Shown: one piece after another, positions 1 through 64,000 of the stretch
How the letters are laid out: every line of letters starts with the position of its first letter
Numbering within the stretch: the stretch's first letter is position 1
Source: Methanosarcina mazei S-6
GTDB taxonomy: Archaea > Halobacteriota > Methanosarcinia > Methanosarcinales > Methanosarcinaceae
Direction: 5' to 3'
DNA: 64,000 nt
Assembly (NCBI RefSeq): GCF_000970205.1
Contig: NZ_CP009512.1
Location: 806,001-870,000, forward strand
Made by a program: the position numbers and the translations under genes
The notes under the pieces: model-generated
The model's database searches: none
What the model saw: the letters and a program-made list of their open reading frames with translations, nothing else
What the model was told of the DNA's origin: nothing

Positions 1-1
1 T

Positions 2-64
2 ATAACAAAAGAAGTAAGGGTGAATGAGGAAGCAGTGCTGAATGGACAGGAAATAAAAATCTAA
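2..64 (+). CDS. AglB oligosaccharyltransferase, C-terminal end only
   Basis: Only the last 20 codons and the TAA stop lie in the window. The translated tail (ITKEVRVNEEAVLNGQEIKI) is nearly the same as the last residues of the complete AglB-type protein that begins at 397 (TEVRVSEEAVLNGEEIKV). It is therefore the end of a tandem paralog on the same strand. The rest of the gene lies upstream of the window, so its catalytic motifs cannot be checked. Confidence 0.8.
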   Translation: MTKEVRVNEEAVLNGQEIKI

Positions 65-396
65 TGGCAACTTAAAGCCGGAAGCGGGATCTAAAGCTGA
101 TATGTGCCGGGATATGCAGATCCTGGGATGTGCAGAAAAAATTAAACTGCACCTGAAAATCTAAACTGCGTTTCTTTCTGCATATCTCTCTTCATATCTT
201 TCTTTAGTCTTTCCGCCTTTTGTGATTTATCTGCCATAAATTCTCTGTCAGAATTCTTTTTTGTGGAGATGGCTGGCGAGATCGAAACCGGGATAAAATT
301 ATAAACCTTCAGATTTAATTAATACAATCTGTTCTACTTTCTTCTCACATAAATTATATATTTGATTGTAAAAATCTAGTCCTAAAAGGAATTACT
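65..396. other. Intergenic spacer between two AglB copies
   Basis: About 330 bases without a convincing reading frame. It has a short redundant stretch (gggatctaaagctgatatgt / gggatatgcagatcctggga, near 85-135) and becomes AT-rich towards 300-370, where TATA-like sequence (aattatatatttgattg, about 351-367) is placed to serve the complete AglB gene. No RNA gene or mobile element was seen. Confidence 0.5.
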
Positions 397-2919
397 ATGA
401 ATTCTGAGAATCATCCTGCAACAACGTTCAAGTCTAGAATAAAGTCCAGCTTGCCTTATACCCTGGCAGTTGCGATAATTGGCTTTGTTTCCCTGTGGGT
501 CAGAATGCGCCCTTACGATCATGTGTTTTTGTCCAACGGATTTGTAAAGTTCACGAGTAACGATCCCTGGTACCATATTCGTACCCTGAATGTTCTTCTC
601 GAAAATTATCCTCAAAGGATGTTTTTCAACCCTATGACCAATTATCCTTATGGCAGTTACATCCATTTCGGTCCTCTTTACGACCAGATGATGGCGATAA
701 CATCCTTAATTTTAGGACTGGGCAGCCCGAGTCAGGATCTTATCAATACTGTTGGTGCTTATTTCCCTGCAGTTCTGGGTGCTCTTACTGTTATTCCTGT
801 TTACTATATCGGAAAATACCTCGGAGGCCGTAAAACCGGCATCCTCGCTGCAGTCTTTATTGCTTTTGCTCCGGGACAGTTTTTGTCACGCTCACTTATT
901 GGTTTCACGGACCATCACGTGGCTGAGTCTCTATTCAGCACTTTCTTCATGATGTTTTTCATGCTGGCAATAATCACTGCAAAGAAAAAGAATTTGCGTT
1001 TTGAAGATTTATTCAATAAAAACTTCAATGTGGTTAAGGAGCCGCTTATTTATTCTATAATTGCTGGTGTCATGTATTCCGCTTACCAGCTTTCCTGGCC
1101 AGGAGCTTCTCTTTTCTTGTTTATTGCCCTGGTTTATGCTGTTGTCCAGTATATCCTTGATAACTTTAATGGCGAATCGAGTGATTATCTCGGGTTCACA
1201 GGTATTATCACATTTCTGGTAAGTGCGATTCTTATTCTTCCTTTTATTCATCCTGAACTGGGCTTTTCAATGTACTATTACACCTGGTTCCATGTGGCGA
1301 CAGCCATTGGCACTATGGCAGGCTTTGCAGCTCTGAGTCTTATCCAGAGGGAATTTAAAAACAGGAATCTAAAAGCTTACTACTATCCTCTGGCAATATT
1401 CTTACTTGGCTTCCTGGGACTCCTTGCAATAAGATTTGCATCTCCGTCCGTTTATTCTCTTATTATAAGCGCTCCGAATACCGTATTTGGAGTCCTGACA
1501 GGAGGAGCGGCTACAATTGGTGAAGTTTCCTCTATGTTTTATTATGGAGGCACTTTCACTTTATCGAGAGCCTTTGGAAACTTCACAGTCTCCGGATTTT
1601 TTGCCTCAATAATTGGATTAATTATCCTTCTTGTGAGCGTAATCCGGAAAGCAAAACCTGAAGAAGTGCTGGTTCTGGTCTGGAGTATTTTGATGCTTTT
1701 TGCAATTTACGGCCAGAACCGCTTCGCGTACTATTACTCAATTAATGTTTCAATTCTCAGTGCCTACATAGGAGGTTTACTCCTTGAAAAGGTAAAGTGG
1801 AATGAACTTGATGAAAAATTCAAGTCCAGTGTAAAATCTCCTGCAGATATTCCGGGTTTCCTGAAGTCCTTCAGGGCAAAGCAGGTTCTTGCGGTCCTGG
1901 CTATAGCAGTTTTTCTTATCTACCCTGTATATGGGGCTGCAATGGTACAATCAACAGGTTCAAATGACCCGGATTGGGCATGGATAGAAGCCTGTTTGTG
2001 GCTCAAATCCAGCACTCCTGACCCAGGCATGGACTACAACGCTATTTATGAAGCCCCTGAAGACGGGAAGCTTTTCGATTACCCTGAATCTGCATATGGG
2101 GTCATGTCCTGGTGGGACTACGGCCATTACATAGAAACCCTGGGCCACAGGATGCCCAATGCGAACCCTTTCCAGGCAGGGATAGGTGGGCGCAGAGGAA
2201 GCATTAATGAAACAAATGTGCCAGGTGCTGCACCCTTTTTAACTGCACAATCCGAAGAAGAAGCAACAGAAGTGCTGGAATCTATTCACCCAGACCCTGA
2301 AAAATCCGGGGCGCGTTACATTATGTCCGATGAAAGGATGGCTGTTGATATATTTATGGCAATGCCGGAATGGACTCTTGATACCGAAGGGTATATGCAA
2401 CCTTACTGGACAGGTGACGGTTACCAGTACCTCCCTTCCAAACGTTATTTTGATTCGATGGAATCCAGACTCCATTTTCTGGACGGAAACGGGCTTAAAC
2501 AGTACCGTCTTGTTTATGAAACATGGGCTTATCAAACCCAGGAAGCAGGATACAAGCAGGTCTATAATTTCCTTTATGGCAGCAGCATCCCTGAAGTTGA
2601 CTCCGGCTATGTCAAGATTTTCGAGTACGTAAAGGGTGCAAAGATTACAGGAACAGTTTCCCCCAATGAAACTGTCAATATAAACACAACAATTTTGACA
2701 GGTCAGGGAAGAACGTTTGAGTATTCCCAGTCGACAAGTTCCGACTCTGAAGGCAGGTATGAGTTTATTGTTCCTTACTCAACCGAAGGCCCCATCCCCG
2801 GAGAAACACAGTTCGACACTGCACCGACAGGCGCTTATGTCGTAAGCTATGGGGATACGACCACAGAAGTGAGGGTAAGTGAAGAAGCAGTATTAAATGG
2901 AGAAGAAATAAAGGTTTGA
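397..2919 (+). CDS. aglB: AglB/STT3-type oligosaccharyltransferase
   Basis: An 840-aa multipass membrane enzyme that moves a lipid-linked glycan onto Asn of secreted proteins such as S-layer subunits. The first external loop carries the acidic SNDPWYH motif (about residues 54-60), a second acidic motif GFTDHH follows near 170, and the catalytic/acceptor motif WWDYG is at about 571-575. Some 12-13 hydrophobic segments fill residues 20-520, and a soluble C-terminal domain follows that ends in a carboxypeptidase-regulatory-like beta domain (about 750-840). The start is ATG after an AAAAGGAATT ribosome site. A close paralog ends just upstream, so this is a tandem duplication and the two copies may differ in glycan or acceptor preference (inference). 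Confidence 0.93.
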   Translation: MNSENHPATTFKSRIKSSLPYTLAVAIIGFVSLWVRMRPYDHVFLSNGFVKFTSNDPWYHIRTLNVLLENYPQRMFFNPMTNYPYGSYIHFGPLYDQMMAITSLILGLGSPSQDLINTVGAYFPAVLGALTVIPVYYIGKYLGGRKTGILAAVFIAFAPGQFLSRSLIGFTDHHVAESLFSTFFMMFFMLAIITAKKKNLRFEDLFNKNFNVVKEPLIYSIIAGVMYSAYQLSWPGASLFLFIALVYAVVQYILDNFNGESSDYLGFTGIITFLVSAILILPFIHPELGFSMYYYTWFHVATAIGTMAGFAALSLIQREFKNRNLKAYYYPLAIFLLGFLGLLAIRFASPSVYSLIISAPNTVFGVLTGGAATIGEVSSMFYYGGTFTLSRAFGNFTVSGFFASIIGLIILLVSVIRKAKPEEVLVLVWSILMLFAIYGQNRFAYYYSINVSILSAYIGGLLLEKVKWNELDEKFKSSVKSPADIPGFLKSFRAKQVLAVLAIAVFLIYPVYGAAMVQSTGSNDPDWAWIEACLWLKSSTPDPGMDYNAIYEAPEDGKLFDYPESAYGVMSWWDYGHYIETLGHRMPNANPFQAGIGGRRGSINETNVPGAAPFLTAQSEEEATEVLESIHPDPEKSGARYIMSDERMAVDIFMAMPEWTLDTEGYMQPYWTGDGYQYLPSKRYFDSMESRLHFLDGNGLKQYRLVYETWAYQTQEAGYKQVYNFLYGSSIPEVDSGYVKIFEYVKGAKITGTVSPNETVNINTTILTGQGRTFEYSQSTSSDSEGRYEFIVPYSTEGPIPGETQFDTAPTGAYVVSYGDTTTEVRVSEEAVLNGEEIKV

Positions 2920-3083
2920 AGGGGTATTTCGCCTGGAAGTAAAAAAATAAAGCAGCAAGATGTAAAGCTTGGTTCTCTGCACATCTGCTTTCTTCCAGTC
3001 TTTAATTTCCTTTATTATTTTTTCCTTTTTATATCGCTATCTAGATATACTATTAAAAAAACCTATTTTAAAGGTGACGTGTG

Positions 3084-3590
3084 ATGGAAAACCCTATTAA
3101 AGGCCGGGTCTGGAAATTCGGAAACGATATAGATACTGATGTAATTATTCCGGGAAAATACCTGAGGACAAAGGATATGCAGGTCTTTGCGGCTCATGCA
3201 ATGGAAGGTATTGACCCCGGGTTCTCAAAGAAAGCAAAGCCCGGAGATATCATTGTCGCAGGGGACAATTTCGGGTGCGGGTCATCAAGAGAACAGGCTC
3301 CTCTGGCTTTGAAGCACGCCGGAATAGCCTGTATCGTCGCAAAATCTTTTGCAAGGATCTTTTTCAGGAATGCAATTAATATTGGTCTGCCTCTAATGGA
3401 AGCCGACATTGAATGTGAGGAAGGGGACCAAATTGAAGTTGACCTGCTTAAAGGTGAAGTTAAAGTTTCCGGAAAAGGTGTTTTCAGGGGAAACAAACTT
3501 CCTGACTTCCTTCTCGATATGCTCACTGACGGCGGGCTTGTTGCCCATAGAAAAAAAGTCCGGGATCAGGAGAAAGAAGAATCAGCTTAA
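3084..3590 (+). CDS. hacB: Homoaconitase/isopropylmalate isomerase small subunit
   Basis: A 168-aa LeuD-family small (swivel-domain) subunit that needs a large [4Fe-4S] partner encoded elsewhere. The motif [12 protein letters not shown] (about residues 60-71) is the family signature. The specificity loop reads GKYLRTKDM; in methanogens YLRT is the sequence of the homoaconitase type used to make 2-oxosuberate for coenzyme B, whereas the leucine enzyme has a different loop. This favours hacB/aksE over leuD. ATG at 3084 is preferred over GTG at 3081 because AAGGTGA stands about 7 bases upstream. The AksF-type dehydrogenase at 5308, the next step of the same pathway, supports the call. Confidence 0.85.
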
Positions 3591-3708
3591 TGGACAATTA
3601 AATAAATCAGTTTAACGGACGATTATAGCAAAATTAATGAAATATGCTTTGTTGCCTGGTCTGTAGATTGATCGGGCCAGCAGGGTAACAGCATCAAAAG
3701 CGATATTT

Positions 3709-4599
3709 ATGATTTTTCCAGACGAGTACAAATATGTGGGAGTGACTAAAGTGCTCCCCGAAAGCACTGAGGAGCCGGTTTATTTCCTTACGGAGTACCT
3801 TATTGAAGAAAGGGAAAAACCCGAAAAAGGCAGTTCTGAGAAAGGCAGTTCTGAGTATACAGTTTACCGCGTTAAAAAAAGCGGAGACGGGTTTCTAAGG
3901 AAAGTGGAAGCCCTTGAGACGATCGCCTCAGGAGAAGAGGTTGTCAAATATGATAAGGAACTGAACATCAAGGACCGTGCCCTCCTGATCGAGACGGCGT
4001 TAAAACTCTGTACTGGCAGGGTAAACACTGTCATTTTTACGGGTGTGGACAGGCATGTTACCATAGTCCACGAGCCGGACCCTTCCGCTATTCTCGAAAT
4101 AGAAATTCTTGATGTTGCTCCTCCTGAGCCTGCATGGCTTTCCCAGGTAGTGAGGAGGCTTGAAGCCAGTGGGATTTTCGGGGATCTGCAGGTCAGGTTT
4201 ACTGAGAATATTGTTGACCTCAGGCGTTTTGAAGGGGAAAAATCTGTCTTCCCATGCAGTTCATCAGGGCTTGAAGGGAAATGCCTTGACTCGGATATTC
4301 TTACCGAAGACGGGCACCTGCTTGTAGGATGCGAAATCTCAAAGACTCTTTTTGAGATGCGTTTTCCTGAACTTGAATATTCTTTCATAAACATCTGCCC
4401 TTTTAAATCCGAAATAGTTGTGCCTTCAAAATCCTTTATTACACGCTGCTGCAGGTCGGAAAAGTCAGGGCTTGTAAATATTTCAGGTTTTGAAGGGGCT
4501 GTTGTCCACTGGGGAGCATCGGAATACCAGGTTTCCGAAGCGGTCCGAAATCTTGTAACCAGGATCAGGAATAAAAACAGTTCCGCCCAGGACCGGTAA
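3709..4599 (+). CDS. Unrecognised 296-aa soluble protein
   Basis: I do not recognise a named family. The protein is soluble and acidic, without signal peptide or membrane segment, and has scattered cysteines in its C-terminal half (GKCLD, GCEIS, NICPF, TRCCRSEK) that might bind a metal or form disulfides. Near residues 40-49 the pentapeptide KGSSE occurs twice because a 15-base unit is exactly duplicated in frame (3826-3840 and 3841-3855). It lies between the homoaconitase subunit and the MntP-like gene on the same strand, but nothing ties it to either function. The reading frame is long and uninterrupted, so it is very likely a real gene. Confidence 0.75.
   Translation: MIFPDEYKYVGVTKVLPESTEEPVYFLTEYLIEEREKPEKGSSEKGSSEYTVYRVKKSGDGFLRKVEALETIASGEEVVKYDKELNIKDRALLIETALKLCTGRVNTVIFTGVDRHVTIVHEPDPSAILEIEILDVAPPEPAWLSQVVRRLEASGIFGDLQVRFTENIVDLRRFEGEKSVFPCSSSGLEGKCLDSDILTEDGHLLVGCEISKTLFEMRFPELEYSFINICPFKSEIVVPSKSFITRCCRSEKSGLVNISGFEGAVVHWGASEYQVSEAVRNLVTRIRNKNSSAQDR
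3826..3855. repeat. Exact 15-bp tandem duplication inside a gene
   Basis: The unit aaaggcagttctgag occurs twice without spacing (3826-3840, 3841-3855). Because 15 is a multiple of three, it adds KGSSE to the protein and leaves the frame intact. Confidence 0.9.
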
Positions 4600-4681
4600 A
4601 TGCAGCCAGAAAACCTTTAAGTGCCGGATAACCTATTATCCCGGGATCTCATGTATAAAACGAAGTCGGAGTTACTTTTTC

Positions 4682-5242
4682 ATGTCTTTTCTTACAAATT
4701 TCCTTTTAGGACTGGGGCTTGCAATGGACGCTTTTGCAGTTTCCATGTCAAGCGGCACCACAGTCCGGCCCTTTAAGGTAAGTGATGCCCTCAAGCTGGC
4801 TGTCTTTTTCGGGGGCTTCCAGGCCCTGATGCCGGTACTGGGCTGGGTTGGGGGAAGTGCGGTAAGTGGCTTTGTTTCAGATTATGCCCCCTGGATTGCA
4901 TTCGGGCTCCTGGCTTTCATCGGGGGCAAAATGATCTATGAAGCCCTCTACGGAGACCCGGACGGAAAAGTAAATTCCCTTAACTACTCCATGCTTTTCC
5001 TTTTAGCAGTCGCAACAAGCATAGACGCCCTTGCAGTGGGGATCAGCTTTGCTTTTCTGGGGACGCCCATTCTCGAGCCCGTAATTATCATAGGTTGTGT
5101 AACATTTGTCATGTCTTTTTGCGGGGCAGTTCTGGGGTACAGGATCGGCCACTTTTTCGAGAATGAGGTTGAAATCCTGGGCGGTTTGATCCTCATAGGG
5201 CTTGGAGTAAAAATCCTTGCCGAACATATGGACTGGATCTGA
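4682..5242 (+). CDS. mntP: MntP-type manganese exporter
   Basis: A 186-aa membrane protein with six predicted hydrophobic segments, the usual length and layout of the MntP (DUF204) family. Two repeated halves carry the family signature GLAMDAFAVS (about residues 11-20) and ATSIDALAVG (about 109-118), whose membrane-buried Asp residues are needed for transport. Family members expel Mn2+ from the cytoplasm. The start is ATG with GGAG about 11 bases upstream. The gene precedes the AksF-type dehydrogenase by 65 bases on the same strand; the two enzymes share no evident pathway. Confidence 0.9.
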   Translation: MSFLTNFLLGLGLAMDAFAVSMSSGTTVRPFKVSDALKLAVFFGGFQALMPVLGWVGGSAVSGFVSDYAPWIAFGLLAFIGGKMIYEALYGDPDGKVNSLNYSMLFLLAVATSIDALAVGISFAFLGTPILEPVIIIGCVTFVMSFCGAVLGYRIGHFFENEVEILGGLILIGLGVKILAEHMDWI

Positions 5243-5307
5243 AAATTACCTTAGAATCTTATAAAGTTACGCCAGATTCATATACCTCAAGCCATAGATG
5301 CAGTACC

Positions 5308-6300
5308 ATGAGACTCGCGGTAATCGAAGGTGACGGTATCGGCAGGGAAGTGATTCCCGCAGCTGTTGAGGTCCTGGACGCCTTCGGGCTTGAATTCGAA
5401 AAAGTGCCTCTGGAAATCGGCTATGCAAGGTGGGAAAGAACAGGCACTGCAATGTCAGAAGAAGATATGGAAATTATAAAGAGCTGCAATGCTGTGCTTT
5501 TCGGAGCAGTCACCACGGTACCTGACCCAGGTTATAAAAGTGTTCTCCTGACTATCAGGAAAGAGCTTGACCTTTACGCCAATGTCAGGCCTGTAAAACC
5601 CCTGTCTGGCGTTGTGGGAGTTTCCGGAAGAAGCGATTTTGATTTCATTATCGTAAGGGAAAATACTGAAGGGCTTTATTCCGGGATCGAGGAGATAGGA
5701 CATGATCTTTCCTGGACAAAAAGGGTGATAACCCGAAAGGGTTCTGAGAGGATTTCGGAATACGCCTGCGAGCTTGCAAAAAAAAGGTCCGGCAAATTAA
5801 CCATTGTCCACAAGTCCAATGTCCTGAAGTCAGACAAACTTTTCCTTGATGTCTGCAGGGAAACTGCCAGCTCTTATGGAGTTGAGTATGGAGACATGCT
5901 GGTTGACTCCATGGCTTACAGCCTTATAATGCACCCCGAAAAGTATGATGTTGTGGTAACAACAAACCTTTTCGGAGATATCCTGAGTGATATGTGTGCA
6001 GCCCTTGTGGGAAGCCTTGGGCTTGTCCCTAGCGCCAATATAGGGAAAAAGTACGCCTTCTTTGAACCCGTGCACGGGAGTGCCCCTGATATTGCGGGAA
6101 AAGGAATTTCAAACCCTCTTGCAGCAATTCTCTGCGTAAAAATGCTGCTCGAATGGATGGGCAAACCCGAAGCCCGACTAATTGATGCTGCAATAGCTGA
6201 CCTCCTTCAGAAAAAAATAATTACTCCTGACCTGGGAGGCAGGGCGAGCACTGCAGAAGTGGGTAATGCGGTTGCAAAGTATATAATGCAGAACCTTTAA
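5308..6300 (+). CDS. aksF: Homoisocitrate/3-isopropylmalate dehydrogenase
   Basis: A 330-aa NAD-dependent beta-decarboxylating dehydrogenase. Family features are GDGIGREV near the N terminus, the substrate arginines around [16 protein letters not shown] (about 90-105), the motif [10 protein letters not shown] (about 117-126), a Lys/Asp catalytic set around [12 protein letters not shown] and DSMAY, and NLFGDILSD (about 216-224). It oxidises homoisocitrate (coenzyme B arm) or isopropylmalate (leucine arm); the two cannot be told apart for certain from sequence. The nearby YLRT-type hacB favours AksF. Coding starts at ATG 5308. Confidence 0.85.
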
Positions 6301-6378
6301 CTCTGAATAATGCAGAAACTTAATTCAGAATGATGCAGAGCCTTAATTCAGGATAATGCAGAACTTTAACTCAGAATC
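6294..6378. repeat. Imperfect tandem repeats behind aksF
   Basis: Four degenerate copies of a roughly 23-base unit (of the type taatgcagaacttaattcag) run from the end of aksF to about 6378. They do not form a hairpin and look like successive slippage duplications. Confidence 0.7.
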
Positions 6379-6713
6379 CGAAGCCTCGAAAATTTACAGG
6401 AATCCTGTTGACGCCGGCGTCAAAAGCCCGGAGTTTTATCATCTGAGAGTAAACAGGCATGAAGAAGATGAAGAAGTTCGTGAGCCGCTCATCAATAACA
6501 TGGTCCTTTTATCTGGCTTAACCTCGGGGTCTCTATATAGGGAGTCTCTATATAGGGATATACATTCCCTGGCCTGCCCCTTCTTAAGGGCGCGGTCGGA
6601 CTCCGGCAAGAATAATGCTGGTTAAAGAGTAGCCTGTTCGGAAAAAACAGGAAATTCCTTTAAAAATTATTCGTATGATATCTGCAGTTCATTCTTAACT
6701 TTTTTCCTGATCC
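6379..6713. other. Intergenic region without convincing gene
   Basis: An 89-codon open frame crosses 6356-6625 but begins in the tandem repeats and has no recognisable domain, so it is not called. A short exact repeat gggagtctctatata occurs around 6527-6558. The rest is AT-rich. Confidence 0.5.
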
Positions 6714-6887
6714 TTAATTGTTTTTTTCCAAATCCTGCTTGAAAACGAGTTCAATAACAGATATCTCTTTCTTGATATGTTCACTCCTGTTTAAACCGAT
6801 CTGGACCTTCGGGTCTCCTTTTCTAAAAATTTCAAACCTTTCATAATACCGTGCCCTCTCAACAAGATATTCAAAATATTCTTCCAT
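6714..6887 (-). CDS. Small protein, paralog of the 8307-8450 gene
   Basis: A 57-aa charged protein of unknown function beginning MEEYFEYLVERARYYERFE. The ATG at 6887 is chosen because a purine-rich GGGAAAGGGAA stretch precedes it and because the paralog encoded at 8307-8450 starts at the same point (MEEIFKGLVERAQYYEQFE). Upstream codons in frame look non-coding. The first 22 residues are predicted to be an amphipathic helix; no membrane segment. The two paralogs face the same way on the minus strand on either side of the acetolactate decarboxylase gene. Confidence 0.65.
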   Translation of the reverse strand: MEEYFEYLVERARYYERFEIFRKGDPKVQIGLNRSEHIKKEISVIELVFKQDLEKNN

Positions 6888-7018
6888 ATTGTTCCCTTTC
6901 CCATAGAGTACTTCAGCCTCATTTCTTATAAATTTTTTGAGTATTCTAAAAAACATACTAAACTTATTTGTAATTTCAGAAACAATAATTTTTTAAAAGA
7001 ATTCTGTGAGGAACACGG

Positions 7019-7885
7019 ATGAACATAAAATATTTTCTAATCTTTTTAATCCTTTTAGCAGTTACTTCATTTACTTTATTTTCAGGCTGCACAGGTTTTG
7101 CTGGCAACACTCCTGAGACCTCTGGCAAAAATAGCAACGTCGAAAGCATTGAGAACTTAGTTCCGGATATCAGCAATAATGCCTCTGACGTACTCTATCA
7201 GGTCTCAACAATTGATGCCCTGCTTCTGGGAGTCTATGATGGGGTTCTGCCTGTTTCTGATCTTAAAACTCATGGGGACTTTGGTATAGGGACTTTTGAT
7301 GGGCTCGAAGGGGAAATGCTCGCTCTTGATGGCAATTACTATCAAATAAAAACAGATGGTATTGCTTATCCTGTTTCCGGGGAAATAACAACTCCTTTTG
7401 CCACTGTCACCTATTTTGAAGCTGATGAAACTTTTAGGCTTGAGAAATCTGCAAACCTTTCCGAGCTCGAAGATTTTCTTGACCTTAATCTGCCTTCGGA
7501 AAATCTTTTTTATGCTGTAAAGGTTGACGGAAATTTCTCTTACGTAAAAGCACGGAGTGTACCCCGGCAGGAGAAGCCTTATCTTCAACTGGCAGATGCA
7601 GTATCTTCCCAGTCCGTCTTTGAATTTGAAAACGTAAGTGGTACACTGGTAGGATTCCGAACTCCCGAATACGTAAAGGGCGTAAATGTACCGGGATATC
7701 ACCTTCACTTTATCACAGAGAACAGAAGCGCAGGCGGGCACGTTCTTGACCTTGAAATGGAAAAAGGAGATGCTGCACTTGATATCACCAGTATATTCTT
7801 AATGGAGCTTCCTGCTAGCGGAGACTTCTATAATGCGGAACTTGGCCAGAACCTTCAGGAAGATCTGGAAAAAGTTGAAAAGTAA
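7019..7885 (+). CDS. budA: Alpha-acetolactate decarboxylase, lipoprotein form
   Basis: A 288-aa protein whose C-terminal 240 residues fit acetolactate decarboxylase (acetolactate to acetoin plus CO2). The zinc ligands of the family are visible as GYHLHFI (about 224-230) and GGHVLD (about 239-244), and the conserved acidic loop DGLEGEMLALDG is near 91-102. The N terminus is a hydrophobic segment followed by LFSGCTG, a lipobox-like sequence, so the enzyme is predicted to be exported and lipid-anchored through Cys24-26. Start ATG 7019 follows GAGGAACAC. An outward-facing BudA is odd for an enzyme whose substrate is cytoplasmic. Confidence 0.88.
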   Translation: MNIKYFLIFLILLAVTSFTLFSGCTGFAGNTPETSGKNSNVESIENLVPDISNNASDVLYQVSTIDALLLGVYDGVLPVSDLKTHGDFGIGTFDGLEGEMLALDGNYYQIKTDGIAYPVSGEITTPFATVTYFEADETFRLEKSANLSELEDFLDLNLPSENLFYAVKVDGNFSYVKARSVPRQEKPYLQLADAVSSQSVFEFENVSGTLVGFRTPEYVKGVNVPGYHLHFITENRSAGGHVLDLEMEKGDAALDITSIFLMELPASGDFYNAELGQNLQEDLEKVEK

Positions 7886-8306
7886 TCTCCAGACTTTAAA
7901 GTTTTGCACTATTTCCGGTCGCATTTTGAAAAAAAATTCTCTTCTCTTATTTTTTTATTTTCTGGCCCCTCAAAAATTTCATTAATCATTAAAAAATTAC
8001 TCGTTAAAAATTATGTTTCTTTGCCCCTCCACTCCCTTCTAATTTTTCATTTAATCCTTCACTTCTTCTTAATTAAATTTCTGTTTTTCTAATATCGATC
8101 TTGTTAATTTTTTAGGTCTGTCTGTCCGGTTGTCTGTTAGTTTCGTTTCTTTTTCTTTTTCATCCTCTTCATTTGATTTTTTTAATTTTTGTTGTGTTGA
8201 GAAGTTAAATCTCAACATTCCGCCTTTTTAGAGATTTGCAGCCTTCATTATCCGGATTTACCGTTTCCAGCATATTCCGGATACAATTGTTAATTCCTTT
8301 CCGGTC
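7886..8306. other. T-rich spacer downstream of budA
   Basis: Strongly T-rich on the plus strand from about 7915 to 8180, with many TTTTTT runs that can act as archaeal transcription termination signals for budA. No gene, RNA or repeat family was recognised. Confidence 0.5.
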
Positions 8307-8450
8307 TCACATATTCGGTACTGAAACTTTTATCCTCAGGTTCATTTCTGTTATATCCCCGAACTGTCCAGAAATATCCCGGTTTCTGAAGCTCTCAAAC
8401 TGTTCATAGTACTGAGCTCGTTCTACCAATCCTTTGAATATCTCTTCCAT
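8307..8450 (-). CDS. Small protein, paralog of the 6714-6887 gene
   Basis: A 47-aa reading frame: ATG at 8450, TGA at 8309-8307. The N-terminal part MEEIFKGLVERAQYYEQFES matches the 57-aa protein at 6714-6887 (MEEYFEYLVERARYYERFE) at more than half of the positions. An AGAGGTGAA ribosome site stands just upstream of the ATG. The function is unknown. Conservation between two separate loci is the main evidence that both are genes. Confidence 0.6.
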   Translation of the reverse strand: MEEIFKGLVERAQYYEQFESFRNRDISGQFGDITEMNLRIKVSVPNM

Positions 8451-8889
8451 TGTATTCACCTCTACTCCTGAAAATGACTTCTGTACTTATTAACTTCCGC
8501 CAAGCAGGGTGAAAGTATTTTTCTAATAAATCTCAGGACTGAATATTTCTAACCTCTACGGCTATCGAATCTGAAAATGCCCAAAAAGTAAATCTTAAAT
8601 AACCTCTAAATGTTTTCAAAAAAAAGCAATGCCTGATCTGTGAGTCCTCATGGACGAAGCTCACTTTTCTAATTCATAAATTAGTCTCCTGAGCGAAGCG
8701 GAGCAAGCGAAAAAGAGCTTTATGCCGCTAATTAATTAAAAATAAGCCCTTCTAACAGGTGGAACAAGTAAAAAGGTCATCTTGGTGCTTGAGATCCTGT
8801 TTCCATATAATTTAATGGGAAAGGGCTATCTGCAGGGCCTCGACTCCAGGTTTTTCCAGAACTCCCTGAAAGCGGAGAAGAGGAATGTG
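8451..8889. other. Intergenic region, nothing recognised
   Basis: Between the 47-aa gene and the decayed flavodiiron gene. It contains no long frame. A stretch at about 8690-8715 (gcgaagcggagcaagcg) is GC-richer than its surroundings but does not form a clear structure. Confidence 0.4.
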
Positions 8890-8938
8890 GAAAGGCATTA
8901 AAGTGTTAGGATATGTGGAAAGGCATTAAAGTGTTTGC
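8884..8938. repeat. Direct duplication at the 3' end of the fprA remnant
   Basis: The sequence atgtggaaaggcattaaagt occurs twice, starting at about 8884 and 8911. The duplication lies where the remnant's coding similarity ends, and it created the present stop after MPFHIS. Confidence 0.8.
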
Positions 8939-9544
8939 ATAATACTCTACAGCGTCAGGAAGGGCGTCTCCCACTTCAAAATCATACCTCTTTGAGGCTA
9001 AATGCTGCCCGAAACAATCGTTTGAGAAGAGAATCCTGTCCTCTTTCCGAAAAATTTCCATACTGTCAGGCCAGTGAAGCATGGCAGCTTCAAGGAAAAT
9101 GAGGGTCCTGCCTCCAAGGTCAAGCTCATCGCCTGTTTTCACTATCTCAAGATTCCAGTCCTTACTGCCGGAATCTTTGAAGTAGCCGTTAAGAATACAG
9201 ACTCCTCTTCCTGTGATGAGGATTTTTGCGTCGCCTGCTTTTTTAGCTCCAGCAGGGAACTTTATGGTCAGGCTCCATATGGTTTACTACTATATAATCG
9301 AGCTTTGAGGGGTCAATAAACTGGCGTATGCACCTCACATCTCTTCTGCAAAAGGAGCCTTCACAGTATCAATAAGGTAATTTTTCTCCGACAATAAGGC
9401 AGAAGTTACAGGTCGTCCCACCCCTACCCGGGGTGGTAAACCCGTGAAACTCCCTGATGTTTCCCTGCCGTTCCAGTCAATTGATCCTACCCAGTAGATT
9501 CTTCTGGCAAGTTCGGCTGTTCCGCCTGTTATCCCAGTTTCCAT
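8906..9544 (-). pseudogene. Decayed flavodiiron protein (FprA) gene
   Basis: Pieces of a flavodiiron protein (F420H2:O2 oxidoreductase / NO reductase type) occur in different frames. In order: IYWVGSIDWNGRE (from 9544), then a shifted piece REFHGFTTPGRGGTT and FCLIVGEK, then NYLIDTVKAPFAEEM, then after a further shift DYIVVNHMEPDH (diiron ligands HxExDH, near 9275-9300), then SLLELKKAGDAKILITG through MLHWPDSM and FSNDCFGQHLAS to EYYANTLMPF. At least four frame changes are needed, and the C-terminal flavodoxin domain is missing. The gene cannot make a working enzyme. It lies directly after the rubrerythrin-like gene at the end of the oxygen-defence cluster. Confidence 0.85.
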
Positions 9545-9567
9545 ACGCTGATGGCCTTCTATACTTT

Positions 9568-10074
9568 TCAGGTCTGCATGCGGAAACTTGTGACATTTTC
9601 CAGGTAACTGTCAATAATCTCATAATGTTCTCTTTCATACCTTGACAGCATCTGGAAGAAATTTCTCTGATTTTCGTCTTCTGTTTTTTTTGCAAGCTCG
9701 GAATAAAAGTCCTCGCTCTTTCTCTCATGCCTCATGGCTGCCAGCAGTATGCCTGCATCTCCGAGGGTAATCTCTCCCACTTTTGTCCTTGCAGGGTCGA
9801 ACTCAGGGCTGAAAGACTGCCCGCTGGGAACTTCCGTACTGATAGCAGGCAGTTCTTTTTTATCGCGGTATTCTTCGAGATAACCCAGATGCTTTACTTC
9901 TTCGCCTGCAAGGTGCTCGTAAAGCTCCTTAAATTTCGGGTTTTCCATCATGGCAGCCTGCTGCATGTAGAAGTCTTTTGCTTCCTTTTCTCTCTCAATT
10001 GCAAGAGCCAGAGCTTCTTCAATCCCTTTAAGATTCCTTACTTCATCTACAGTGTTCTGGTATGCGCTTTCCAT
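9568..10074 (-). CDS. Rubrerythrin-like ferritin-fold protein
   Basis: A 168-aa four-helix diiron protein. The metal ligands of a ferritin-like domain appear as the first helix ALAIEREKEAKDFY, then EEVKHLGYLEEY, then AMRHERKSEDFYSEL and SRYEREHYEIIDSYL, the E...ExxH pattern twice. There is no C-terminal rubredoxin domain. Family members reduce peroxide or store iron. Start ATG at 10074 follows GGGGGAAAAAT. It is the last intact gene of the minus-strand redox group. Confidence 0.85.
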   Translation of the reverse strand: MESAYQNTVDEVRNLKGIEEALALAIEREKEAKDFYMQQAAMMENPKFKELYEHLAGEEVKHLGYLEEYRDKKELPAISTEVPSGQSFSPEFDPARTKVGEITLGDAGILLAAMRHERKSEDFYSELAKKTEDENQRNFFQMLSRYEREHYEIIDSYLENVTSFRMQT

Positions 10075-10122
10075 ATTTTTCCCCCATTTTATTTTTCAGG
10101 TTTCCCCTTATTTTAAGAGTTT

Positions 10123-10758
10123 TCAACTCTCAGCTACCTTCTTTGCTTTCTTTCTCTTCTGTTCCCGAACTTTTACAGTTATATCTTCAGTAGGCCTTTC
10201 AATCCCGAATATGTCATATATTTCATAGGGGCTGGTAAGTATGTTTATGTTTTCCATCTGCGCAAGCTTTTCCGAGTTTGTAACATCTACTTCACGCATT
10301 GTAAGCTCAAACGCCCTGCCACTGGGTGCGGCAGTTTTTACAGTTCCCCTCTTCTGGTCCACAGGAAGGATGAATATGGGCGTCTTTCCTTTTGCTGTCT
10401 GAGACACCGCGTTCGTAACAAGGGTATCTGCAATTCCGTACACTATTTTTGCTACTGTATTGGCGGTTGCCGGGGCTATCAGCAGGAAATCATAATATCC
10501 CATCTGCAGCGGGCCTGCAATGAATGGAGAGTTCGGGCCTGCATCCACTTTAAAATTAGGGAAATCATTTTGAATTTTATCCCATAGATGATACCACTTC
10601 ATTACGGTTTCCCCTTCTTTGGACAGGAAAACCATTGTCTCAACGCCTGTTCTGTTCTTTATGTCTACCAGAATGCTGTAAGTTTCAATCATCTGGTCTC
10701 CGGAACCTGTAATTCCCCATGCTATGCGTTTAACCTGTTTGTCTAACGATTCTACCAA
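10123..10758 (-). CDS. afpA: Archaeoflavoprotein AfpA-like FMN protein
   Basis: A 211-aa flavoprotein of the HFCD/Pfam flavoprotein fold (IAWGITGSGDQMIET at the N terminus; GYYDFLLIAPATANTVAKI in the middle, the FMN-binding signature). The archaeoflavoprotein of Archaeoglobus takes electrons from ferredoxin and passes them to the iron-sulfur flavoprotein Isf; an Isf gene is the next one upstream here (11549-10863), which fits that pair. A dihydromethanopterin-reductase role is an alternative within this fold. Start is TTG at 10758, with AAGGTG about 6 bases upstream. Confidence 0.8.
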   Translation of the reverse strand: MVESLDKQVKRIAWGITGSGDQMIETYSILVDIKNRTGVETMVFLSKEGETVMKWYHLWDKIQNDFPNFKVDAGPNSPFIAGPLQMGYYDFLLIAPATANTVAKIVYGIADTLVTNAVSQTAKGKTPIFILPVDQKRGTVKTAAPSGRAFELTMREVDVTNSEKLAQMENINILTSPYEIYDIFGIERPTEDITVKVREQKRKKAKKVAES

Positions 10759-10862
10759 GATAACACCTTCCTGGGCTTCAATCCAATCTCTGATGACTTA
10801 TTACCATGATCATGTGATTATTCCCGGACTTCCGAATCTTTAACCCTTTACCCCGCCTGGAG

Positions 10863-11549
10863 TTACTGCTTATGTGCTTCTCCGGATATTTCAGGCGCAG
10901 GAGTTTGAGGCTCTTCCGAGGCATCAGCCCTCTTTACGAGCTGGGCTGTCTGGATAAGCTTCTTAAGGGTTCTTCTAAGGCTCCGCATGCCTTCCGAATC
11001 CTCAGAAACCCCTTCTGCCCCTTTGTCCTTTGACCAGAAGGTGCCTCCCAGGTTTGCCCCGAAAGAGCCTCCTCCAACAGGAATCATTTCATTAATTATG
11101 TAAAAAGTATGAATTGTCTGAATAGCAGGTTCCTGTCCGCCTATGCGGTCTCCTCCGTCCGCAATCCCCATCCCTACTTTATTTAAAAATACTTTAGGGT
11201 CCCTTGCGACCACAGCCCTGCAGCGGTCCATTATCGTTTTAGTCTGGGCACTTATTGTTCCCTGATAAACAGGAGTTCCTATTATCCAGGCATCTGCCCA
11301 GATCATTTTATCGTAAAGTTCAGCCGCTATGTCGTCCTTATGGATGCAGCCTTCTTTCTTTCTAATACAGAAATCACAGTGGATACAGAAATTCAGTTTT
11401 TTTCCTTTTGCGGAGAAATATTCCGTCTCTGCACCATACTTCTCCTTTGCGATTTTCAGGGCTTCCTGAACCAGATAATCAGTTGCCATATTTCTGGGGC
11501 TTCCCGATATTCCCAGGATCCTTATAGGTTTGGCTTCGGTTTCCTGCAT
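10863..11549 (-). CDS. isf: Iron-sulfur flavoprotein (Isf)
   Basis: A 228-aa protein of the NADPH-dependent FMN reductase fold. GISGSPRNMATDYLVQ (about 14-29) binds FMN phosphate, and the compact cysteine motif CIHCDFCIRKKEGC (about 54-67) is the CX2CX2CX5C [4Fe-4S] site typical of Isf. In Methanosarcina Isf accepts electrons from ferredoxin and reduces O2 and H2O2. The C terminus carries a variable Ala/Glu-rich tail. ATG 11549 follows GGAGAAGGG. Its place beside afpA and the other oxygen-defence genes agrees with that role. Confidence 0.9.
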   Translation of the reverse strand: MQETEAKPIRILGISGSPRNMATDYLVQEALKIAKEKYGAETEYFSAKGKKLNFCIHCDFCIRKKEGCIHKDDIAAELYDKMIWADAWIIGTPVYQGTISAQTKTIMDRCRAVVARDPKVFLNKVGMGIADGGDRIGGQEPAIQTIHTFYIINEMIPVGGGSFGANLGGTFWSKDKGAEGVSEDSEGMRSLRRTLKKLIQTAQLVKRADASEEPQTPAPEISGEAHKQ

Positions 11550-11716
11550 GTCCCTTCTCCTGTATCTCTAAATTAAGGGTCTTTTGAATCAGATTCAGGG
11601 TTTATCGAAGTCGGCAACTTCCGGATTCATCCATATGATGTTGTGGCTTCAGGGCAATAATCTTATGCCCTTACGATTTTAACCCTGATTTTTAGTTTTT
11701 CCTTCCGTTTTACTTC

Positions 11717-13102
11717 TTAATCCTTCTGAATAATCCTTCTGAAGACGCTGCCCAGAGAGAGGGCGACGACTGCTCCAAGCATTCCGAATCCAGGAGTTGA
11801 TGATTTTTCTTCTTCTTCAGGGTATGTTGCCATATCAATTACAGGCACATCATAGGCTCCTTCTCCGAAAAGCTCGTCAATATGCACCTGAGAAGCCGAC
11901 CTGTAGTGAAGAATTGCCTTTGTACTGATAGGGTTTGAAGCATTTTCAGGCATTATGAAAGAATGCTTTTCAATTACGGATTCTTTCGGGCCTATCCTGT
12001 TGTCTGAAAAGATGCTTGCTGCCTCCCACACCTTGACTGTTGGCTTTCCATCGGCATCAGCAAAGACTGTGTGGTAGACAGTTGCTTCGGGGTCAATTCC
12101 ACCGTTGCTGTCAAGAGCTCCGGAATGATAAAGTGCCTTCCCTTCTGAATCACTTACCGTAAGCTCAAGCCACATTTCTCTTTCTTCGGTGACTCCGGTT
12201 GGAATTTTATGCCCTGCTCCTACATTCGTAATTTTGACTTCAACTTCCACATTCTCATCAGGTTCAGCCGAATCAGAAGCATTTACTTCAAGTTTTGCGG
12301 CGTTCTGGAGATACTCAATAGCTCTCTTTTCATGCCTGCCTTCACCCATTTCACCGGTTACGAAAGCGTTTGCACCCACAAAGTGATGAGTATAAACATG
12401 TTCCCTCTTAGGGCCTGATGAGGCAGCTTTTCCCGGATTTTTTTCGAATTTAACAATTCCGGGGGTCATGTGGCATGCTTGGCAGTTTACCCCATTTTCA
12501 GCGTAAGGGCTTTCTTCCCATTCCGTATATGTGGCTGCAAGAGTCAAATTATTTACCGGATGGTAGATGTTATGGCACATGCCGCAGTATGCTGAATCGT
12601 CATAAAACTCATGTCCCTCTGTTTCGTGGGATGGAGACTCTGCATCCTCCCTGTTTCCCCATTTTACACTTCCCGGTTCAAGGATATAGGGGGCGTTTCC
12701 GATCCCTTCGCTTTCGGCAACTACATGGCAGAAGTCACACTGTACCCCTTCCTTTGAAACTTCGCTCAGGTGAGACCCATCAAGGGGAGGTATTTCGGAA
12801 GAAACCACTCCTATAGGGGTGTGGCAACGGGAACAAAACTCCGGGGAAAGCCCCTGGGCTTCTGCAGCTACACCATATTCCTGAAGCATTGCATTGTAAA
12901 AAAAGTCGCTGTCTGCAAGCGAATGCATGGAGCCGGCCCATTCTCCGAAACTGCTCCCATGGCAGTTCGAACAGATTCCTGATTTCGAAAACTGATTGGA
13001 TGTGAAATCACCGGGTCCACTCGGCTCTGCGGCTCCGGCAAATATGATCAATCCTGCAAAAAGAATAGTAATGATTAGACTTAGAAGTCCCGGGCTTTTC
13101 AC
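11717..13102 (-). CDS. Pentaheme cytochrome c, exported and C-terminally anchored
   Basis: Five CxxCH heme sites are seen: CSNCH, CSRCH, CDFCH, CGMCH and CQACH, all in the N-terminal 220 residues, in the style of the cytochrome c554 family. A beta-sandwich-like domain follows (about 270-420). The N terminus is a signal peptide (SPGLLSLIITILFAGL). The C terminus reads TPGFGMLGAVVALSLGSVF followed by RR, the layout of a PGF-CTERM archaeosortase signal. GTG at 13102 is preferred because GGGGGAAAGG precedes it; TTG at 13129 (470 aa) is the other option. The gene begins only a few bases after the methanoferrodoxin stop. Methanosarcina multiheme cytochromes of this locus have been linked to extracellular or membrane electron transfer; the partner here is not known. 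Confidence 0.9.
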   Translation of the reverse strand: MKSPGLLSLIITILFAGLIIFAGAAEPSGPGDFTSNQFSKSGICSNCHGSSFGEWAGSMHSLADSDFFYNAMLQEYGVAAEAQGLSPEFCSRCHTPIGVVSSEIPPLDGSHLSEVSKEGVQCDFCHVVAESEGIGNAPYILEPGSVKWGNREDAESPSHETEGHEFYDDSAYCGMCHNIYHPVNNLTLAATYTEWEESPYAENGVNCQACHMTPGIVKFEKNPGKAASSGPKREHVYTHHFVGANAFVTGEMGEGRHEKRAIEYLQNAAKLEVNASDSAEPDENVEVEVKITNVGAGHKIPTGVTEEREMWLELTVSDSEGKALYHSGALDSNGGIDPEATVYHTVFADADGKPTVKVWEAASIFSDNRIGPKESVIEKHSFIMPENASNPISTKAILHYRSASQVHIDELFGEGAYDVPVIDMATYPEEEEKSSTPGFGMLGAVVALSLGSVFRRIIQKD

Positions 13103-13133
13103 TGCCTTTCCCCCAGTTATTTTGTTCAAATTT

Positions 13134-13619
13134 TCAGGCTTTCCAGACGCATTTTTTGCCTTCTTCTCTTTCTTCCCCTGACATTATCTCTATTTTTTTG
13201 TATTCTTCCCATATGCCGTGGACATTGCATTTTTCCACTGCACGAAGGTTTGCTATTACTGATTTCTCTCCGCAGCTGCCGCAGATATTAACTCCACGGA
13301 CCCTGCATGTTTCTATTTCTTTGATAGCAATCAGGGCCTCATCGGCTTCCACTTCGAAAATCACTGTTGCAACTTTTTCTCCGGAAGGATCCAGCTCTTT
13401 TCTCCCTACAAGTTTGTTGTGCAGGTAAAGTTCAACCCATTCTATGAAATGTTTTTCTTCCATTACATGGGGAATACTGCCAACCGTGACGGCAACTTCA
13501 AAAGGCCTTCCTGCAATTACCATTTCAGGAGCTTCAATAACCGGTACGTGTTTTTTCTCTCCTTCTGTAAGGTTTGCCGGATCTGCTGGCTTATTTATTT
13601 TTTCTTCATTTCCTATCAT
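13134..13619 (-). CDS. Methanoferrodoxin-type superoxide reductase
   Basis: A 161-aa superoxide reductase. All five iron ligands are present: His in KHVPVIE, two His in IPHVMEEKHFIEW, and Cys and His in CNVHGIW. Between them is an insert with CRVRGVNICGSCG that, with the following cysteine, can hold an additional [4Fe-4S] cluster. This combination defines methanoferrodoxin, described from Methanosarcina mazei. The protein reduces superoxide to peroxide without making oxygen. ATG at 13619 has AAGGTAGG about 8 bases ahead; ATG 13625 is an alternative. It lies directly upstream of the pentaheme cytochrome and probably shares its transcript. Confidence 0.9.
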   Translation of the reverse strand: MIGNEEKINKPADPANLTEGEKKHVPVIEAPEMVIAGRPFEVAVTVGSIPHVMEEKHFIEWVELYLHNKLVGRKELDPSGEKVATVIFEVEADEALIAIKEIETCRVRGVNICGSCGEKSVIANLRAVEKCNVHGIWEEYKKIEIMSGEEREEGKKCVWKA

Positions 13620-13822
13620 GGTCATAACCTACCTTTTTTTACAATCTTGCTTCTTCAGTATGTTTTTACTTCGAGCTTTTACCCTTGCCGAATTTAGAAT
13701 GTATGTATCCGGAAGTTTTCCACAGGGATTTCTGGATACATACTATTCATTTCTGCATCTAATCTATAATCAAGTACTCAGCCAGGTTAACAGGCCTGTA
13801 TTCCATGCAACTTCCGAATGAT

Positions 13823-14170
13823 TTATTTCAGAAGCTTCAGGGCTTCCCTGCATGCAGCTACAGCCGGAGCTCCTGAGGTGATAAAGATAACTTCCATGGT
13901 CTCCATAATTTCTTCTTTGGTTACTCCATGGTTCAGGGCGCTTTTCATCTGAGCTACGGTACAGGATTCGCACTGTTTGGATGCCACAACTGCAAGAGCC
14001 ATGAGGATCTTTGTCTTTGCGGGTAGGGCCCCATCCGATAGGAGTTTTCCGTCGCAGCGTCTGTATTTTCCGAGAAATTCAGGATCGAGTTCCCCTAGCG
14101 TTTCAAGGATATTGGGCTTGAATCCCATTTTTTTTCCGATACTTTCCATTACTTCTTTATGCTCTGTCAA
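13823..14170 (-). CDS. AhpD/carboxymuconolactone decarboxylase-like protein
   Basis: A 115-aa all-helical protein of the AhpD-like fold. The redox pair is CESC (about residue 72-75). In AhpD peroxidase-reductases the motif runs CxxCxxxH, whereas here the fourth position after the second Cys is Gln (CESCTVAQ), so the proton-relay His is missing and peroxidase-type activity is uncertain. TTG at 14170 is the start: a GGAGGC site sits about 6 bases upstream. It belongs to the same minus-strand redox cluster. Confidence 0.85.
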
Positions 14171-14368
14171 TTGATAGCCTCCTTTTTTGAATCCTTTTTA
14201 TTTTTTAGTTGTTATATTCCTTGAGATAGCTCTAATTGCTCTGATAAATGCCGTCTGCGTACGGGTCACCATTCCGCAGTTATTTTGACTTTTATCTTTC
14301 CGCAATCTTTCTACTGTTCTACCCCGGATAAAGAAAAAATCCAGTTCTACGCATATTCAATCATAGAA

Positions 14369-14590
14369 TTATACGCAGAAATCTTCTCCAACAGTAGCGT
14401 CGATGCACTCACGGCACATCATTCTGGGAAGATCTTTCTTGAGTTTTAGCTCAGGTAGAGGGTATCCCCCTTTCATTGGAAATTCTACCTGTTTGATATG
14501 TTCCATGCAAAGGCCTTTTCCGCAGACGATGCATACTCCTACTGCTTCACTATCTTTATTATTTTCAAGGCAATCGTAACATTTCAGCAT
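14369..14590 (-). CDS. DUF2180 cysteine-rich protein, copy 1
   Basis: A 73-aa protein beginning MLKCYDCLEN. It has paired cysteines (CYDC, CIVCGKGLC, CRECIDA, CV) that make two small zinc-finger-like knuckles, as in the Methanosarcina DUF2180 family. ATG 14590 is chosen over 14608 because GAGGTGG precedes it and because the paralog next door starts at the same point. The two DUF2180 genes are adjacent, with 11 bases between stop and start, so they form a tandem pair. The function is not known. Confidence 0.8.
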   Translation of the reverse strand: MLKCYDCLENNKDSEAVGVCIVCGKGLCMEHIKQVEFPMKGGYPLPELKLKKDLPRMMCRECIDATVGEDFCV

Positions 14591-14601
14591 ATTTGACCAC
14601 C

Positions 14602-14832
14602 TCAACACACTTCGTTAAACAGACAGTTCTCTTTCAAAGCTATGTGGCAGGGAACACAGACAATTCTTTTTATGTGTTCCTGGTCAGGCTTGAGTTGAAT
14701 AGGATAGTTGCCTTCCCATACAGGGGTTTCTTCATGTATAAGGTGCTCTTTACAAACCCCTCTCCCACATACGATACAAATTCCCACAGCATCCGTATCT
14801 TTGCCCTCAAGGGCACATTCATAGCATTTCAT
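14602..14832 (-). CDS. DUF2180 cysteine-rich protein, copy 2
   Basis: A 76-aa protein, MKCYECALEGKD and onwards, aligned over its length with copy 1 (CYEC, CIVCGRGVC, HLIHEE, VCVPCH). It differs by an added His-rich loop and a C-terminal Cys. The ATG follows GGAGGTCG. Metal binding is inferred from the cysteine pairs. Confidence 0.8.
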   Translation of the reverse strand: MKCYECALEGKDTDAVGICIVCGRGVCKEHLIHEETPVWEGNYPIQLKPDQEHIKRIVCVPCHIALKENCLFNEVC

Positions 14833-14926
14833 TGCTCGTCGACCTCCAGATCAGAAAACATTATTCCAGTACCAGTTATTTCAGGTCTGATTTAATTTTT
14901 ATATGAAAAAGTCTCTGGCTCTTTCA

Positions 14927-15052
14927 TTATTCCTCTATCAGGGTCATTTCCTCCCCACAGCAAACAAGCGTTCCGCCTCCGACTTTTGTTACGGTGACCT
15001 CATTACCGCAGATCTCGCAGAGGTATTTTTCTCCTTTCTTGGATACGCCCAC
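14927..15052 (-). CDS. Desulforedoxin-like 41-aa iron protein
   Basis: A short reading frame from GTG 15052 to TAA 14929-14927. The product, with YLCEICG, then GGTLVCCGEEM, has the CxxCG ... CCGxxM pattern of desulforedoxin and of the N-terminal domain of desulfoferrodoxin, a rubredoxin-like Fe(Cys)4 site. GGAGGTGA at 15067-15060 is 7 bases ahead of the GTG. It heads the minus-strand redox group and may be the electron donor for the methanoferrodoxin encoded 1.3 kb downstream, which lacks that domain (inference). Confidence 0.8.
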   Translation of the reverse strand: MGVSKKGEKYLCEICGNEVTVTKVGGGTLVCCGEEMTLIEE

Positions 15053-15608
15053 AGCTACTTCACCTCCTTCTGGTTCCAATTTTTTAAAATTCTTACACGG
15101 GCTTTCCCCTTGCCCTGTAATCTTCGGAGAAGGCTCCGAATTTCACAACATCCATACTCATTAACCATTCTTTGTATATAATTCTAAGGATTTTTAAAAA
15201 AGTAACATAGGTCTCCCCATTCCCTTCCAACATTTCTTATTTTTTTCACATGTTTATATCAGGGCTTTCAGGGTTTTCTTTTTCTATTTCCACCGTCTGT
15301 ATCCCTGATTTTTCTTAATTAACGGCTGCGAAATTTTCTGTCTATTTCGACGCGCCACATCTTTACAATATAAATCTTTTCCTTTTTCTGGCGGAAAACT
15401 TCCTTTAAAATATCCTAATTATCTTTTTTTCATGTCTCTTTTTTTCCCCATTTAAAACACGGCATGAAAAATATCCGCTTCTAGATAAGGTTTATATGGT
15501 TTGGTTATTTCTTTTGAATGAGCCCTGCGTTGTGCAGGTTTTCAGTGTAATGACTGTATGAGGATTTGTTTTATCAGTCCTTTTATATACATTTCCTTTA
15601 ATACAGTT

Positions 15609-15620
15609 AATTATATATAG
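15609..15620 (+). promoter_or_regulatory. Likely TATA box of mer
   Basis: Sequence aattatatatag fits an archaeal TATA box. With the normal 25-base spacing, transcription would start near 15645 and give a leader of about 125 bases that includes the palindrome at 15661. Strong expression of mer agrees with a good promoter. The assignment rests on sequence alone. Confidence 0.4.
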
Positions 15621-15660
15621 ATTCTTAAATACTGTTATGTGAATTCTAGTTAGAGGTTGC

Positions 15661-15690
15661 AATTAACATCTATTGTAATAGACGTTAATT
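15661..15690. promoter_or_regulatory. 30-bp palindrome in the mer leader
   Basis: Two arms, aattaacatctatt and aatagacgttaatt, are reverse complements except for one position and are separated by gt. The palindrome lies 80 bases before the mer start codon. It may be a dimeric repressor/activator site or fold into a 14-bp hairpin in the leader RNA. Confidence 0.6.
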
Positions 15691-15763
15691 ATAATTTGAT
15701 CTCTATATTCATCATGGGATAAAAATCCCCCATCTAGTTATTAAATAGTAGATTAAGGAGTAA

Positions 15764-16756
<993 letters not shown>

Positions 16757-16857
16757 TTTTATTACATCCTGCAATAATTTTTTTTAATTTATCTCATTAT
16801 ACTTTTAAAAACATCTTGCCAGTAAGGCAAGCTTATCAAGGCAGTGGAGGTAACTGA

Positions 16858-17898
16858 TTGCCACCAAAGATTGCAGAAGTCATTCAACATGACGTATGCG
16901 CAGCCTGTGGGGCATGCGAGGCTGTATGTCCCATTGGAGCTGTTACAGTAAAGAAGGCGGCAGAAATTCGAGACCCGAACGATCTGAGCCTGTATGAAAA
17001 AGGGGCTGCGTTCCAGGTCTGCGAAGGCTGCCTGACCTGCAGCAGGATCTGTCCCGTAGTGGACGGTTTCATTGAAAACGAGCTTTTAAATGTCCGCAAA
17101 TTCTTTGGCGCAAAGTCTAAAGATAATGCCGGCAGCCAGGACGGAGGCGTAACCAGCGGAATTCTCAAAGCCCTCTTCAATAAAGGTGAAATTGACTGTG
17201 CTGTGGGAATCACCCGGAACGAAAACTGGGAACCCGAAGTTGTTCTGCTCACAAGTGCGGAAGACGTTGAGAGGACAAGAGGAACAAAATATACTTCTGA
17301 TCCCGTAGTAGCAGCTCTCAGGGAAGCTTTTGAGAAGTACGACAGGATTGCAGTTGTAGGGGTGCCCTGCCAGGCTCATGCTGCACGTTTGATCCGGGAA
17401 AACGTAAACGAGAAGATTGTGCTCATTATTGGCCTGCTCTGCATGGAAAGTTTCCATCATGATGTCATGCTCGACAAAATTATCCCTGAGATCATGAAAG
17501 TAAACGTCAGGGATATCGTAAAGATGGAATTCACAAAAGGCAAGTTCTGGGTCTACACAAAGGATGGGGAAGTCCATTCCGTGCCTATCAAGGATATTGC
17601 AAAGTATGCAAGGAATCCCTGCCATCACTGCTGCGACTATACCTCTGTCTTTGCCGATATCTCTGTGGGTTCTGTTGGAGCACCTGACGGGTGGAACTCT
17701 GTTTTCATAAGGACTGAAATCGGGGAAAAATACTTCGATATGGTCCGGGATGAGATGGAGATAATGGAAGACCCCAAGCCAGGCCTCGAACTTGTTGGAA
17801 AGCTTATCGAAATGAAGCGCAAGGGTAATGCGGAACATTTCCAGGAAGTCTGCAAGGAATTCAGCTTTGAGACCGGAATCCGCAGTGAAACAGTCTGA
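16858..17898 (+). CDS. fpoF: F420H2 dehydrogenase subunit FpoF
   Basis: A 346-aa FrhB/FpoF-type electron-input protein that oxidises F420H2 and hands electrons to the membrane Fpo complex. Two [4Fe-4S] motifs are at the N terminus: CAACGACEAVCP (about 14-25) and CEGCLTCSRICP (about 56-67). The FrhB domain contains GVPCQAHAARL and the C-terminal CHHCCDYT. The start is TTG 16858 because GGAGGT lies 6 bases upstream and the next Met is too far inside. In Methanosarcina fpoF is known to be placed beside mer, away from the other fpo genes, as seen here. Confidence 0.95.
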   Translation: MPPKIAEVIQHDVCAACGACEAVCPIGAVTVKKAAEIRDPNDLSLYEKGAAFQVCEGCLTCSRICPVVDGFIENELLNVRKFFGAKSKDNAGSQDGGVTSGILKALFNKGEIDCAVGITRNENWEPEVVLLTSAEDVERTRGTKYTSDPVVAALREAFEKYDRIAVVGVPCQAHAARLIRENVNEKIVLIIGLLCMESFHHDVMLDKIIPEIMKVNVRDIVKMEFTKGKFWVYTKDGEVHSVPIKDIAKYARNPCHHCCDYTSVFADISVGSVGAPDGWNSVFIRTEIGEKYFDMVRDEMEIMEDPKPGLELVGKLIEMKRKGNAEHFQEVCKEFSFETGIRSETV

Positions 17899-17986
17899 AG
17901 TCCGAAACTTAATTTAAATTCAAAACTTAATTTAAATCCGAAACTTAATTCAAAAAAGAAATATGGTACATTCGAGGTTGGATACG

Positions 17987-18508
17987 ATGACGCGAGCTTT
18001 TTACATAGGACGTTTTCAGCCGTATCACTTCGGACACCATGCCGTAATCGCGCGGATTGCAGAAGAGGTGGACGAACTGGTCATAGGCATAGGGAGTGCC
18101 CAGAAAAGCCATGAAGCCATTGATCCTTTCACTGCAGGGGAAAGGGTTCTTATGGTTTATAATGCACTTGAGCACCTTTCTATCCGTCATTACGTCGTCC
18201 CCATCGAAGATGTCAGATATAACTCTATCTGGGTTCACCACGTCGTATCCAGAACTCCCCGTTTTGACGTGGTGTACTCGAACAACCCTCTTGTCATCCA
18301 GCTTTTCAGGGAAGCCGGGTTCTGTGTTAAGGAATCTCCCCTTTACGTTAGAGAAAGGTACTCCGGCACTGAGATCAGAAGGCGGATGATTGAAGGAGAA
18401 AAATGGGAGCACCTTGTCCCGAAACCGGTTGCAGAAGTAATCAAAAGCTTCGACGGAGTTTCCCGTCTGAAGAATGTTTCTACCAGTGACAGCAATTTTT
18501 CTTTATGA
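17987..18508 (+). CDS. nadM: Nicotinamide-nucleotide adenylyltransferase
   Basis: A 173-aa nucleotidyltransferase that makes NAD from NMN and ATP. The signature GRFQPYHFGHH (about 7-17; HxGH family motif) and the C-terminal YSGTEIRRRMIEG (the ISSTxxR-like motif) fit archaeal NadM. ATG 17987 is preferred over 17963 because the conserved core begins at MTRAFYIGRF and GAGGTTGG precedes it. Confidence 0.93.
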   Translation: MTRAFYIGRFQPYHFGHHAVIARIAEEVDELVIGIGSAQKSHEAIDPFTAGERVLMVYNALEHLSIRHYVVPIEDVRYNSIWVHHVVSRTPRFDVVYSNNPLVIQLFREAGFCVKESPLYVRERYSGTEIRRRMIEGEKWEHLVPKPVAEVIKSFDGVSRLKNVSTSDSNFSL

Positions 18509-18562
18509 CCATTTTTATGCAATAATCTTCTTTTAAGCTTCTTATGGTTTTTAGAGTATCTT

Positions 18563-19153
18563 TCAGGGCACAGAATCAATCCAGTCAAGTGAGCCCGGAA
18601 TGTATTCCTGCAGTTCGTTTTCTTTGCCAGCAAGAATATAATCTATAATCTTTTCCACATCTCCCAAAGTCTCTTCTGCAGTCCTGCCGGTCGTATTTAC
18701 TTCAAAGACTTTTTTGCACCATTCAAAAGCTTCTGCCAGGATCAAATCAATTGACTCGGCTTCTGCGTTTTCGTTAATTTTTTCTTCAGAATATCCTCGT
18801 TTTTCAAGCCTTTTTTTCAGTTCGGGAGGATAAGCCCTGAGCACTATTACAATGTCTGTTATGTAATGAGCAAGGTGGCTTTCGATGATGGTAATGTTTT
18901 CCTTTTCCTCCCCATTTACTTTTGCCTTTTCGGCATGCTGTCCCTTTTCTTCTTCAAGAATGCCGGAAAGGCGCTCCCTGATGAGTTCCATGTCAGCAAT
19001 TACGGAGTCCCTTTCTTCATCGACTTCTGAGTACAGATGTTCTTCCTTTATGAGATCATTAAGGTAGACCACTTTCCATCCCCTGCGTTTTTCGAGAAGT
19101 TTGCTTACTGAGGTTTTTCCTGTTCCCGGCGTACCTGTGAGTCCTATGAGCAT
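18563..19153 (-). CDS. AK6/Fap7-type adenylate kinase-like NTPase
   Basis: A 196-aa P-loop protein: GLTGTPGTGKTSVSKLL (Walker A, about 4-20), then LNDLIKEEHL (NMP-binding region), HLAHY (about 94-98) and AYPPELKKRLEKRGYSEEKINENAEAE, the lid region. This is the pattern of AK6/Fap7, which has adenylate kinase activity and helps late small-subunit ribosome maturation in eukaryotes and archaea. It converges with nadM. Confidence 0.88.
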   Translation of the reverse strand: MLIGLTGTPGTGKTSVSKLLEKRRGWKVVYLNDLIKEEHLYSEVDEERDSVIADMELIRERLSGILEEEKGQHAEKAKVNGEEKENITIIESHLAHYITDIVIVLRAYPPELKKRLEKRGYSEEKINENAEAESIDLILAEAFEWCKKVFEVNTTGRTAEETLGDVEKIIDYILAGKENELQEYIPGSLDWIDSVP

Positions 19154-19272
19154 GGAGGAGGAGATAGGGTTTATCGGAGTTATACTTAATGCCGCCCTGA
19201 AAAATCTGAGTGCTGGGATTTCTGTACCAGTGCCTGTGTCTATCGGCTATTCGGGTCCCCATGCTTTCACCA

Positions 19273-19288
19273 GTCGTGAGAGCACGAC
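19273..19288. other. Short perfect hairpin upstream of the AK6 gene
   Basis: gtcgtg-agag-cacgac forms a 6-bp stem with a four-base loop in the 180-base spacer between the AK6-like gene and the membrane protein at 19337. Its role is unknown; it could end transcripts or be chance. Confidence 0.35.
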
Positions 19289-19336
19289 CGACCTTTCCCG
19301 AAAAAATGGAAATTAACAATGAAATTAAAAAATAAG

Positions 19337-20107
19337 TTACAAATATGTTTCAATTGTGGCATTCTTTTTTAATTCGCCGGATTCGGCAACAACCACATCC
19401 AGTTTATTTTTATAAGTTCCTTTACCTCTATCGCGTTCAGTAACATCTGGATAGACTTCAAGGCTAATATCAAATTTTATGGCTTTACTGTTGATATTAT
19501 CACTCATTTCAATATAAGTTTCATATGTGATTACTCGGGACATTAATCGAAAGTATTGATAATCTTCTCCTACTAATGATACTTCACCTGCAATCGGATA
19601 TAATATAGGACTGTTTTCATTAATAGGGTCTTTATTGTTCATCTGTTCCAATACTACAATCTTTGAAAAGGAAATATCTGTAAGAACAGATTCGTTTGTC
19701 CTGAATTCCAGCATTGGACCATGTTTGGTATTTACAATAGAACTCGTCCAGTTTCCATTAAGTGATTCATTGTCGAGTGACTCAGTAGTATTTTCAAAAT
19801 ATATTCCTTTTATGTACTTCTCTGGTGTGTGGAAAAAATGCTCTTGCAGGAGACTTTTGAAAAAAGACGGTTCTTTCTGAGAAGGTGTGATTGCAAAAAC
19901 TCCTTCTTTTGTTGCAGGAATTGGAACTAAAATTTTAGTTGTTCCCAATACTTCAGTTCCTGAAAGACCACTTATTTTAACCGTATATTCGTAATGTGGC
20001 CTTAATTCGTCAGCCCTCCAGTCTCTTAGATTCATCTCAACAATGAATAGTCCGGTTAATACTATCAATAAGAGTATTAATAACAAATAAGTGGTTATTT
20101 TTTTCAT
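19337..20107 (-). CDS. Membrane-anchored extracellular protein, unrecognised
   Basis: A 256-aa protein with one N-terminal membrane segment (TYLLLILLLIVLTGLFIV, residues 5-22) and a hydrophilic, beta-rich remainder that should face outside. It has several potential N-glycosylation sequons (NTT, NES, NDT-like). No known domain was recognised. ATG 20107 follows AAGGATGATG. It lies between the AK6-like gene and the insertion sequence; nothing indicates that it is part of either. Confidence 0.7.
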   Translation of the reverse strand: MKKITTYLLLILLLIVLTGLFIVEMNLRDWRADELRPHYEYTVKISGLSGTEVLGTTKILVPIPATKEGVFAITPSQKEPSFFKSLLQEHFFHTPEKYIKGIYFENTTESLDNESLNGNWTSSIVNTKHGPMLEFRTNESVLTDISFSKIVVLEQMNNKDPINENSPILYPIAGEVSLVGEDYQYFRLMSRVITYETYIEMSDNINSKAIKFDISLEVYPDVTERDRGKGTYKNKLDVVVAESGELKKNATIETYL

Positions 20108-20243
20108 TGTTTCATCATCCTTGAATGAAAAATGAGAAAATGAGAAGATTCAACAAAAGTTCTGATTAAATCTAAAATGTCTGGTTTTTAAAGACGTCAC
20201 CCCAAGTAAATGTCCCAGGCCGAATAAGCGTATTATAGTCAAC

Positions 20244-21285
20244 TCACGAATTCATTACACTTTTAATTTGTTCATCAAATATTTTCATCCAATTATTTGC
20301 AAAAGATTTTGATTTAGCTAACTTCATATACTCATTTTTAATCAAGTCTCTTAGTTGTGTAACTGATTCAATAAATTCTTTTAAGATTTCCTTCCTTACA
20401 CTCTTCCATATAAATTCAATTGGGTTTAGGTCGGGTGAGTATGGTGGCAGGAACACTAATGTAATATCCAATTGTTTCGCCTTTTTAATTGTAATGTCTG
20501 CATGATGTGTTTTAGAATTGTCCAGTACAACTATTGGGTCATACTCGTTTTCTTCTTTTATTCTTCCTAAAAATTCACATACATCTTTTGCCTTTGAACT
20601 TTCTTTAAAATCGATAACGCTATTCCCATTAATAGCATAGAAAGCATTTGCATTTGCTTTCATCTTCTTTGTATTTTTGAACATTTTAGGTTTTTTCACG
20701 AATGACCACAGCCTTGGTGTGTCTGGTGCTGTTTGTGGTGAAGATTCGTCAAGGAAGCCTATTACATAATGTTTATCAGGAGAAGTTTTTTCTTTTATTG
20801 CATTTTCTAAATTTTTTTAAAATCTCTTCTGCATTTTCAGGTCTTCTATAGTCCAAACAATAAGGAATATTATAGTGCATACCTATTTTCTTCAATAGTT
20901 TTCTTATGGAATTCAAGCAATAATCAATGCCAAACTTATCTTTTATCAAATCTTTAACTTCATCTGTAGTCCAAAAGTCTTTACTTTCCAGTATTGACTT
21001 GAGTTCAAGTATTTTCTCATCACTCAAATAAGAAGGTCTACCTGCACCAGATTTGTGAAGTAAACCCTCATAACCTTGTTCATTCCATCTATTTTGCCAA
21101 TAATAACCAATTCTTTTAGTGACTCCTAATCTCGATGTTGCTTCCTCTATAGAATCGCCTAAATATCTAAACCGAATAAAATATAACTTCTGTTGAACTT
21201 TAGTATTTCTTTCAATCTTTATGAGCCAATCAAGTTTCTCAAGAGAAATCTTTTGGTCAATATGATAGATTTCAGGTCTCCCCAT
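20244..21285 (-). pseudogene. IS630 transposase, interrupted by a frameshift
   Basis: The N-terminal half (21285-20776, 169 aa) has paired helix-turn-helix domains (TSRLGVTKRIGYYWQNRW). The C-terminal half, in another frame, has the DDE triad: GFLDES, VVLDNSKTHHA and LNPIEFIW. The frames change at an A7 run (minus strand; T7 at 20812-20818): with six A the protein would read ILKNLENAIKEKTSPDKH without break. Either the gene is inactivated by one added A or the run allows slippage; some IS630 members use frameshifting. The mapped change is +1, not the usual -1. Confidence 0.85.
20812..20818 (-). other. A7 run at the transposase frameshift
   Basis: Seven A on the coding (minus) strand, within ttttaaaaaaattt. 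Removing one A restores a continuous 350-aa transposase. The run is a natural point for polymerase or ribosome slippage. Confidence 0.7.
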
Positions 21286-21301
21286 AAGTATAAAGATGGT
21301 T

Positions 21302-21874
21302 TTATAAATGTAAATAATTTATGTGAAGACTATAAACCGAAATTTCCACAACCCGCTGGAAATGGGTCACAACAATGTATTTCTCCACCCGGATTTTCAG
21401 AAAAGCAGTTTTAGGGGAATTAAGAAAGTCCGCAAGGTGCGGGTGCTTCATTAAATAGATTTTTTCCATTATGCTGCGTTCGAAATCTTCTATCTGTTCA
21501 ACCCTCCCCAGGGCCGTTACTGTAGTTGCTTCCTGAATATCCTCTTTTGTGTTCTTCCGGTTATCTATTAAAAGTGCCACTGAAGGGTTTTCCAGAATGT
21601 TTGAGTATTTCCTGGTAGCCTTCGGAGTCGCAAAAAGCAGATATGTAAGCTTTTCGTTTGAGGCAAAGGAAACAAGGCTTGCATAAGGTGCTTTTCCGTT
21701 TTGAGTGGCCAGAACTGCATGGGGCTGGGATTCAAAGAAAGTTTTCAACTGTCTTATGCATTCTTCTTTCTCCAGCCCTGTTTTTTCTCTGGAACTTTCC
21801 TTTATTCCCTCTTCTGGCCCATGCTGGATAACTCCGTGCGGGATAACTGATTCATTTTTATCTTTCACAGTCAC
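21302..21874 (-). CDS. Pyridoxamine-phosphate-oxidase-like FMN protein
   Basis: A 190-aa protein with a PNPOx/flavin-nucleotide-binding split barrel (HAVLATQNGKAPYASLVSF, about 55-73; YSNILENPSVALLIDNR, about 92-108; TALGRVEQIEDFE). An N-terminal extension of about 40 charged residues is not part of the fold. The last ten residues (YSLHINYLHL) are encoded by the end of the IS630 element: the original end was probably VEISV followed by TAA at the TA target. The protein most likely still folds. Substrate is unknown; relatives bind FMN or F420. Confidence 0.85.
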   Translation of the reverse strand: MTVKDKNESVIPHGVIQHGPEEGIKESSREKTGLEKEECIRQLKTFFESQPHAVLATQNGKAPYASLVSFASNEKLTYLLFATPKATRKYSNILENPSVALLIDNRKNTKEDIQEATTVTALGRVEQIEDFERSIMEKIYLMKHPHLADFLNSPKTAFLKIRVEKYIVVTHFQRVVEISVYSLHINYLHL

Positions 21875-21928
21875 AACTCTTCAGTTTTCCTTTTTCTTTT
21901 TAAAAAAAATAAACTGTTAGATAACAGG

Positions 21929-22159
21929 TCACTTCTTCAAAGTCCCGACAACAGGATAGTCCTTAAAGACTTCTGGTCCGTGAGGCGCTTCATCCATATC
22001 CTCCGTCAGGTCCTTTCCTGATTCATGGAGCCCCTGGTGAGTTCCGTCTTCCCACAGATAGCTGTTTGATACATCGTACACCTGGCCGTCATATACAACA
22101 TAGGTCTTACCGTTCTTGCCGTTAAACTCTGAAAGTTCTTCAAGCGTGTATTCTTTCAT
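21929..22159 (-). CDS. Cytochrome b5-like heme-binding domain protein
   Basis: About 76 aa, MKEYTLEELSEFNG onwards. Family marks are YVVYDGQVYDVSNSYLW (about 19-35) and a HQGLHESGKDLT segment; only one of the classical HPGG heme ligands is clearly kept, so heme binding is plausible but not certain. It resembles the small Methanosarcina b5 family. GGAGGAT lies 8 bases ahead of the ATG at 22159; ATG 22165 or 22183 would add a few residues. Confidence 0.8.
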   Translation of the reverse strand: MKEYTLEELSEFNGKNGKTYVVYDGQVYDVSNSYLWEDGTHQGLHESGKDLTEDMDEAPHGPEVFKDYPVVGTLKK

Positions 22160-22255
22160 TTTCATATCCTCCAGTTCTTTCACGTTAAAGTCATAATCTG
22201 GTTTTATAAATTTGAATCTGCCATCCTGGAATCCGCAACCAGCCTGAGACCGGGC

Positions 22256-24358
22256 TCAAACATTCAGCATCCTTAGCATCTCTCTGATCTCTGTGGTGGG
22301 AAGCTGGCATTCGTAGTTCTGGCAGACGTATGCAGTTGCCTTTCCTTCAATTGGGACCTGCTCTTCTGTATACTTTGCCAGCTCAGTAATTTCAGGTTTT
22401 TCTCTTTCAGGTCTGAAAATAAGCACCTTGTTGGGCACAAAATAACTCCAGAGCTCTTTCAGCATCTGTTCCGTGTCCGAAGCTTCGGCTTTTCCCGAAA
22501 TTATCACTTCGTATGAAGGCCCAAGCCTGAAGTCAAAGGCTGACAGGAACTGAGTATATCCAGAAGGCGCTTTCATAATCTGTTTTGAAAACGCGCGTTC
22601 GAGTTTGTCAGCCGTCTCCTCAAGTCCGGGGTCTGCAATTATTCTGGAGAGGCGCAGAAGATTCAGCATTTCGAATGAGTTACCTGTAGGTATTGCCGAA
22701 TCCATAAACTCCTTTTTTCTGAATATAAGAGCCTCGCTGTCATTTGCTGTAAAGTAGAGTCCGCCGTTAACAGGGTCCCAGAAGCATTCGAGAAGCTCGC
22801 TGTTAAGAGAAACTGCAGCTTTAAGGTAGCGCATTTTGAATCCCGCCTCGTAAAGTTCCAGGAGCCCATGAATCAAAAATGCATAGTCATCGGAAGTTCC
22901 TGAGATTCCTGCAACCCCGTCCCTGTAGCGGTGAAGCAGCCCGTCCCCTGGACTGTAAAGAGCCATAAGAATAAAATCCGCAGCTTTCTCTGCAGCTTTC
23001 AGATACCTCTGCTCTCCAAAAACCTGATAACCTTTTGCAAAGGCAGCAATCATAAGCCCGTTCCAGTCGGTAAGGATCTTATCATCCAGTGAAGGCCTTT
23101 TGCGCTCATATCTGGCTTTAAGGAGTTTTTCCCTGGCAGCTTTTACCTTCTTTTCGACTTCTTCTACAGGAATCTTCATCTTAGCTGCAAGTGACCCTGG
23201 AGACCGAGCCATATAGAAAAGGTTTGTTCCGGTCTCTCTACCTCTTATTTCCTCTTCAAAATTTCCTTCCTCTCTCAAATTGAACATTTTTATTATCAAT
23301 TCGGAATCCTCAGGATCAAGGATGCTCCTGATCTCTTCCAGAGTCCATAAGTAGTATTTTCCTTCCTCCCTTTCTACATCCGCATCCTCACCGCAGTAAA
23401 AACCTCCTTCCGGGGATGTAAGGTCTCTCAGGACGTAATCGAGGATTCCTTCTGCTGTTTCTTTATACAGGTCTTTTCCGGTAACCTGATAGGCTTCAGT
23501 ATATGCAATTGCAGTAAGAGCCTGGTCGTATAACATTTTTTCAAAGTGAGGCAGAAGCCACATGCTGTCCGTAGAATATCTATGGAAACCTGATCCCAGG
23601 TGGTCATAGATCCCTCCCCTGCGCATTTTGTCCAGTGTGTATTCTGCCATATGAAGGGCTTCAGGGTTTCTGCTGCGCCTCCAGTAACGGAGCAAAAAGG
23701 AAATCTTGTGGGGAGTGGGGAACTTCGGAGCTCCTGAAAAACCTCCGTATTCCGTATCAAACGAGCTGAGAAGTTCTTCATAAACCTCTTCTATTACCTC
23801 TTCCCCGAGCCCTTCTCCTGAAGACTCCTTAATCATTTCCTGGATGGTGGATGTAATTTTTTCAGCTGAATCAAGCACTTCTTCATGCTGCTGTTCCCAG
23901 ATTTCTTTTATCCTGGGGACCAGTTCCAGCATTCCTATCTGGTTAAAGCGTGTATTTTTCGGGATATATGTGCCAGCAAAAAAAGGCTTCTTGCCCGGAG
24001 TCATGATGATATTGAGAGGCCATCCTCCTCTGCCAAGGATAATCTGGCAGACAGTCATGTAAATGTTGTCGATATCTGGCCGTTCTTCCCTGTCCACTTT
24101 TATGGAGACAAAAGCTTCATTCATAAGCCCTGCAACTTCTTCGTCCTCAAAAGACTCATGTGCCATCATATGGCACCAGTGGCAGGTCGAATATCCGATT
24201 GAGAGAAAAACAGGCTTGTTTTCTTTTCTGGCTTTTTCGAAAGCCTCTTCTCCCCATGGGTACCAGTCTACAGGATTATAGGCATGCTGTAGAAGATAAG
24301 GACTTTTTTCTTTAATCAGGCGGTTAGGTTCTTTCTGTTCTTTTTCCAGTATAATCAC
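22256..24358 (-). CDS. YyaL/DUF255 thioredoxin-fold protein
   Basis: A 700-aa protein with an N-terminal thioredoxin-like domain ([34 protein letters not shown] with the CxxC pair, about 58-71) and a long C-terminal (alpha/alpha)6-barrel region. The family (YyaL, human SPATA20) is widespread and has no settled biochemical role; a redox-linked sugar or protein-folding function has been proposed. Start is GTG 24358, whose TG overlaps the TGA of the small gene upstream, so translation may be coupled. Confidence 0.92.
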
Positions 24359-24480
24359 TCCTGCTCTTCATCAAGATCCAGATCCTGCCTTTCAAGCCCT
24401 GAAGTGTACTCCTCGCAGGCATAAGGACTGAACTCTTCATAAATATTCATAAAAGGACTGAACTCTTCATAAATATTCAT
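24355..24480 (-). CDS. Small 41-aa protein coupled to the YyaL-like gene
   Basis: ATG 24480 to TGA 24357-24355, with a GGGGAG site 6 bases upstream of the start. The product opens with [10 protein letters not shown] and then [10 protein letters not shown], because a 30-base unit is duplicated in frame, and continues with an acidic tail (LDLDEEQE). The stop overlaps the GTG start of the YyaL-like gene (GTGA). The function is not known. Without the duplication it would be 31 aa. Confidence 0.55.
24421..24480. repeat. 30-bp tandem duplication
   Basis: Two adjoining 30-base units (24421-24450 and 24451-24480), each starting ATGAATATTTATGAAGAG on the minus strand. They differ in one base. Confidence 0.9.
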
Positions 24481-24859
24481 AATAACTCCCCTAATCCGAA
24501 TAAGTAAGTATTTGATCACCTGCCGGACAATTTTGCCGGCTTGCCTTATTTGATCCTGTTTTTACTTTCTGGTTTGTACCAGGTTTTCAGAGATGATGAT
24601 AACTACGGGAATTGTAAAATTAGATATAGCCAGACTTTCCCCAATTAAAATAGTCCCCCCGGAATATCAATATAACGGTGTTTTCGGGGCTATTTTTCCC
24701 GGAAGAAAGCCGGCAGGAAAGTAAGTTTTGAAAAAAAGGTATGGGACCTGCAGTTTGCGAAAAAAGAGTTTTTATAATGAGTGTAAAGATCCAGGTTAAG
24801 AATGGGATTAATTGCTGTTCTTAATTCAGTCCCAGTCTTTCCCCAAAGCTTTAAGTAGC
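24481..24859. other. Promoter-type spacer, nothing else seen
   Basis: About 380 bases between uppS and the small gene. The minus-strand side holds AT-rich promoter-like sequence. Plus-strand ttttataatgagtgt (about 24769-24783) resembles a TATA box but no gene follows it. Confidence 0.4.
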
Positions 24860-25801
24860 TCAGGAGACTCCCTGCTTTTTTAAAGGAAGGAGCTGTCCCA
24901 GGTCTTCACTTTTATTCTCATATTTCCCTACCCTGAGAAAGTTCTTAACTTTTGAGATGCGATACGAATGCTCACGTTTCTTTTCTTCTTTTCTGGCCTG
25001 ATAAACTCTGACAGAACGAAGGAGGTCGATTTTTCGGAACTCGGGCCAGAAAGGAGCGCAGAAATAAGTTGCACATTCACTGCCGTTAGCCTGCCAGGGA
25101 AGGAAGTTTGATATTCTCTCATCCCCTCCGGTGCGGATGATCAGGTCCACATTGGGGACAGGGACTCCGGGGGCAGGATAGAGGTGTTTTGAGATCAGGC
25201 TTTCGTTAACATCTTCCAGAGAAAGTTTCCCGCTGGATACACAGGTTGCGATATCCCTTACAGCCTGCATTATATCCTGCCTTCCACCATAAGCAATAGC
25301 CACATTCAGGCTGAATTTCCTGTGATGCTCCGTGGCTTTCTCAATTCTGTCAATGGATTCGTTCAGGTATGCAGGCAGTTTTGTTCTGTCCCCTATAACT
25401 CTGACCTGCATCTCTTTTTCATAAGTTCTCTTATCAGTATGAAGCTTCAAAAATTTCTCATTGATAAGGTTAAAGAGCCCACCGACCTCTTCTTCCGAAC
25501 GCTGGAAATTTTCCGTGGAAAAGGCATAGAGAGTAAGCTGTTTTACTCCTATCTCATAGCACCATTCAATAACCTGCTCAGTAACTTCTGCTCCCATAGC
25601 GTGTCCGAAAATTCGGGCTTTTCCCAGCTGTCCGGCGTATCTGCGGTTTCCGTCCATAATTACAGCTATGTGCTCGGGAATTTCAGAACTCAGAATCTCC
25701 TTTTCCAGGATCTGCTCGTATTTCCGGTAGAACACACTGAAAGTCCGATTTTTCATGAAGCGAAGCCCTGCCTGAAAGGCTCCTTTATTCAATGATCCCA
25801 T
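24860..25801 (-). CDS. uppS: Z-polyprenyl diphosphate synthase (UppS)
   Basis: A 313-aa cis-prenyltransferase that builds the long polyprenyl carrier used for glycan assembly. The catalytic motif [16 protein letters not shown] (about 46-61 of this start), the motif [15 protein letters not shown] and the C-terminal [15 protein letters not shown] fit the family. ATG 25801 is chosen; TTG 25834 would add 11 residues and has no better ribosome site. The C-terminal tail is longer than in bacterial enzymes. The product may serve the AglB enzymes encoded in the same region (inference). Confidence 0.92.
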
Positions 25802-26409
25802 TTTAAGGTTAATTATTTCTTTTCCCCCTGGCAATATGATAGATAACAGGAATATTATAGGTAACAGGAATATTCATATACATTTTTTGCGGTGTGGTAT
25901 TAAATTTTTCACATATTTGGAAAGCTAAATTTTATTTTTTTCTGGAGGTCTTATGGCCTATTCTGATGCATGAAGCTTAAGCTTTATTTCCGCCCTTTAA
26001 TAGTGCAATACATTGAAATAGTAAAGTCCTGTTAATGCTTATGGTATCTACTGGAAATGCTTATGATATTTTCTGGAAATGCTTATGATATTTTCTGGAA
26101 ATGCTATATGACCTGTTGATGGGAATTGCAGTTATGTATGTAAAACTATTTTAATATTTTTAAACACTTTTGGGCTGGCATTCTGATACAACAGAACTTT
26201 TTCGGGATATCAACTCCAGGGGAAAGTAAAATTAATTATACCGATTTTTATGGAATGCTAACTCTCTATATTTCTGTTTTTTATAACAAGACACTAATTT
26301 TTAATAGATGTTCAAATTTACAATTTATTGTTTCGATATCAACAGAATAGAACAGGAGATCTGGAAAGTTCTTCTCACATAAAAACAGGAGTTACAGCAA
26401 TAAGGCGGC
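25802..26409. other. Intergenic region with a triple direct repeat
   Basis: About 600 AT-rich bases. Three copies of a 22-base unit, ctggaaatgcttatgatatt, run from about 26050 to 26107, the last shortened. No reading frame or RNA gene was recognised. Confidence 0.6.
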
Positions 26410-26679
26410 TCAGTAGTTCTCTAGAACAGAGCCGACAATGTTTTTGTAAGTCTCTTTCAGGGAATACACATTATGATCCCCTGTAACGTTTATGCTCAGT
26501 ATTCCGAGTCTCGTATTCATAAGCCCGACCATGGCTGACACTCCCCGGTAGCTTACCTCGAAATTTCCTTTATCAAGGTAGTCATAAACTTCACCGGTGG
26601 TGAACTTGTCTCCGGTCAGGAAGAGATTGAGCACAACCTTGCGTATCCCGTTTTCGTCCCTGCCGAGATACTTTATCAA
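26410..26679 (-). CDS. DUF2551 family protein
   Basis: An 89-aa protein from the TTG at 26679 (IKYLGRDENGIRKVVLNLFL) with a small winged-helix-like fold (TGEVYDYLDKGNFEVSYRGV). It belongs to the archaeal DUF2551 family of uncharacterised proteins. The frame stays open and looks coding for about 15 more residues upstream (TAEERVRAR), so the true start is probably upstream at a non-ATG codon. Possibly a DNA-binding regulator. Confidence 0.7.
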   Translation of the reverse strand: MIKYLGRDENGIRKVVLNLFLTGDKFTTGEVYDYLDKGNFEVSYRGVSAMVGLMNTRLGILSINVTGDHNVYSLKETYKNIVGSVLENY

Positions 26680-26719
26680 TCTCGCTCTTACCCTTTCTTC
26701 CGCAGTCTGCAGTTTCGGA

Positions 26720-27278
26720 CACCTCAGTTTTAATGATAATTTTGAATTATATTCTTCTCTTAATTATATTCTTTTATACCGTATTCATCCTGTTCCGGCT
26801 GTATTTCCAGAGGGATGCGACCCCGTTAAGGGGGAGCTAAGAATCGAATACCCTATATCCTTATCGTTTATATATTTTAGGATTACTTTTTTTTAAATAT
26901 TTATATTGAAGCATACCCCGGATCTTCGGGCGCCTTTCAGACCCTGCTTCCTATGCAAAAAAGAGCTGAGCTTCACGTTTTTCATGAGAGCTAACTGAGA
27001 ATAAAACATTCTTTTATCTCAAATATATTACTTTATATTTTTTGTGTAAGGATGCTTTAAAGAAAGAAAAATATCTCGAAGAAAGAAAAATCCTGGATTA
27101 CTTTATTTAATTTTCTTATTTTATACTGATAAAGGTTTTATTACCTCTCAGGGATAAGGAAATTTAAGACAGAAGGAGATTTAAGACAGGCGCAGAGAAA
27201 AGGTCTGTTTAAAAGACAGGTTAACACTTACTAATTGTTTTATATCCACTGATCGCAATATGTATATGATGGAGCTGT
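26720..27278. other. Spacer before the carrier-protein cluster
   Basis: About 560 bases, AT-rich, with no gene found. A short repeated segment (gaaagaaaaatatctcgaagaaagaaaaat, as two near copies) occurs around 27062-27092, and ggagatttaagacagg-type repetition around 27165-27190. TATA-like tgttttatatcc lies at 27236-27247, 30 bases before the next gene. Confidence 0.5.
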
Positions 27279-28049
27279 ATGCACACCAGGAATTTAATAC
27301 TCCCTTCGGTTACTCTGGAAAATATTCCTTTCTTATGGGCAAAAAATGATATCCTGATATTTTTTATTGATATGAATTCTTACGATTCACCGGGTACGGA
27401 ATTTCTGGATAATCACGAAAAAGAAAACCTGGAAAAACTCCAAACACTGTATTTTAAAAAAAGATTTATTGTCTCCAGGACAGTATTGAAACATATCCTG
27501 TGCTGTCTTCTTAATAAGGAGTCTTCCCTGGATATCTCTACTTATAAAGATAGGCATGGAGAAGTCCGTATATTCAACCACGATGATCTGCACATCTGCA
27601 TTTCTTACTCTGAAAACATTGCAGCTATTGCAATATCAAGAGTTAAGATTGGAATTGACATTGAAATTAAAAGGCCGTTTGAACTGAAAAAAACTTTAAA
27701 ATACCTTCACAATACCCCTTTTTATTCCGGCAAGCCTGTAGATGATGTGGGCATTCTAAAGGCATGGACTTTGAAAGAGGCGTATTGTAAATATTCTAAT
27801 ATAGATATGCTTTCCTCTCTAAATAAGAAGCCTGGCCTCGATAATGTTTCTTATTTTAACTTTTTACTGAACGGTAAATATATCTTGTCTATTGTTACTG
27901 AAATGGGCCAGCACATTTTTAATCTAAGCTATCTTGATCTAAGCTATCTTGATCTAAGCTATCTTGATCTAAGCTGTCTTGAGAAAATAAATTCTTATCA
28001 AGGCGAAGCTGTCTGGAAAACCACTGAAAATCTATCAAAACAGGAATAA
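27279..28049 (+). CDS. Sfp-type 4'-phosphopantetheinyl transferase
   Basis: A 256-aa enzyme of the Sfp/HetI type that activates carrier proteins by adding the phosphopantetheine arm of CoA. Motifs are visible: KKRFIVSRTVLKHIL (about 61-75), ICISYSENIAA (about 105-115), GIDIEIKRP (about 124-132, Mg-binding Asp/Glu) and KAWTLKEAYCKYS (about 165-177, WxxKEA). An ACP gene follows 500 bases downstream, its evident substrate. Near the C terminus LSYLD is repeated three times and followed by LSCLE, from a 15-base tandem repeat. Archaea seldom encode such enzymes. Confidence 0.88.
   Translation: MHTRNLILPSVTLENIPFLWAKNDILIFFIDMNSYDSPGTEFLDNHEKENLEKLQTLYFKKRFIVSRTVLKHILCCLLNKESSLDISTYKDRHGEVRIFNHDDLHICISYSENIAAIAISRVKIGIDIEIKRPFELKKTLKYLHNTPFYSGKPVDDVGILKAWTLKEAYCKYSNIDMLSSLNKKPGLDNVSYFNFLLNGKYILSIVTEMGQHIFNLSYLDLSYLDLSYLDLSCLEKINSYQGEAVWKTTENLSKQE
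27924..27983. repeat. Four 15-bp tandem repeats in the PPTase gene
   Basis: Units of ctaagctatcttgat at 27924, 27939 and 27954, and a variant ctaagctgtcttgag at 27969. They encode LSYLD, LSYLD, LSYLD, LSCLE and keep the frame. Confidence 0.9.
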
Positions 28050-28550
28050 GTATTTGAAGAATCATTCGCAGGAAATTCATCTTTAAATAAGGAGGATATT
28101 ATCAACCCGGGACAATTCCACTCAGAAACAATTTTAGCTCTGAAATAATCCTACTCTAAAATAATTTCACTCTAAAACAATTTCACTCTAAATTCTATCC
28201 AGAGCATTTTGTTCCAGAACATTTTGTTCCAGAACATTCTATCCCGGAACAACTCTATTTCAAAACAATCGAATTTATTAAATATTGTTGGCAATAGTCT
28301 TTTTATCGATCCCATATATATAATTGTCGGACTCATATACATCCGATACCGTTATCAGGCTCATACAAACTTTTTTTCTATTCTTCATCTCACAGCATTT
28401 GTCTATTAAATACTCTCAAATTATTTATATAGTTGTATTACATAATTACCTGTGGGGCTTTCAACTAATATGGATAAGTGTGTGTTACTTTATAGATAAG
28501 TGTGTGTTACTTATACTGAAAATTTCAATTAATTAAAGGGGTAAGATTAT
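28050..28550. other. Repeat-rich spacer between PPTase and ACP genes
   Basis: 500 AT-rich bases without a gene. Direct repeats: tttcactctaaa(aca)att units around 28150-28195 and acattttgttccagaacatt around 28205-28240. Plus-strand tttatatagttg (28424-28435) can be the TATA box of the ACP operon, placing the transcript start near 28455. Confidence 0.55.
28473..28515 (+). promoter_or_regulatory. Tandem direct repeat ahead of the ACP gene
   Basis: gataagtgtgtgttacttta at 28473-28492 is repeated after 22 bases, at 28495-28515 (last bases differ). It lies within the predicted leader, 36 bases ahead of the ACP start. Two turns of helix between copies would suit a regulator, but a plain slippage duplication is equally possible. 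Confidence 0.4.
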
Positions 28551-28796
28551 ATGGAACAGATAAAGAACGATATACTCGATTACTTGAAGAACAATTCTTT
28601 CATGGAGCGGGAAACGACTATCAGTGATAGTGATTCTCTCACCCAGAGCGGGATCATGGACTCTATCGGTTTACTTGAATTGATAGATTATATCTGTGAA
28701 ACATATTCCATCGAAATTCCTGAAGATATGTTGACTCCGGAGAATTTCGATTCTTTACAGGGGATTACCAACCTGATAACCAGACTGGCGAAGTGA
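28551..28796 (+). CDS. Acyl/peptidyl carrier protein
   Basis: An 81-aa four-helix carrier protein. The attachment serine is in SGIMDSIGLLELIDY (Ser about residue 41), the classic DSxxxLEL context. Helix III is GITNLITRL. It is acidic, as carrier proteins are. ATG 28551 follows AAGGGGTAAG. The stop overlaps the beginning of the adenylation-enzyme gene, which indicates one transcript. Methanogens do not make fatty acids through ACP, so this carrier must serve another, unknown product. Confidence 0.92.
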   Translation: MEQIKNDILDYLKNNSFMERETTISDSDSLTQSGIMDSIGLLELIDYICETYSIEIPEDMLTPENFDSLQGITNLITRLAK

Positions 28797-28801
28797 GGGG
28801 C

Positions 28802-30280
28802 ATGAGAATTGATGCTTATATCGCTGAGCACGCCAGAAAAAATCCTGATCAGCTAGCTCTTGAAGACGGTAAAAAGTCCATTTCTTACAGTTGCCTTGAT
28901 GAGGACATAAATAAGGTTGCCTCATCTCTGGATGGCTTTGAGCACTGCAAATTTGCAATACTGGCAGAGTCTGGAATACAGTATGTCAAAATACTTATGG
29001 CAGTATACAGGTCAGGCAATATTGCAATACCTCTGCCAATCGAAATGCAGGGGAGAAGCCTTGAAAGAATTCTTGATACTGCATGCATTAACAACATAAT
29101 TGCAACGAAAAAACAGTATTCAAGGTTTGGAGATGGATTTTTTGAGCGTTTTGGAACCGTAATCGTCGTTTCGGATGATACTTCAGTAGAGACGCTCAGC
29201 AGAAGAATGATCCTCGAAAGAAATGATCCCAGGCTTCGGCTGGTGCTTTACACCTCGGGAACAACAGGGACTCCCAAGGGAGTTATGCTGAGCGATAAAA
29301 ACCTGGTCTCAAATGCCAGGTCAATAACCGGGATTCTCAGCATAGGCTCAAAAGATAAAGCAGCACTGGTAATCTCTCCCCATCACGCCTTCGGGAATTC
29401 GATAATTAACTCCCATCTGATGGCTGGAAGCTCAATTCAAATCGGGACAATGAATTTCATAGACCCCGTTTTCAGTCTCATCGAATCCGGAGTATCCATA
29501 TTCTATGGAGTGCCCAGCACCTATCGCATTCTTCTCAAATATCCGGAGAGGTTCCGAAAAGCCTTTCAAAATGTCAGGACTGCCGCCTCCGCTGGCGGAG
29601 CCATGGACAGAACCGTTGTAAGGAGTATCAGGGAATTAAGTCCGGATACGCAGATCCTGCCAATGTACGGCCAGACCGAAGCTACGGCAAGGCTTTCCTA
29701 CCTGCCTGCAGAAGACGTGGACGAGTTTATCGACACGATAGGAAAAGCAATTCCCGGCGTCACACTGGAAGTCTTTGATACTGAAAACAGGCCGGTAGAG
29801 CCCGGCGTCACAGGTGAGCTTGTTGCCAGAGGGGATAATATTCTGCTTGGCTATCTGAATGACGAGGCTGCAACGGAAAAAAAGATCATTGACGGGTGGC
29901 TGCATACAGGGGATCTGGCACAGAAACTTCGCTGCGGGTATATAAAGCTGCTTGGGCGCAAGGACGATCTCATCAAAATAGGGGATCACCGGGTTAACCC
30001 GAGAGAGATTGAAAAAGAAATAGAGATGAATAATGAGGTTTCCAGTGTTTTTGTTGTGCCCGTATCCCATGAGCTAATGGGAAATGCAATCAGCCTCATG
30101 GTCATACCAAATGAGAGAACCGAGATCGATACAATTTTTTCTTTTTGCAGGAAGAACCTGCCGGGTTATCTCTATCCGAGGGAGATCCTCTTCATTGACC
30201 ATCTCCCACTGAGCGAGAACGGGAAAATATCCAACAGGTCTATTATAGAGGAGTACCAGCATGTCAAAGCTAGTATGTAA
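28802..30280 (+). CDS. AMP-forming acyl/amino acid ligase (adenylation enzyme)
   Basis: A 492-aa member of the ANL superfamily. Core motifs: LVLYTSGTTGTPKGVML (A3, about 150-165), MYGQTEATARLSYLP (A5, about 290-304), GWLHTGDLAQ (A7, about 365-374), and the C-terminal lysine region NGKISNRSI (A10). It lacks condensation or carrier domains, so it is a stand-alone ligase expected to load an acid onto the ACP encoded just ahead. ATG 28802 or the GTG at 28793 may start it; the ACP stop is in the same stretch. The substrate acid cannot be read with confidence. Confidence 0.9.
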   Translation: MRIDAYIAEHARKNPDQLALEDGKKSISYSCLDEDINKVASSLDGFEHCKFAILAESGIQYVKILMAVYRSGNIAIPLPIEMQGRSLERILDTACINNIIATKKQYSRFGDGFFERFGTVIVVSDDTSVETLSRRMILERNDPRLRLVLYTSGTTGTPKGVMLSDKNLVSNARSITGILSIGSKDKAALVISPHHAFGNSIINSHLMAGSSIQIGTMNFIDPVFSLIESGVSIFYGVPSTYRILLKYPERFRKAFQNVRTAASAGGAMDRTVVRSIRELSPDTQILPMYGQTEATARLSYLPAEDVDEFIDTIGKAIPGVTLEVFDTENRPVEPGVTGELVARGDNILLGYLNDEAATEKKIIDGWLHTGDLAQKLRCGYIKLLGRKDDLIKIGDHRVNPREIEKEIEMNNEVSSVFVVPVSHELMGNAISLMVIPNERTEIDTIFSFCRKNLPGYLYPREILFIDHLPLSENGKISNRSIIEEYQHVKASM

Positions 30281-31298
30281 GCGGTGTGTTCTGGATTCTG
30301 ATATTCCAGGCATAGAAATCAATAAAGAAAGCGGTCTCTGCCATTTTTGCGAGACATATGTCCCTCTTTCTTTACAGGAAAAGGAAGAATATCTTAAAAG
30401 GATTGAAGGGCTTTTTAAAAAATACAGTGGTACGGGCAACTATGATGTGATATTTGCACTTTCGGGGGGAAAAGACTCTTCATACACGCTTTACAAGCTC
30501 AAAAAAGATTATCCCTTCCTGAAAATACTTGCCGTCCAGTTTGATAACGGGTTCACTTCGGATTATGCCGTAATAAACGCAAAAAAAATGTGCGAGATTA
30601 CCGGATGCGACTATTTTAAGCTGTCAATGGAAAAAGAGGTGCTTTATGACCTCTTCCGGAAAGCAGCCGAATCTTATGATGCATTCCCGAAGTTTGCTAA
30701 ATACAGGGCAAGCGACATCTGCAATATCTGTATCAGTGTAATTAAACAGAAGCTTATAGAACAGGCAATAATTCAGAAAGCGCCTTTTATTGTATTTGCT
30801 TTTACAGCAGGGCAGTCTCCCAATCCCATAATCAATCTGTCAGCTAATTTCATACAGTGGTCAAGGAACCTCTTTGAAAAGCAGCTTCAAAAAATAGGTG
30901 TTGAGGACAGGGACGAGCAGTTCATTATTAAAAATGAGGTCATTAAAAATATAGGTGAGCCTGCTCCATCCATTCTGCACCCGCTTTGCCTGTGGGAGTA
31001 CAGTGAGGATAAAGTGCTTGAGACAGTAATTGGGCTCGGGTGGAAGCCTCCTGAACTTAATGACAGCAATTCTACAAATTGCACGCTGAATTCTTTTGCA
31101 TGTTATAACCATCTGGAAAAGTATGGTTTCCATCCATATGCTTTTGACATAGCTGGGCTTGTCAGAAGCGGGGAGATGCCAAGGGGAGAAGGGCTGGAAA
31201 AGCTCCACCAGGAACTTTCAGAGCCACTGATAGAGGAAGCCGCAGAAAAGCTGGAGGTTAAGGTAAATAATCCGAAAAAAATCCTGCTTAAAATTTAA
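30261..31298 (+). CDS. PP-loop amidotransferase-like enzyme with zinc ribbon
   Basis: A 345-aa ATP-pyrophosphatase of the N-acetyl sugar amidotransferase (WbpG/PseA-like) type. An N-terminal zinc ribbon is made by CKRCVLD (about 5-11) and CHFCETY (about 28-34). The PP-loop SGGKDSSYTLYKL is at about 69-81, and a second cysteine pair CNICISV is at about 153-159. Bacterial relatives convert sugar carbonyls or acids to amides/amidines with ammonia from a glutaminase; no HisH/HisF-like partner is nearby. Coding overlaps the end of the ligase by 20 bases, so it is co-transcribed. Confidence 0.82.
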   Translation: MSKLVCKRCVLDSDIPGIEINKESGLCHFCETYVPLSLQEKEEYLKRIEGLFKKYSGTGNYDVIFALSGGKDSSYTLYKLKKDYPFLKILAVQFDNGFTSDYAVINAKKMCEITGCDYFKLSMEKEVLYDLFRKAAESYDAFPKFAKYRASDICNICISVIKQKLIEQAIIQKAPFIVFAFTAGQSPNPIINLSANFIQWSRNLFEKQLQKIGVEDRDEQFIIKNEVIKNIGEPAPSILHPLCLWEYSEDKVLETVIGLGWKPPELNDSNSTNCTLNSFACYNHLEKYGFHPYAFDIAGLVRSGEMPRGEGLEKLHQELSEPLIEEAAEKLEVKVNNPKKILLKI

Positions 31299-31452
31299 GC
31301 TGTTTCTCTGAGCAAAGGACAGTTTAAATAAAGGGATCCGAAGGCTCAATTGCAGGTTCAATAATCATTTACCTGCAGTTAATCAGCATTTACCTACAGT
31401 AATAAGCTTGCCTGTAGCTTAAATTTATTCAGTGATTTGAAATTATTATACA

Positions 31453-31511
31453 GAATTATAACCAGTTTACATAACAAATTTCTGAATTCATAACCAGTTT
31501 ACATAACAAAT
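31453..31511. repeat. Direct repeat upstream of the NAD-synthetase-like gene
   Basis: ataaccagtttacataacaa occurs at about 31458 and again at about 31490, within the 235-base spacer. Similar short repeats (catttacctgcagttaa / catttacctacagtaa) lie at 31365-31400. They could be paired regulator sites or duplications. Confidence 0.6.
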
Positions 31512-31533
31512 ATTCTGTTAGGGGAGTAGTTTT

Positions 31534-32598
31534 ATGCAGATTGTTGGAAGTAGCGTAGAGAAAACTACGGAGAGTCATGTAAGGGCGTTATCAAAGAAAG
31601 GTGCCGGAAAGCAAATAGATTATAGTGATGTTCTGATTCTGAACGAACTGAACAGGGATATCGGTGAGCTTGCCAAAAATATAAGGGGTTTTATAAGAGA
31701 CCAGGTCACCGGCTTTAAGAAAAAAGGAGTGGTTCTGGGGGTATCGGGAGGTATAGATTCAGCTGTAGCCCTGACGCTATGTGTTCAGGAGTTCGGCAAA
31801 GAAAATGTATATGGTCTCCTCCTCCCTGAAAAAGAATCGGCTCCTTCAAGCAAGACCCTGGGAGCAGAAATCTGTGAAAGCCTGGGTGTCCAGTATGAGG
31901 AGGTCCCTATTTCCCCAATCATTGAGGCTCTGGGAATTTATGACAAAAAAGAACAGATAATTAAAAAAACCTGTCCTGAATACGACCCGAAAATACACAA
32001 AACATCTCTTGTGCTGCCTGATTTCCTTAACCAGGGGCTGTTGAATGTCCCGTACATCAGGCTGATAAAGGACGGGGAAACTATCTCCAGATACAGGTTA
32101 AAAGCAAATGACTACCTGGAGTTGATTGGCCTTCAGAATGTCAAGCAGAGGTCAAGAATGATAGTCCAGTACATGTATGCCGAAAAGCTAAATTATGTTG
32201 TTTGCGGCACAACCAATAAAACCGAACTTGTCCTGGGCCAGTTTGTAAAATACGGGGACGGCGGTGTGGACCTCGAACCTCTGGCAGACTGCTATAAGAC
32301 CCAGATCTATGCTCTGGCAAAATATCTGGAGGTAAATGAGGAAATTATAAAGCGCCCTCCAAGTGCTGATACATGGAGCCATTACACAAGCGACGAGGAG
32401 TTCTACTGGCGTATGCCAATATATATCATGGACCAGCTCCTCTATGCCCAGGAACATAAACTGCCTTTAGAGGTTGCTGAAAGGAACACTGGCCTTCCCG
32501 GAGATATCATAGAAAAAGCCTGGAGGCATATTGACAGAATAAGAGATACTACAGAATATGTGCGTTCGGCTCCTCCTGTTTATTATCTGGATAGGTAA
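31534..32598 (+). CDS. NAD-synthetase-like PP-loop amidating enzyme
   Basis: A 354-aa protein of the ammonia-dependent NAD synthase fold: GVSGGIDSAVALTL (PP-loop, about 70-83), NVKQRSRMIVQYMYAE (about 193-208), GTTNKTELVLGQFVKYGDG (about 216-234) and RPPSADTWSHYTSDEE (about 270-285). It is some 90 residues longer than ordinary NadE because of an insert (about 130-190) and an N-terminal extension. Given the cluster, it may amidate a carrier- or nucleotide-bound acid instead of NaAD (inference). GGGGAGTAG precedes ATG 31534. Confidence 0.82.
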   Translation: MQIVGSSVEKTTESHVRALSKKGAGKQIDYSDVLILNELNRDIGELAKNIRGFIRDQVTGFKKKGVVLGVSGGIDSAVALTLCVQEFGKENVYGLLLPEKESAPSSKTLGAEICESLGVQYEEVPISPIIEALGIYDKKEQIIKKTCPEYDPKIHKTSLVLPDFLNQGLLNVPYIRLIKDGETISRYRLKANDYLELIGLQNVKQRSRMIVQYMYAEKLNYVVCGTTNKTELVLGQFVKYGDGGVDLEPLADCYKTQIYALAKYLEVNEEIIKRPPSADTWSHYTSDEEFYWRMPIYIMDQLLYAQEHKLPLEVAERNTGLPGDIIEKAWRHIDRIRDTTEYVRSAPPVYYLDR

Positions 32599-32663
32599 GC
32601 CGCAAAAACAGGTTCTACATCAAAATTTCATATGGATCTGATCCACAATTCAGATGGATAAGC

Positions 32664-33794
32664 ATGAACACAACAGTCTCAATTGTACGCTGTTCCGACT
32701 ACTCAAAAGTGAAAAGTGCAATCAAAGAGGCACTTTCCCTGATAGGAGGACTTGAGAGTATTATTGCTCCTGGCAATCGTGTACTGCTTAAGCCCAACGT
32801 ACTTGCTATCCGGCCTCCGGAGGATGCTGTTACCACTCACCCTGCAGTAGTATCTGCAATGTGTGAGCTTATCAGGGAAGTGGGCGGCATCCCGATAATA
32901 GGAGACGGGTCAGGGGTTGTGAGACCCGATGTTAGTACTGCGGAGGCTTTTCGTGCATCCGGAATTGAGGCTGCTGCGTCCTCCTGCGGGGCAGAGCTCA
33001 TTAATTTCGAGACATCGGGGTATACTGAGGTCTCTGTCCCCGCAGCCAGGCAGTTTCCACGCCTTTATATCGCAAAAGCAGTCCTTGAAGCTGATGTTGT
33101 TATTTCGCTTCCTAAACTTAAAACACATGAACTGACCCTCTATACCGGGGCTCTCAAAAATTTTTTCGGGGCTGTGCCGCATAAGATCCGAAAGCAGGCA
33201 CATGCTCTGGAAGACCGTGACCGTTTTGGAGAGGCGATAGTTGACATATATTCAATCGTCAAGCCCCACCTTGCAGTCATGGACGGGGTGGTCGGGATGG
33301 AAGGAAACGGCCCTGCCAACGGGACACCCATAAATTCTGGATTGATTCTTGCAAGTTATGACTGCGTAGCCCTTGATATGGTTGCTTCCGAACTCATAGG
33401 GATCGACCCGTTAAAAGTGCCCACAAATAAAGCTGCGCTTTCGAGAGGGTTCGGGAACGGACAGCCAGAGCTTGCAGGAGTGCCTCTGCAAGAAGCAGGT
33501 CTCAAATTTAAGATGGCAGAAGGCGGAGTAACTGCTATGGTGCCTCCTTTTCTTATGAGGACTCTTAGAAAATATTTGACTGTAAAGCCTTTCATAAATA
33601 CATCAAAATGTGCACTTTGCAAAGCCTGCGTTTTGAATTGTTCGGCACATGCAATTGAGGAAATGAACAAAACACTCAAAATTAACCCTGAAAAATGCAT
33701 CCAGTGTTATTGCTGCCGCGAACTCTGCCCTAATGATGCGGTAGAAATCAGGAAGTCCTTCCTGATGAAGGTGGTGACCAGAAGCAGAACATAA
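32664..33794 (+). CDS. DUF362 protein with C-terminal 2[4Fe-4S] ferredoxin
   Basis: A 376-aa protein: DUF362 domain (about 1-290; VLLKPNVLAIRPPEDAVTTHP at 34-54 in part, KTHELTLYTGALKNFFGAVP about 153-172) followed by a dicluster ferredoxin (CALCKACVLNC about 313-323, CIQCYCCRELCP about 344-355). DUF362-ferredoxin proteins are common in anaerobes and presumably carry out a reductive step. It is the probable redox enzyme of the cluster. ATG 32664. Confidence 0.85.
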   Translation: MNTTVSIVRCSDYSKVKSAIKEALSLIGGLESIIAPGNRVLLKPNVLAIRPPEDAVTTHPAVVSAMCELIREVGGIPIIGDGSGVVRPDVSTAEAFRASGIEAAASSCGAELINFETSGYTEVSVPAARQFPRLYIAKAVLEADVVISLPKLKTHELTLYTGALKNFFGAVPHKIRKQAHALEDRDRFGEAIVDIYSIVKPHLAVMDGVVGMEGNGPANGTPINSGLILASYDCVALDMVASELIGIDPLKVPTNKAALSRGFGNGQPELAGVPLQEAGLKFKMAEGGVTAMVPPFLMRTLRKYLTVKPFINTSKCALCKACVLNCSAHAIEEMNKTLKINPEKCIQCYCCRELCPNDAVEIRKSFLMKVVTRSRT

Positions 33795-34038
33795 AGAAAA
33801 GCTGAGCCTGAGTAAAAGCAGGATATGAGGAAATAATCCAATAATGGGAATGCAGAAAATAAGATTCTCTTTAATTTATTGTTATTTATTTCAATCTCTT
33901 TATTCAGGATGCTAGTCCGAAGCAAATTTTTCCGGTCAGAATCCGGTAGGAAATGTTCCGGTCCAGGGCTGACAATGGGAAATATATTTATCAGTAGAAA
34001 AGTAATGAATATAAGTACCAGGCGTTTTTGACCGCAAA

Positions 34039-34602
34039 ATGGGGGGCATTACCATAACTGCCGTAATATCAAACAGAGATAAAGTAACTTTTGGTGAAGT
34101 GGCTGATCATTACCACAGCAATAAACTCATTTTTGGGCTGAAGTACTTTAAGAACTGGGTTCTGGAACGCGTTGCTGCGTGGTTCCCGATTCCTTCATGG
34201 AGAGCTAAATTTCATAAAATGAGAGGCGTGAATCTCGGAAAAAACGTGTATGTAGGCTACGATGTGGTTTTTGACAGGCTTCACCCTGAAATGATCACAG
34301 TGGGAGATTATTCTGAAATAGGAGACCGCTGCATTCTCTCTGCCCATTCCAGAGGCAGTCTGACCACAAGGCAGGCATATCCGAGGACCATAGAGCCCAT
34401 AAAAATAGGGTGTGGAGTTTCTGTAAATCCGGGCTGCATAATTACTCAGGGGGTCGAGATCGGGGATAACTCAATAATCGGTATAGGTTCCGTGGTTACT
34501 CGTGACATTTCTCCAAACAGCCTTGCCCTTGGTTATCCGGCTCGAGTTATCAAAAAACTCGACGGTGTGGGTGAGCTCCAGACCAGTTTTGATGATTCTT
34601 AA
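34039..34602 (+). CDS. Hexapeptide-repeat acyltransferase
   Basis: A 187-aa left-handed beta-helix acyltransferase (LbH, WcaF/NodL-like). The hexad pattern runs from VNLGKNVYVGYDVVF (about 70-84) to IGDNSIIGIGSVVTRDISP (about 149-167), and the C-terminal GYPARVIKKL is the family ending. Such enzymes move an acetyl or acyl group from CoA or ACP onto a sugar or amino sugar. It stands 245 bases after the DUF362 gene, at the end of the carrier-protein cluster, so it may transfer the ACP-bound group (inference). Its ribosome site is weak. Confidence 0.82.
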   Translation: MGGITITAVISNRDKVTFGEVADHYHSNKLIFGLKYFKNWVLERVAAWFPIPSWRAKFHKMRGVNLGKNVYVGYDVVFDRLHPEMITVGDYSEIGDRCILSAHSRGSLTTRQAYPRTIEPIKIGCGVSVNPGCIITQGVEIGDNSIIGIGSVVTRDISPNSLALGYPARVIKKLDGVGELQTSFDDS

Positions 34603-34646
34603 TTTATTCTTAATTTTTTGCTTTTTCTTTATTACAACGGGAGCGC

Positions 34647-34698
34647 AGAGGGTCACGAATACCCCTTCCTTTAGGTAGGGGATGAAGTGAACCCTCGC
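34647..34698. other. Compound hairpin A (IS200/IS605-like end?)
   Basis: The inner stem is ccccttcc-ttta-ggtagggg (34662-34681, one mismatch). An outer stem pairs gagggtcac with gtgaaccctc, with one bulge. The core ATACCCC-TCCTTTAGG-GGGG recurs in hairpin B. It follows the acyltransferase gene and may end its transcript, or be a solitary transposon end. Confidence 0.55.
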
Positions 34699-34844
34699 CT
34701 CTTCGTTTTTCTCTTTAAATCTCTAAATCATAGCTTCCTTGTATAATAATCGTAAATCGGACCGGAAACCGAGGCAAATTTCAATCACTTATGTTCATGA
34801 AACCTTGTTAGAGGATGCTTAATTATCTGTCCCCGAGTAACCGG

Positions 34845-34894
34845 GCGGGCGGCCCGAAGCATACCCCATCCTTTAGGGTGGGGTGGCCGCCCGC
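34845..34894. other. Compound hairpin B (cruciform)
   Basis: The outer arms gcgggcggcc (34845-34854) and ggccgcccgc (34885-34894) are perfectly complementary. Between them a second stem is accccatcct (34863-34872), tt, agggtggggt (34875-34884). The GC-rich 50-base block stands out in AT-rich DNA. It is followed by tttgattttttatc, as in a terminator. Confidence 0.7.
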
Positions 34895-34978
34895 AGTTTG
34901 ATTTTTTATCTGTTTTTATTTTTTATTTGCTTTATTTTTATATTTACTTTATTTTTATATTTACTTTATTTTTTATTT

Positions 34979-35122
34979 GCTTTAGTTTTATATTTATTTT
35001 AGTTTTATATTTATTTTAGTTTTATATTTATTTTAGTTTTATATTTATTTTAGTTTTATATTTATTTTAGTTTTATATTTATTTTAGTTTTATATTTATT
35101 TTAGTTTTATATTTATTTTAGT
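34979..35122. repeat. 18-bp minisatellite
   Basis: About eight copies of ttttagttttatatttat run from 34979 to 35122, preceded by related degenerate ttttatatttacttta units from about 34905. The array explains most of the 600-base gap before 35209. Confidence 0.9.
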
Positions 35123-35208
35123 TCTTTTATCTAATTTAGTTTTTTATCCGTTTTTATTTTTTATTTTTATCTCATACCCTTTATTTCAAATCTTTCCAGG
35201 GTTCATAA

Positions 35209-35835
35209 CTATTTTTCTTTCCTGTAACCGAACTCAAACCCGAATTTATCCAGAGCAAACAGTGCCATTAATATTACAACAAATACGCAGAAAACGGATA
35301 CAATAGATACCATCAGATAGTGAAACAGGCTTCCTGCTGCTGCAAATCCCGTGTCCATCATTGAGAATACACTGATGGGACTGCTGTACAGCGGATAAAG
35401 GTACTCACAGCCGCCTTCTGCGATATCGTCCAGGAGCAGGTGTGTAAGAAAAGCAGACTCTGCAAAGATTGCCATATAGACTGCTTTGCTGAACTCCCTG
35501 AATGCAGCGTATCCGACAAGCCCTCCGAAAAGGATTGCTGTGAAACTGAACAGGAGTGAGTGTGTCGGGATAGAGCCGATAGAACAGTGCTCCATGGTGT
35601 TGTTTATAATTATGTTATATACAACCATTATATCAGGGAAGAGAGTGCATGCACCGCCCACAAACGCCAGTAAGAGCAGTTTTCTGGCGTCACTGAAAGA
35701 TAGCTCTCTCCGGTAAAGAGGCCCGGTTATGGCATATACGGCTACTATGCCCACACAAAAAAGGAAGAACAAAACATGTACAACTGGATATGGCATCAGA
35801 AACCCTTTTTCAAATGTATCTATTATTTTTTCCAT
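35209..35835 (-). CDS. YdjM-type membrane hydrolase-like protein
   Basis: A 208-aa membrane protein with four or five hydrophobic segments. The pattern THSLLFSFTA (about 94-103), and HLLLDDIAEGG with YLYPL (about 140-157), matches the LexA-binding, inner-membrane metal-dependent hydrolase family (YdjM-like), with His and Asp placed as metal ligands. The function is not established. It faces away from the carrier-protein cluster. Confidence 0.75.
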   Translation of the reverse strand: MEKIIDTFEKGFLMPYPVVHVLFFLFCVGIVAVYAITGPLYRRELSFSDARKLLLLAFVGGACTLFPDIMVVYNIIINNTMEHCSIGSIPTHSLLFSFTAILFGGLVGYAAFREFSKAVYMAIFAESAFLTHLLLDDIAEGGCEYLYPLYSSPISVFSMMDTGFAAAGSLFHYLMVSIVSVFCVFVVILMALFALDKFGFEFGYRKEK

Positions 35836-36010
35836 ACGTGGGGTGTCTGGAGTATTCAGAGTCTTTCATATATGGCCCCCCGGAAGATTAATAATTCTTT
35901 AAACTTTATTGGTCAATCTTCTATAAAATTTTGACCCTTTCTGAGCTTGCTGGACAGATTTTGAATTGGTTTTGTTAAAAGAATAAGGGTATAAGTTCGG
36001 ATATTCATGC

Positions 36011-37072
36011 TCATAAAGGAATGAGCTCTACAAGCATCCCGTCTTCAAATGGATGCCTCTCAATAATGAGTATCTTTGTTCCGGAGGGTTCCAGCTCTTC
36101 TTTAAGCCCATCCTTAAGGTCTTCAAGAACCCACCATGCCAGCTCTATTTTCCCTTCCTTTAATTCAAAAAGTTCTTCAGGAACATCTGCTTCCGTCAGG
36201 ATTTCTTCTGCAAGTGCCTGGTCTCCCCCATCGATAACCCCGTAAATAAGAGTTCCCTCTTCCGTAATCTCGTCAAATTCCCTTGCTGTGTTTTTTGCAA
36301 TTCTCTGAAACCTTTTGCGCAGCTGGACTGCGTCCTTATAGGTGGAAGAGCAGAAATGCACCCTTTCGCAGGCGAAGAAAGCCTTTTCAGCATGCAAGGA
36401 GGAGCCTTCTGCAGCGCACGAAATATCTGACTCAAGGGAAAACCCTTTTTTCAGAAGCGCTTCGGAGTTATTGTCGGAAAATTCCAGTTCGTTGAGGTTG
36501 AGGAAAATCCCCATTTCCTCTGCAAAAGCTGCGACCTTTTCAGCGCCTTCGAGAGAAGGTATTTCAATCCCTGCCTCAATTCCCAGATCCTTCGCATTTT
36601 TCAGGGCGGCTGCGTAAGGGCTTTTTCCCAGTTCTCCCCAGACTGACTGAGGCGGATGGAAGCGTATCTCGTCCAGGCCTGCTTCTGCCAGCTTTTCAAG
36701 GGTTTCCCTATCCGGAGCAAGAGAAGTATAAAGGTGAATATGGTGGTTTTTCCCGAAATAAGCTTTAAGCAGGTGGATATAGTACAGGACTCTCTCTACC
36801 TTAAGTAAGGGTTCTCCGCCTGTGATCCCTGTACCCAGCGCGTCCATAATCTCAGCTTCTTTGATCAGGTCCTCGTCGTTTTTTACATGCCTTTCGTTTG
36901 CAAAAACAAGGTCCTTACCGCGCCTTTCGTCGGAAAGAGGGCAGTAAAAACAGCTTTTAGGGCAGAGCCCGGTTACAAAGAGTACCATCTTGGCACCCTG
37001 CTGGCAGAGTTTACAGCCTTCTGAAAGGTAACTGCAAAAAGAGCCTGTTTCATCCTCTGTGAACTTTTCCAT
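36011..37072 (-). CDS. Radical SAM enzyme
   Basis: A 353-aa radical SAM protein. The [4Fe-4S]-SAM motif is CPKSCFYCPLS (CxxxCxxC, about 37-47), followed by GTGITGGEPLL (GGE motif, about 79-89). Two earlier cysteines in CKLCQQ (about 21-26) may bind another metal. The C-terminal third (about 220-353) lacks obvious cluster-binding motifs. The family appears methanogen-associated; substrate unknown. Confidence 0.85.
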   Translation of the reverse strand: MEKFTEDETGSFCSYLSEGCKLCQQGAKMVLFVTGLCPKSCFYCPLSDERRGKDLVFANERHVKNDEDLIKEAEIMDALGTGITGGEPLLKVERVLYYIHLLKAYFGKNHHIHLYTSLAPDRETLEKLAEAGLDEIRFHPPQSVWGELGKSPYAAALKNAKDLGIEAGIEIPSLEGAEKVAAFAEEMGIFLNLNELEFSDNNSEALLKKGFSLESDISCAAEGSSLHAEKAFFACERVHFCSSTYKDAVQLRKRFQRIAKNTAREFDEITEEGTLIYGVIDGGDQALAEEILTEADVPEELFELKEGKIELAWWVLEDLKDGLKEELEPSGTKILIIERHPFEDGMLVELIPL

Positions 37073-37220
37073 TCTGAGATTGCATATCCTTTTGTCCTAT
37101 ATAAGGATTGTTTCCTGACCTCTTTTTCGGTTGCTGGTGGAACAATGATTTTTTATGAAATATAATTTCCCTGTGCCTGTTCAGAAACTAATATATTCTT
37201 CAGCTTCCAAAGGTTCACTG

Positions 37221-37406
37221 ATGTCAGAGATGAATGGGTATGTTGTGGTTTTCGGCTGTAAAAGGTGCGGCAAGTGCAGGGATGTATGTCCTGTGGGCGC
37301 TATTTATGAAGAAAACGAGCTTGCTAAAATCGATACTGAAAAATGTAACCTCTGCATGAAATGCATAGACGAATGTACCAACAGATCCATTATTTATATG
37401 GAATGA
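37221..37406 (+). CDS. 2[4Fe-4S] ferredoxin
   Basis: A 61-aa ferredoxin: CKRCGKCRDVCPVGAI and CNLCMKCIDECTNRSI, two CxxCxxCxxxC sets. In the second the usual Pro after the last Cys is Thr. ATG 37221 has AAAGGTTC upstream; ATG 37155 would add 22 residues with no family match. It is a small soluble electron carrier next to, but divergent from, the radical SAM gene. Confidence 0.85.
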   Translation: MSEMNGYVVVFGCKRCGKCRDVCPVGAIYEENELAKIDTEKCNLCMKCIDECTNRSIIYME

Positions 37407-37513
37407 TGTGACAGCAAAGCAAGATGGGAACTGAAGAAAATTAGAATGAATTTAGAGAAAAAACTAAAATGAAACCTAAAAGAGTCAGAAAATTCAGGAA
37501 AAGGTGAAATGAG

Positions 37514-38242
37514 ATGTTTCCTCCGGAAAAAATGCCTTTCAAGGGAAAAATTACAGATATTACAGTTCCAATTTCTCCTTCCACTCCTATCTTTCCCGGA
37601 GACCCGGAACCTTCAATCGAAAGTGCCTTTACTATAGAAAAAGACGGGTGTGCAGTATCCAGGCTGATTTTAGGAAGCCATACAGGCACGCACGTCGATG
37701 CTCCTTCTCACATCCTGAAAGATGGACTCGCTGTTGACGATTTAAATCTTGAAAATCTTATAGGTCAGGCGGTTGTTCTGGATTTCTCCTTCAGAAATGG
37801 GGCATTGACAGACTATATTCTTGACAAAGCTTACAATCACCTGAAGAACACTGACCATGTCTCAATTCTACTTCTAAAGACAAAACCTTCTTTCCATTAT
37901 GAAAATAACTCAAGGGTTTCAGGTCTTCAGGCGGGCGAAAGCAATAAAGGAATAGAATTTGAGGAGCCGCCTGAAAATTCTGTTTATCTTGATTCCGGCG
38001 CTGCGGAATGGATTGTCCGGAATGGGTTCAAAACAGTTGGAATTGACAGCTTTTCCGTTGACAATCTCTCTTCGGAAAATCTGTCTGCCCATCATATATT
38101 GCTTTCAAACAACGTGAATATAGTGGAATGCCTTGACATGAGTTCGGTGGAAGCAGGAATTTATTTTTTCCTGTGCCTGCCTCTGAAAATTGAGGGCTGC
38201 GACGGTGCTCCGGCAAGAGCATTGCTGATACCTTACTCCTGA
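37514..38242 (+). CDS. Cyclase/kynurenine-formamidase-like hydrolase
   Basis: A 242-aa metal-dependent hydrolase of the cyclase family. The signature SHTGTHVDAPSH (about 55-66) supplies the metal ligands (HxGTHxDxPxH). A conserved ITVPISPSTPIFPGDP is near the N terminus. Relatives hydrolyse amide or lactone bonds such as N-formylkynurenine. AGGTGAAATGAG precedes ATG 37514. Confidence 0.88.
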   Translation: MFPPEKMPFKGKITDITVPISPSTPIFPGDPEPSIESAFTIEKDGCAVSRLILGSHTGTHVDAPSHILKDGLAVDDLNLENLIGQAVVLDFSFRNGALTDYILDKAYNHLKNTDHVSILLLKTKPSFHYENNSRVSGLQAGESNKGIEFEEPPENSVYLDSGAAEWIVRNGFKTVGIDSFSVDNLSSENLSAHHILLSNNVNIVECLDMSSVEAGIYFFLCLPLKIEGCDGAPARALLIPYS

Positions 38243-38306
38243 TTTTCCCCGGTTTTTTCTGAATTTCCCTTTCCCCTCTGGCTTTCGCCTGTTTTTTTCC
38301 TGACTT

Positions 38307-38903
38307 TCAGAAGCGCGCCATTGTATACCTTGTACCGTTGTGGGTAACCATCTCAAAAAGGAATTCACCTGAAACAGGGTATTCTATTATCACTGATGTG
38401 TTTTGGAGATCTAAAGTTTCATCACCTTCCTGGCTGGCGGCCGGAATCCATATGCCTTCTGAGTTTTCTATGCCTTTTATAAAATGGATCGGCGCCCCTT
38501 CAAGAAACACTCTCTTTTTAACTCCGTTTTTGTACTGGCAAATAAGGGTATTATTCTCAATAACCCATTCCGAGTCAGTCAGGTTGCCGTTGCATTCCTG
38601 GTCAGGGTCCACTCCGAAACTGACATACCTGACAGACGGCGGAAGAGAAAATTTGAGGGTACACATGCTGCCTTCAGGGTTGTATCTGTCTTCCGAATTA
38701 CGGGCGTATCCTCCCTGAATTGAGAGAAGGGAAAGGGAAGCGGTTTCTGCCTGGGCTTTTATTTCCGCATCCTGAAGGGCAGGTGAGGCTATACTCCATG
38801 CCTGAGCCAGTAGGACCACCACCGCAGCCAGAAGCGCGAGATACACCACAAGTTTAAGGGGAATCGTATCTGCGGCTTCAGTGTCGGAAATAATATTTTT
38901 CAT
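38307..38903 (-). CDS. Type IV pilin-like/secreted protein
   Basis: A 198-aa protein whose N-terminal 15 charged/polar residues are followed by one long hydrophobic helix (PLKLVVYLALLAAVVVLLA, about 16-34), the architecture of archaeal pilin-like proteins and many Methanosarcina surface proteins. The rest is beta-rich with one Cys pair (about 76 and 104) and several N-glycosylation sequons. No catalytic domain was recognised. Confidence 0.65.
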   Translation of the reverse strand: MKNIISDTEAADTIPLKLVVYLALLAAVVVLLAQAWSIASPALQDAEIKAQAETASLSLLSIQGGYARNSEDRYNPEGSMCTLKFSLPPSVRYVSFGVDPDQECNGNLTDSEWVIENNTLICQYKNGVKKRVFLEGAPIHFIKGIENSEGIWIPAASQEGDETLDLQNTSVIIEYPVSGEFLFEMVTHNGTRYTMARF

Positions 38904-39107
38904 ATGATTGTAAATGATCTCTACATAATAAAAAATTTTACCTCATGAAAGGAGAGAACTCTGAAGACTAAAAACTAAAAGGAAAACTTGAAGATGAAAG
39001 ACAGGTTAAAGGATAAAAGGAGAGGACTGCCAGAAGAAAGCTTGAATCAATAATTTTTTAAAATAAAATGAAAATGACGTTTATCTGAAAGTACAGGAGG
39101 GTTTGGA

Positions 39108-39557
39108 ATAAGCGAAGAATGTGATGAAAATCTATTATGCATATCTTTTTCTGAGGAGCAGCTCGAGGAGATCAAAAAATATGCAGCTCTTAACGGTATG
39201 GAAGTTGAGGAATTTATACAGAGCGTTTGCCTGACTCACTGTCTCCAGCAGATGGAATACTTCTACGGGCGGAGACCCGAAGAATCCAAAGCTGAGAACG
39301 GGTCTGGAAAACCTAAAGACGAATGCAAAATCGATCTGAAGGAAGTAGAAGCTAAAAATAAAAAACCGGTCTCGAAAGAACTGCTTGATGGCCCTCTGGT
39401 GCTTGACCCTCAGTGTATAATGGATCTCTTCGCCATTAAAAGAGAACTTGGGATTACTTCAAATAACCAGGTAATTACAACTGCTCTGAAACTGGGCTTA
39501 AACCAGCTCAATGTCGCTCTTGACCTTGTAAGGCACAAACCAGTAGAGAAAAAGTGA
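39108..39557 (+). CDS. RHH-like protein, apparent AUA start
   Basis: The conservative frame begins at ATG 39198 (119 aa). However, the same frame is coding-like further upstream: LCISFSEEQLEEIKKYAALNG joins smoothly to MEVEEFIQSVCLTHCL and gives a strand-helix-helix pattern like a ribbon-helix-helix protein. There is no ATG, GTG or TTG in that extension. ATA 39108 is 7 bases after a perfect GGAGG (39096-39100), so AUA initiation (149 aa) is proposed. A second helical segment (about residues 95-140) ends the protein. Confidence 0.6.
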   Translation: MSEECDENLLCISFSEEQLEEIKKYAALNGMEVEEFIQSVCLTHCLQQMEYFYGRRPEESKAENGSGKPKDECKIDLKEVEAKNKKPVSKELLDGPLVLDPQCIMDLFAIKRELGITSNNQVITTALKLGLNQLNVALDLVRHKPVEKK

Positions 39558-39623
39558 AAAAGTAAGTTTGAGGGACGTGAAAAGGTCATTCCTGAAATTT
39601 CAAATTTTTTAAGTGCAGGGGTT

Positions 39624-40178
39624 TTACGCCCCGCCTGTGAACCACTCCAGGAAATTATCAATAGCCCTGCGCCTGTGGGAAACCTTGTTTTTCTCTTCAT
39701 CCCCGAGTTCCCCGAAGGTCATGCCGTTATACTCGAAAATAGGGTCATAACCGAAACCGCCTGTTCCACGCTCTTCGTATGCGATATTCCCTTCCACGAC
39801 CCCGGGGAAGACCAGAGGCTCCTGTCCCGGTTCACAATATCCGATCACTGTTTTGAAATACGCTGACCTGTCTTTCTCTCCTTCCATGAGCTTCAGCACT
39901 TTCAGGTTCCCCAGTTTGTCTTCCACAAAGCGGGAGTAGGGTCCCGGAAAGCCGTTCAGGGCATTTATGAATATTCCTGAGTCGTCTACCATTACAGGCA
40001 TGTTCAGTTTGTTTGCAACATACTGTGCCCCGTTAGCCGCGATAGGTTCAAGTTCATCTTCCTGGAGTTCGGGATAACCGTCTTTATTCTGGATGGCTTC
40101 GATTCCGAAATTCTTGAGGATATCCCTCACCTCGGCAAATTTGCCTTTATTTCCCGTAACAAAAACGATCTTATGCAT
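39624..40178 (-). CDS. rdgB: ITP/XTP pyrophosphatase (RdgB/HAM1)
   Basis: A 184-aa house-cleaning nucleotidase that removes dITP and [14 protein letters not shown] (about 6-16), [21 protein letters not shown] (about 63-83, in two parts) and [11 protein letters not shown] (about 141-151) are diagnostic. The start overlaps the end of the Kae1-Bud32 gene by 8 bases, so both are in one operon. Confidence 0.95.
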
Positions 40179-41814
40179 AGCGAGCCCTCTTTTTTATCTC
40201 TTCAACTCGCCTGAGTACATCCTCTGAATCTATAAAAGTACTTGCATACCCTTTCTCGAAAGCTTTGACAAGGGCTTCATAGTTGCGGTGAGTGCTCTCA
40301 AAAGTCTGGAAAAGCACATGGACGTCCACACCTCTGGCTTCAAGGCTTTTGTCAAAATACGCAAGCCCGAAGTCGATAAGATAAAGCCTCTCACCTGCAA
40401 GCAGGAGGTTTGAGGTTGTAAGGTCTCCATGTACGATGCCTGAACTGTGCAGTTTGCCCACGAGCTCTCCAACCTTTTCCGAAAGTGGGGGGGTTATAAG
40501 GTACTTTATGGGGACCCCTTCGATGAACTGCATTTTAAGCTTGAATTCCTCAACGTCATAGATGATTGGAGTGGGCACGCCTGCGCGCCTGGCTTCAGAC
40601 ATAAGGCGGGCTTCTGTCCTGTTCCTCTCTCTTCTTATCCTCTCGTCTATCTCTTTATGCCTGTAAGCCTTTGGGACCCTTTCCTTGACCAGCGCCCTCT
40701 TACCTTCAGGTCCCTCTTGAAGGTAGACAACAGCTTCAGCCCCGTTGTCGAGAATTTCCCCGGGAGGCATCCTGAAGAAAGTTTCAGGGGAGATTTCAGG
40801 GACCTTTTTCATCTCTTCTTCCTTTATCCATGTCACTTTGACATCATCTGTCCTGAAACTGGGGTTTACGCGCGAATCTTCAAGGGAAATGGTATTTCCG
40901 GACTTATACATCAGGAGCCCTGTGTATGCGATCATTGTCCCGTTGTCGCCCATAAAGCGTTTTTCGGGAACATAGAACTTTGCACCTCTGGCTTCACACA
41001 TTTCATTTAACATCTCACGAAGCCTGGTGTTTGCTCCCACCCCGCCTGCAAGCAGCACTTCTTTTTTTCCTGTATGGGCAAGGGCGCGTTCTGCGACCTC
41101 CACAACCATTGCAAAGGCAGTCTCCTGATAAGAATAACAGACATCTTCAAGGGAGGCTTTTCTCAGGGCTTCACTTGCAGCTGTTGAAAGCCCGGAAAAT
41201 GAGAGGTCCATTCCTTTAATCACGTACGGGAGAGGGATATATCTCTTTGCTTCTTTTGCATATGCCTCGATTTTGGGCCCACCCGGGTGAGGCAAGCCTG
41301 CTCCGCGAGCGAATTTATCAAGGGCATTTCCAAGTCCTATATCAAGGGTCTCTCCAAAAACCCTGTACCTCCCTTCCATGTAAGAGATTACCTGGGAATT
41401 TGCCCCGCTCACATAGAGCACAACAGGGTCTTTTGCAGGGGTCTTCCAGATCCCTATCTCAATATGGGCAATGCAGTGGTTGACTCCTATAAGCGGGATG
41501 CCAAGGGAAAGGCCGAGCATCCTGGCTGCCGTTGCAACGGTCCTTAAGCACGGCCCAAGCCCAGGCCCCTGTGAAAAAGCTATGCCGTCGAGGTCTGACG
41601 GCTCTATCCCGTTTTGCTTTGCTTCTGCAAGGAGTTTTTTGATAACGCCTGCCGCATATTTTGCATGGTGCTGGGCGGCTTCCCTGGGGTGGATTCCGCC
41701 TTTTTCAGGTTTATATGTCTCTGTAACCTCGGCAATGATCTCGGTCTCGGTCACGATTGCGGCACTCAGGTTCCAGGCAGTGCCTTCGATTCCAAGGATG
41801 AATGTTTTTTTCAA
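40171..41814 (-). CDS. kae1: Kae1-Bud32 fusion, tRNA t6A synthase and kinase
   Basis: A 547-aa fusion of Kae1 (about 1-325) and the Bud32 kinase (about 345-547). Kae1 shows [11 protein letters not shown], the metal ligands HCIAHIEIG (about 109-117) and [13 protein letters not shown]; Bud32 shows [12 protein letters not shown] and LIDFGLAY. Together they are part of the KEOPS complex that makes t6A at tRNA position 37. TTG 41814 is the likely start: AAAGGAG is about 10 bases ahead; the longer frame from 41859 adds 15 non-conserved residues. Confidence 0.95.
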
Positions 41815-41940
41815 GGCTTCAGGTCTCCTTTCCGTTCCTTTTCCTCTGCTTACTGTCACTGCCTTCGATAATACAGGAGAGGATTATATACATTTGCTTT
41901 TTTGATACCTGCGGAATATTTTTGAGCATTTTTTACTGCT

Positions 41941-44900
41941 TTAAAATTTTCCAAGTTTTTCTATGCTTTCCCTCATGGGCTCCGTAGAGAAAAGGCTTTT
42001 TTCAAGTCTTTCCGTAAAATCTTCCAGAACGGACACAGGAATATAGAAGTCAGGAAACGGAGGTGTGAGTGTTTCAGGCTCGATTTCCCCATTTTCCACG
42101 CTTCCTGAACTGAGCCCTGGAAGGACAAGAAGGAAAGACAGGATAAGGACTGAAATTACATACTCTCTCCCATAAAGTGCCCACGAAGTTATATTTTCCC
42201 CAGCCGGGTAGAAAATCTGGCTTATATAGGCCGCAGGCCAGGATATAAAAGGCAGGGTCGAAGCTGCGGGGTGAGACAGCAGTATGCTGAATATAAGGGC
42301 TACAATTATTCCGAATCCGGTTTTTTTAATAAACGAACGCGCTCCCGGAGCAAACCACCATTCCCACCAGGCGTGTTTTGGCTTCTTTGCGCGAATACTT
42401 TTAAGGAGCAGGGCTGCAGGCTGTTTTACCTTTCTGGAATTTTCAAGTTTCAGGCACTCTTCGAGCCTTTCGGAAGCTTTTCGGAAGTAATGGACTTTGC
42501 AGTAGAAAAGCCCGAGGAAATAAAGGGCATAAGCTCTCAATTCACTGTCTTTTGCTTCCCTGCAAACGGTTGCCTTTTCAAGTTTTCCGGCAGCTGTAAG
42601 AAGGGCGTACCTGAAACGTGCGCTGTCTTCATCAAAAAAAGATTCTGCATATATATACCTGCCATATGCATCCCAGAGCATAAGCCTCTGGTTCTCAGTA
42701 TCAAGAGTAAGAGCCCGCCTGAAGGAATCAAGGGCGTTTTCACATTCCTGTTCTTCAAGTTCTACTCTGCCTTTTAGACTTCTTGAATATGCATTATCAG
42801 GGGCTTCCGCAATAGAAGCTTCAAGCTCCTTTAATGCACCTGTGCTGTTCCCAATCATGAAGTAAATCTCTGCAAGCCCGTTTCTGGCATGAATGTTTTT
42901 CGGGTTTGCTTCAATTGCTTTCCTGTAAGCTCGAAGGGCTTTCTCCAGTTCTCCCTGCCTTGAAAAGGCAAAACCCAGCAGGCATAAGGAAAGGTCAGAA
43001 TCACGGTCTTTTAATGTCAATTTCTCCAGAAATTCGGCAGCTTTCCCAAATTCCTCAAGCTTTATAAGTGCAAAGGCTTTCATAACAGAAGCCGGAACAT
43101 TTTCAGGATCTAAAATAAGGACACTATCGAATTCTTCAATTGCTTTTTTCCATTTTCCGAAGTGCGCAAAAACAATTCCTTTTCCTGAGAACGAAATTTT
43201 TCCGTTTCCCGAAACCTTTCGGGCATCCTCAAAGGCTTCAAGGGCATCTTCGTACCTGCCAAGAGCATCAAGGGCAAAACCTTTTGCATTCCTGAGAATT
43301 TCCAGTATGGGCTTTTTGCCGGCAGAATTCATGGCAAAATTCATCATCCAGGATTCTTCTACCTTTTTTTCTTCATCCGGATCTCCTTTTCCTTCCGCAC
43401 CCATGTTTGTGTAAAAAATCTCTTCTGCCTGCTCAAAGAGCACCAGAGCTTCTTCATATCTCTTAAGGCATATTAAGGAAATTCCTTTGTAAACAGCTGG
43501 AGTTATATCTTCCGGGCTGTACTCTGCTGCCCTGTCAAAAGCTTTAATAGCTTCTTCGTATTCCCCAAGTTCGGCAAAAGCAAGTCCCCTGCATTTCCAT
43601 CCCTCAGAGCCTATTTTATTCTCAGATAGCTTTCCTGACAATTCAAGGTATTTTTTAAAAGCGGTCTGGAACTGGTTTTCAAGTGATTCTCCAGAATTCT
43701 TTAGTCTGGCTTTAAGCCTGGAAAGGACAATTCCTTTATTGTATCTAGCAGGCAGGCTTTCATAGTCAAGAGTAAGGAGGTTTTCATAAGCTTCCAGGGC
43801 TTCCCTGTATTTACCGAGTTTGCAGAGAGCATTTCCCTTCCCATTCCAGGCAAAAGCGTTTTCAATATCGAGGCTCAGAGCCTGTTCAAAAAACTCCAGG
43901 GCTCTGGTCAAATCCCCGAGCTCGTAATAGATTTCCCCGATTCCGCTCAGGGTACAGCTATTTTCAGTTCCTAACGCGAGGGCTCTTTCATAAGCCTTCA
44001 TAGCTTCGTAATATTTCCCGAGGGCAAGGAGGCAGCTTCCCATTCCTCCCCAGCTCTCTGAATTTTCCGTGCCTTCTTTGAGCGTTTTACTGAACGAATC
44101 GAGAGCTTTCTGGTAGTTCCCAACAGCCAGAAGAGCTTTTCCCTTATTGATTTTTGCCTCAGTAAGGGAACTGTCTATCTGAAGAACACTTTCAAACTCC
44201 AGAAGCGCTTCTCCGCATCTTCCCAGACTCCCCAGCAGCCTGCCTTTTTCCAGCCTGTTTTCTGCGTTCATGGGCTCAAGTATAAGGCTCTTCTCAAAAG
44301 CTCCAAGAGCTTCTTCTCTCCTTCCTATGCCTTTCAGAATTTTACCCTGGGTCTCCCATGCTCCTGCGGAAGAGGGTTCAAGTTCAATAGCTTTCTCACA
44401 CGCTCTCAGAGCTTCTCTTCTCCTGCCCAGGGATAGATACGCTTTTGCCTTTCCCTCCCATGCTCCTGCATGTGAAGGCTCAAGTGCCAGTGTTTTTTCA
44501 AACGCTTCCAGAGCCTCCATACATTTTCTCAGAATGTAGAGAGATACCCCCCTGTAGTACCAGGCTCCGGGGTTATCAGGGTTTATTTTAAGAGCTTCTG
44601 AAAGAGCTGAGACTGCCTCAGTATGCCTCCAGAGCTGGTTTAAAGCAAGCCCGCTGTAATAGAGTGCTCCTGCGTTTTCAGGATCTCTTTCGATTACTCC
44701 TCTGAATGCTTCCAGAGCTTTTTCCGGGAGGTTCAAATACCCCAGAGTAAGCCCCTTAAAGTAGCGGGCCGGGATGTTTTCCGGGTCAAAAGCAAGAGCC
44801 TTTTCAAAAGCTTCCAGGGCTTCGTCAGGACGGTCAAGGTATCTGAGTATATTTCCCCTGTACTGCCAGGCAACCGTGTCCTTAGGGGTTATCTCAAGCA

Positions 44901-45015
44901 GGGCATCAAAAGCCTCGAGAGCTTTTTCAAAATTTTTCTCTGACCCTATAGGATTTTTGAGATTCAAAAGAGCAAGAGCTTTGCTGTACCAGGCTCTGGC
45001 GTAAAGAGACTGCAT
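41941..45015 (-). CDS. Large TPR protein with C-terminal membrane segments
   Basis: A 1024-aa protein. From the N terminus to about residue 870 it is almost wholly tetratricopeptide repeats (about 22-24 units, e.g. GAWYYRGVSLYILRKCMEALEAFEK), a long protein-protein scaffold. Two or three hydrophobic segments follow at about 905-925 and 955-980 (FGIIVALIFSILLS; VISVLILSFLLVLPGL), then a 45-residue tail. It is predicted to be anchored in the membrane by the C-terminal end with the solenoid in the cytoplasm. GGGGGAAT precedes ATG 45015. Confidence 0.88.
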   Translation of the reverse strand: MQSLYARAWYSKALALLNLKNPIGSEKNFEKALEAFDALLEITPKDTVAWQYRGNILRYLDRPDEALEAFEKALAFDPENIPARYFKGLTLGYLNLPEKALEAFRGVIERDPENAGALYYSGLALNQLWRHTEAVSALSEALKINPDNPGAWYYRGVSLYILRKCMEALEAFEKTLALEPSHAGAWEGKAKAYLSLGRRREALRACEKAIELEPSSAGAWETQGKILKGIGRREEALGAFEKSLILEPMNAENRLEKGRLLGSLGRCGEALLEFESVLQIDSSLTEAKINKGKALLAVGNYQKALDSFSKTLKEGTENSESWGGMGSCLLALGKYYEAMKAYERALALGTENSCTLSGIGEIYYELGDLTRALEFFEQALSLDIENAFAWNGKGNALCKLGKYREALEAYENLLTLDYESLPARYNKGIVLSRLKARLKNSGESLENQFQTAFKKYLELSGKLSENKIGSEGWKCRGLAFAELGEYEEAIKAFDRAAEYSPEDITPAVYKGISLICLKRYEEALVLFEQAEEIFYTNMGAEGKGDPDEEKKVEESWMMNFAMNSAGKKPILEILRNAKGFALDALGRYEDALEAFEDARKVSGNGKISFSGKGIVFAHFGKWKKAIEEFDSVLILDPENVPASVMKAFALIKLEEFGKAAEFLEKLTLKDRDSDLSLCLLGFAFSRQGELEKALRAYRKAIEANPKNIHARNGLAEIYFMIGNSTGALKELEASIAEAPDNAYSRSLKGRVELEEQECENALDSFRRALTLDTENQRLMLWDAYGRYIYAESFFDEDSARFRYALLTAAGKLEKATVCREAKDSELRAYALYFLGLFYCKVHYFRKASERLEECLKLENSRKVKQPAALLLKSIRAKKPKHAWWEWWFAPGARSFIKKTGFGIIVALIFSILLSHPAASTLPFISWPAAYISQIFYPAGENITSWALYGREYVISVLILSFLLVLPGLSSGSVENGEIEPETLTPPFPDFYIPVSVLEDFTERLEKSLFSTEPMRESIEKLGKF

Positions 45016-45396
45016 ATTCCCCCGGGAGTTCTCTTCTAAAAATATTTGTGTGAAATTATATACGCTCCCGGCTATAAATATGATTGCAGAAAAGAGTTAC
45101 TGATCTATAATTTGGATTTTTCTGATAAAATGAAATAATAATCAGTATAAAAATTAAAATTCAGCAAAAAAAAGCAAAGACCAGTAATGGATTTAACAAT
45201 CCTTAAAAATAATAAAAAATAAGTGTTGAAATTAAAAATCAATAGAATAAATTAAAAGTCAGTAGAATAAATAAAAGTCAGTAGAATAAATAAAAGTCAG
45301 TAGAATAAATAAAAGTCAGTAGAGTAAATAAAAGTCAGTAGAATAAATAAAAGTCGGTAAAATAAATAAAAACAGACATCTTGAAGTTAAATTCCA
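45016..45396. other. Spacer with 19-bp tandem repeat
   Basis: 380 bases, AT-rich. From about 45235 to 45375 a unit of taaaagtcagtagaataaa repeats about seven times with few changes. The rest shows no gene. It separates the TPR gene from two tiny genes. Confidence 0.85.
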
Positions 45397-45558
45397 TTAT
45401 TTCTTCTTTTCTGGCGGGAGTTTGAATATCAGCCTTACGTTTCTTAAGGTCAGGTTCCTGATGATGAGAGGTTCAGGTCTCAAGCCCTTTATTTTCAGAT
45501 TTTTTATGTTCGCTTCCTTTATTGTGATGATTTTTGTTTCTGTGTTTTTCTCTGACAT
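45397..45558 (-). CDS. Small basic protein, copy 2 of a tandem pair
   Basis: A 53-aa protein (ATG 45558 to TAA 45397). It contains NIKNLKIKGLRPEPLIIRNL then TLRNVR, shared with the 45-aa protein encoded just upstream. GAGGT stands a few bases before the ATG, which comes one base after the upstream stop. It is rich in Ile, Leu, Lys and Arg, has no Cys, and shows no known domain. Confidence 0.6.
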   Translation of the reverse strand: MSEKNTETKIITIKEANIKNLKIKGLRPEPLIIRNLTLRNVRLIFKLPPEKKK

Positions 45559-45559
45559 G

Positions 45560-45697
45560 TTACCTCTTTGCTTTCCTGACGTCTCTTAATGTCAGGTTCC
45601 TTATAATAAGAGGTTTCGGTCTCAGGCCTTTTACTTTAAGGCTTTTTATGCGAATATTCTTTACTCTGACTATTTTTGTTTTATCTTCCCCAGGCAT
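45560..45697 (-). CDS. Small basic protein, copy 1 of a tandem pair
   Basis: A 45-aa protein (ATG 45697 to TAA 45560). NIRIKSLKVKGLRPKPLIIR with NLTLRDVR aligns without gaps to the next gene. The degree of protein-level conservation with different codons between copies supports real translation. A TAGGGA-type ribosome site precedes the ATG. Function unknown. Confidence 0.6.
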   Translation of the reverse strand: MPGEDKTKIVRVKNIRIKSLKVKGLRPKPLIIRNLTLRDVRKAKR

Positions 45698-46383
45698 ATT
45701 TTATCCCTATCCTTTCCGAAAGCGTCTTTGTTTCCTTAATGTATTTTTTAAGTATAATATTCTGATATATTCCGAAGCAGTTTTCTGCCTCTCTTTTTAA
45801 GTCCGGTTTTTTCACAGGTTTTTTCGAGACGGTAAAAATCAGAAATATTACTTCTAATAGAAATTAGCATACAAAATAGATAAAATCTTGCATAAAAGTA
45901 GTCCTTAAATCTGATTTATTTATTTTCAATAATGTAATTTTTGGGATTTGAAATTATATAATATTGAAGCAAACTCTGGCTACTTAAGGAAAAACAGAGC
46001 CCTGTAATGTCGGAAAAAATCTGAAAGAAATCTGAAAGAAAAAACTGAAAGGTTTCAAAGAGATCCTCAAAAAATTCAAAAAAAGACCGAAAACTTTAAA
46101 AAGTCCTGAAATATTTAAAAAATCCTGACCTATTTAAAAATCTTGAAATATTTAAAAAAGACTGAAAAATTCAAAGAAATGATCTGAATAATTTAAAAAA
46201 TCCTGGAATATTCAAAGAAAGGATCTGAATAATTTAAAACATCCCTGAATAATTCAAAAACCTCATAAACTTCCAAAGAAAAGATATGCGGTATTTTCTT
46301 CTGTAAAAAGACCTGAGTAAAAGGAGCTGCAGGAAAATTCCTGCGCTCCGGGTTGAAAAATGAGTTATGATTTCCCTTGCGGG
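45698..46383. other. Spacer with degenerate repeats
   Basis: Nearly 690 bases without a gene. From about 46020 to 46260, variations on gaaatatttaaaaaatcctg / gaataatttaaaaaatcctg recur about ten times (roughly 20-30 bases apart). It follows the ribosomal protein S27ae gene and probably includes its terminator. Confidence 0.6.
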
Positions 46384-46533
46384 TTATTTCTTGAATTCGG
46401 TGTAGCCGCACTTCCCGCAGGCGAGGCGGTTTTTGTGGTCGGCAAGGAATACACCGGGTCCGCATCTGGGACAGAACTGTTTGAGTCTGGTTACGGAGTC
46501 GCCCTGGACTTTGTAATAATCTTTTACTGCCAT
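46384..46533 (-). CDS. rps27ae: Ribosomal protein S27ae
   Basis: A 49-aa zinc-ribbon ribosomal protein ([18 protein letters not shown] start; CPRC ... CGKCGYTEF zinc ligands). It is the last gene of the minus-strand translation operon, 21 bases after S24e. ATG 46533 has GAGGTG about 8 bases ahead. The length and sequence are those of the archaeal protein. Confidence 0.93.
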
Positions 46534-46554
46534 GTTTATACACCTCGGTAAGGC

Positions 46555-46860
46555 TTAAGCCTCTTCTCCCTCAGTTTCCGAACCAGGGACAGCGTTCCTT
46601 TTAAGGACATATTCCTGTTCTACCTGTTTCATGCGGTCTGCGTCTTCGTAGAGCTTTGCATAGCCCTTGCTTTCCTGCATACCGTATTCGGTCTTGATCC
46701 TCTGGATAACCAGCAGTTCAAGGGGAGCATTTAACATTGCAGCAAGCTTGTTCCTTACATCATTTCTGGAAGGAGTCGAACCTTCATATTTCACAATGAA
46801 ATCCAGTTCCCTTCTGTTTAAAAGTGGATTCTTTTTGTCTTTAATTATCTTTATGTCCAT
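46555..46860 (-). CDS. rps24e: Ribosomal protein S24e
   Basis: A 101-aa small-subunit protein. [19 protein letters not shown] and [16 protein letters not shown] match archaeal/eukaryotic S24e. A C-terminal charged tail is as in other methanogens. Its start lies inside the end of the dephospho-CoA kinase gene (20-base overlap). Confidence 0.93.
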
Positions 46861-47428
46861 CTAGGATTCTCCGTATTTTATCCAATTCATTATTCTGATT
46901 TTTACTGATAAGCTTTTCAAAAAGAGCTCTTATTTCCTCTTTCTTTTTCTCGGTGACCTCTACAAAGACCACGCCCTCATCGGGCTGTCCGTAAAGGACA
47001 ACAGACCCCGGTGGAGCCAGAAGGATTACCGGAAGGGTTGCCAGATCTTCTTCTCCCCTTACAAAAATGCGGAGAAGCTTTTCCGAAGCAAACGCTTCGC
47101 AGAGAGTTCTTATAAGCTCATCGGTGATTATTCCTGCAGGATTGTCAACCGAAACTTCTTCATATACTTTGTCCCTGTTCCGGACCGAAACATCGCTGGA
47201 TACCGGTTTCCTTTTGGTTCGGTCATCCACAATACAGATGTCCGGAATAATTCCGGCTTCGAGCAGGTGGAAGGTAGTAACATCCCCTACGGATATAAGT
47301 TTTGTGGGGCTTGAAAGTTCCCCTGCAAACTTCTCTATCGTATCCCTGCCCTTTCCTCTGTATAAAATACCGAGGGGTTTTTTCATAAGTGGGCGAAGTT
47401 CTCTCGGAAGTTCGATATGAACACTCAA
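46841..47428 (-). CDS. GTP-dependent dephospho-CoA kinase
   Basis: A 195-aa protein of the DUF359 family, shown in archaea to phosphorylate dephospho-CoA with GTP as the last step of CoA synthesis. Motifs: [14 protein letters not shown] (about 46-59), [11 protein letters not shown] (about 65-75), [10 protein letters not shown] (about 95-104) and [23 protein letters not shown] 47428 follows AAGGTG. It adjoins Spt4, RNA polymerase and ribosomal genes. Confidence 0.9.
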
Positions 47429-47429
47429 C

Positions 47430-47615
47430 TCAGCGCACCTTCAAAGCAAATCTATCCGGGATGTCAACCCCGAGTCTTTTTGCGATTTCCGAGCGTTCGG
47501 TATCAAGAATAATAACAAGTCCATTCCATTCTTCTGCAAGGTCTGAAGTTCCGCAAACAGGACATGTTTGCCCTTCGAGAACCCTCAGGCAGTGTCGACA
47601 GACTTTTTCTGGCAT
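47430..47615 (-). CDS. spt4: Transcription elongation factor Spt4
   Basis: A 61-aa zinc protein, CRHCLRVLEG and CPVCGTSDL (about 6-28), then WNGLVIILDTERSEIAKRLG, matching archaeal Spt4 (RpoE''). It pairs with Spt5 and increases RNA polymerase processivity. Its start follows GAGAGGATTGC. It is in the operon with Rpo7. Confidence 0.93.
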   Translation of the reverse strand: MPEKVCRHCLRVLEGQTCPVCGTSDLAEEWNGLVIILDTERSEIAKRLGVDIPDRFALKVR

Positions 47616-47643
47616 TGCAATCCTCTCTTTTGCCTTTTTTTAC

Positions 47644-48228
47644 TCAGGCAGCCTCTTCACCTGGGGTTTCTTGAGGCTGTTTCTTTCTGCGGGCTTCTTC
47701 GAGCCACTGAAGTTTTCCAAGGGCTGTCTGGCGCATGGTAAGTCCTATCTTGCTTTCTTTCGGCTCCCTCTCATTAATGCTGACCGCGACAATTCTGGCC
47801 CTTACATGGTCGCCTTCGGCAATTGACTTGCCTCCGCTTTTAGTAACAAGCCTTGCATTTTTCGCATCATAGGAAATAAAATCATCAGTGATCTGGCTGA
47901 CGTGTAGCAGCCCGTCCATTGGTCCCATCCCTATGAAAACTCCGAAGCCTACAGCCTCAACGACTTCGCCTTCTATGATTTCCTGGAGATCAGGGTAGAA
48001 CATTATCGCTTCAAATGTCACATCGTAGTACACAGCCCCGTCTCCGACAAGGATATGTCCTTCTCCGACCTCGTCAATATTGTAAACAGCAACGAGAGAG
48101 CCAAGTTTCTTGTCTACCTGCCCCTCAAGTTTCTCCCTTAATGCATTTTTAATAGTGGGCATTATTTCTTCCCCGAGAAGGGTAGGAGGGATACGAACCG
48201 TATCAACGAGTTTCATTAATTTATACAT
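47644..48228 (-). CDS. rpoE1: RNA polymerase subunit Rpo7 (RpoE')
   Basis: A 194-aa subunit of the stalk. N-terminal RNP-like domain (KLVDTVRIPPTLLGE, about 6-20) and C-terminal S1 domain (VGFGVFIGMGPMDGLLHVSQI, about 92-112 in parts) are clear. Together with Rpo4 it contacts RNA and helps open promoters. The C-terminal tail is acidic. Confidence 0.95.
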   Translation of the reverse strand: MYKLMKLVDTVRIPPTLLGEEIMPTIKNALREKLEGQVDKKLGSLVAVYNIDEVGEGHILVGDGAVYYDVTFEAIMFYPDLQEIIEGEVVEAVGFGVFIGMGPMDGLLHVSQITDDFISYDAKNARLVTKSGGKSIAEGDHVRARIVAVSINEREPKESKIGLTMRQTALGKLQWLEEARRKKQPQETPGEEAA

Positions 48229-48289
48229 CTGCTAATCACCCGTAAACTTAATCAATCGAACTGCTGCCCCGGAATCTCCGGTGGGTTTT

Positions 48290-48655
48290 TCAAACAAAAT
48301 CCAGTTTGTTTTTCTGGCGCAGGGATATGGTCTGGATCCCGCTTTCAGCAAGCCTGCGCTTCAACCCTATATCGTTTGTCAGAACAGCCGCTCCCATCTC
48401 TTTTGCGAGCCTGAGGATCACATCATCAGCAGGTCCCTTGCCTGCGATCCGCATGCACCTTTCCATCATGGACCTGGCAACCTTTGCGGCTGTCCTGTTT
48501 GAACCTTTCTCCCGCTTTATGAGTTTTTCTATTTCAAATACAACAGCTTCAGGCACATAGAACTCATTAAAACCCAGCCTTTTCAGCTCTTCAAAGATAT
48601 CCACTCCGAACTGGACAGGGATCATGAATCCGTTGGTGTCAATTATAATTTTCAA
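48290..48655 (-). CDS. PIN-domain nuclease (FAF1/UTP23-like)
   Basis: A 121-aa single-domain PIN protein: [11 protein letters not shown] (first Asp, about 3-13), [42 protein letters not shown] (about 80-105 in part) with the acidic residues in place. In methanogens it is always found between aIF2-gamma and Rpo7 genes, which suggests a role in rRNA maturation instead of a toxin. It overlaps aIF2-gamma by 4 bases. Confidence 0.88.
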
Positions 48656-49878
48656 CTCTTTATTACCCCTACTCCAATGAGCCGCCAGCGGGAATCGACT
48701 CTCCTGCTGATCGCAACCATAGCTCCTATGGCTGCACTTATCGGACGCTTGAGTGCCACCTGAGCTTCATTCTTCCGGGCACTTGTGACCACACCTACAG
48801 TTGTAGCGGTTCCTATGTTGAGCATAAGGGGTTCACTGGTCTTGATTTCATTAATTTTCTCTTCCCTGGTAACTCCCACAACCCTGTCCAGAAGATGAAG
48901 CTCCATAACAAACTGGTGCCTTGTTTCAGGAAGGGTACCCGGAACACCTGCCATCTGCCCCGTAAGGGAGTCTCCCTTTGTCAGGGTAGGGTCAAGATAA
49001 GTTCCTACGGCAAGAAGCCCTCCGGGGGTTGCTTCATCTACCTTTGTTGCTCCTGCATAAATTGATGAAACCGTGGTCAAAATAGGGATCCATCTGGTGC
49101 TGCCTTCTGTTGTGACCTTTATTCCAGGCCTGATTTCAAGCTCGTCTCCGGGATGAAGCACGCCCTCGGTAAGGGTTCCTCCTATAACTCCTCCGCGGAT
49201 TTCCTCAATTGAAGCACCTGGTTTATTAATGTCAAAAGACCGGGCAATCAGCATGCTGGCTGGCTTATCTACTTTATGGGAAGGAGTCGGGATCTGGGTT
49301 TCCAGGGCGTCGATGAGAATATCAATATTAATATTCTGCTGGGCAGAAATAGGGATTACAGGTGCATTTTCGGCAACAGTGCCCTTGACAAACTCTTTTA
49401 TCTGGTGGTAGTTCTCGATAATTTTTTCCCTTGACACAAGGTCGATTTTATTCTGGACTATAACAATGTTTTTAATCCCGATGATGTCCAGGGCCATGAG
49501 GTGTTCCTTTGTCTGGGGCTGCGGGCAGTCTTCGTTTGCGGCAATTACAAGCACTGCCCCGTCCATAATTGCAGCACCGGAAAGCATGGTTGCCATCAGG
49601 GTTTCGTGCCCGGGAGCGTCTACAAAGGAAACTGTCCTGTGCTCTTCCGTTTTTTCTCCGCAGTTAGGGCAGGTTTTTTCGACAGTATAACACTGAGGTT
49701 CAGGACATTTCGGGCATTTCATGAATGGGGAATCTGCATACCCCAATCTTATCGAAATTCCTCTTTTTACTTCTTCACTATGCGTATCCGTCCACACGCC
49801 GGATAAAGCTCTAACAAGTGTGGTTTTTCCATGGTCGACATGACCTACCATGCCGATATTAACACAGGGCTGACTCAA
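48652..49878 (-). CDS. eif2g: Translation initiation factor aIF2 gamma
   Basis: A 408-aa GTPase that carries initiator Met-t[13 protein letters not shown] (G1), DAPGHETLM (G3), NKIDLVS (G4) and a zinc knuckle ([15 protein letters not shown]) are seen. The start is TTG 49878 ([14 protein letters not shown]): GGAGG is 10 bases ahead, and the 23 further residues of the longer frame do not resemble the family. Confidence 0.96.
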
Positions 49879-50156
49879 GTTGTAGTTTCCTCCAGTAGAG
49901 TGAAAATAATCTGATATAAGGCAGGTATTTTTCCGAAATCTGTGCATTCAGGACTTTTTTCTTCCCTGGGGCTTTCAGATTTCAATTTCAAACCTGGTCT
50001 GATTCTTAATTTTATTATGTGATCCTTGGTTTATTGTAATTGTAACTCAAAGCGAGATCTCATTACTGCTTGAATCCCGCAGATTCAGGAGATCTTTTTA
50101 AAGTTTACGGTTTCTGCACAATTTATATCTACTAATGCCGGAAAGCCTTAATAAAT

Positions 50157-51320
50157 TTATGTGACGATCATATCAAGCTTCTCGAGCTCCAGAGCGCGTC
50201 TTATCTCAAAGGCAAGCCTTCTGCCCGTACTCATCGGTTTTCTCCAGAGTGAATTGCCATAGGAATGACCCACTGACATATGCACATTTGTCCCGCCGCC
50301 TACTCTCGGGGCCACATCATAAATATAGAAATTAAGGTCCTTGTCCACACAGGTCTGGAGGCAGAACGATCCTATAATTCCAGGCGCATAGTGCTCCTGA
50401 GTGGCTTTTACGTATTTTTCTCCCATCTCAAAGACTTTGTCAAGAAGAGATTCACGAAGTGTCGCAGAGTTATGTCCGCAGACCGTATATTCAGGAGTGA
50501 GCTGGTGAGGTGCAAGAGCCATCTGCTGCGGGGCAGGAAGCCTTACATGCCCGTCAAGGCTAGTCTCAAAGCGCCAGTCAACGCCAAGTAACTCCAGTTT
50601 GCTCATTTTCGGCTCGATAGGAGAGTAGAACATGTCAAGATTGAACACTGGTCCTATGATATAACGCTCTATCCTGGCATTTTCAAGGGCGTCGCGCGTA
50701 ATTACTCCCTGCTTTATAAGAGCTTCGGATTTCTCCTGGTATTCCTTATAGCTTGAAGCCGTAAAAAAGCCTCTCTCGAGTTTCTTTACTGCGTGTGGAA
50801 GTTTTACCATTACGAGTTCGTTGATGTCCTCTGGAGATTCTATTTTCTCAGGGAAAGGAAGCCCTGCTTTTTCGAGGATCCAGTAGTAGCTCTGCTGTTC
50901 GCTGCGTTCCTCACTTCTCAAAAGGTTCCTGCTTCCTACCATGGGGACCCTGAAATTATCTTCAATCTCATCTATGCTGCAGTAGGAAGTAAAAGAACGG
51001 TTAGGGATAAAGAGCACTTTTTCGTCAACCAGTTTCTGCTGGTTCTGGGGCAGAAGGATTTCATTATACTTCTTATATACAACTGTTTCATCGACAATCC
51101 CTCTTTTTATTCTTCCGTAATGGTCTCTCTGAGCCCTGAAGTATTCAGTGTAAGTCTTCTCCCTTCCTGCCTGGCAGACTGCAAGGGTCCTGAAGTCTTC
51201 TTCAACTGCTCCGTCGCAGATGTCGAGCCCTGAGTGTGAGGCAATTGCCCCTATTTTTATCTTATCAGCGTGCGCGTAATAGCCTTCAACAATTTCCTTT
51301 ATTTCTTTCCTGTCAATCAT
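50157..51320 (-). CDS. purP: FAICAR synthetase PurP (formate-AICAR ligase)
   Basis: A 387-aa ATP-grasp enzyme that formylates AICAR with free formate, replacing folate-dependent PurH in methanogens. Features: IGAIASHSGLDICDGA at the N terminus, VMVKLPHAVKKLERGFF (ATP-grasp), and IYDVAPRVGGGTNVHM near the C terminus. Two PurP forms are known in archaea, one without proved activity; which form this is cannot be said. Confidence 0.9.
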   Translation of the reverse strand: MIDRKEIKEIVEGYYAHADKIKIGAIASHSGLDICDGAVEEDFRTLAVCQAGREKTYTEYFRAQRDHYGRIKRGIVDETVVYKKYNEILLPQNQQKLVDEKVLFIPNRSFTSYCSIDEIEDNFRVPMVGSRNLLRSEERSEQQSYYWILEKAGLPFPEKIESPEDINELVMVKLPHAVKKLERGFFTASSYKEYQEKSEALIKQGVITRDALENARIERYIIGPVFNLDMFYSPIEPKMSKLELLGVDWRFETSLDGHVRLPAPQQMALAPHQLTPEYTVCGHNSATLRESLLDKVFEMGEKYVKATQEHYAPGIIGSFCLQTCVDKDLNFYIYDVAPRVGGGTNVHMSVGHSYGNSLWRKPMSTGRRLAFEIRRALELEKLDMIVT

Positions 51321-51627
51321 ATGTGATATCTCTCAGCTTTTTCGAGGTAGTGATACTTCCGTGAGATGGTGATCAGGCACTGGCCTGTGTGATTTTTGAT
51401 CTGTATTGAAGCAGTATTTCCTGAAATGCAGGTCCCTGTGCTAGCCTGCCGTATTTTGTTAAACAAAAGTTCTGATCGGATTTTTCCCCATTAACGGCTT
51501 TACCTATTAAAACCCTTTCTAATAGAAGTAATCATTTATAAATATAGGGTAAGCTGAGGGGGGCATATAATAAAGGTATGGTGAAGGGCTGGTTTGCCCT
51601 CTCACGGCAGCTCTGTTTGTCTGATTT
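51321..51627. other. Intergenic region, nothing recognised
   Basis: About 305 bases upstream of purP. ataaatatagggtaag (about 51535-51552) may be promoter sequence. No gene or repeat found. Confidence 0.4.
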
Positions 51628-52368
51628 TTAGAGGAAACTCAGGATCAAAGGTGTAATAAAGGTCTCAACTATAGCTGCCAGAAAGAGAAGTGGCAAAATC
51701 CAGCGAAAATAAAATTGTAGTCCTTCCTTAAATTCTTTTTTTATTTCAGTAGGCCTGCCTATAAGGGCGGCAAAAACCTGGTGCCCCAGTCTGAGCCCTA
51801 TTCCGGCTGACAGAAAAACCATAGGCAGCTCCACGATTCCGTGAGGAAGGAGAGCAAGGACTATAAAAAGGAGACCTCTTTCCTGGGCTACTATATGCGA
51901 GATAACTCCCACAATATACCCGTTGAAAGCGATGAACAGTACAGGAAGGACGCCAAGGGCAAGCCCCAGCACAAGAAAAAGCAGGCTTACAAAGGCATTG
52001 TTCAGAAATATCCCGAACATAATGACTATCGGGGGCATTGCAAGAAGGGGTGCAAAACGGGCACTGAACCCTTCCATGAGTTGGTCCGCCATCTCCGGAA
52101 AATTTGCCGATGAATGATAACCTGCAAGCAAAGCCCCGAAGAACACAAAGGTAATAAAAAGGACATAAGGCTGGATGAAGCGCAGGTAGCCCGTAAATTC
52201 TGATATCTTTGAGGCGCCTCTCTCTTCAGGCAGGGATTTTATTTCCCTGCTGCCAGCCAGATAGGCATTCTCTTGCGGAGGGTACGCTTTTTCTTCCTTC
52301 CCCCCGTCAGGAGTTTCTGCTATTATTTCTCCGTTTTTTTCCCGTGAATATTCTTCTTCTCTTTCCAT
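51628..52368 (-). CDS. SpoIIM-family membrane protein
   Basis: A 246-aa protein with a 70-residue acidic, hydrophilic N terminus and four or five transmembrane helices, matching the stage II sporulation M (SpoIIM) superfamily that is found widely in archaea (FLNNAFVSLLFLVLGLALGVLPVLF in part; LPHGIVELPMVFLSAGIGLRLG). The conserved HGIVELP motif is present. Its archaeal role is not known. ATG 52368 has GGGGAT just upstream. Confidence 0.88.
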   Translation of the reverse strand: MEREEEYSREKNGEIIAETPDGGKEEKAYPPQENAYLAGSREIKSLPEERGASKISEFTGYLRFIQPYVLFITFVFFGALLAGYHSSANFPEMADQLMEGFSARFAPLLAMPPIVIMFGIFLNNAFVSLLFLVLGLALGVLPVLFIAFNGYIVGVISHIVAQERGLLFIVLALLPHGIVELPMVFLSAGIGLRLGHQVFAALIGRPTEIKKEFKEGLQFYFRWILPLLFLAAIVETFITPLILSFL

Positions 52369-52434
52369 GTTTATCCCCAATAAAACCTGACACATTGAAC
52401 CCCGGTATCAGCGAGGCACCTGTTTCCTGACTTT

Positions 52435-53304
52435 TCAGATGCCAAGCATCATCCGGATTGTATTCCGGGTTGCCGGAGAAAGCCCGAGGATCAGGATGAC
52501 CATTTTAATCAGCATTTTCAGGTTGGTTGACTCATCATCTTTCTCGAACTGGGTATCAAGTGCGTAAAGAACCCCTACGAAGATAATTATCTTCAATGGA
52601 TACATAACCAGTGCAGTATCCGTAAGTTTAATAAGATATGAGGGGAGCACGTGTTTTTCGAAATACCCGAGTTTATCTATCCCTATATATGTCGAAGAAG
52701 CATCCAGCATATGGGCAAGAAGGATGGAAAGGTTCAGGGGATCAGTGAAAATCGCGGATTTTAAGTGTCGGGCAACCAGATAAAAGACAAATGTTAGCCC
52801 TGTACCTGCCCCAAGCACAAAAACCGGAACGTAAGGGACTACAATGTCCTCAAAATACAGCAGGGCTCCGAGGTTCAATAAAAACCATGCCAGCCCGAAG
52901 CCTGCAAAGGCAGGATGATAATCCTTTACAAGCCCCGCCTTCTGCAGCCTTATTGAGAGCCACAGGCAGATCACTGTTATTCCGAAGACCAGGAAATAAA
53001 TGTTCGGAGTTATAAGCAAATAGCTGAAAGGGGGGTGAAAGATGTTAGCAGGCGAGTCTTCGAGCACACGCAGGGAGGAGCCCGCAAGCACGAATGGCAG
53101 GAGCGAGAGAATGAACTTTGGGGTTATCTTCACTTCCATCTTTTCAAGAAGCCTGAAAACCCCGAAAATACAGATACCCAGTACCACTGCCCAGGTAAAT
53201 GTGTTTACAATGTTATACCCCTCATCGCCCTTTATGGGGTCAAGATAATAGGTATTGATAAATTGTGAAATTTTTTCCATTAAAAAACTCATCTTATCAC
53301 TCAT
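52435..53304 (-). CDS. DUF63 membrane protein
   Basis: A 289-aa protein with seven or eight transmembrane helices. It belongs to the archaeal DUF63 family (INTYYLDPIKGDEGYNIVNT at the N terminus; AHMLDASSTYIGID about 190-203). Family function is unknown. It is followed by the SpoIIM-like gene with 66 bases between them, a pairing of two membrane proteins. Confidence 0.85.
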   Translation of the reverse strand: MSDKMSFLMEKISQFINTYYLDPIKGDEGYNIVNTFTWAVVLGICIFGVFRLLEKMEVKITPKFILSLLPFVLAGSSLRVLEDSPANIFHPPFSYLLITPNIYFLVFGITVICLWLSIRLQKAGLVKDYHPAFAGFGLAWFLLNLGALLYFEDIVVPYVPVFVLGAGTGLTFVFYLVARHLKSAIFTDPLNLSILLAHMLDASSTYIGIDKLGYFEKHVLPSYLIKLTDTALVMYPLKIIIFVGVLYALDTQFEKDDESTNLKMLIKMVILILGLSPATRNTIRMMLGI

Positions 53305-53784
53305 TTAAAATGGCAATGACCTGATACAATTAATACTCACAGTATAGCTGAATAAATACTCACAGTATATAGCTGAATATGTTTACTGCATTATAATCTG
53401 GAATAAATTTATCTTTTAATTCCGGGTATGGTGGCTCAACCGTGAACCGTGTTCGGTTTAATTACAGATATCTCTTTGCTTTCTCCAGGCTCAACTTTGA
53501 TAAAAAGCAAACACATTGTGAGAGTCTTATATTATATGTGCATTATATAACTATCTTTTTATAATTTACCTTTGCAGTTACATCTGCGGTAAGTGTTAAT
53601 AAACATGTCAAATAAGTGCTAATAGACATGTGAAGTAAGTGTTTTAAGTAAGTGTTTATAGACATGTCAATAGAGAGAATTGGTTTAAGTAAATTACCCT
53701 GAATAAACTCCTGTGTTCTGGAAAAATATCTGCATTTAACCTGAAACAGGCTTTGAAATTTGACATTTCCGGAAGAAGAACCAA

Positions 53785-53899
53785 TGACTGAGAAACCAAA
53801 TTGACTGAGAAACCAAATAGGCTGAAACACCAAATAGGCTGAAACACCAAATAGGCTGGAACACCAAATGGGCTGAAACACCAAACGGACTGAAAACCA
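53785..53899. repeat. 17-bp tandem array
   Basis: About seven units of gctgaaacaccaaatag, the first two degenerate (gactgagaaaccaaatt). Apparent coding on the minus strand (repeats of FQPIW, FSLFG) is an effect of the array and not a gene. Confidence 0.88.
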
Positions 53900-54172
53900 G
53901 AAAAAGAATTCAGGTTTTAATTACCCGAGTCATTCCTTTATTTCTTTTGAGATTAAGTTAAAGAATTAAGTTTCCCTATTAAACTATGTATACTATCTTT
54001 CGTAAGTTACCTATGTATTCTGCAGGCATTATTATCCGCAGCCTCAGTTTATAGATATTTGCTGGCAGATATCTGCTGGTGTTAAATACTTTATAAATAT
54101 AGATATTTGACATAACAGTGCATTTATTATTCCCGGCAAGCGGGTTACTCACTGACTGGATGGTTTAAGCCG

Positions 54173-54184
54173 GGTTTATATACT
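54173..54184 (+). promoter_or_regulatory. Likely TATA box of the G1P dehydrogenase gene
   Basis: gtttatatactc, 68-78 bases before the ATG, with spacing that fits an mRNA start near 54207 and a leader of about 45 bases. A second candidate, ttataaatat, lies at 54091-54100. Confidence 0.35.
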
Positions 54185-54250
54185 CAATCAATTAACTCTA
54201 ATTAACTCTATTATAAATTATCATTATCACGATCAAAAATTCATGCGGGT

Positions 54251-55321
54251 ATGAAATTGACCATTAATAAAAACAGCGCAAAATGGATGCAGCTTCCAAG
54301 AGACGTGCTTGTCGGGCACGGCGTCCTTGAAGAAGTGGGAGATGTCTGCAGGGACCTGAAACTCAAAGGAAATGCGCTGATAGTCACCGGAAGCACTACT
54401 CAGGATGTTGCAGGCAAAAGAGTCAGCAGACTTCTGGAGGACGCAGGGAACAGTACGGAAACGGTCCTTACGTGCAGGGCAACCATGGAAGAAGTTGATA
54501 AATTAATGGAAAAAGCCCTGAATACGGAAGCGACCTTTTTGCTCGGGGTGGGAAGCGGCAGGTCTATCGATCTTGCAAAACTCGCTTCCACCAGGCTTGA
54601 AATTCCCTTTATCAGCGTGCCCACGGCAGCCTCTCATGACGGCATCGCATCTTCTCGCGCCTCGGTAATAGACAACGGAAAAAATGCTTCCATACAGGCT
54701 CAGGCACCTCTTGCTGTGATTGCGGATACTGAAATTATTTCGGCCGCTCCGTACCGGTTCCTTGCAGCGGGCTGTGGAGACATCATTTCCAATTATACCG
54801 CAGTCCTGGACTGGGAGCTTGCAAGCCGTCTCCGAAACGAGTATTTCGGGGAATACGCTGCTGCCCTCTCCAGAATGGCAGCAAGGGTGGTAATAGAAAA
54901 CGCCGATTCAATAAAGCCAGACCATGAGACTTCAGCCAGGCTTGTGGTAAAAGCTCTGGTCTCAAACGGGGTCGCAATGAGTATTGCAGGCTCTTCAAGG
55001 CCGGCTTCGGGATCGGAACATATGTTCAGCCATGCCCTTGACAGGATTGCCCCAAAGGCTGCGCTTCATGGAGAGCAGTGCGGGGTTGGTACAATTATGA
55101 TGATGTACCTGCACGGAGGAAACTGGCAGGAGATCAGGGATGCTCTGAAAAAAATCGGGGCTCCCACGAATGCTGAAGAGCTCGGCATAGAGGATAAATA
55201 TATAATTGAAGCGCTCCTGCAGGCGCACAGCATCCGCCCGGACAGATACACCATTCTCGGAAATGGTCTGACGCTCTCGGCAGCTGAGAAAGTTGCAAGA
55301 ATCACAAAGGTCATAAATTGA
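54251..55321 (+). CDS. egsA: sn-Glycerol-1-phosphate dehydrogenase
   Basis: A 356-aa enzyme that reduces dihydroxyacetone phosphate to sn-glycerol-1-phosphate, the backbone of archaeal lipids. Motifs: [15 protein letters not shown] (about 97-111, nucleotide binding), [15 protein letters not shown] (about 125-139), the zinc ligands Asp in AAGCGD, and His in [10 protein letters not shown] and [10 protein letters not shown]. The length is as expected. Confidence 0.95.
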
Positions 55322-55617
55322 AAAGTTGTTTTATTCAGGCTGAAATAGAAAATTATCAATTCTCCAAAACATCACGAAGCAATATGCTATAAATAAGCAG
55401 AATCTTTTAACGCAGGATTCGATTTAATCATGATCAATTGTTCATTCAAATTCAAATGATTTATCTGGTTGATGAATTCGGCTTATTCGGGATAATCCAA
55501 CTCTAAAGCCTTATTTCATGCCAGGATTCAGTACCGGACTCAAAATTTTTGGGATAACTCAGGTATATCCTGAAAACTCAGAAAAGGCCCGAAAAAAATT
55601 TAAATGGAAGAACTATT

Positions 55618-56067
55618 ATGACAGAAAGCGATACCAAAATAACACTCATCGGATCACGGCTGGCAAGGGAAGGTCTGGAATTCATATTCAAAGGTGAAAT
55701 GCCTGAATGCAAGAAATGCCGTTTGAAGAACACCTGCCTTAACCTTGAACCCGGTCGCAGGTATAAAGTTGTTAGAATTAAAAGCAATGATATACACGAA
55801 TGTTTCCTGCACGACAGCGGGGTTCTTGCGGTGGATGTCAGCAGGGCTCCCATCACAACAAGTGTGGAGTCCAGAAAAGCAGTTCAAGGGGCAAAAATTA
55901 TGTATGAGCCCGCCAAATGTGGCAAGAGAGAGTGTGCTGAGTATGAGACATGCCACCCTGAAGGGCTTATAAAAGGGGACAAATGCAAAATTGTAGAGGT
56001 CCTCGAGAGCCTTGATTCAAAATGCGAAGCCGGCATTTCCTTGAAAAAGGTAAAGCTTGCATGGTGA
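55618..56067 (+). CDS. UPF0179 cysteine-rich protein
   Basis: A 149-aa protein with CKKCRLKNTC (about 25-34), then CFLHD, and CGKRECAEYETCHPEG (about 101-116), an arrangement for one or two metal sites as in the archaeal UPF0179 family. It may bind an Fe-S cluster or zinc. The role is unknown. ATG 55618 lies after a purine-rich GGAAGAACTATT. Confidence 0.85.
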   Translation: MTESDTKITLIGSRLAREGLEFIFKGEMPECKKCRLKNTCLNLEPGRRYKVVRIKSNDIHECFLHDSGVLAVDVSRAPITTSVESRKAVQGAKIMYEPAKCGKRECAEYETCHPEGLIKGDKCKIVEVLESLDSKCEAGISLKKVKLAW

Positions 56068-56129
56068 ACATAAACAAACACCTTTTAGTAATAGTAAGAC
56101 TGATTATTAATAAAAAAGGTTTATAAGCG

Positions 56130-56774
56130 GTGTTAAAAGTGCCTGAACATGAAATGAACCAGGTCCCCCCCTATGAATTTTATACCCAAAAGCGCTGGGA
56201 AAACTGGCTCGGACGGGCAAAGGAAAGCGGTTTTCAGATCAAAGAGTCTGAAGAAGAAGCCAGCAAGGAAAGTGCTGTATTCGTTAATATGGTAGATGAT
56301 GTAATTCTTGCCTGCCTGAAAGTGACCGCACGCTTTGAAAAGGAGATGCTCTCCAAAGAAATGACTTTACATATTCTTGAGGAGATCAGAGATATCGTTC
56401 TTGCCGAGGTCGAACCTATTTCCGAGGATATTGACCTTATGATTGATTCGGTACAGACCTCTTTAATGGGCGCGCTCGTCGCCTTTGAATGCTATGCCAT
56501 GGGCGACTACGAGGAAGGAGCAGATATCAATGAGCTTATAAAAGCAGCAATTGATGCCGAAGCCTCGGATAACCTTGAACTCGCTCTTGATTACACTGCA
56601 CAGTGCGGTGCAATCGTGCTCAAAGGGCAGACCCTGCCGGAAGAGGTAATGGCTGATCTTCCATACGGAATTGTTGCAGAATGGCTTGACGGGATTGATT
56701 CTATCTCAGCAGCAATGGTAGGCAGCGACAGTTATAAAGAATTCGATGAAGATGATGAGGACGATGCAATATAA
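56130..56774 (+). CDS. DUF2150 family protein
   Basis: A 214-aa acidic, mainly helical protein with the DUF2150 opening (PPYEFYTQKRWENWLGRAKE, about 12-31) and no cysteine pair or membrane segment. It is found in halo- and methanoarchaea; the function is not known. GTG 56130 starts it, or ATG 56154 after MLKVPEHE. It follows UPF0179 by 62 bases on the same strand. Confidence 0.83.
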   Translation: MLKVPEHEMNQVPPYEFYTQKRWENWLGRAKESGFQIKESEEEASKESAVFVNMVDDVILACLKVTARFEKEMLSKEMTLHILEEIRDIVLAEVEPISEDIDLMIDSVQTSLMGALVAFECYAMGDYEEGADINELIKAAIDAEASDNLELALDYTAQCGAIVLKGQTLPEEVMADLPYGIVAEWLDGIDSISAAMVGSDSYKEFDEDDEDDAI

Positions 56775-56924
56775 CTTCTTTCTTTACACCACATCTTCCT
56801 CTTACACTTTTCTTCAAACATTTTAAATCTTTTTTCAATTACTTATATTAAATATTCCAGATTTAAAATGCTCAGAGTTTTCAGTATTTAATTTTTTCCG
56901 AAAATTTAAATTTTTTATAATTCT

Positions 56925-58094
56925 TTAAATACTCATTTTTTCCATAACTTTTTCATATACTTCAATGGTCTTTCTGGCTATTGTCTCCCAATTGTATCTC
57001 TTTTTCAGGAGGTCGTAACCTTTTTCTCCCATCCTGTTGCGGCCGAGTCCTTCAAGTACGTAGTTGAGACCCCAGGCAATGGAAGATGGCTCTTTATGAG
57101 CAATGATTCCTGTCCTGAAGTTTTCGACAAGAGCGACTGCATCGCTCGCAACGACCGGTTTTTGTGCGTCCCATGCTTCAAGCACAACTATTCCGAAGGG
57201 TTCATTCCGGCTCGGGACACATACAAGGTCGCAGGCATTGTACCAGTCTATAAGGGTATTGTCTGGTGCGTAGCCGAGGAAATTGCAGGAATTCCCAATC
57301 CCAAGCTTTTGAGCCTGGTATTCGCAATGGGTCCGCATCTCTCCTTCTCCTATGAGAACAAACTGGGCATCGCGCTTCCTCAGGACTTTTGCTGCGGCTT
57401 CAACGAGCAGGTCAGGCCCTTTCTGATAGGACATCCTCCCGGTGAAAAGCACCACAGGGAGACAGGGGTGTATCCCATAGTTTCTTTTTATTTTTCCAGG
57501 GTCAACCTGTCTTTTTATTTTTCCCACATTTATTCCGTTAGGGATTTCCCACATCTTGTAATCGGGAATTTTGTATATGTGCTGGACTTCCTCTCTCAAA
57601 ACTCTGGAAGTCGTAATTACATCGGAAGCTTCATAGCCTCCAAGCCATTCCCTGTGTGAGATCTCTTTTGCCTCCCACCAGTCTCCGTGGCGGTTTCCGT
57701 TGCGCCCCCATTCCGTGCTGTGGAAGGTCAGGACAAATGGCAGCCCGAACTGGGCTTTAATTCTGCAGAGAACATTTACAGGATGCCAGTCGTGCCCGTG
57801 GAGGACATCAAACTCTCCTGCCTTTTCCCGGACATCCAGGAAACGGCAGTACATGCCGTCACACATCCTGTTCATCTGTTCCACTATTCCTCCAGTCCGG
57901 TCGCATGCGATCCTGTGATAGTGGACTCCGTTAATTATATCATCATTATTTTCTTGACCTCGGGTAAATAGGTGAACCTCATGCCCCTCAGCTACAAGGG
58001 CCTCGGAGAGTTCGGACACGTGAGGGGCGATCCCTCCAACACGTATTGAATGCAAACTTTCCCAACTAAACATTCCTATTCGAATTTTTTTCAT
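56925..58094 (-). CDS. GT4-type glycosyltransferase
   Basis: A 389-aa GT-B enzyme. N-terminal motif GGIAPHVSELSEALVAEGHEV, then HGHDWHPVN, FTGRMSYQKGPDLLVEA (about 205-221) and the C-terminal EPFGIVVLEAW (EX7E-like) fit glycogen synthase-like GT4 proteins. Start ATG 58094 is chosen (MKKIRIGMF); the frame upstream adds 28 non-conserved residues. It is one of three sugar-related genes on this strand. Confidence 0.87.
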   Translation of the reverse strand: MKKIRIGMFSWESLHSIRVGGIAPHVSELSEALVAEGHEVHLFTRGQENNDDIINGVHYHRIACDRTGGIVEQMNRMCDGMYCRFLDVREKAGEFDVLHGHDWHPVNVLCRIKAQFGLPFVLTFHSTEWGRNGNRHGDWWEAKEISHREWLGGYEASDVITTSRVLREEVQHIYKIPDYKMWEIPNGINVGKIKRQVDPGKIKRNYGIHPCLPVVLFTGRMSYQKGPDLLVEAAAKVLRKRDAQFVLIGEGEMRTHCEYQAQKLGIGNSCNFLGYAPDNTLIDWYNACDLVCVPSRNEPFGIVVLEAWDAQKPVVASDAVALVENFRTGIIAHKEPSSIAWGLNYVLEGLGRNRMGEKGYDLLKKRYNWETIARKTIEVYEKVMEKMSI

Positions 58095-58530
58095 AAACTC
58101 ACTTTTTCCTTTTTGTCTAAGTGAAGGATACCACGGTTTTTCAAAAGTTACAGGCTTCCCCCAGCCCGTCCTGTTCAAACCTTCCAGTTTACCGGAACAG
58201 ACTTATTTTCCGGATTGGTAAACTCAGGTTGTGCCTTTTCCTACTTAATTTTTCCGTGCGCATTCCCCTCTTAAAAAATCCTTCTCGCACTCTATTTGTA
58301 ACAGGATTTTTGTCCAAAAGATTTTGTCCAACCAATTTTATCTAAATAATTTTATCTAAATATAACTACCTGTTACAGGGCAATTTTTCCTGTTAAAGAT
58401 GTAATCTCTATATTTCCCTAACTTTATTCCTTATTTATTATACATAAACATATCTCTGGTTTTTTCTACATGTTTAGGGTTTGAGCCTTTCACCCCGTTT
58501 TTATATATTCTGAACTTATTTTCAGATGGC
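58095..58530. other. Intergenic, direct repeats
   Basis: About 435 bases, T-rich. Short repeats tttgtccaa and ttttatctaaataa, each twice (58310-58360). No gene seen. Confidence 0.5.
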
Positions 58531-59523
58531 TCATTCATTTCCTTTCAGGTATGAAGCTGCCTTTTCCGGAGAAACGGTATTAATGTAAATCCCTGTGTTA
58601 AGTTCAAATCCCGCAGCTGTGGAAAGCCTGGGAAGAAGCCTGAGGTTCAGGTGGTACTCCGGAGTTTCAAAAAGCTGATAGAACATATAATTATAGGACA
58701 GGTTTCCAAGTACTTTTGAATATCTTCCGATCACATCCCTTAAAATCTCTCCAAGGGCAAAAAGGAGCCCCGAATCGAGCCCTCCAAGAAAATTTATGTG
58801 TTTTTTCGGAAGAATCCATACCTCAAAAGGCACGGTTGAGTAATAAGGGGCAAAAGCTATAAAACCGCTGTTTTCGAAGATAAAGCGCGGGGAAACTCTT
58901 TCTTTTTCAAGGAGAGTGCAGTAAGGGCAGTTTTTCAAACCTCTTATGGCTGCCAGCTCCTTTTCAACAAGCTGAGGGCAAACCGGCAGGGCTATTAACT
59001 GGCTGTGAGGATGGTCCTGGGAAGCGCCTGCCTCTTTTCCGGAGTTTTTGAAAAGGGATACGTAAGAGATTTTCTCATGAGCCGCGTAGTGGCATACCCT
59101 GTCCCTGTAGACATTCATCAGACCTGAGATTTCGGCATCCGAAAAGTCCTCAAGTCTTTTCCCGTGCACAGGAGACTCAACTATCACTTCATGGAAGCCG
59201 AATCCCGGAATAACTTCAGGGTCTTTTTCACGGGACTCCGGCAGGGTTGAAAAAGGAGAAAGTGCAGGGTAAAGGTTTGGAAAACAGCGGAAATCCCAGC
59301 CGGATATTCTTTTTTCCCCTGTATCGGCAAAGATTTCCCCATTCTTATATACAGCAGTTGCAGGAGGTGTTTTTTCTTCATTTCCCCCGCAGAATACACA
59401 GTTTCCAGAACCGTTTTTTCCGGAACCCCCGGATGCCACTGCAAAGTCTGAAGGCCTTTTTGCCCTCTCTTCGGCAATTATACAGTATTCGCAGAGGAAA
59501 TAATGCTTTCTTATTTCTGACAT
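58531..59523 (-). CDS. galT: Galactose-1-phosphate uridylyltransferase-like
   Basis: A 330-aa HIT-superfamily nucleotidylyltransferase. The active-site motif is DHPHSQLIALP (HxHxQ, about 163-173). Zinc-binding pairs CEYC (about 11-14) and CVFC (about 37-40) are kept. It moves UMP (or another nucleotide) between sugar phosphates. The next genes on both sides handle glycans. GAGGTCTCAGG precedes the ATG. Confidence 0.88.
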   Translation of the reverse strand: MSEIRKHYFLCEYCIIAEERAKRPSDFAVASGGSGKNGSGNCVFCGGNEEKTPPATAVYKNGEIFADTGEKRISGWDFRCFPNLYPALSPFSTLPESREKDPEVIPGFGFHEVIVESPVHGKRLEDFSDAEISGLMNVYRDRVCHYAAHEKISYVSLFKNSGKEAGASQDHPHSQLIALPVCPQLVEKELAAIRGLKNCPYCTLLEKERVSPRFIFENSGFIAFAPYYSTVPFEVWILPKKHINFLGGLDSGLLFALGEILRDVIGRYSKVLGNLSYNYMFYQLFETPEYHLNLRLLPRLSTAAGFELNTGIYINTVSPEKAASYLKGNE

Positions 59524-59539
59524 CCTGAGACCTCAATAT

Positions 59540-59866
59540 ATGTATCTCAATTTTTCCTTCCGGCTTGCTGTTTTCAATCTGTTTCTTTTAACCTTCTTCT
59601 TTCAGCCAGCTTTTCAATCTTTTTTTAATCCTCTTCTCTCATCCATTTTTTTCAATAAATTTTTTCAACCTTTTCTTTCAGCCAGTTTTTTCAATAATAG
59701 GACTTACGCAGTTGAACTGAGAAATCAATAGCAATAAACCCTCAACTGTATAAAACATAAATTTAACCATAAAGCCAATTGAATGTGGTTTTTACCTCAA
59801 GTGCGTAAGTCCTAAATAAGTTTCTTCAACCTTTTCTTTCAGCCAGTTTTTTCCGCCTGTCCCTGT
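59540..59866. repeat. ttcagccag-type repeats split by a MITE
   Basis: Variants of tttcttcaaccttttctttc plus agccagtttt occur at about 59597, 59663 and 59821. The MITE at 59698-59814 sits between two of them. Nothing here codes for protein. Confidence 0.75.
59698..59814. mobile_element. 117-bp MITE with 5-bp target duplication
   Basis: The ends are taggacttacgcagttga and, inverted, taggacttacgcacttga, a terminal inverted repeat of 18 bases with one mismatch. aataa flanks it on both sides (59693-59697 and 59815-59819), a 5-bp target-site duplication. There is no coding capacity. It must have been moved by a transposase encoded elsewhere whose ends match ggacttacgca. Confidence 0.85.
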
Positions 59867-61690
59867 TTAGTTTTTGCTTTTTGCGGGGTTTTCATTTTCC
59901 CGCATACAGAAGCGAGCTCCGCTGATCAATTCATAATATTGCTCAGCTGGCTTTCTCCAATCCATGTCCTTTGCAAGGAGAAAAGCCTCCCTGCAGAGCA
60001 GTTTGTATTTTACTCTATCGTCTACGAAGTTTCTGGTAAAGTAACTGATTGCCAGGGCATATTCAAGGACCGTTTCGTAATAGGAGAGGTCTATGTTGTC
60101 CACCACTATCACTCCACCCAGGCCCTCTATCAGGGACTCGATGGTTTTTATGGCATCACTGAAGCCGCAGACCCGGCTTACCACACTTGGTGTCCCTTCT
60201 CTTCCTGCTTCAAGCCCTGTGAGCAGGAAAGGGTCATAGCGAGAGGGGAAGACCCCGGCACAGCAGCCTGCCATAAAGTCCCTTACTCCCATACCCAGCC
60301 CTCCGTCTGTTTCTGAGATTATCTGGGGGTAGAGGACAGCAGCAACTGAATGCTTCCCTCTTACAAGTTTTGGGAAATCCAGCCCTCTTTCTTCTATCAT
60401 CTGCTGAAGCCTGAGTTCGTTTCCCACAAGCACATCTTTTGGCAGGTGCACAGGAAATCCTTCGGGAAGGTCAGCCTTCGGGCCTTCTGCTGTTACAAGG
60501 AAGCAGATGACCTTTATTTTCTCTTCCATATGCCCTTCCAGAATGCTGTTCCTTATTATGTGTTCAAGAGCCACAAGGGAGTCCAGAAGGTCAGGGTATC
60601 CTTTATTTTCAACCTCTATGCGGGAGATTGTGAAAATAGGGATGATCTTTTCGGGCTCGATTTTTTCCCCTCCGTAATACCTGTACAGGTTTTCGGAGAG
60701 GAAGCTTCTGATCCCTGAGAGGCAGAGTTCTTTTCTATTCCAGTCTATTTTTTCGGACTCAATGGTTATCCCGTTTCTGATGACAATCCCGTTTATCCCG
60801 TAAAAAAGCCTGGCTTCCTGGCGGGTAGACTCCCCTACCGCAGTAACGGTATCCGCATACAGGGCAAGGGCTTCGAGTGAGGCAAGGTTTTCAGGCACAC
60901 CAGGAGGCCATGTACTGTCATTGTTTCTCCTTTTTTGGATGGAGCTGTATCCTGCAGCCCTGCCCGGAAGGGTTGCATGCAGAGTCGCAACGGTATTTAT
61001 CGGGATCCCCAGTTTTTTAAGTCTTGCAGGCGCATAAAATGTCCCGAACTCGTGGCAGTGAAGGGAAATCCCGGGACAGGGAATAAGGTCCTTGCCAGCA
61101 CCTTCTTCTGCCCAGGTGTCTGCAGTTCTTGGAGCCGAACCGATAAGAAGCCGGATAAGCTCTGAAATTGAGTGTGAAAGGGAAAGGTAATGGGTATATT
61201 CCGCACCGTTTGGAAGGCTTTCATATTTGAGGGAATCAAGCCCCAGAAGCTCATAGGCTTCGGCTTTGATGCGGCTTTCGAGAGTCATCTCTTTTCCCAT
61301 ATATGATGAGCGAATTTTCCCATAATCCGAGGTCTGGAACTGCATGTAGCCTATCCTGATCTTTCCTGCCATTTCCTCTCCTGTGAAGACCTTAATGCCT
61401 TCGCTTTCAAGAGTTTTCAGGCATTTTTCCAGCTCCCCGTCCGAACTCAGAGGGGCAAGCCCTTCCATATCAGTAATTCTGTTCAGGCCACGGTTCCAGT
61501 CTGCGCCCCTGTGCCCGAAATAAGGGCCTGCGACAAGGATTTCCGTATTTTCTTTTGCTTTAATTTTTCCGGAATCAAAAAGTGATGCCAGAGTATGCGC
61601 TTCTTCGTCAATGACGTTCCAGATCCCGCCCATTTTGTTTGATGCAGGCCCTGCCTCTTCTCCTGCAATAATTATGAAATGGTTTCCCAA
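59867..61690 (-). CDS. GT3-like glycogen synthase
   Basis: A 607-aa GT-B enzyme similar to eukaryotic-type (GT3) glycogen synthases. GGIWNVIDEEAHTLA (about 21-35), HCHEFGTFYAPARLKKLG (about 212-229), ATLHATLPGRAAGYSS and YDPFLLTGLEAGREGTPSV (about 500-518) are the family features. It makes alpha-1,4-glucan from UDP- or ADP-glucose. TTG 61690 is the start in this frame. It probably acts with the galT-like and GT4 genes encoded downstream. Confidence 0.87.
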   Translation of the reverse strand: MGNHFIIIAGEEAGPASNKMGGIWNVIDEEAHTLASLFDSGKIKAKENTEILVAGPYFGHRGADWNRGLNRITDMEGLAPLSSDGELEKCLKTLESEGIKVFTGEEMAGKIRIGYMQFQTSDYGKIRSSYMGKEMTLESRIKAEAYELLGLDSLKYESLPNGAEYTHYLSLSHSISELIRLLIGSAPRTADTWAEEGAGKDLIPCPGISLHCHEFGTFYAPARLKKLGIPINTVATLHATLPGRAAGYSSIQKRRNNDSTWPPGVPENLASLEALALYADTVTAVGESTRQEARLFYGINGIVIRNGITIESEKIDWNRKELCLSGIRSFLSENLYRYYGGEKIEPEKIIPIFTISRIEVENKGYPDLLDSLVALEHIIRNSILEGHMEEKIKVICFLVTAEGPKADLPEGFPVHLPKDVLVGNELRLQQMIEERGLDFPKLVRGKHSVAAVLYPQIISETDGGLGMGVRDFMAGCCAGVFPSRYDPFLLTGLEAGREGTPSVVSRVCGFSDAIKTIESLIEGLGGVIVVDNIDLSYYETVLEYALAISYFTRNFVDDRVKYKLLCREAFLLAKDMDWRKPAEQYYELISGARFCMRENENPAKSKN

Positions 61691-62030
61691 TTCCTGAATT
61701 CCCCCTCAGGCTTTTTACTGTTAGATTCTGTGTTAATTTTTAGTTTGCTGTTAATATTTATTATCTCTATAAATTGATAAAGGAAACTGATGAAGACGGG
61801 AAGTTAAGGAAATAAGCAGGAGGGAGAATAAGCAGGAGGGAGAATAAGCAGGAACAGGGAGAGGTAATAAGCAGGAGGGGGAATAAGCAGGAAGGGTATA
61901 AGCAGGAACAGGGTATAAGCAGGAAGGGTATAAGCAGGAAGGAGGAAATAAACAGGATAAGGGCCGGGAAACTTAAGCCCGGCTAAGACGGGAAAATAGA
62001 GCCGGGAAAAAGCTTTTCGGATAAGAGGCT
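61691..62030. repeat. Spacer with agcagg tandem repeats
   Basis: From about 61803 to 61957 a unit near aataagcaggagggag (13-17 bases) is repeated about eleven times with changes. The rest of the 340-base gap has nothing recognisable. Confidence 0.85.
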
Positions 62031-62837
62031 TCAGGCCTGCGAGCGAGGGCAGGCTTCGAATACCGAGGCTTTTGTTTTTGCGTAACAGTTTTCTATCAGG
62101 TGTAAAGTCCCTTCAAGTTCCGTAACTTCAAACTCAAAGAGTGTTGAGAATTCTTTTACGCAGGCATCAAAATCTTTTTCATAAGCAAGTCCCGTGTCCA
62201 GTCTTGCAACTCTTTTGTAGCCTGCGTAATCAAAGACGAACTTTGACATGGATATATCGTCAGGGTTCTGGCTCAGGCCTGAGGTTCTTATCATTTCCCT
62301 CCAGTTTACAGCCCACATGGGTGTCAGGAAAAAGGTCCCCACTCCTTTGCAGCTTTTCAGGACTTCAAGGTATTGTTTCCTCCCACCCAGAACGGCGCCT
62401 ATGCAGTCGTCAACGATTTCTCCGTTTTCTTCTTTCAGTATGCAGACCTGGCAGCCAAGGTCTTTGAAATCCTCTTCAATTTTCCCGAGCACGTTTCCGC
62501 AGAGCCCGTAAAATAGCAGAATCCCGTCCGAACAGGAAGACATAAGCTCGACTTTTGAGTAAACGGTCTTTTTAAGGTTTTCAGGGATTGCGTGGAGGGC
62601 AAGCTCAAGCATATAAACTATCAGGGTCAGGCCTTTTCCTGCCTCTGAAGACTTTTCGGGGATTTTCTCGGGGGAAAGAGCAGTATATACAAGTCCTGTT
62701 TCAGCCATCTTTTTCATTATGCCCACGCAGTCTTCATTTTCAACTACAAGCACTTCTTCAATCTCGGGATCGTTTTCCAGAAGGTGCATTATCTCGTCTT
62801 CGAACATCCTGCACCCTAATATGGTTATTACCGGCAT
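62031..62837 (-). CDS. DUF1638 protein, copy 1
   Basis: A 268-aa protein of the DUF1638 family: ITILGCRMFEDEIMHLL (about 4-20), SCSDGILLFYGLCGNVLGK (about 100-118), DDCIGAVLGGRKQYLEVL (about 141-158), FFLTPMWAVNWREM (about 168-181). Cys in GCRMF, GLCG and DDC are the same in the neighbouring paralog and may bind a metal. The family occurs in methanogens, sometimes near methyltransferase genes; no function is proved. GAGGAGCTT precedes the ATG. Confidence 0.88.
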   Translation of the reverse strand: MPVITILGCRMFEDEIMHLLENDPEIEEVLVVENEDCVGIMKKMAETGLVYTALSPEKIPEKSSEAGKGLTLIVYMLELALHAIPENLKKTVYSKVELMSSCSDGILLFYGLCGNVLGKIEEDFKDLGCQVCILKEENGEIVDDCIGAVLGGRKQYLEVLKSCKGVGTFFLTPMWAVNWREMIRTSGLSQNPDDISMSKFVFDYAGYKRVARLDTGLAYEKDFDACVKEFSTLFEFEVTELEGTLHLIENCYAKTKASVFEACPRSQA

Positions 62838-63098
62838 TTAAGCTCCTCTGGCACGTGCAACTTACTATTTCTTTTTTAAAAACTGATAGGGAGGTCCCTG
62901 AAACAATTCATGCAACCAGCATGTGTCCGGAATAATATTTTCCTATTTTTAATAGATATCTCTCTATGAGAAATATATTGCACTGCTTATATATCTGAGC
63001 GTTAAAAAAATACACTGATTAATCCTCAGGTATATTTCAATAACCCGGTATAATGCTTTCAGGACAATTTCTAATTTCAAAGCTGGCCTGAAACATTC
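62838..63098. other. Spacer between DUF1638 copies
   Basis: About 260 bases, promoter-like for copy 1 (minus strand TATA-like gcttatatatc complement near 62985-62995). No gene. Confidence 0.4.
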
Positions 63099-63893
63099 TC
63101 AAGTTTTAAGCGGCCTGAGCAGCATATTCTGCATCATTTTGTATGATTTTTGTGCAATTTCAGTGCTGCCTTCAAGTTCTATAATCTCAAAACCGAAGTT
63201 AAGAGCAAATTCCTCTATCTTTTTTTCAAAATCAGGTTCGTAGGAGAGCCCTGTATTGACTCGTGCTACTCTTCGATACCCGAGTTCTCTCAGGTTTTCC
63301 GGGGTGAACTCAAAGCCCCCTATCATTCCTTCAAATGTCCCGAAAGCGCTTTTCCAGTTTACTGCCCACATCGGAGTTAAAAAAAAGGTATCACTATAGC
63401 TTTTAAGAATTTCCCGATAGCGGGAATTGCCTCCAAGGGCTGCTGCAATACAGTCGTCAAGAGGCCGGGCTGTTCCTCCTGTGCTTCTGTCCTGAAGAAG
63501 CTGTAGAGAGCACCCTGTATATGCAAAATCTTTCCGCATCTTTGAAAAAGCATGCCCACAGAGCCCGTAAAAAAGGAGAATTCCGTCCGTAAAACCTGAC
63601 ATAAGGCTCAGGTTTGTATATGTTTTGTTTTTGAGCCTGGAAGGGTCTGAATGAAGTCCTATCTCCTGAAGCTGGACGATGACACTGAACCCATCACTTT
63701 TCTTGAGGCAGGATTTTATTTCATGGACAGGCAGTGCCAGAGGTTTAAGACCCTGATTTTTAAGTTTGTCCTGTAAGCCTATATTTTCGTTGTTTTTTAC
63801 GAGGTAAACCCTTTCCACTTCAGGGTCACCTGAAAGCACGTGGACAATTTCGTCCTCGAATACCCTGCAGCCGATTATGCCCATTGCAGTCAT
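63099..63893 (-). CDS. DUF1638 protein, copy 2
   Basis: A 264-aa paralog of the protein encoded at 62031-62837 with the same ordered motifs: IIGCRVFEDEIVHVL, SGFTDGILLFYGLCGHAFSK, DDCIAAALGGNSRYREIL and FFLTPMWAVNWKSAF. Copy 2 has a different loop (DRSTGGTARP) before DDC. ATG 63893 or the second ATG three codons later may start it. The two copies are in tandem with 261 bases between them. Confidence 0.87.
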   Translation of the reverse strand: MTAMGIIGCRVFEDEIVHVLSGDPEVERVYLVKNNENIGLQDKLKNQGLKPLALPVHEIKSCLKKSDGFSVIVQLQEIGLHSDPSRLKNKTYTNLSLMSGFTDGILLFYGLCGHAFSKMRKDFAYTGCSLQLLQDRSTGGTARPLDDCIAAALGGNSRYREILKSYSDTFFLTPMWAVNWKSAFGTFEGMIGGFEFTPENLRELGYRRVARVNTGLSYEPDFEKKIEEFALNFGFEIIELEGSTEIAQKSYKMMQNMLLRPLKT

Positions 63894-64000
63894 AATACAG
63901 GCTCAACCAGGGACTATTAATAAATATCCTTACCGGGAGAGCTAATAACTCTTAGCTGAAAACAAGGTTTTTTAATTTCCTGTTCCTTTTAGCTCCGTGC

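Follow-up and report, generated by a model that had tools for sequence, protein, structure and literature searches.

What is built on a carrier protein in a methanogen, and where does the product go? This question is raised by a group of genes in the 64,000-nucleotide stretch of the Methanosarcina mazei S-6 genome analyzed here (the window), in which a stand-alone acyl carrier protein (ACP) is encoded next to a phosphopantetheinyl transferase (PPTase), an AMP-forming ligase and two PP-loop enzymes. A preliminary description of the window had placed seven families on one strand, with overlapping ACP, ligase and PP-loop genes. All seven were found in the same orientation (Table 1), and the overlaps amounted to 4 bp (ACP/ligase) and 20 bp (ligase/WBUX PP-loop gene). 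The neighborhood of the cluster gave no tRNA or Rfam match.

Table 1. Genes of the carrier-protein cluster, in window coordinates.
Gene product	Position	Strand	Feature
PPTase, Sfp-type 4'-phosphopantetheinyl transferase (core)	27279..28049	+	GIDIE and WTLKEA motifs
ACP, stand-alone acyl/peptidyl carrier protein (core)	28551..28796	+	phosphopantetheine Ser38 in MDSIG
AMP-forming acyl-ACP ligase (core)	28793..30280	+	A4 region HHAFGNS
WBUX, PP-loop/AANH enzyme (PP-loop 1, core)	30261..31298	+	SGGKDS 68-73
NADE, NAD-synthase-like amide-forming enzyme (PP-loop 2, core)	31534..32598	+	PRK00876 subfamily
DUF362 protein, two C-terminal 4Fe-4S motifs (Methanosarcinaceae accessory)	32664..33794	+	DUF362 216 bits
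Hexapeptide acyltransferase, left-handed beta-helix (Methanosarcinaceae accessory)	34039..34602	+	Hexapep 39 bits

The PPTase, which evolves faster than the other core genes (46-65% within the genus), gave a weak Pfam match (18.5 bits, cutoff 25), and it aligned with Sfp (PDB) across GIDIE and W-KEA, the GxDxE and W-KEA motifs both being present. The ACP matched the PP-binding family with 25.2 bits (cutoff 20.8) and has the conserved DS serine, D37-S38 being kept in at least 95% of 20 carriers. The genome scan detected no second PPTase-like gene, and no PF00550 match besides the cluster ACP was obtained in the 4.14-Mb genome. Because of their families, and because they form the only such pair of the genome, the PPTase would arm the ACP.

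The expectation that the seven genes stay together in relatives held for a core of five, namely the PPTase, ACP, ligase, WBUX and NADE genes, and failed for the DUF362 and hexapeptide genes, which are restricted to Methanosarcinaceae and were missing from the loci outside this family. The seven-gene unit is not indivisible, and a FabG-like SDR gene was also part of the ancestral operon and has since been lost by most Methanosarcina. Methanosarcina has the seven-gene form, in almost every member of the genus, and the five-gene set is the conserved core. The order PPTase-ACP-ligase-WBUX-NADE-DUF362-hexapeptide was retained at 29 of the 88 loci examined, a set that includes some genomes twice (taken from two collections), with five-gene subsets elsewhere; this recurrence of gene order is far beyond chance. 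The core was linked in Methanosarcina, Methanoregula, Methanoculleus and others, with its order shuffled and both strands used. Across 393 genomes of the phylum, WBUX (called above 400 bits) and NADE (called above its cut-off) were present in an identical set of 33, with zero mismatches. Because a single ACP and a single PPTase were detected in the genome, and because of this co-inheritance, we conclude that the cluster is a dedicated archaeal carrier-protein pathway, maintained vertically. The special purpose that had been assigned to the carrier protein was thereby supported.

The ligase (AMP-binding, 195 bits) has HHAFGNS in the A4 region in Methanosarcinaceae and FYCYGAS or SYTFGTS in Methanomicrobiales, and its A4 core lacks the Asp (FDxS) typical of alpha-amino-acid A domains. 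This stand-alone enzyme would activate a carboxylic acid, rather than an alpha-amino acid, and load the ACP with it; for SMb20650, the related ligase of S. meliloti, acylation of its ACP has been reported (PMC7232532). NADE scored 189 bits against NAD synthase and 496 bits against PRK00876 (cutoff 313). It contains an insertion of ~60 residues that is missing from the canonical NadE, its paralogue, encoded by a separate gene of the same genome (G000:C1:1017273-1018001, 290 bits). Because of this distinct canonical enzyme, housekeeping NAD synthesis by NADE was rejected. With ammonia, NADE may amidate a carboxylate left free on the ACP-bound acid.

The other PP-loop enzyme, WBUX, has an N-terminal tetracysteine (C6, C9, C27 and C30) and invariant PP-loop residues D72/S73, together with three cysteines, C154, C157 and C274, that are putative [4Fe-4S] ligands and invariant down to 25% identity. 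In the NcsA alignment, C154/C157 coincided with the CxxC of the tRNA thiolases (TtuA/NcsA); in these alignments, the third cysteine of NcsA did not match C274, which counts against the sulfur step proposed below. In closthioamide (Cta) biosynthesis, the AANH thioamide synthetase CtaC has a cluster site at C154/C157/C284 and acts on carrier-bound substrates/amides (PMC6772006). WBUX has the PP-loop Asp-Ser of CtaC-type enzymes, a carrier and an acid-activating enzyme encoded alongside and, as a pattern match to the published CtaC residues, a CxxC with a third Cys ~120 residues on (C154/C157/C274). Judged by its sequence, WBUX carries the three-cysteine [4Fe-4S] pattern of the CtaC/TtuA/NcsA type as a predicted site. 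Thioamide chemistry, which the preliminary description had thought worth considering, deserves first place, given three conserved cysteines as in CtaC (PMC6772006). WBUX would adenylate the amide and replace its oxygen by sulfur, yielding a (thio)amide acyl-ACP; we consider this about equally probable as the formation of a plain amidine or amide.

The strongest alternative keeps the same carrier pathway and takes WBUX as a plain amidotransferase making an amidine or a second amide on the ACP-bound acid with ammonia, the cysteine cluster being structural or vestigial. We regard it as somewhat unlikely. The best NCBIfam, PDB and fold match of WBUX is the N-acetyl sugar amidotransferase family, WbuX heading the fold search before the [4Fe-4S] thiolases NcsA/TtuA and LarE. 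Furthermore, a parallel rhizobial operon (nadE-asnB-ligase-ACP) has AsnB at the place of WBUX, which points to an amide and away from sulfur chemistry. However, the score against the WbuX family TIGR03573 (112.7 bits) is under the curated cut-off of 203.2, and no HisH/HisF-type ammonia partners were recognized among the neighbors of the cluster, whereas HisH and HisF are both encoded at locus L142 and a HisH-type GATase lies beside the canonical WbuX of locus L101. The canonical proteins of these two loci lack equivalents of C154/C157/C274, which are invariant in distant members of the WBUX group. Based on the sub-cut-off score, the missing HisH/HisF and the additional cysteines, we rejected WBUX as a canonical sugar amidotransferase.

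The three-cysteine site was also found in WbuX-like proteins encoded away from any carrier gene, which speaks against the sulfur-based explanation, and the Fe-S motif was therefore not accepted as proof that an enzyme works with a carrier. The S[ST]NC context alone went together with carriers among the few sequences sampled: AANH sequences with this motif occur inside an NRPS A domain of Roseovarius and in an NRPS protein of Streptomyces, and adjoin ACPs in Streptomyces and Helicobacteraceae. A single monophyletic carrier-AANH clade was not resolved: the AANH tree did not unite all of the carrier-associated members, a further point against this explanation.

The preliminary description knew of no system with this gene set. 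This held for the cluster itself, no description of which was found in the open-access literature, and the pathway is real and previously undescribed; it did not hold for the rhizobial kit, which is related. The rhizobial operon shares the NadE subfamily (517 bits; 36% identity), a similar ACP, a TIGR03098-type ligase and a tight arrangement, but has a glutamine-dependent AsnB in place of the Fe-S AANH enzyme. Its type probably includes the S. meliloti pair SMb20650/SMb20651, which has been studied in part (PMC7232532). The Cta system, likewise from an anaerobe, also combines stand-alone carrier proteins with a stand-alone acid-activating enzyme (PMC6772006). It differs by an ATP-grasp enzyme, a chorismate lyase, a peptidyl transferase and a transglutaminase, all missing from the archaeal set, and a NadE-like gene goes unmentioned for it, whereas the archaeal set has NADE. 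The WbuX/WbpG/PseA NASAT enzymes (PDB 8wex) resemble WBUX in fold, N-terminal tetracysteine zinc site, PP-loop and C-terminal motif (PMC10607449), but lack C154/C157/C274, have HisH/HisF-type partners and act on sugar N-acetyl groups with no known carrier-protein need. TtuA/NcsA share the PP-loop and the CxxC of a three-Cys cluster (PMC10067955), and differ in their tRNA substrate, zinc fingers and C-terminus. NRPS AANH domains have the CN-x-C and S[ST]NC motifs, a carrier-bound context and, in Roseovarius, an EPS neighborhood; unlike WBUX, to which they are 24% identical, they belong to modular NRPSs of aerobic bacteria, inserted in the adenylation domain in Roseovarius and fused to condensation domains in Streptomyces.

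As for the accessory genes, the DUF362 gene has been lost in one genome (G004), and two others still have it intact at another locus. A paralogue, ~60% identical, was found elsewhere in 8 of the 10 Methanosarcina checked, one of these lacking the cluster. The loss in G004 and the existence of this paralogue weakened the case for DUF362 as an essential component; its predicted structure was discarded (pLDDT 44). The hexapeptide enzyme was nearest to maltose/galactoside/WcaF-type O-acetyltransferases.

Glycosyltransferase, flippase and sugar dehydrogenase genes surround the cluster genes in Methanomicrobiales, in one Methanolobus and one Methanococcoides, and at the extra copies; the main locus of most Methanosarcina is not within a glycan cluster and has no adjoining glycosyltransferases, which counts against a glycan destination. 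The glycan-gene neighborhoods suggest that an acyltransferase, a GNAT in Methanomicrobiales and the hexapeptide enzyme in Methanosarcinaceae, may hand the group to a surface-glycan sugar. The reading as a whole, in which the ACP receives an acid that is then amidated, perhaps thioamidated as well, and passed to a surface glycan, is tentative, and we place it a little below an even chance. That a thioamide or thiocarboxylate acyl group is built on the carrier and attached to surface glycans or glycolipids, in Methanosarcinales and some Methanomicrobiales, seems to us fairly unlikely. The acid activation, amide formation and acyl transfer of the preliminary description fit this logic, although the sequence does not give the substrate and the transfer target.

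It is unlikely that a free specialized metabolite, for instance a metal chelator or antibiotic resembling closthioamide, is made in place of a glycan decoration. Closthioamide is made by the same logic, with an AANH thioamide synthetase, a ligase and a carrier protein (PMC6772006), NRPSs contain related AANH domains, and the position of the main Methanosarcina locus would suit such a product; yet a presence almost throughout the genus fits a core function or a role in cell structure better, the other loci have glycan-gene surroundings, and the cluster has no exporter or condensing enzyme. Methanophenazine or another respiratory cofactor was also considered, and the patchy family distribution argued against it. 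A housekeeping explanation, with NADE making NAD, WBUX modifying tRNA or sugars and the neighbors unrelated, is suggested by the family names and is very improbable, given the separate canonical NadE and an NcsA in the genome, the perfect co-inheritance in 33 genomes and a linkage that survives rearrangement.

A carrier-based route to an amidated, possibly sulfur-bearing, surface group would bring together carrier-dependent Fe-S PP-loop enzymes and NadE-like amide synthases, both of them rare types, and would make a single testable chemistry of the archaeal, rhizobial and NRPS versions, with Methanosarcina amenable to genetics among the hosts. In a major methanogen genus it would stand as the sole carrier-protein pathway, present in nearly all of the species as an unexplained core trait. 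If the thioamide reading is true, both the archaeal, carrier-templated route to a thioamide and the sulfur-bearing cell-surface group would be new.

The seven genes claimed in the preliminary description are all present in the window, and encode an Sfp-type phosphopantetheinyl transferase (PPT), a carrier protein (ACP), an AMP-forming ligase (LIG), a WbuX-like PP-loop/AANH enzyme (WBUX), an NAD-synthase-like enzyme (NADE), a DUF362 protein with two 4Fe-4S motifs (D362) and a hexapeptide acyltransferase (HEX). Profile matches concurred with the family labels, with two qualifications: PPT scored 18.5 bits in Pfam, under the 25-bit cut-off, and WBUX scored 112.7 bits against the WbuX model, whose cut-off is 203. 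PPT could be aligned with B. subtilis Sfp through both its GIDIE and its W-KEA motif. Searching the whole genome, one contig of 4.14 Mb, returned one PF00550 match, the cluster ACP, and one PPTase-like match, the cluster PPT. Since both single matches lie in the cluster, it is nearly certain that PPT partners ACP. Their uniqueness also fits with methanogens lacking, to our knowledge, ACP-dependent fatty acid synthesis.

Within Methanosarcina, the order PPT-ACP-LIG-WBUX-NADE-D362-HEX was maintained. A strong WBUX match was present in 29 of 31 assemblies (in 2 of the 29 as split matches only), and one of the two assemblies without it is 99% complete. Across 393 genomes surveyed from the phylum, WBUX reached >400 bits in 33, the next score being already ≤79 bits, and the NADE subfamily (PRK00876) exceeded its cut-off in the identical 33, including two from other families (a Methanoregula and a Methanomicrobiaceae MAG). 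Such a perfect overlap would arise by chance with p ~1e-48, a value inflated by shared ancestry.

The linkage that had been expected of all seven genes in relatives held for a five-gene core (PPT, ACP, LIG, WBUX and NADE), which persisted through rearrangement, whereas D362 and HEX are optional in other Methanosarcinaceae. In the latter (Methanococcoides, Methanolobus and Methanomethylovorans relatives) the operon is PPT-ACP-LIG-WBUX-NADE-SDR, SDR being a FabG-like protein, and the Methanomethylovorans group has no adjoining PPT. Because one Methanosarcina (L044) still has SDR in the operon, the ancestral arrangement was probably PPT-ACP-LIG-WBUX-NADE-SDR-D362-HEX, with SDR lost in the remaining Methanosarcina. 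In Methanoregula, Methanoculleus and other Methanomicrobiales, ACP, WBUX, NADE and LIG are grouped in altered order and strands, often with PPT and frequently beside a GNAT acyltransferase. This rearrangement-surviving linkage is the strongest evidence that the five core genes act together.

Further features of Methanosarcina genomes are listed in the table. In four genomes a second copy of the cluster immediately follows iorAB (indolepyruvate ferredoxin oxidoreductase), of which L043 keeps only an iorB remnant. The cluster-type DUF362 of genome G003, and the intact one of G014, occur solely at this second copy. A DUF362-ferredoxin paralogue adjoins groES/groEL, including in one genome that lacks the cluster. 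The 89-aa protein keeps 97-99% identity in most Methanosarcina, far above the conservation of its neighbours, and had zero NCBIfam matches. The genes that follow the cluster in most Methanosarcina did not co-travel with it outside this genus.

Coordinates of features at and beyond the cluster
Feature	Locus	Positions	Strand
89-aa protein	window	26410-26679	-
Seven-gene cluster	window	27279-34602	+
YdjM-like membrane protein, radical SAM protein, small ferredoxin, kynurenine-formamidase-like gene	window	35209-38242	
Second cluster copy	L040, L041, L043, L045		
DUF362-ferredoxin paralogue	L200	7223-8362	
DUF362-ferredoxin paralogue	L201	6597-7721	
Further WbuX-like group	L202	7409-8617	
Further WbuX-like group	L188, L189, L191		
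Roseovarius NRPS with PP-loop/AANH insert (plasmid exopolysaccharide locus)	L148	6424-14472	
Megaplasmid-borne rhizobial nadE-asnB-ligase-ACP operon	L152, L156, L179		

Among solved structures, the WBUX profile was closest to a Legionella sugar amidotransferase, with TtuA/NcsA next, and a fold search with the AlphaFold model (pLDDT 92) returned these again along with [4Fe-4S] LarE and YcfA. C154, C157 and C274 were invariant across all members, even in a Helicobacteraceae protein of 25% identity, and two canonical WbuX proteins that have HisH-type partners contained none of the three. The NcsA CxxC, which binds a [4Fe-4S] cluster (Cys142/145 in M. maripaludis; PMC10067955), fell exactly under C154/C157 (hhalign, 96.9% probability); the third cysteines of the two proteins did not align. 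CtaC, which thioamidates carrier-bound peptides, uses a comparable set of three cysteines, C154, C157 and C284 (PMC6772006). Some caution is due, since other Methanosarcina WbuX-like proteins, with no carriers near the examined copy, also have three cysteines. The further WbuX-like group, from Methanosarcina and Methanomethylovorans, has a tetracysteine, a CxxC and a third Cys, and no carrier gene was found near its examined copy (L202).

AANH enzymes also stand beside carriers elsewhere. In the Roseovarius NRPS, one interrupts an adenylation domain at the junction of the AMP-binding core with the C-terminal subdomain; a PCP comes next, and the locus also holds a flippase and an acylneuraminate cytidylyltransferase. 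Streptomyces members either form a fusion with a condensation domain or have an ACP and a ketosynthase as neighbours. In one Helicobacteraceae locus for nonulosonic acid (NeuB, CMP-transferase, canonical WbuX+HisH+HisF), a second AANH adjoins an ACP and a GNAT. The motif S[ST]NC was present in 5/5 carrier-context AANH proteins and missing from the non-carrier proteins compared; the AANH tree left the relationships among carrier-context members open.

NADE differs from the canonical NadE of the genome by the ~60-residue insertion of PRK00876, common to rhizobial members, and keeps the ATP- and amide-forming residues of NAD synthases, so it is most likely an ammonia-dependent amide synthase acting on another acid. 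The subfamily is common on rhizobial megaplasmids (nadE homologue in 115 plasmid records), and in Mesorhizobium, Nitratireductor and Sinorhizobium its gene sits in one operon together with asnB and the genes for an AMP ligase and an ACP. In the S. meliloti record no ligase is annotated in the ACP-nadE interval, where other records name an overlapping adenylate-forming enzyme. The S. meliloti operon is very probably that of SMb20650 (ligase) and SMb20651 (ACP); a source citing earlier work mentions that SMb20650 acylates SMb20651 in E. coli (PMC7232532). AsnB here occupies the place of WBUX, which favours amide chemistry and counts as the chief objection to sulfur insertion.

In NRPS adenylation domains, the A4 Asp binds the alpha-amino group of the substrate. 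LIG has the AMP-ligase motifs and a C-terminal Gly-Lys region, and its A4 region lacks this Asp, so its substrate is probably other than an alpha-amino acid. Its best matches among solved stand-alone ligases (oxalyl-, fatty acyl-, feruloyl- and malonyl-CoA synthetases) do not amount to a substrate assignment. Since the Methanosarcinaceae and Methanomicrobiales ligases are ~33% identical, with distinct acid-binding A4 regions, the acid may differ between the lineages.

The cluster lies amid polysaccharide genes (glycosyltransferases, flippase, UDP-GlcNAc epimerase, UDP-sugar dehydrogenases, deacetylase, FemAB) in Methanomicrobiales, in one Methanolobus, in one Methanococcoides MAG and at the additional Methanosarcina copies; at the main Methanosarcina locus they are absent apart from a nearby cis-prenyltransferase and AglB ~25 kb upstream. 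A surface glycan is the favoured target. What the data show directly are the genes themselves, their conservation and co-inheritance, the single carrier of the genome and the cysteine motif; from these we infer that the cluster enzymes would perform acid loading, amidation, sulfur insertion and transfer. The cluster is a real, conserved archaeal carrier-protein pathway, of which the open-access literature consulted holds no description.
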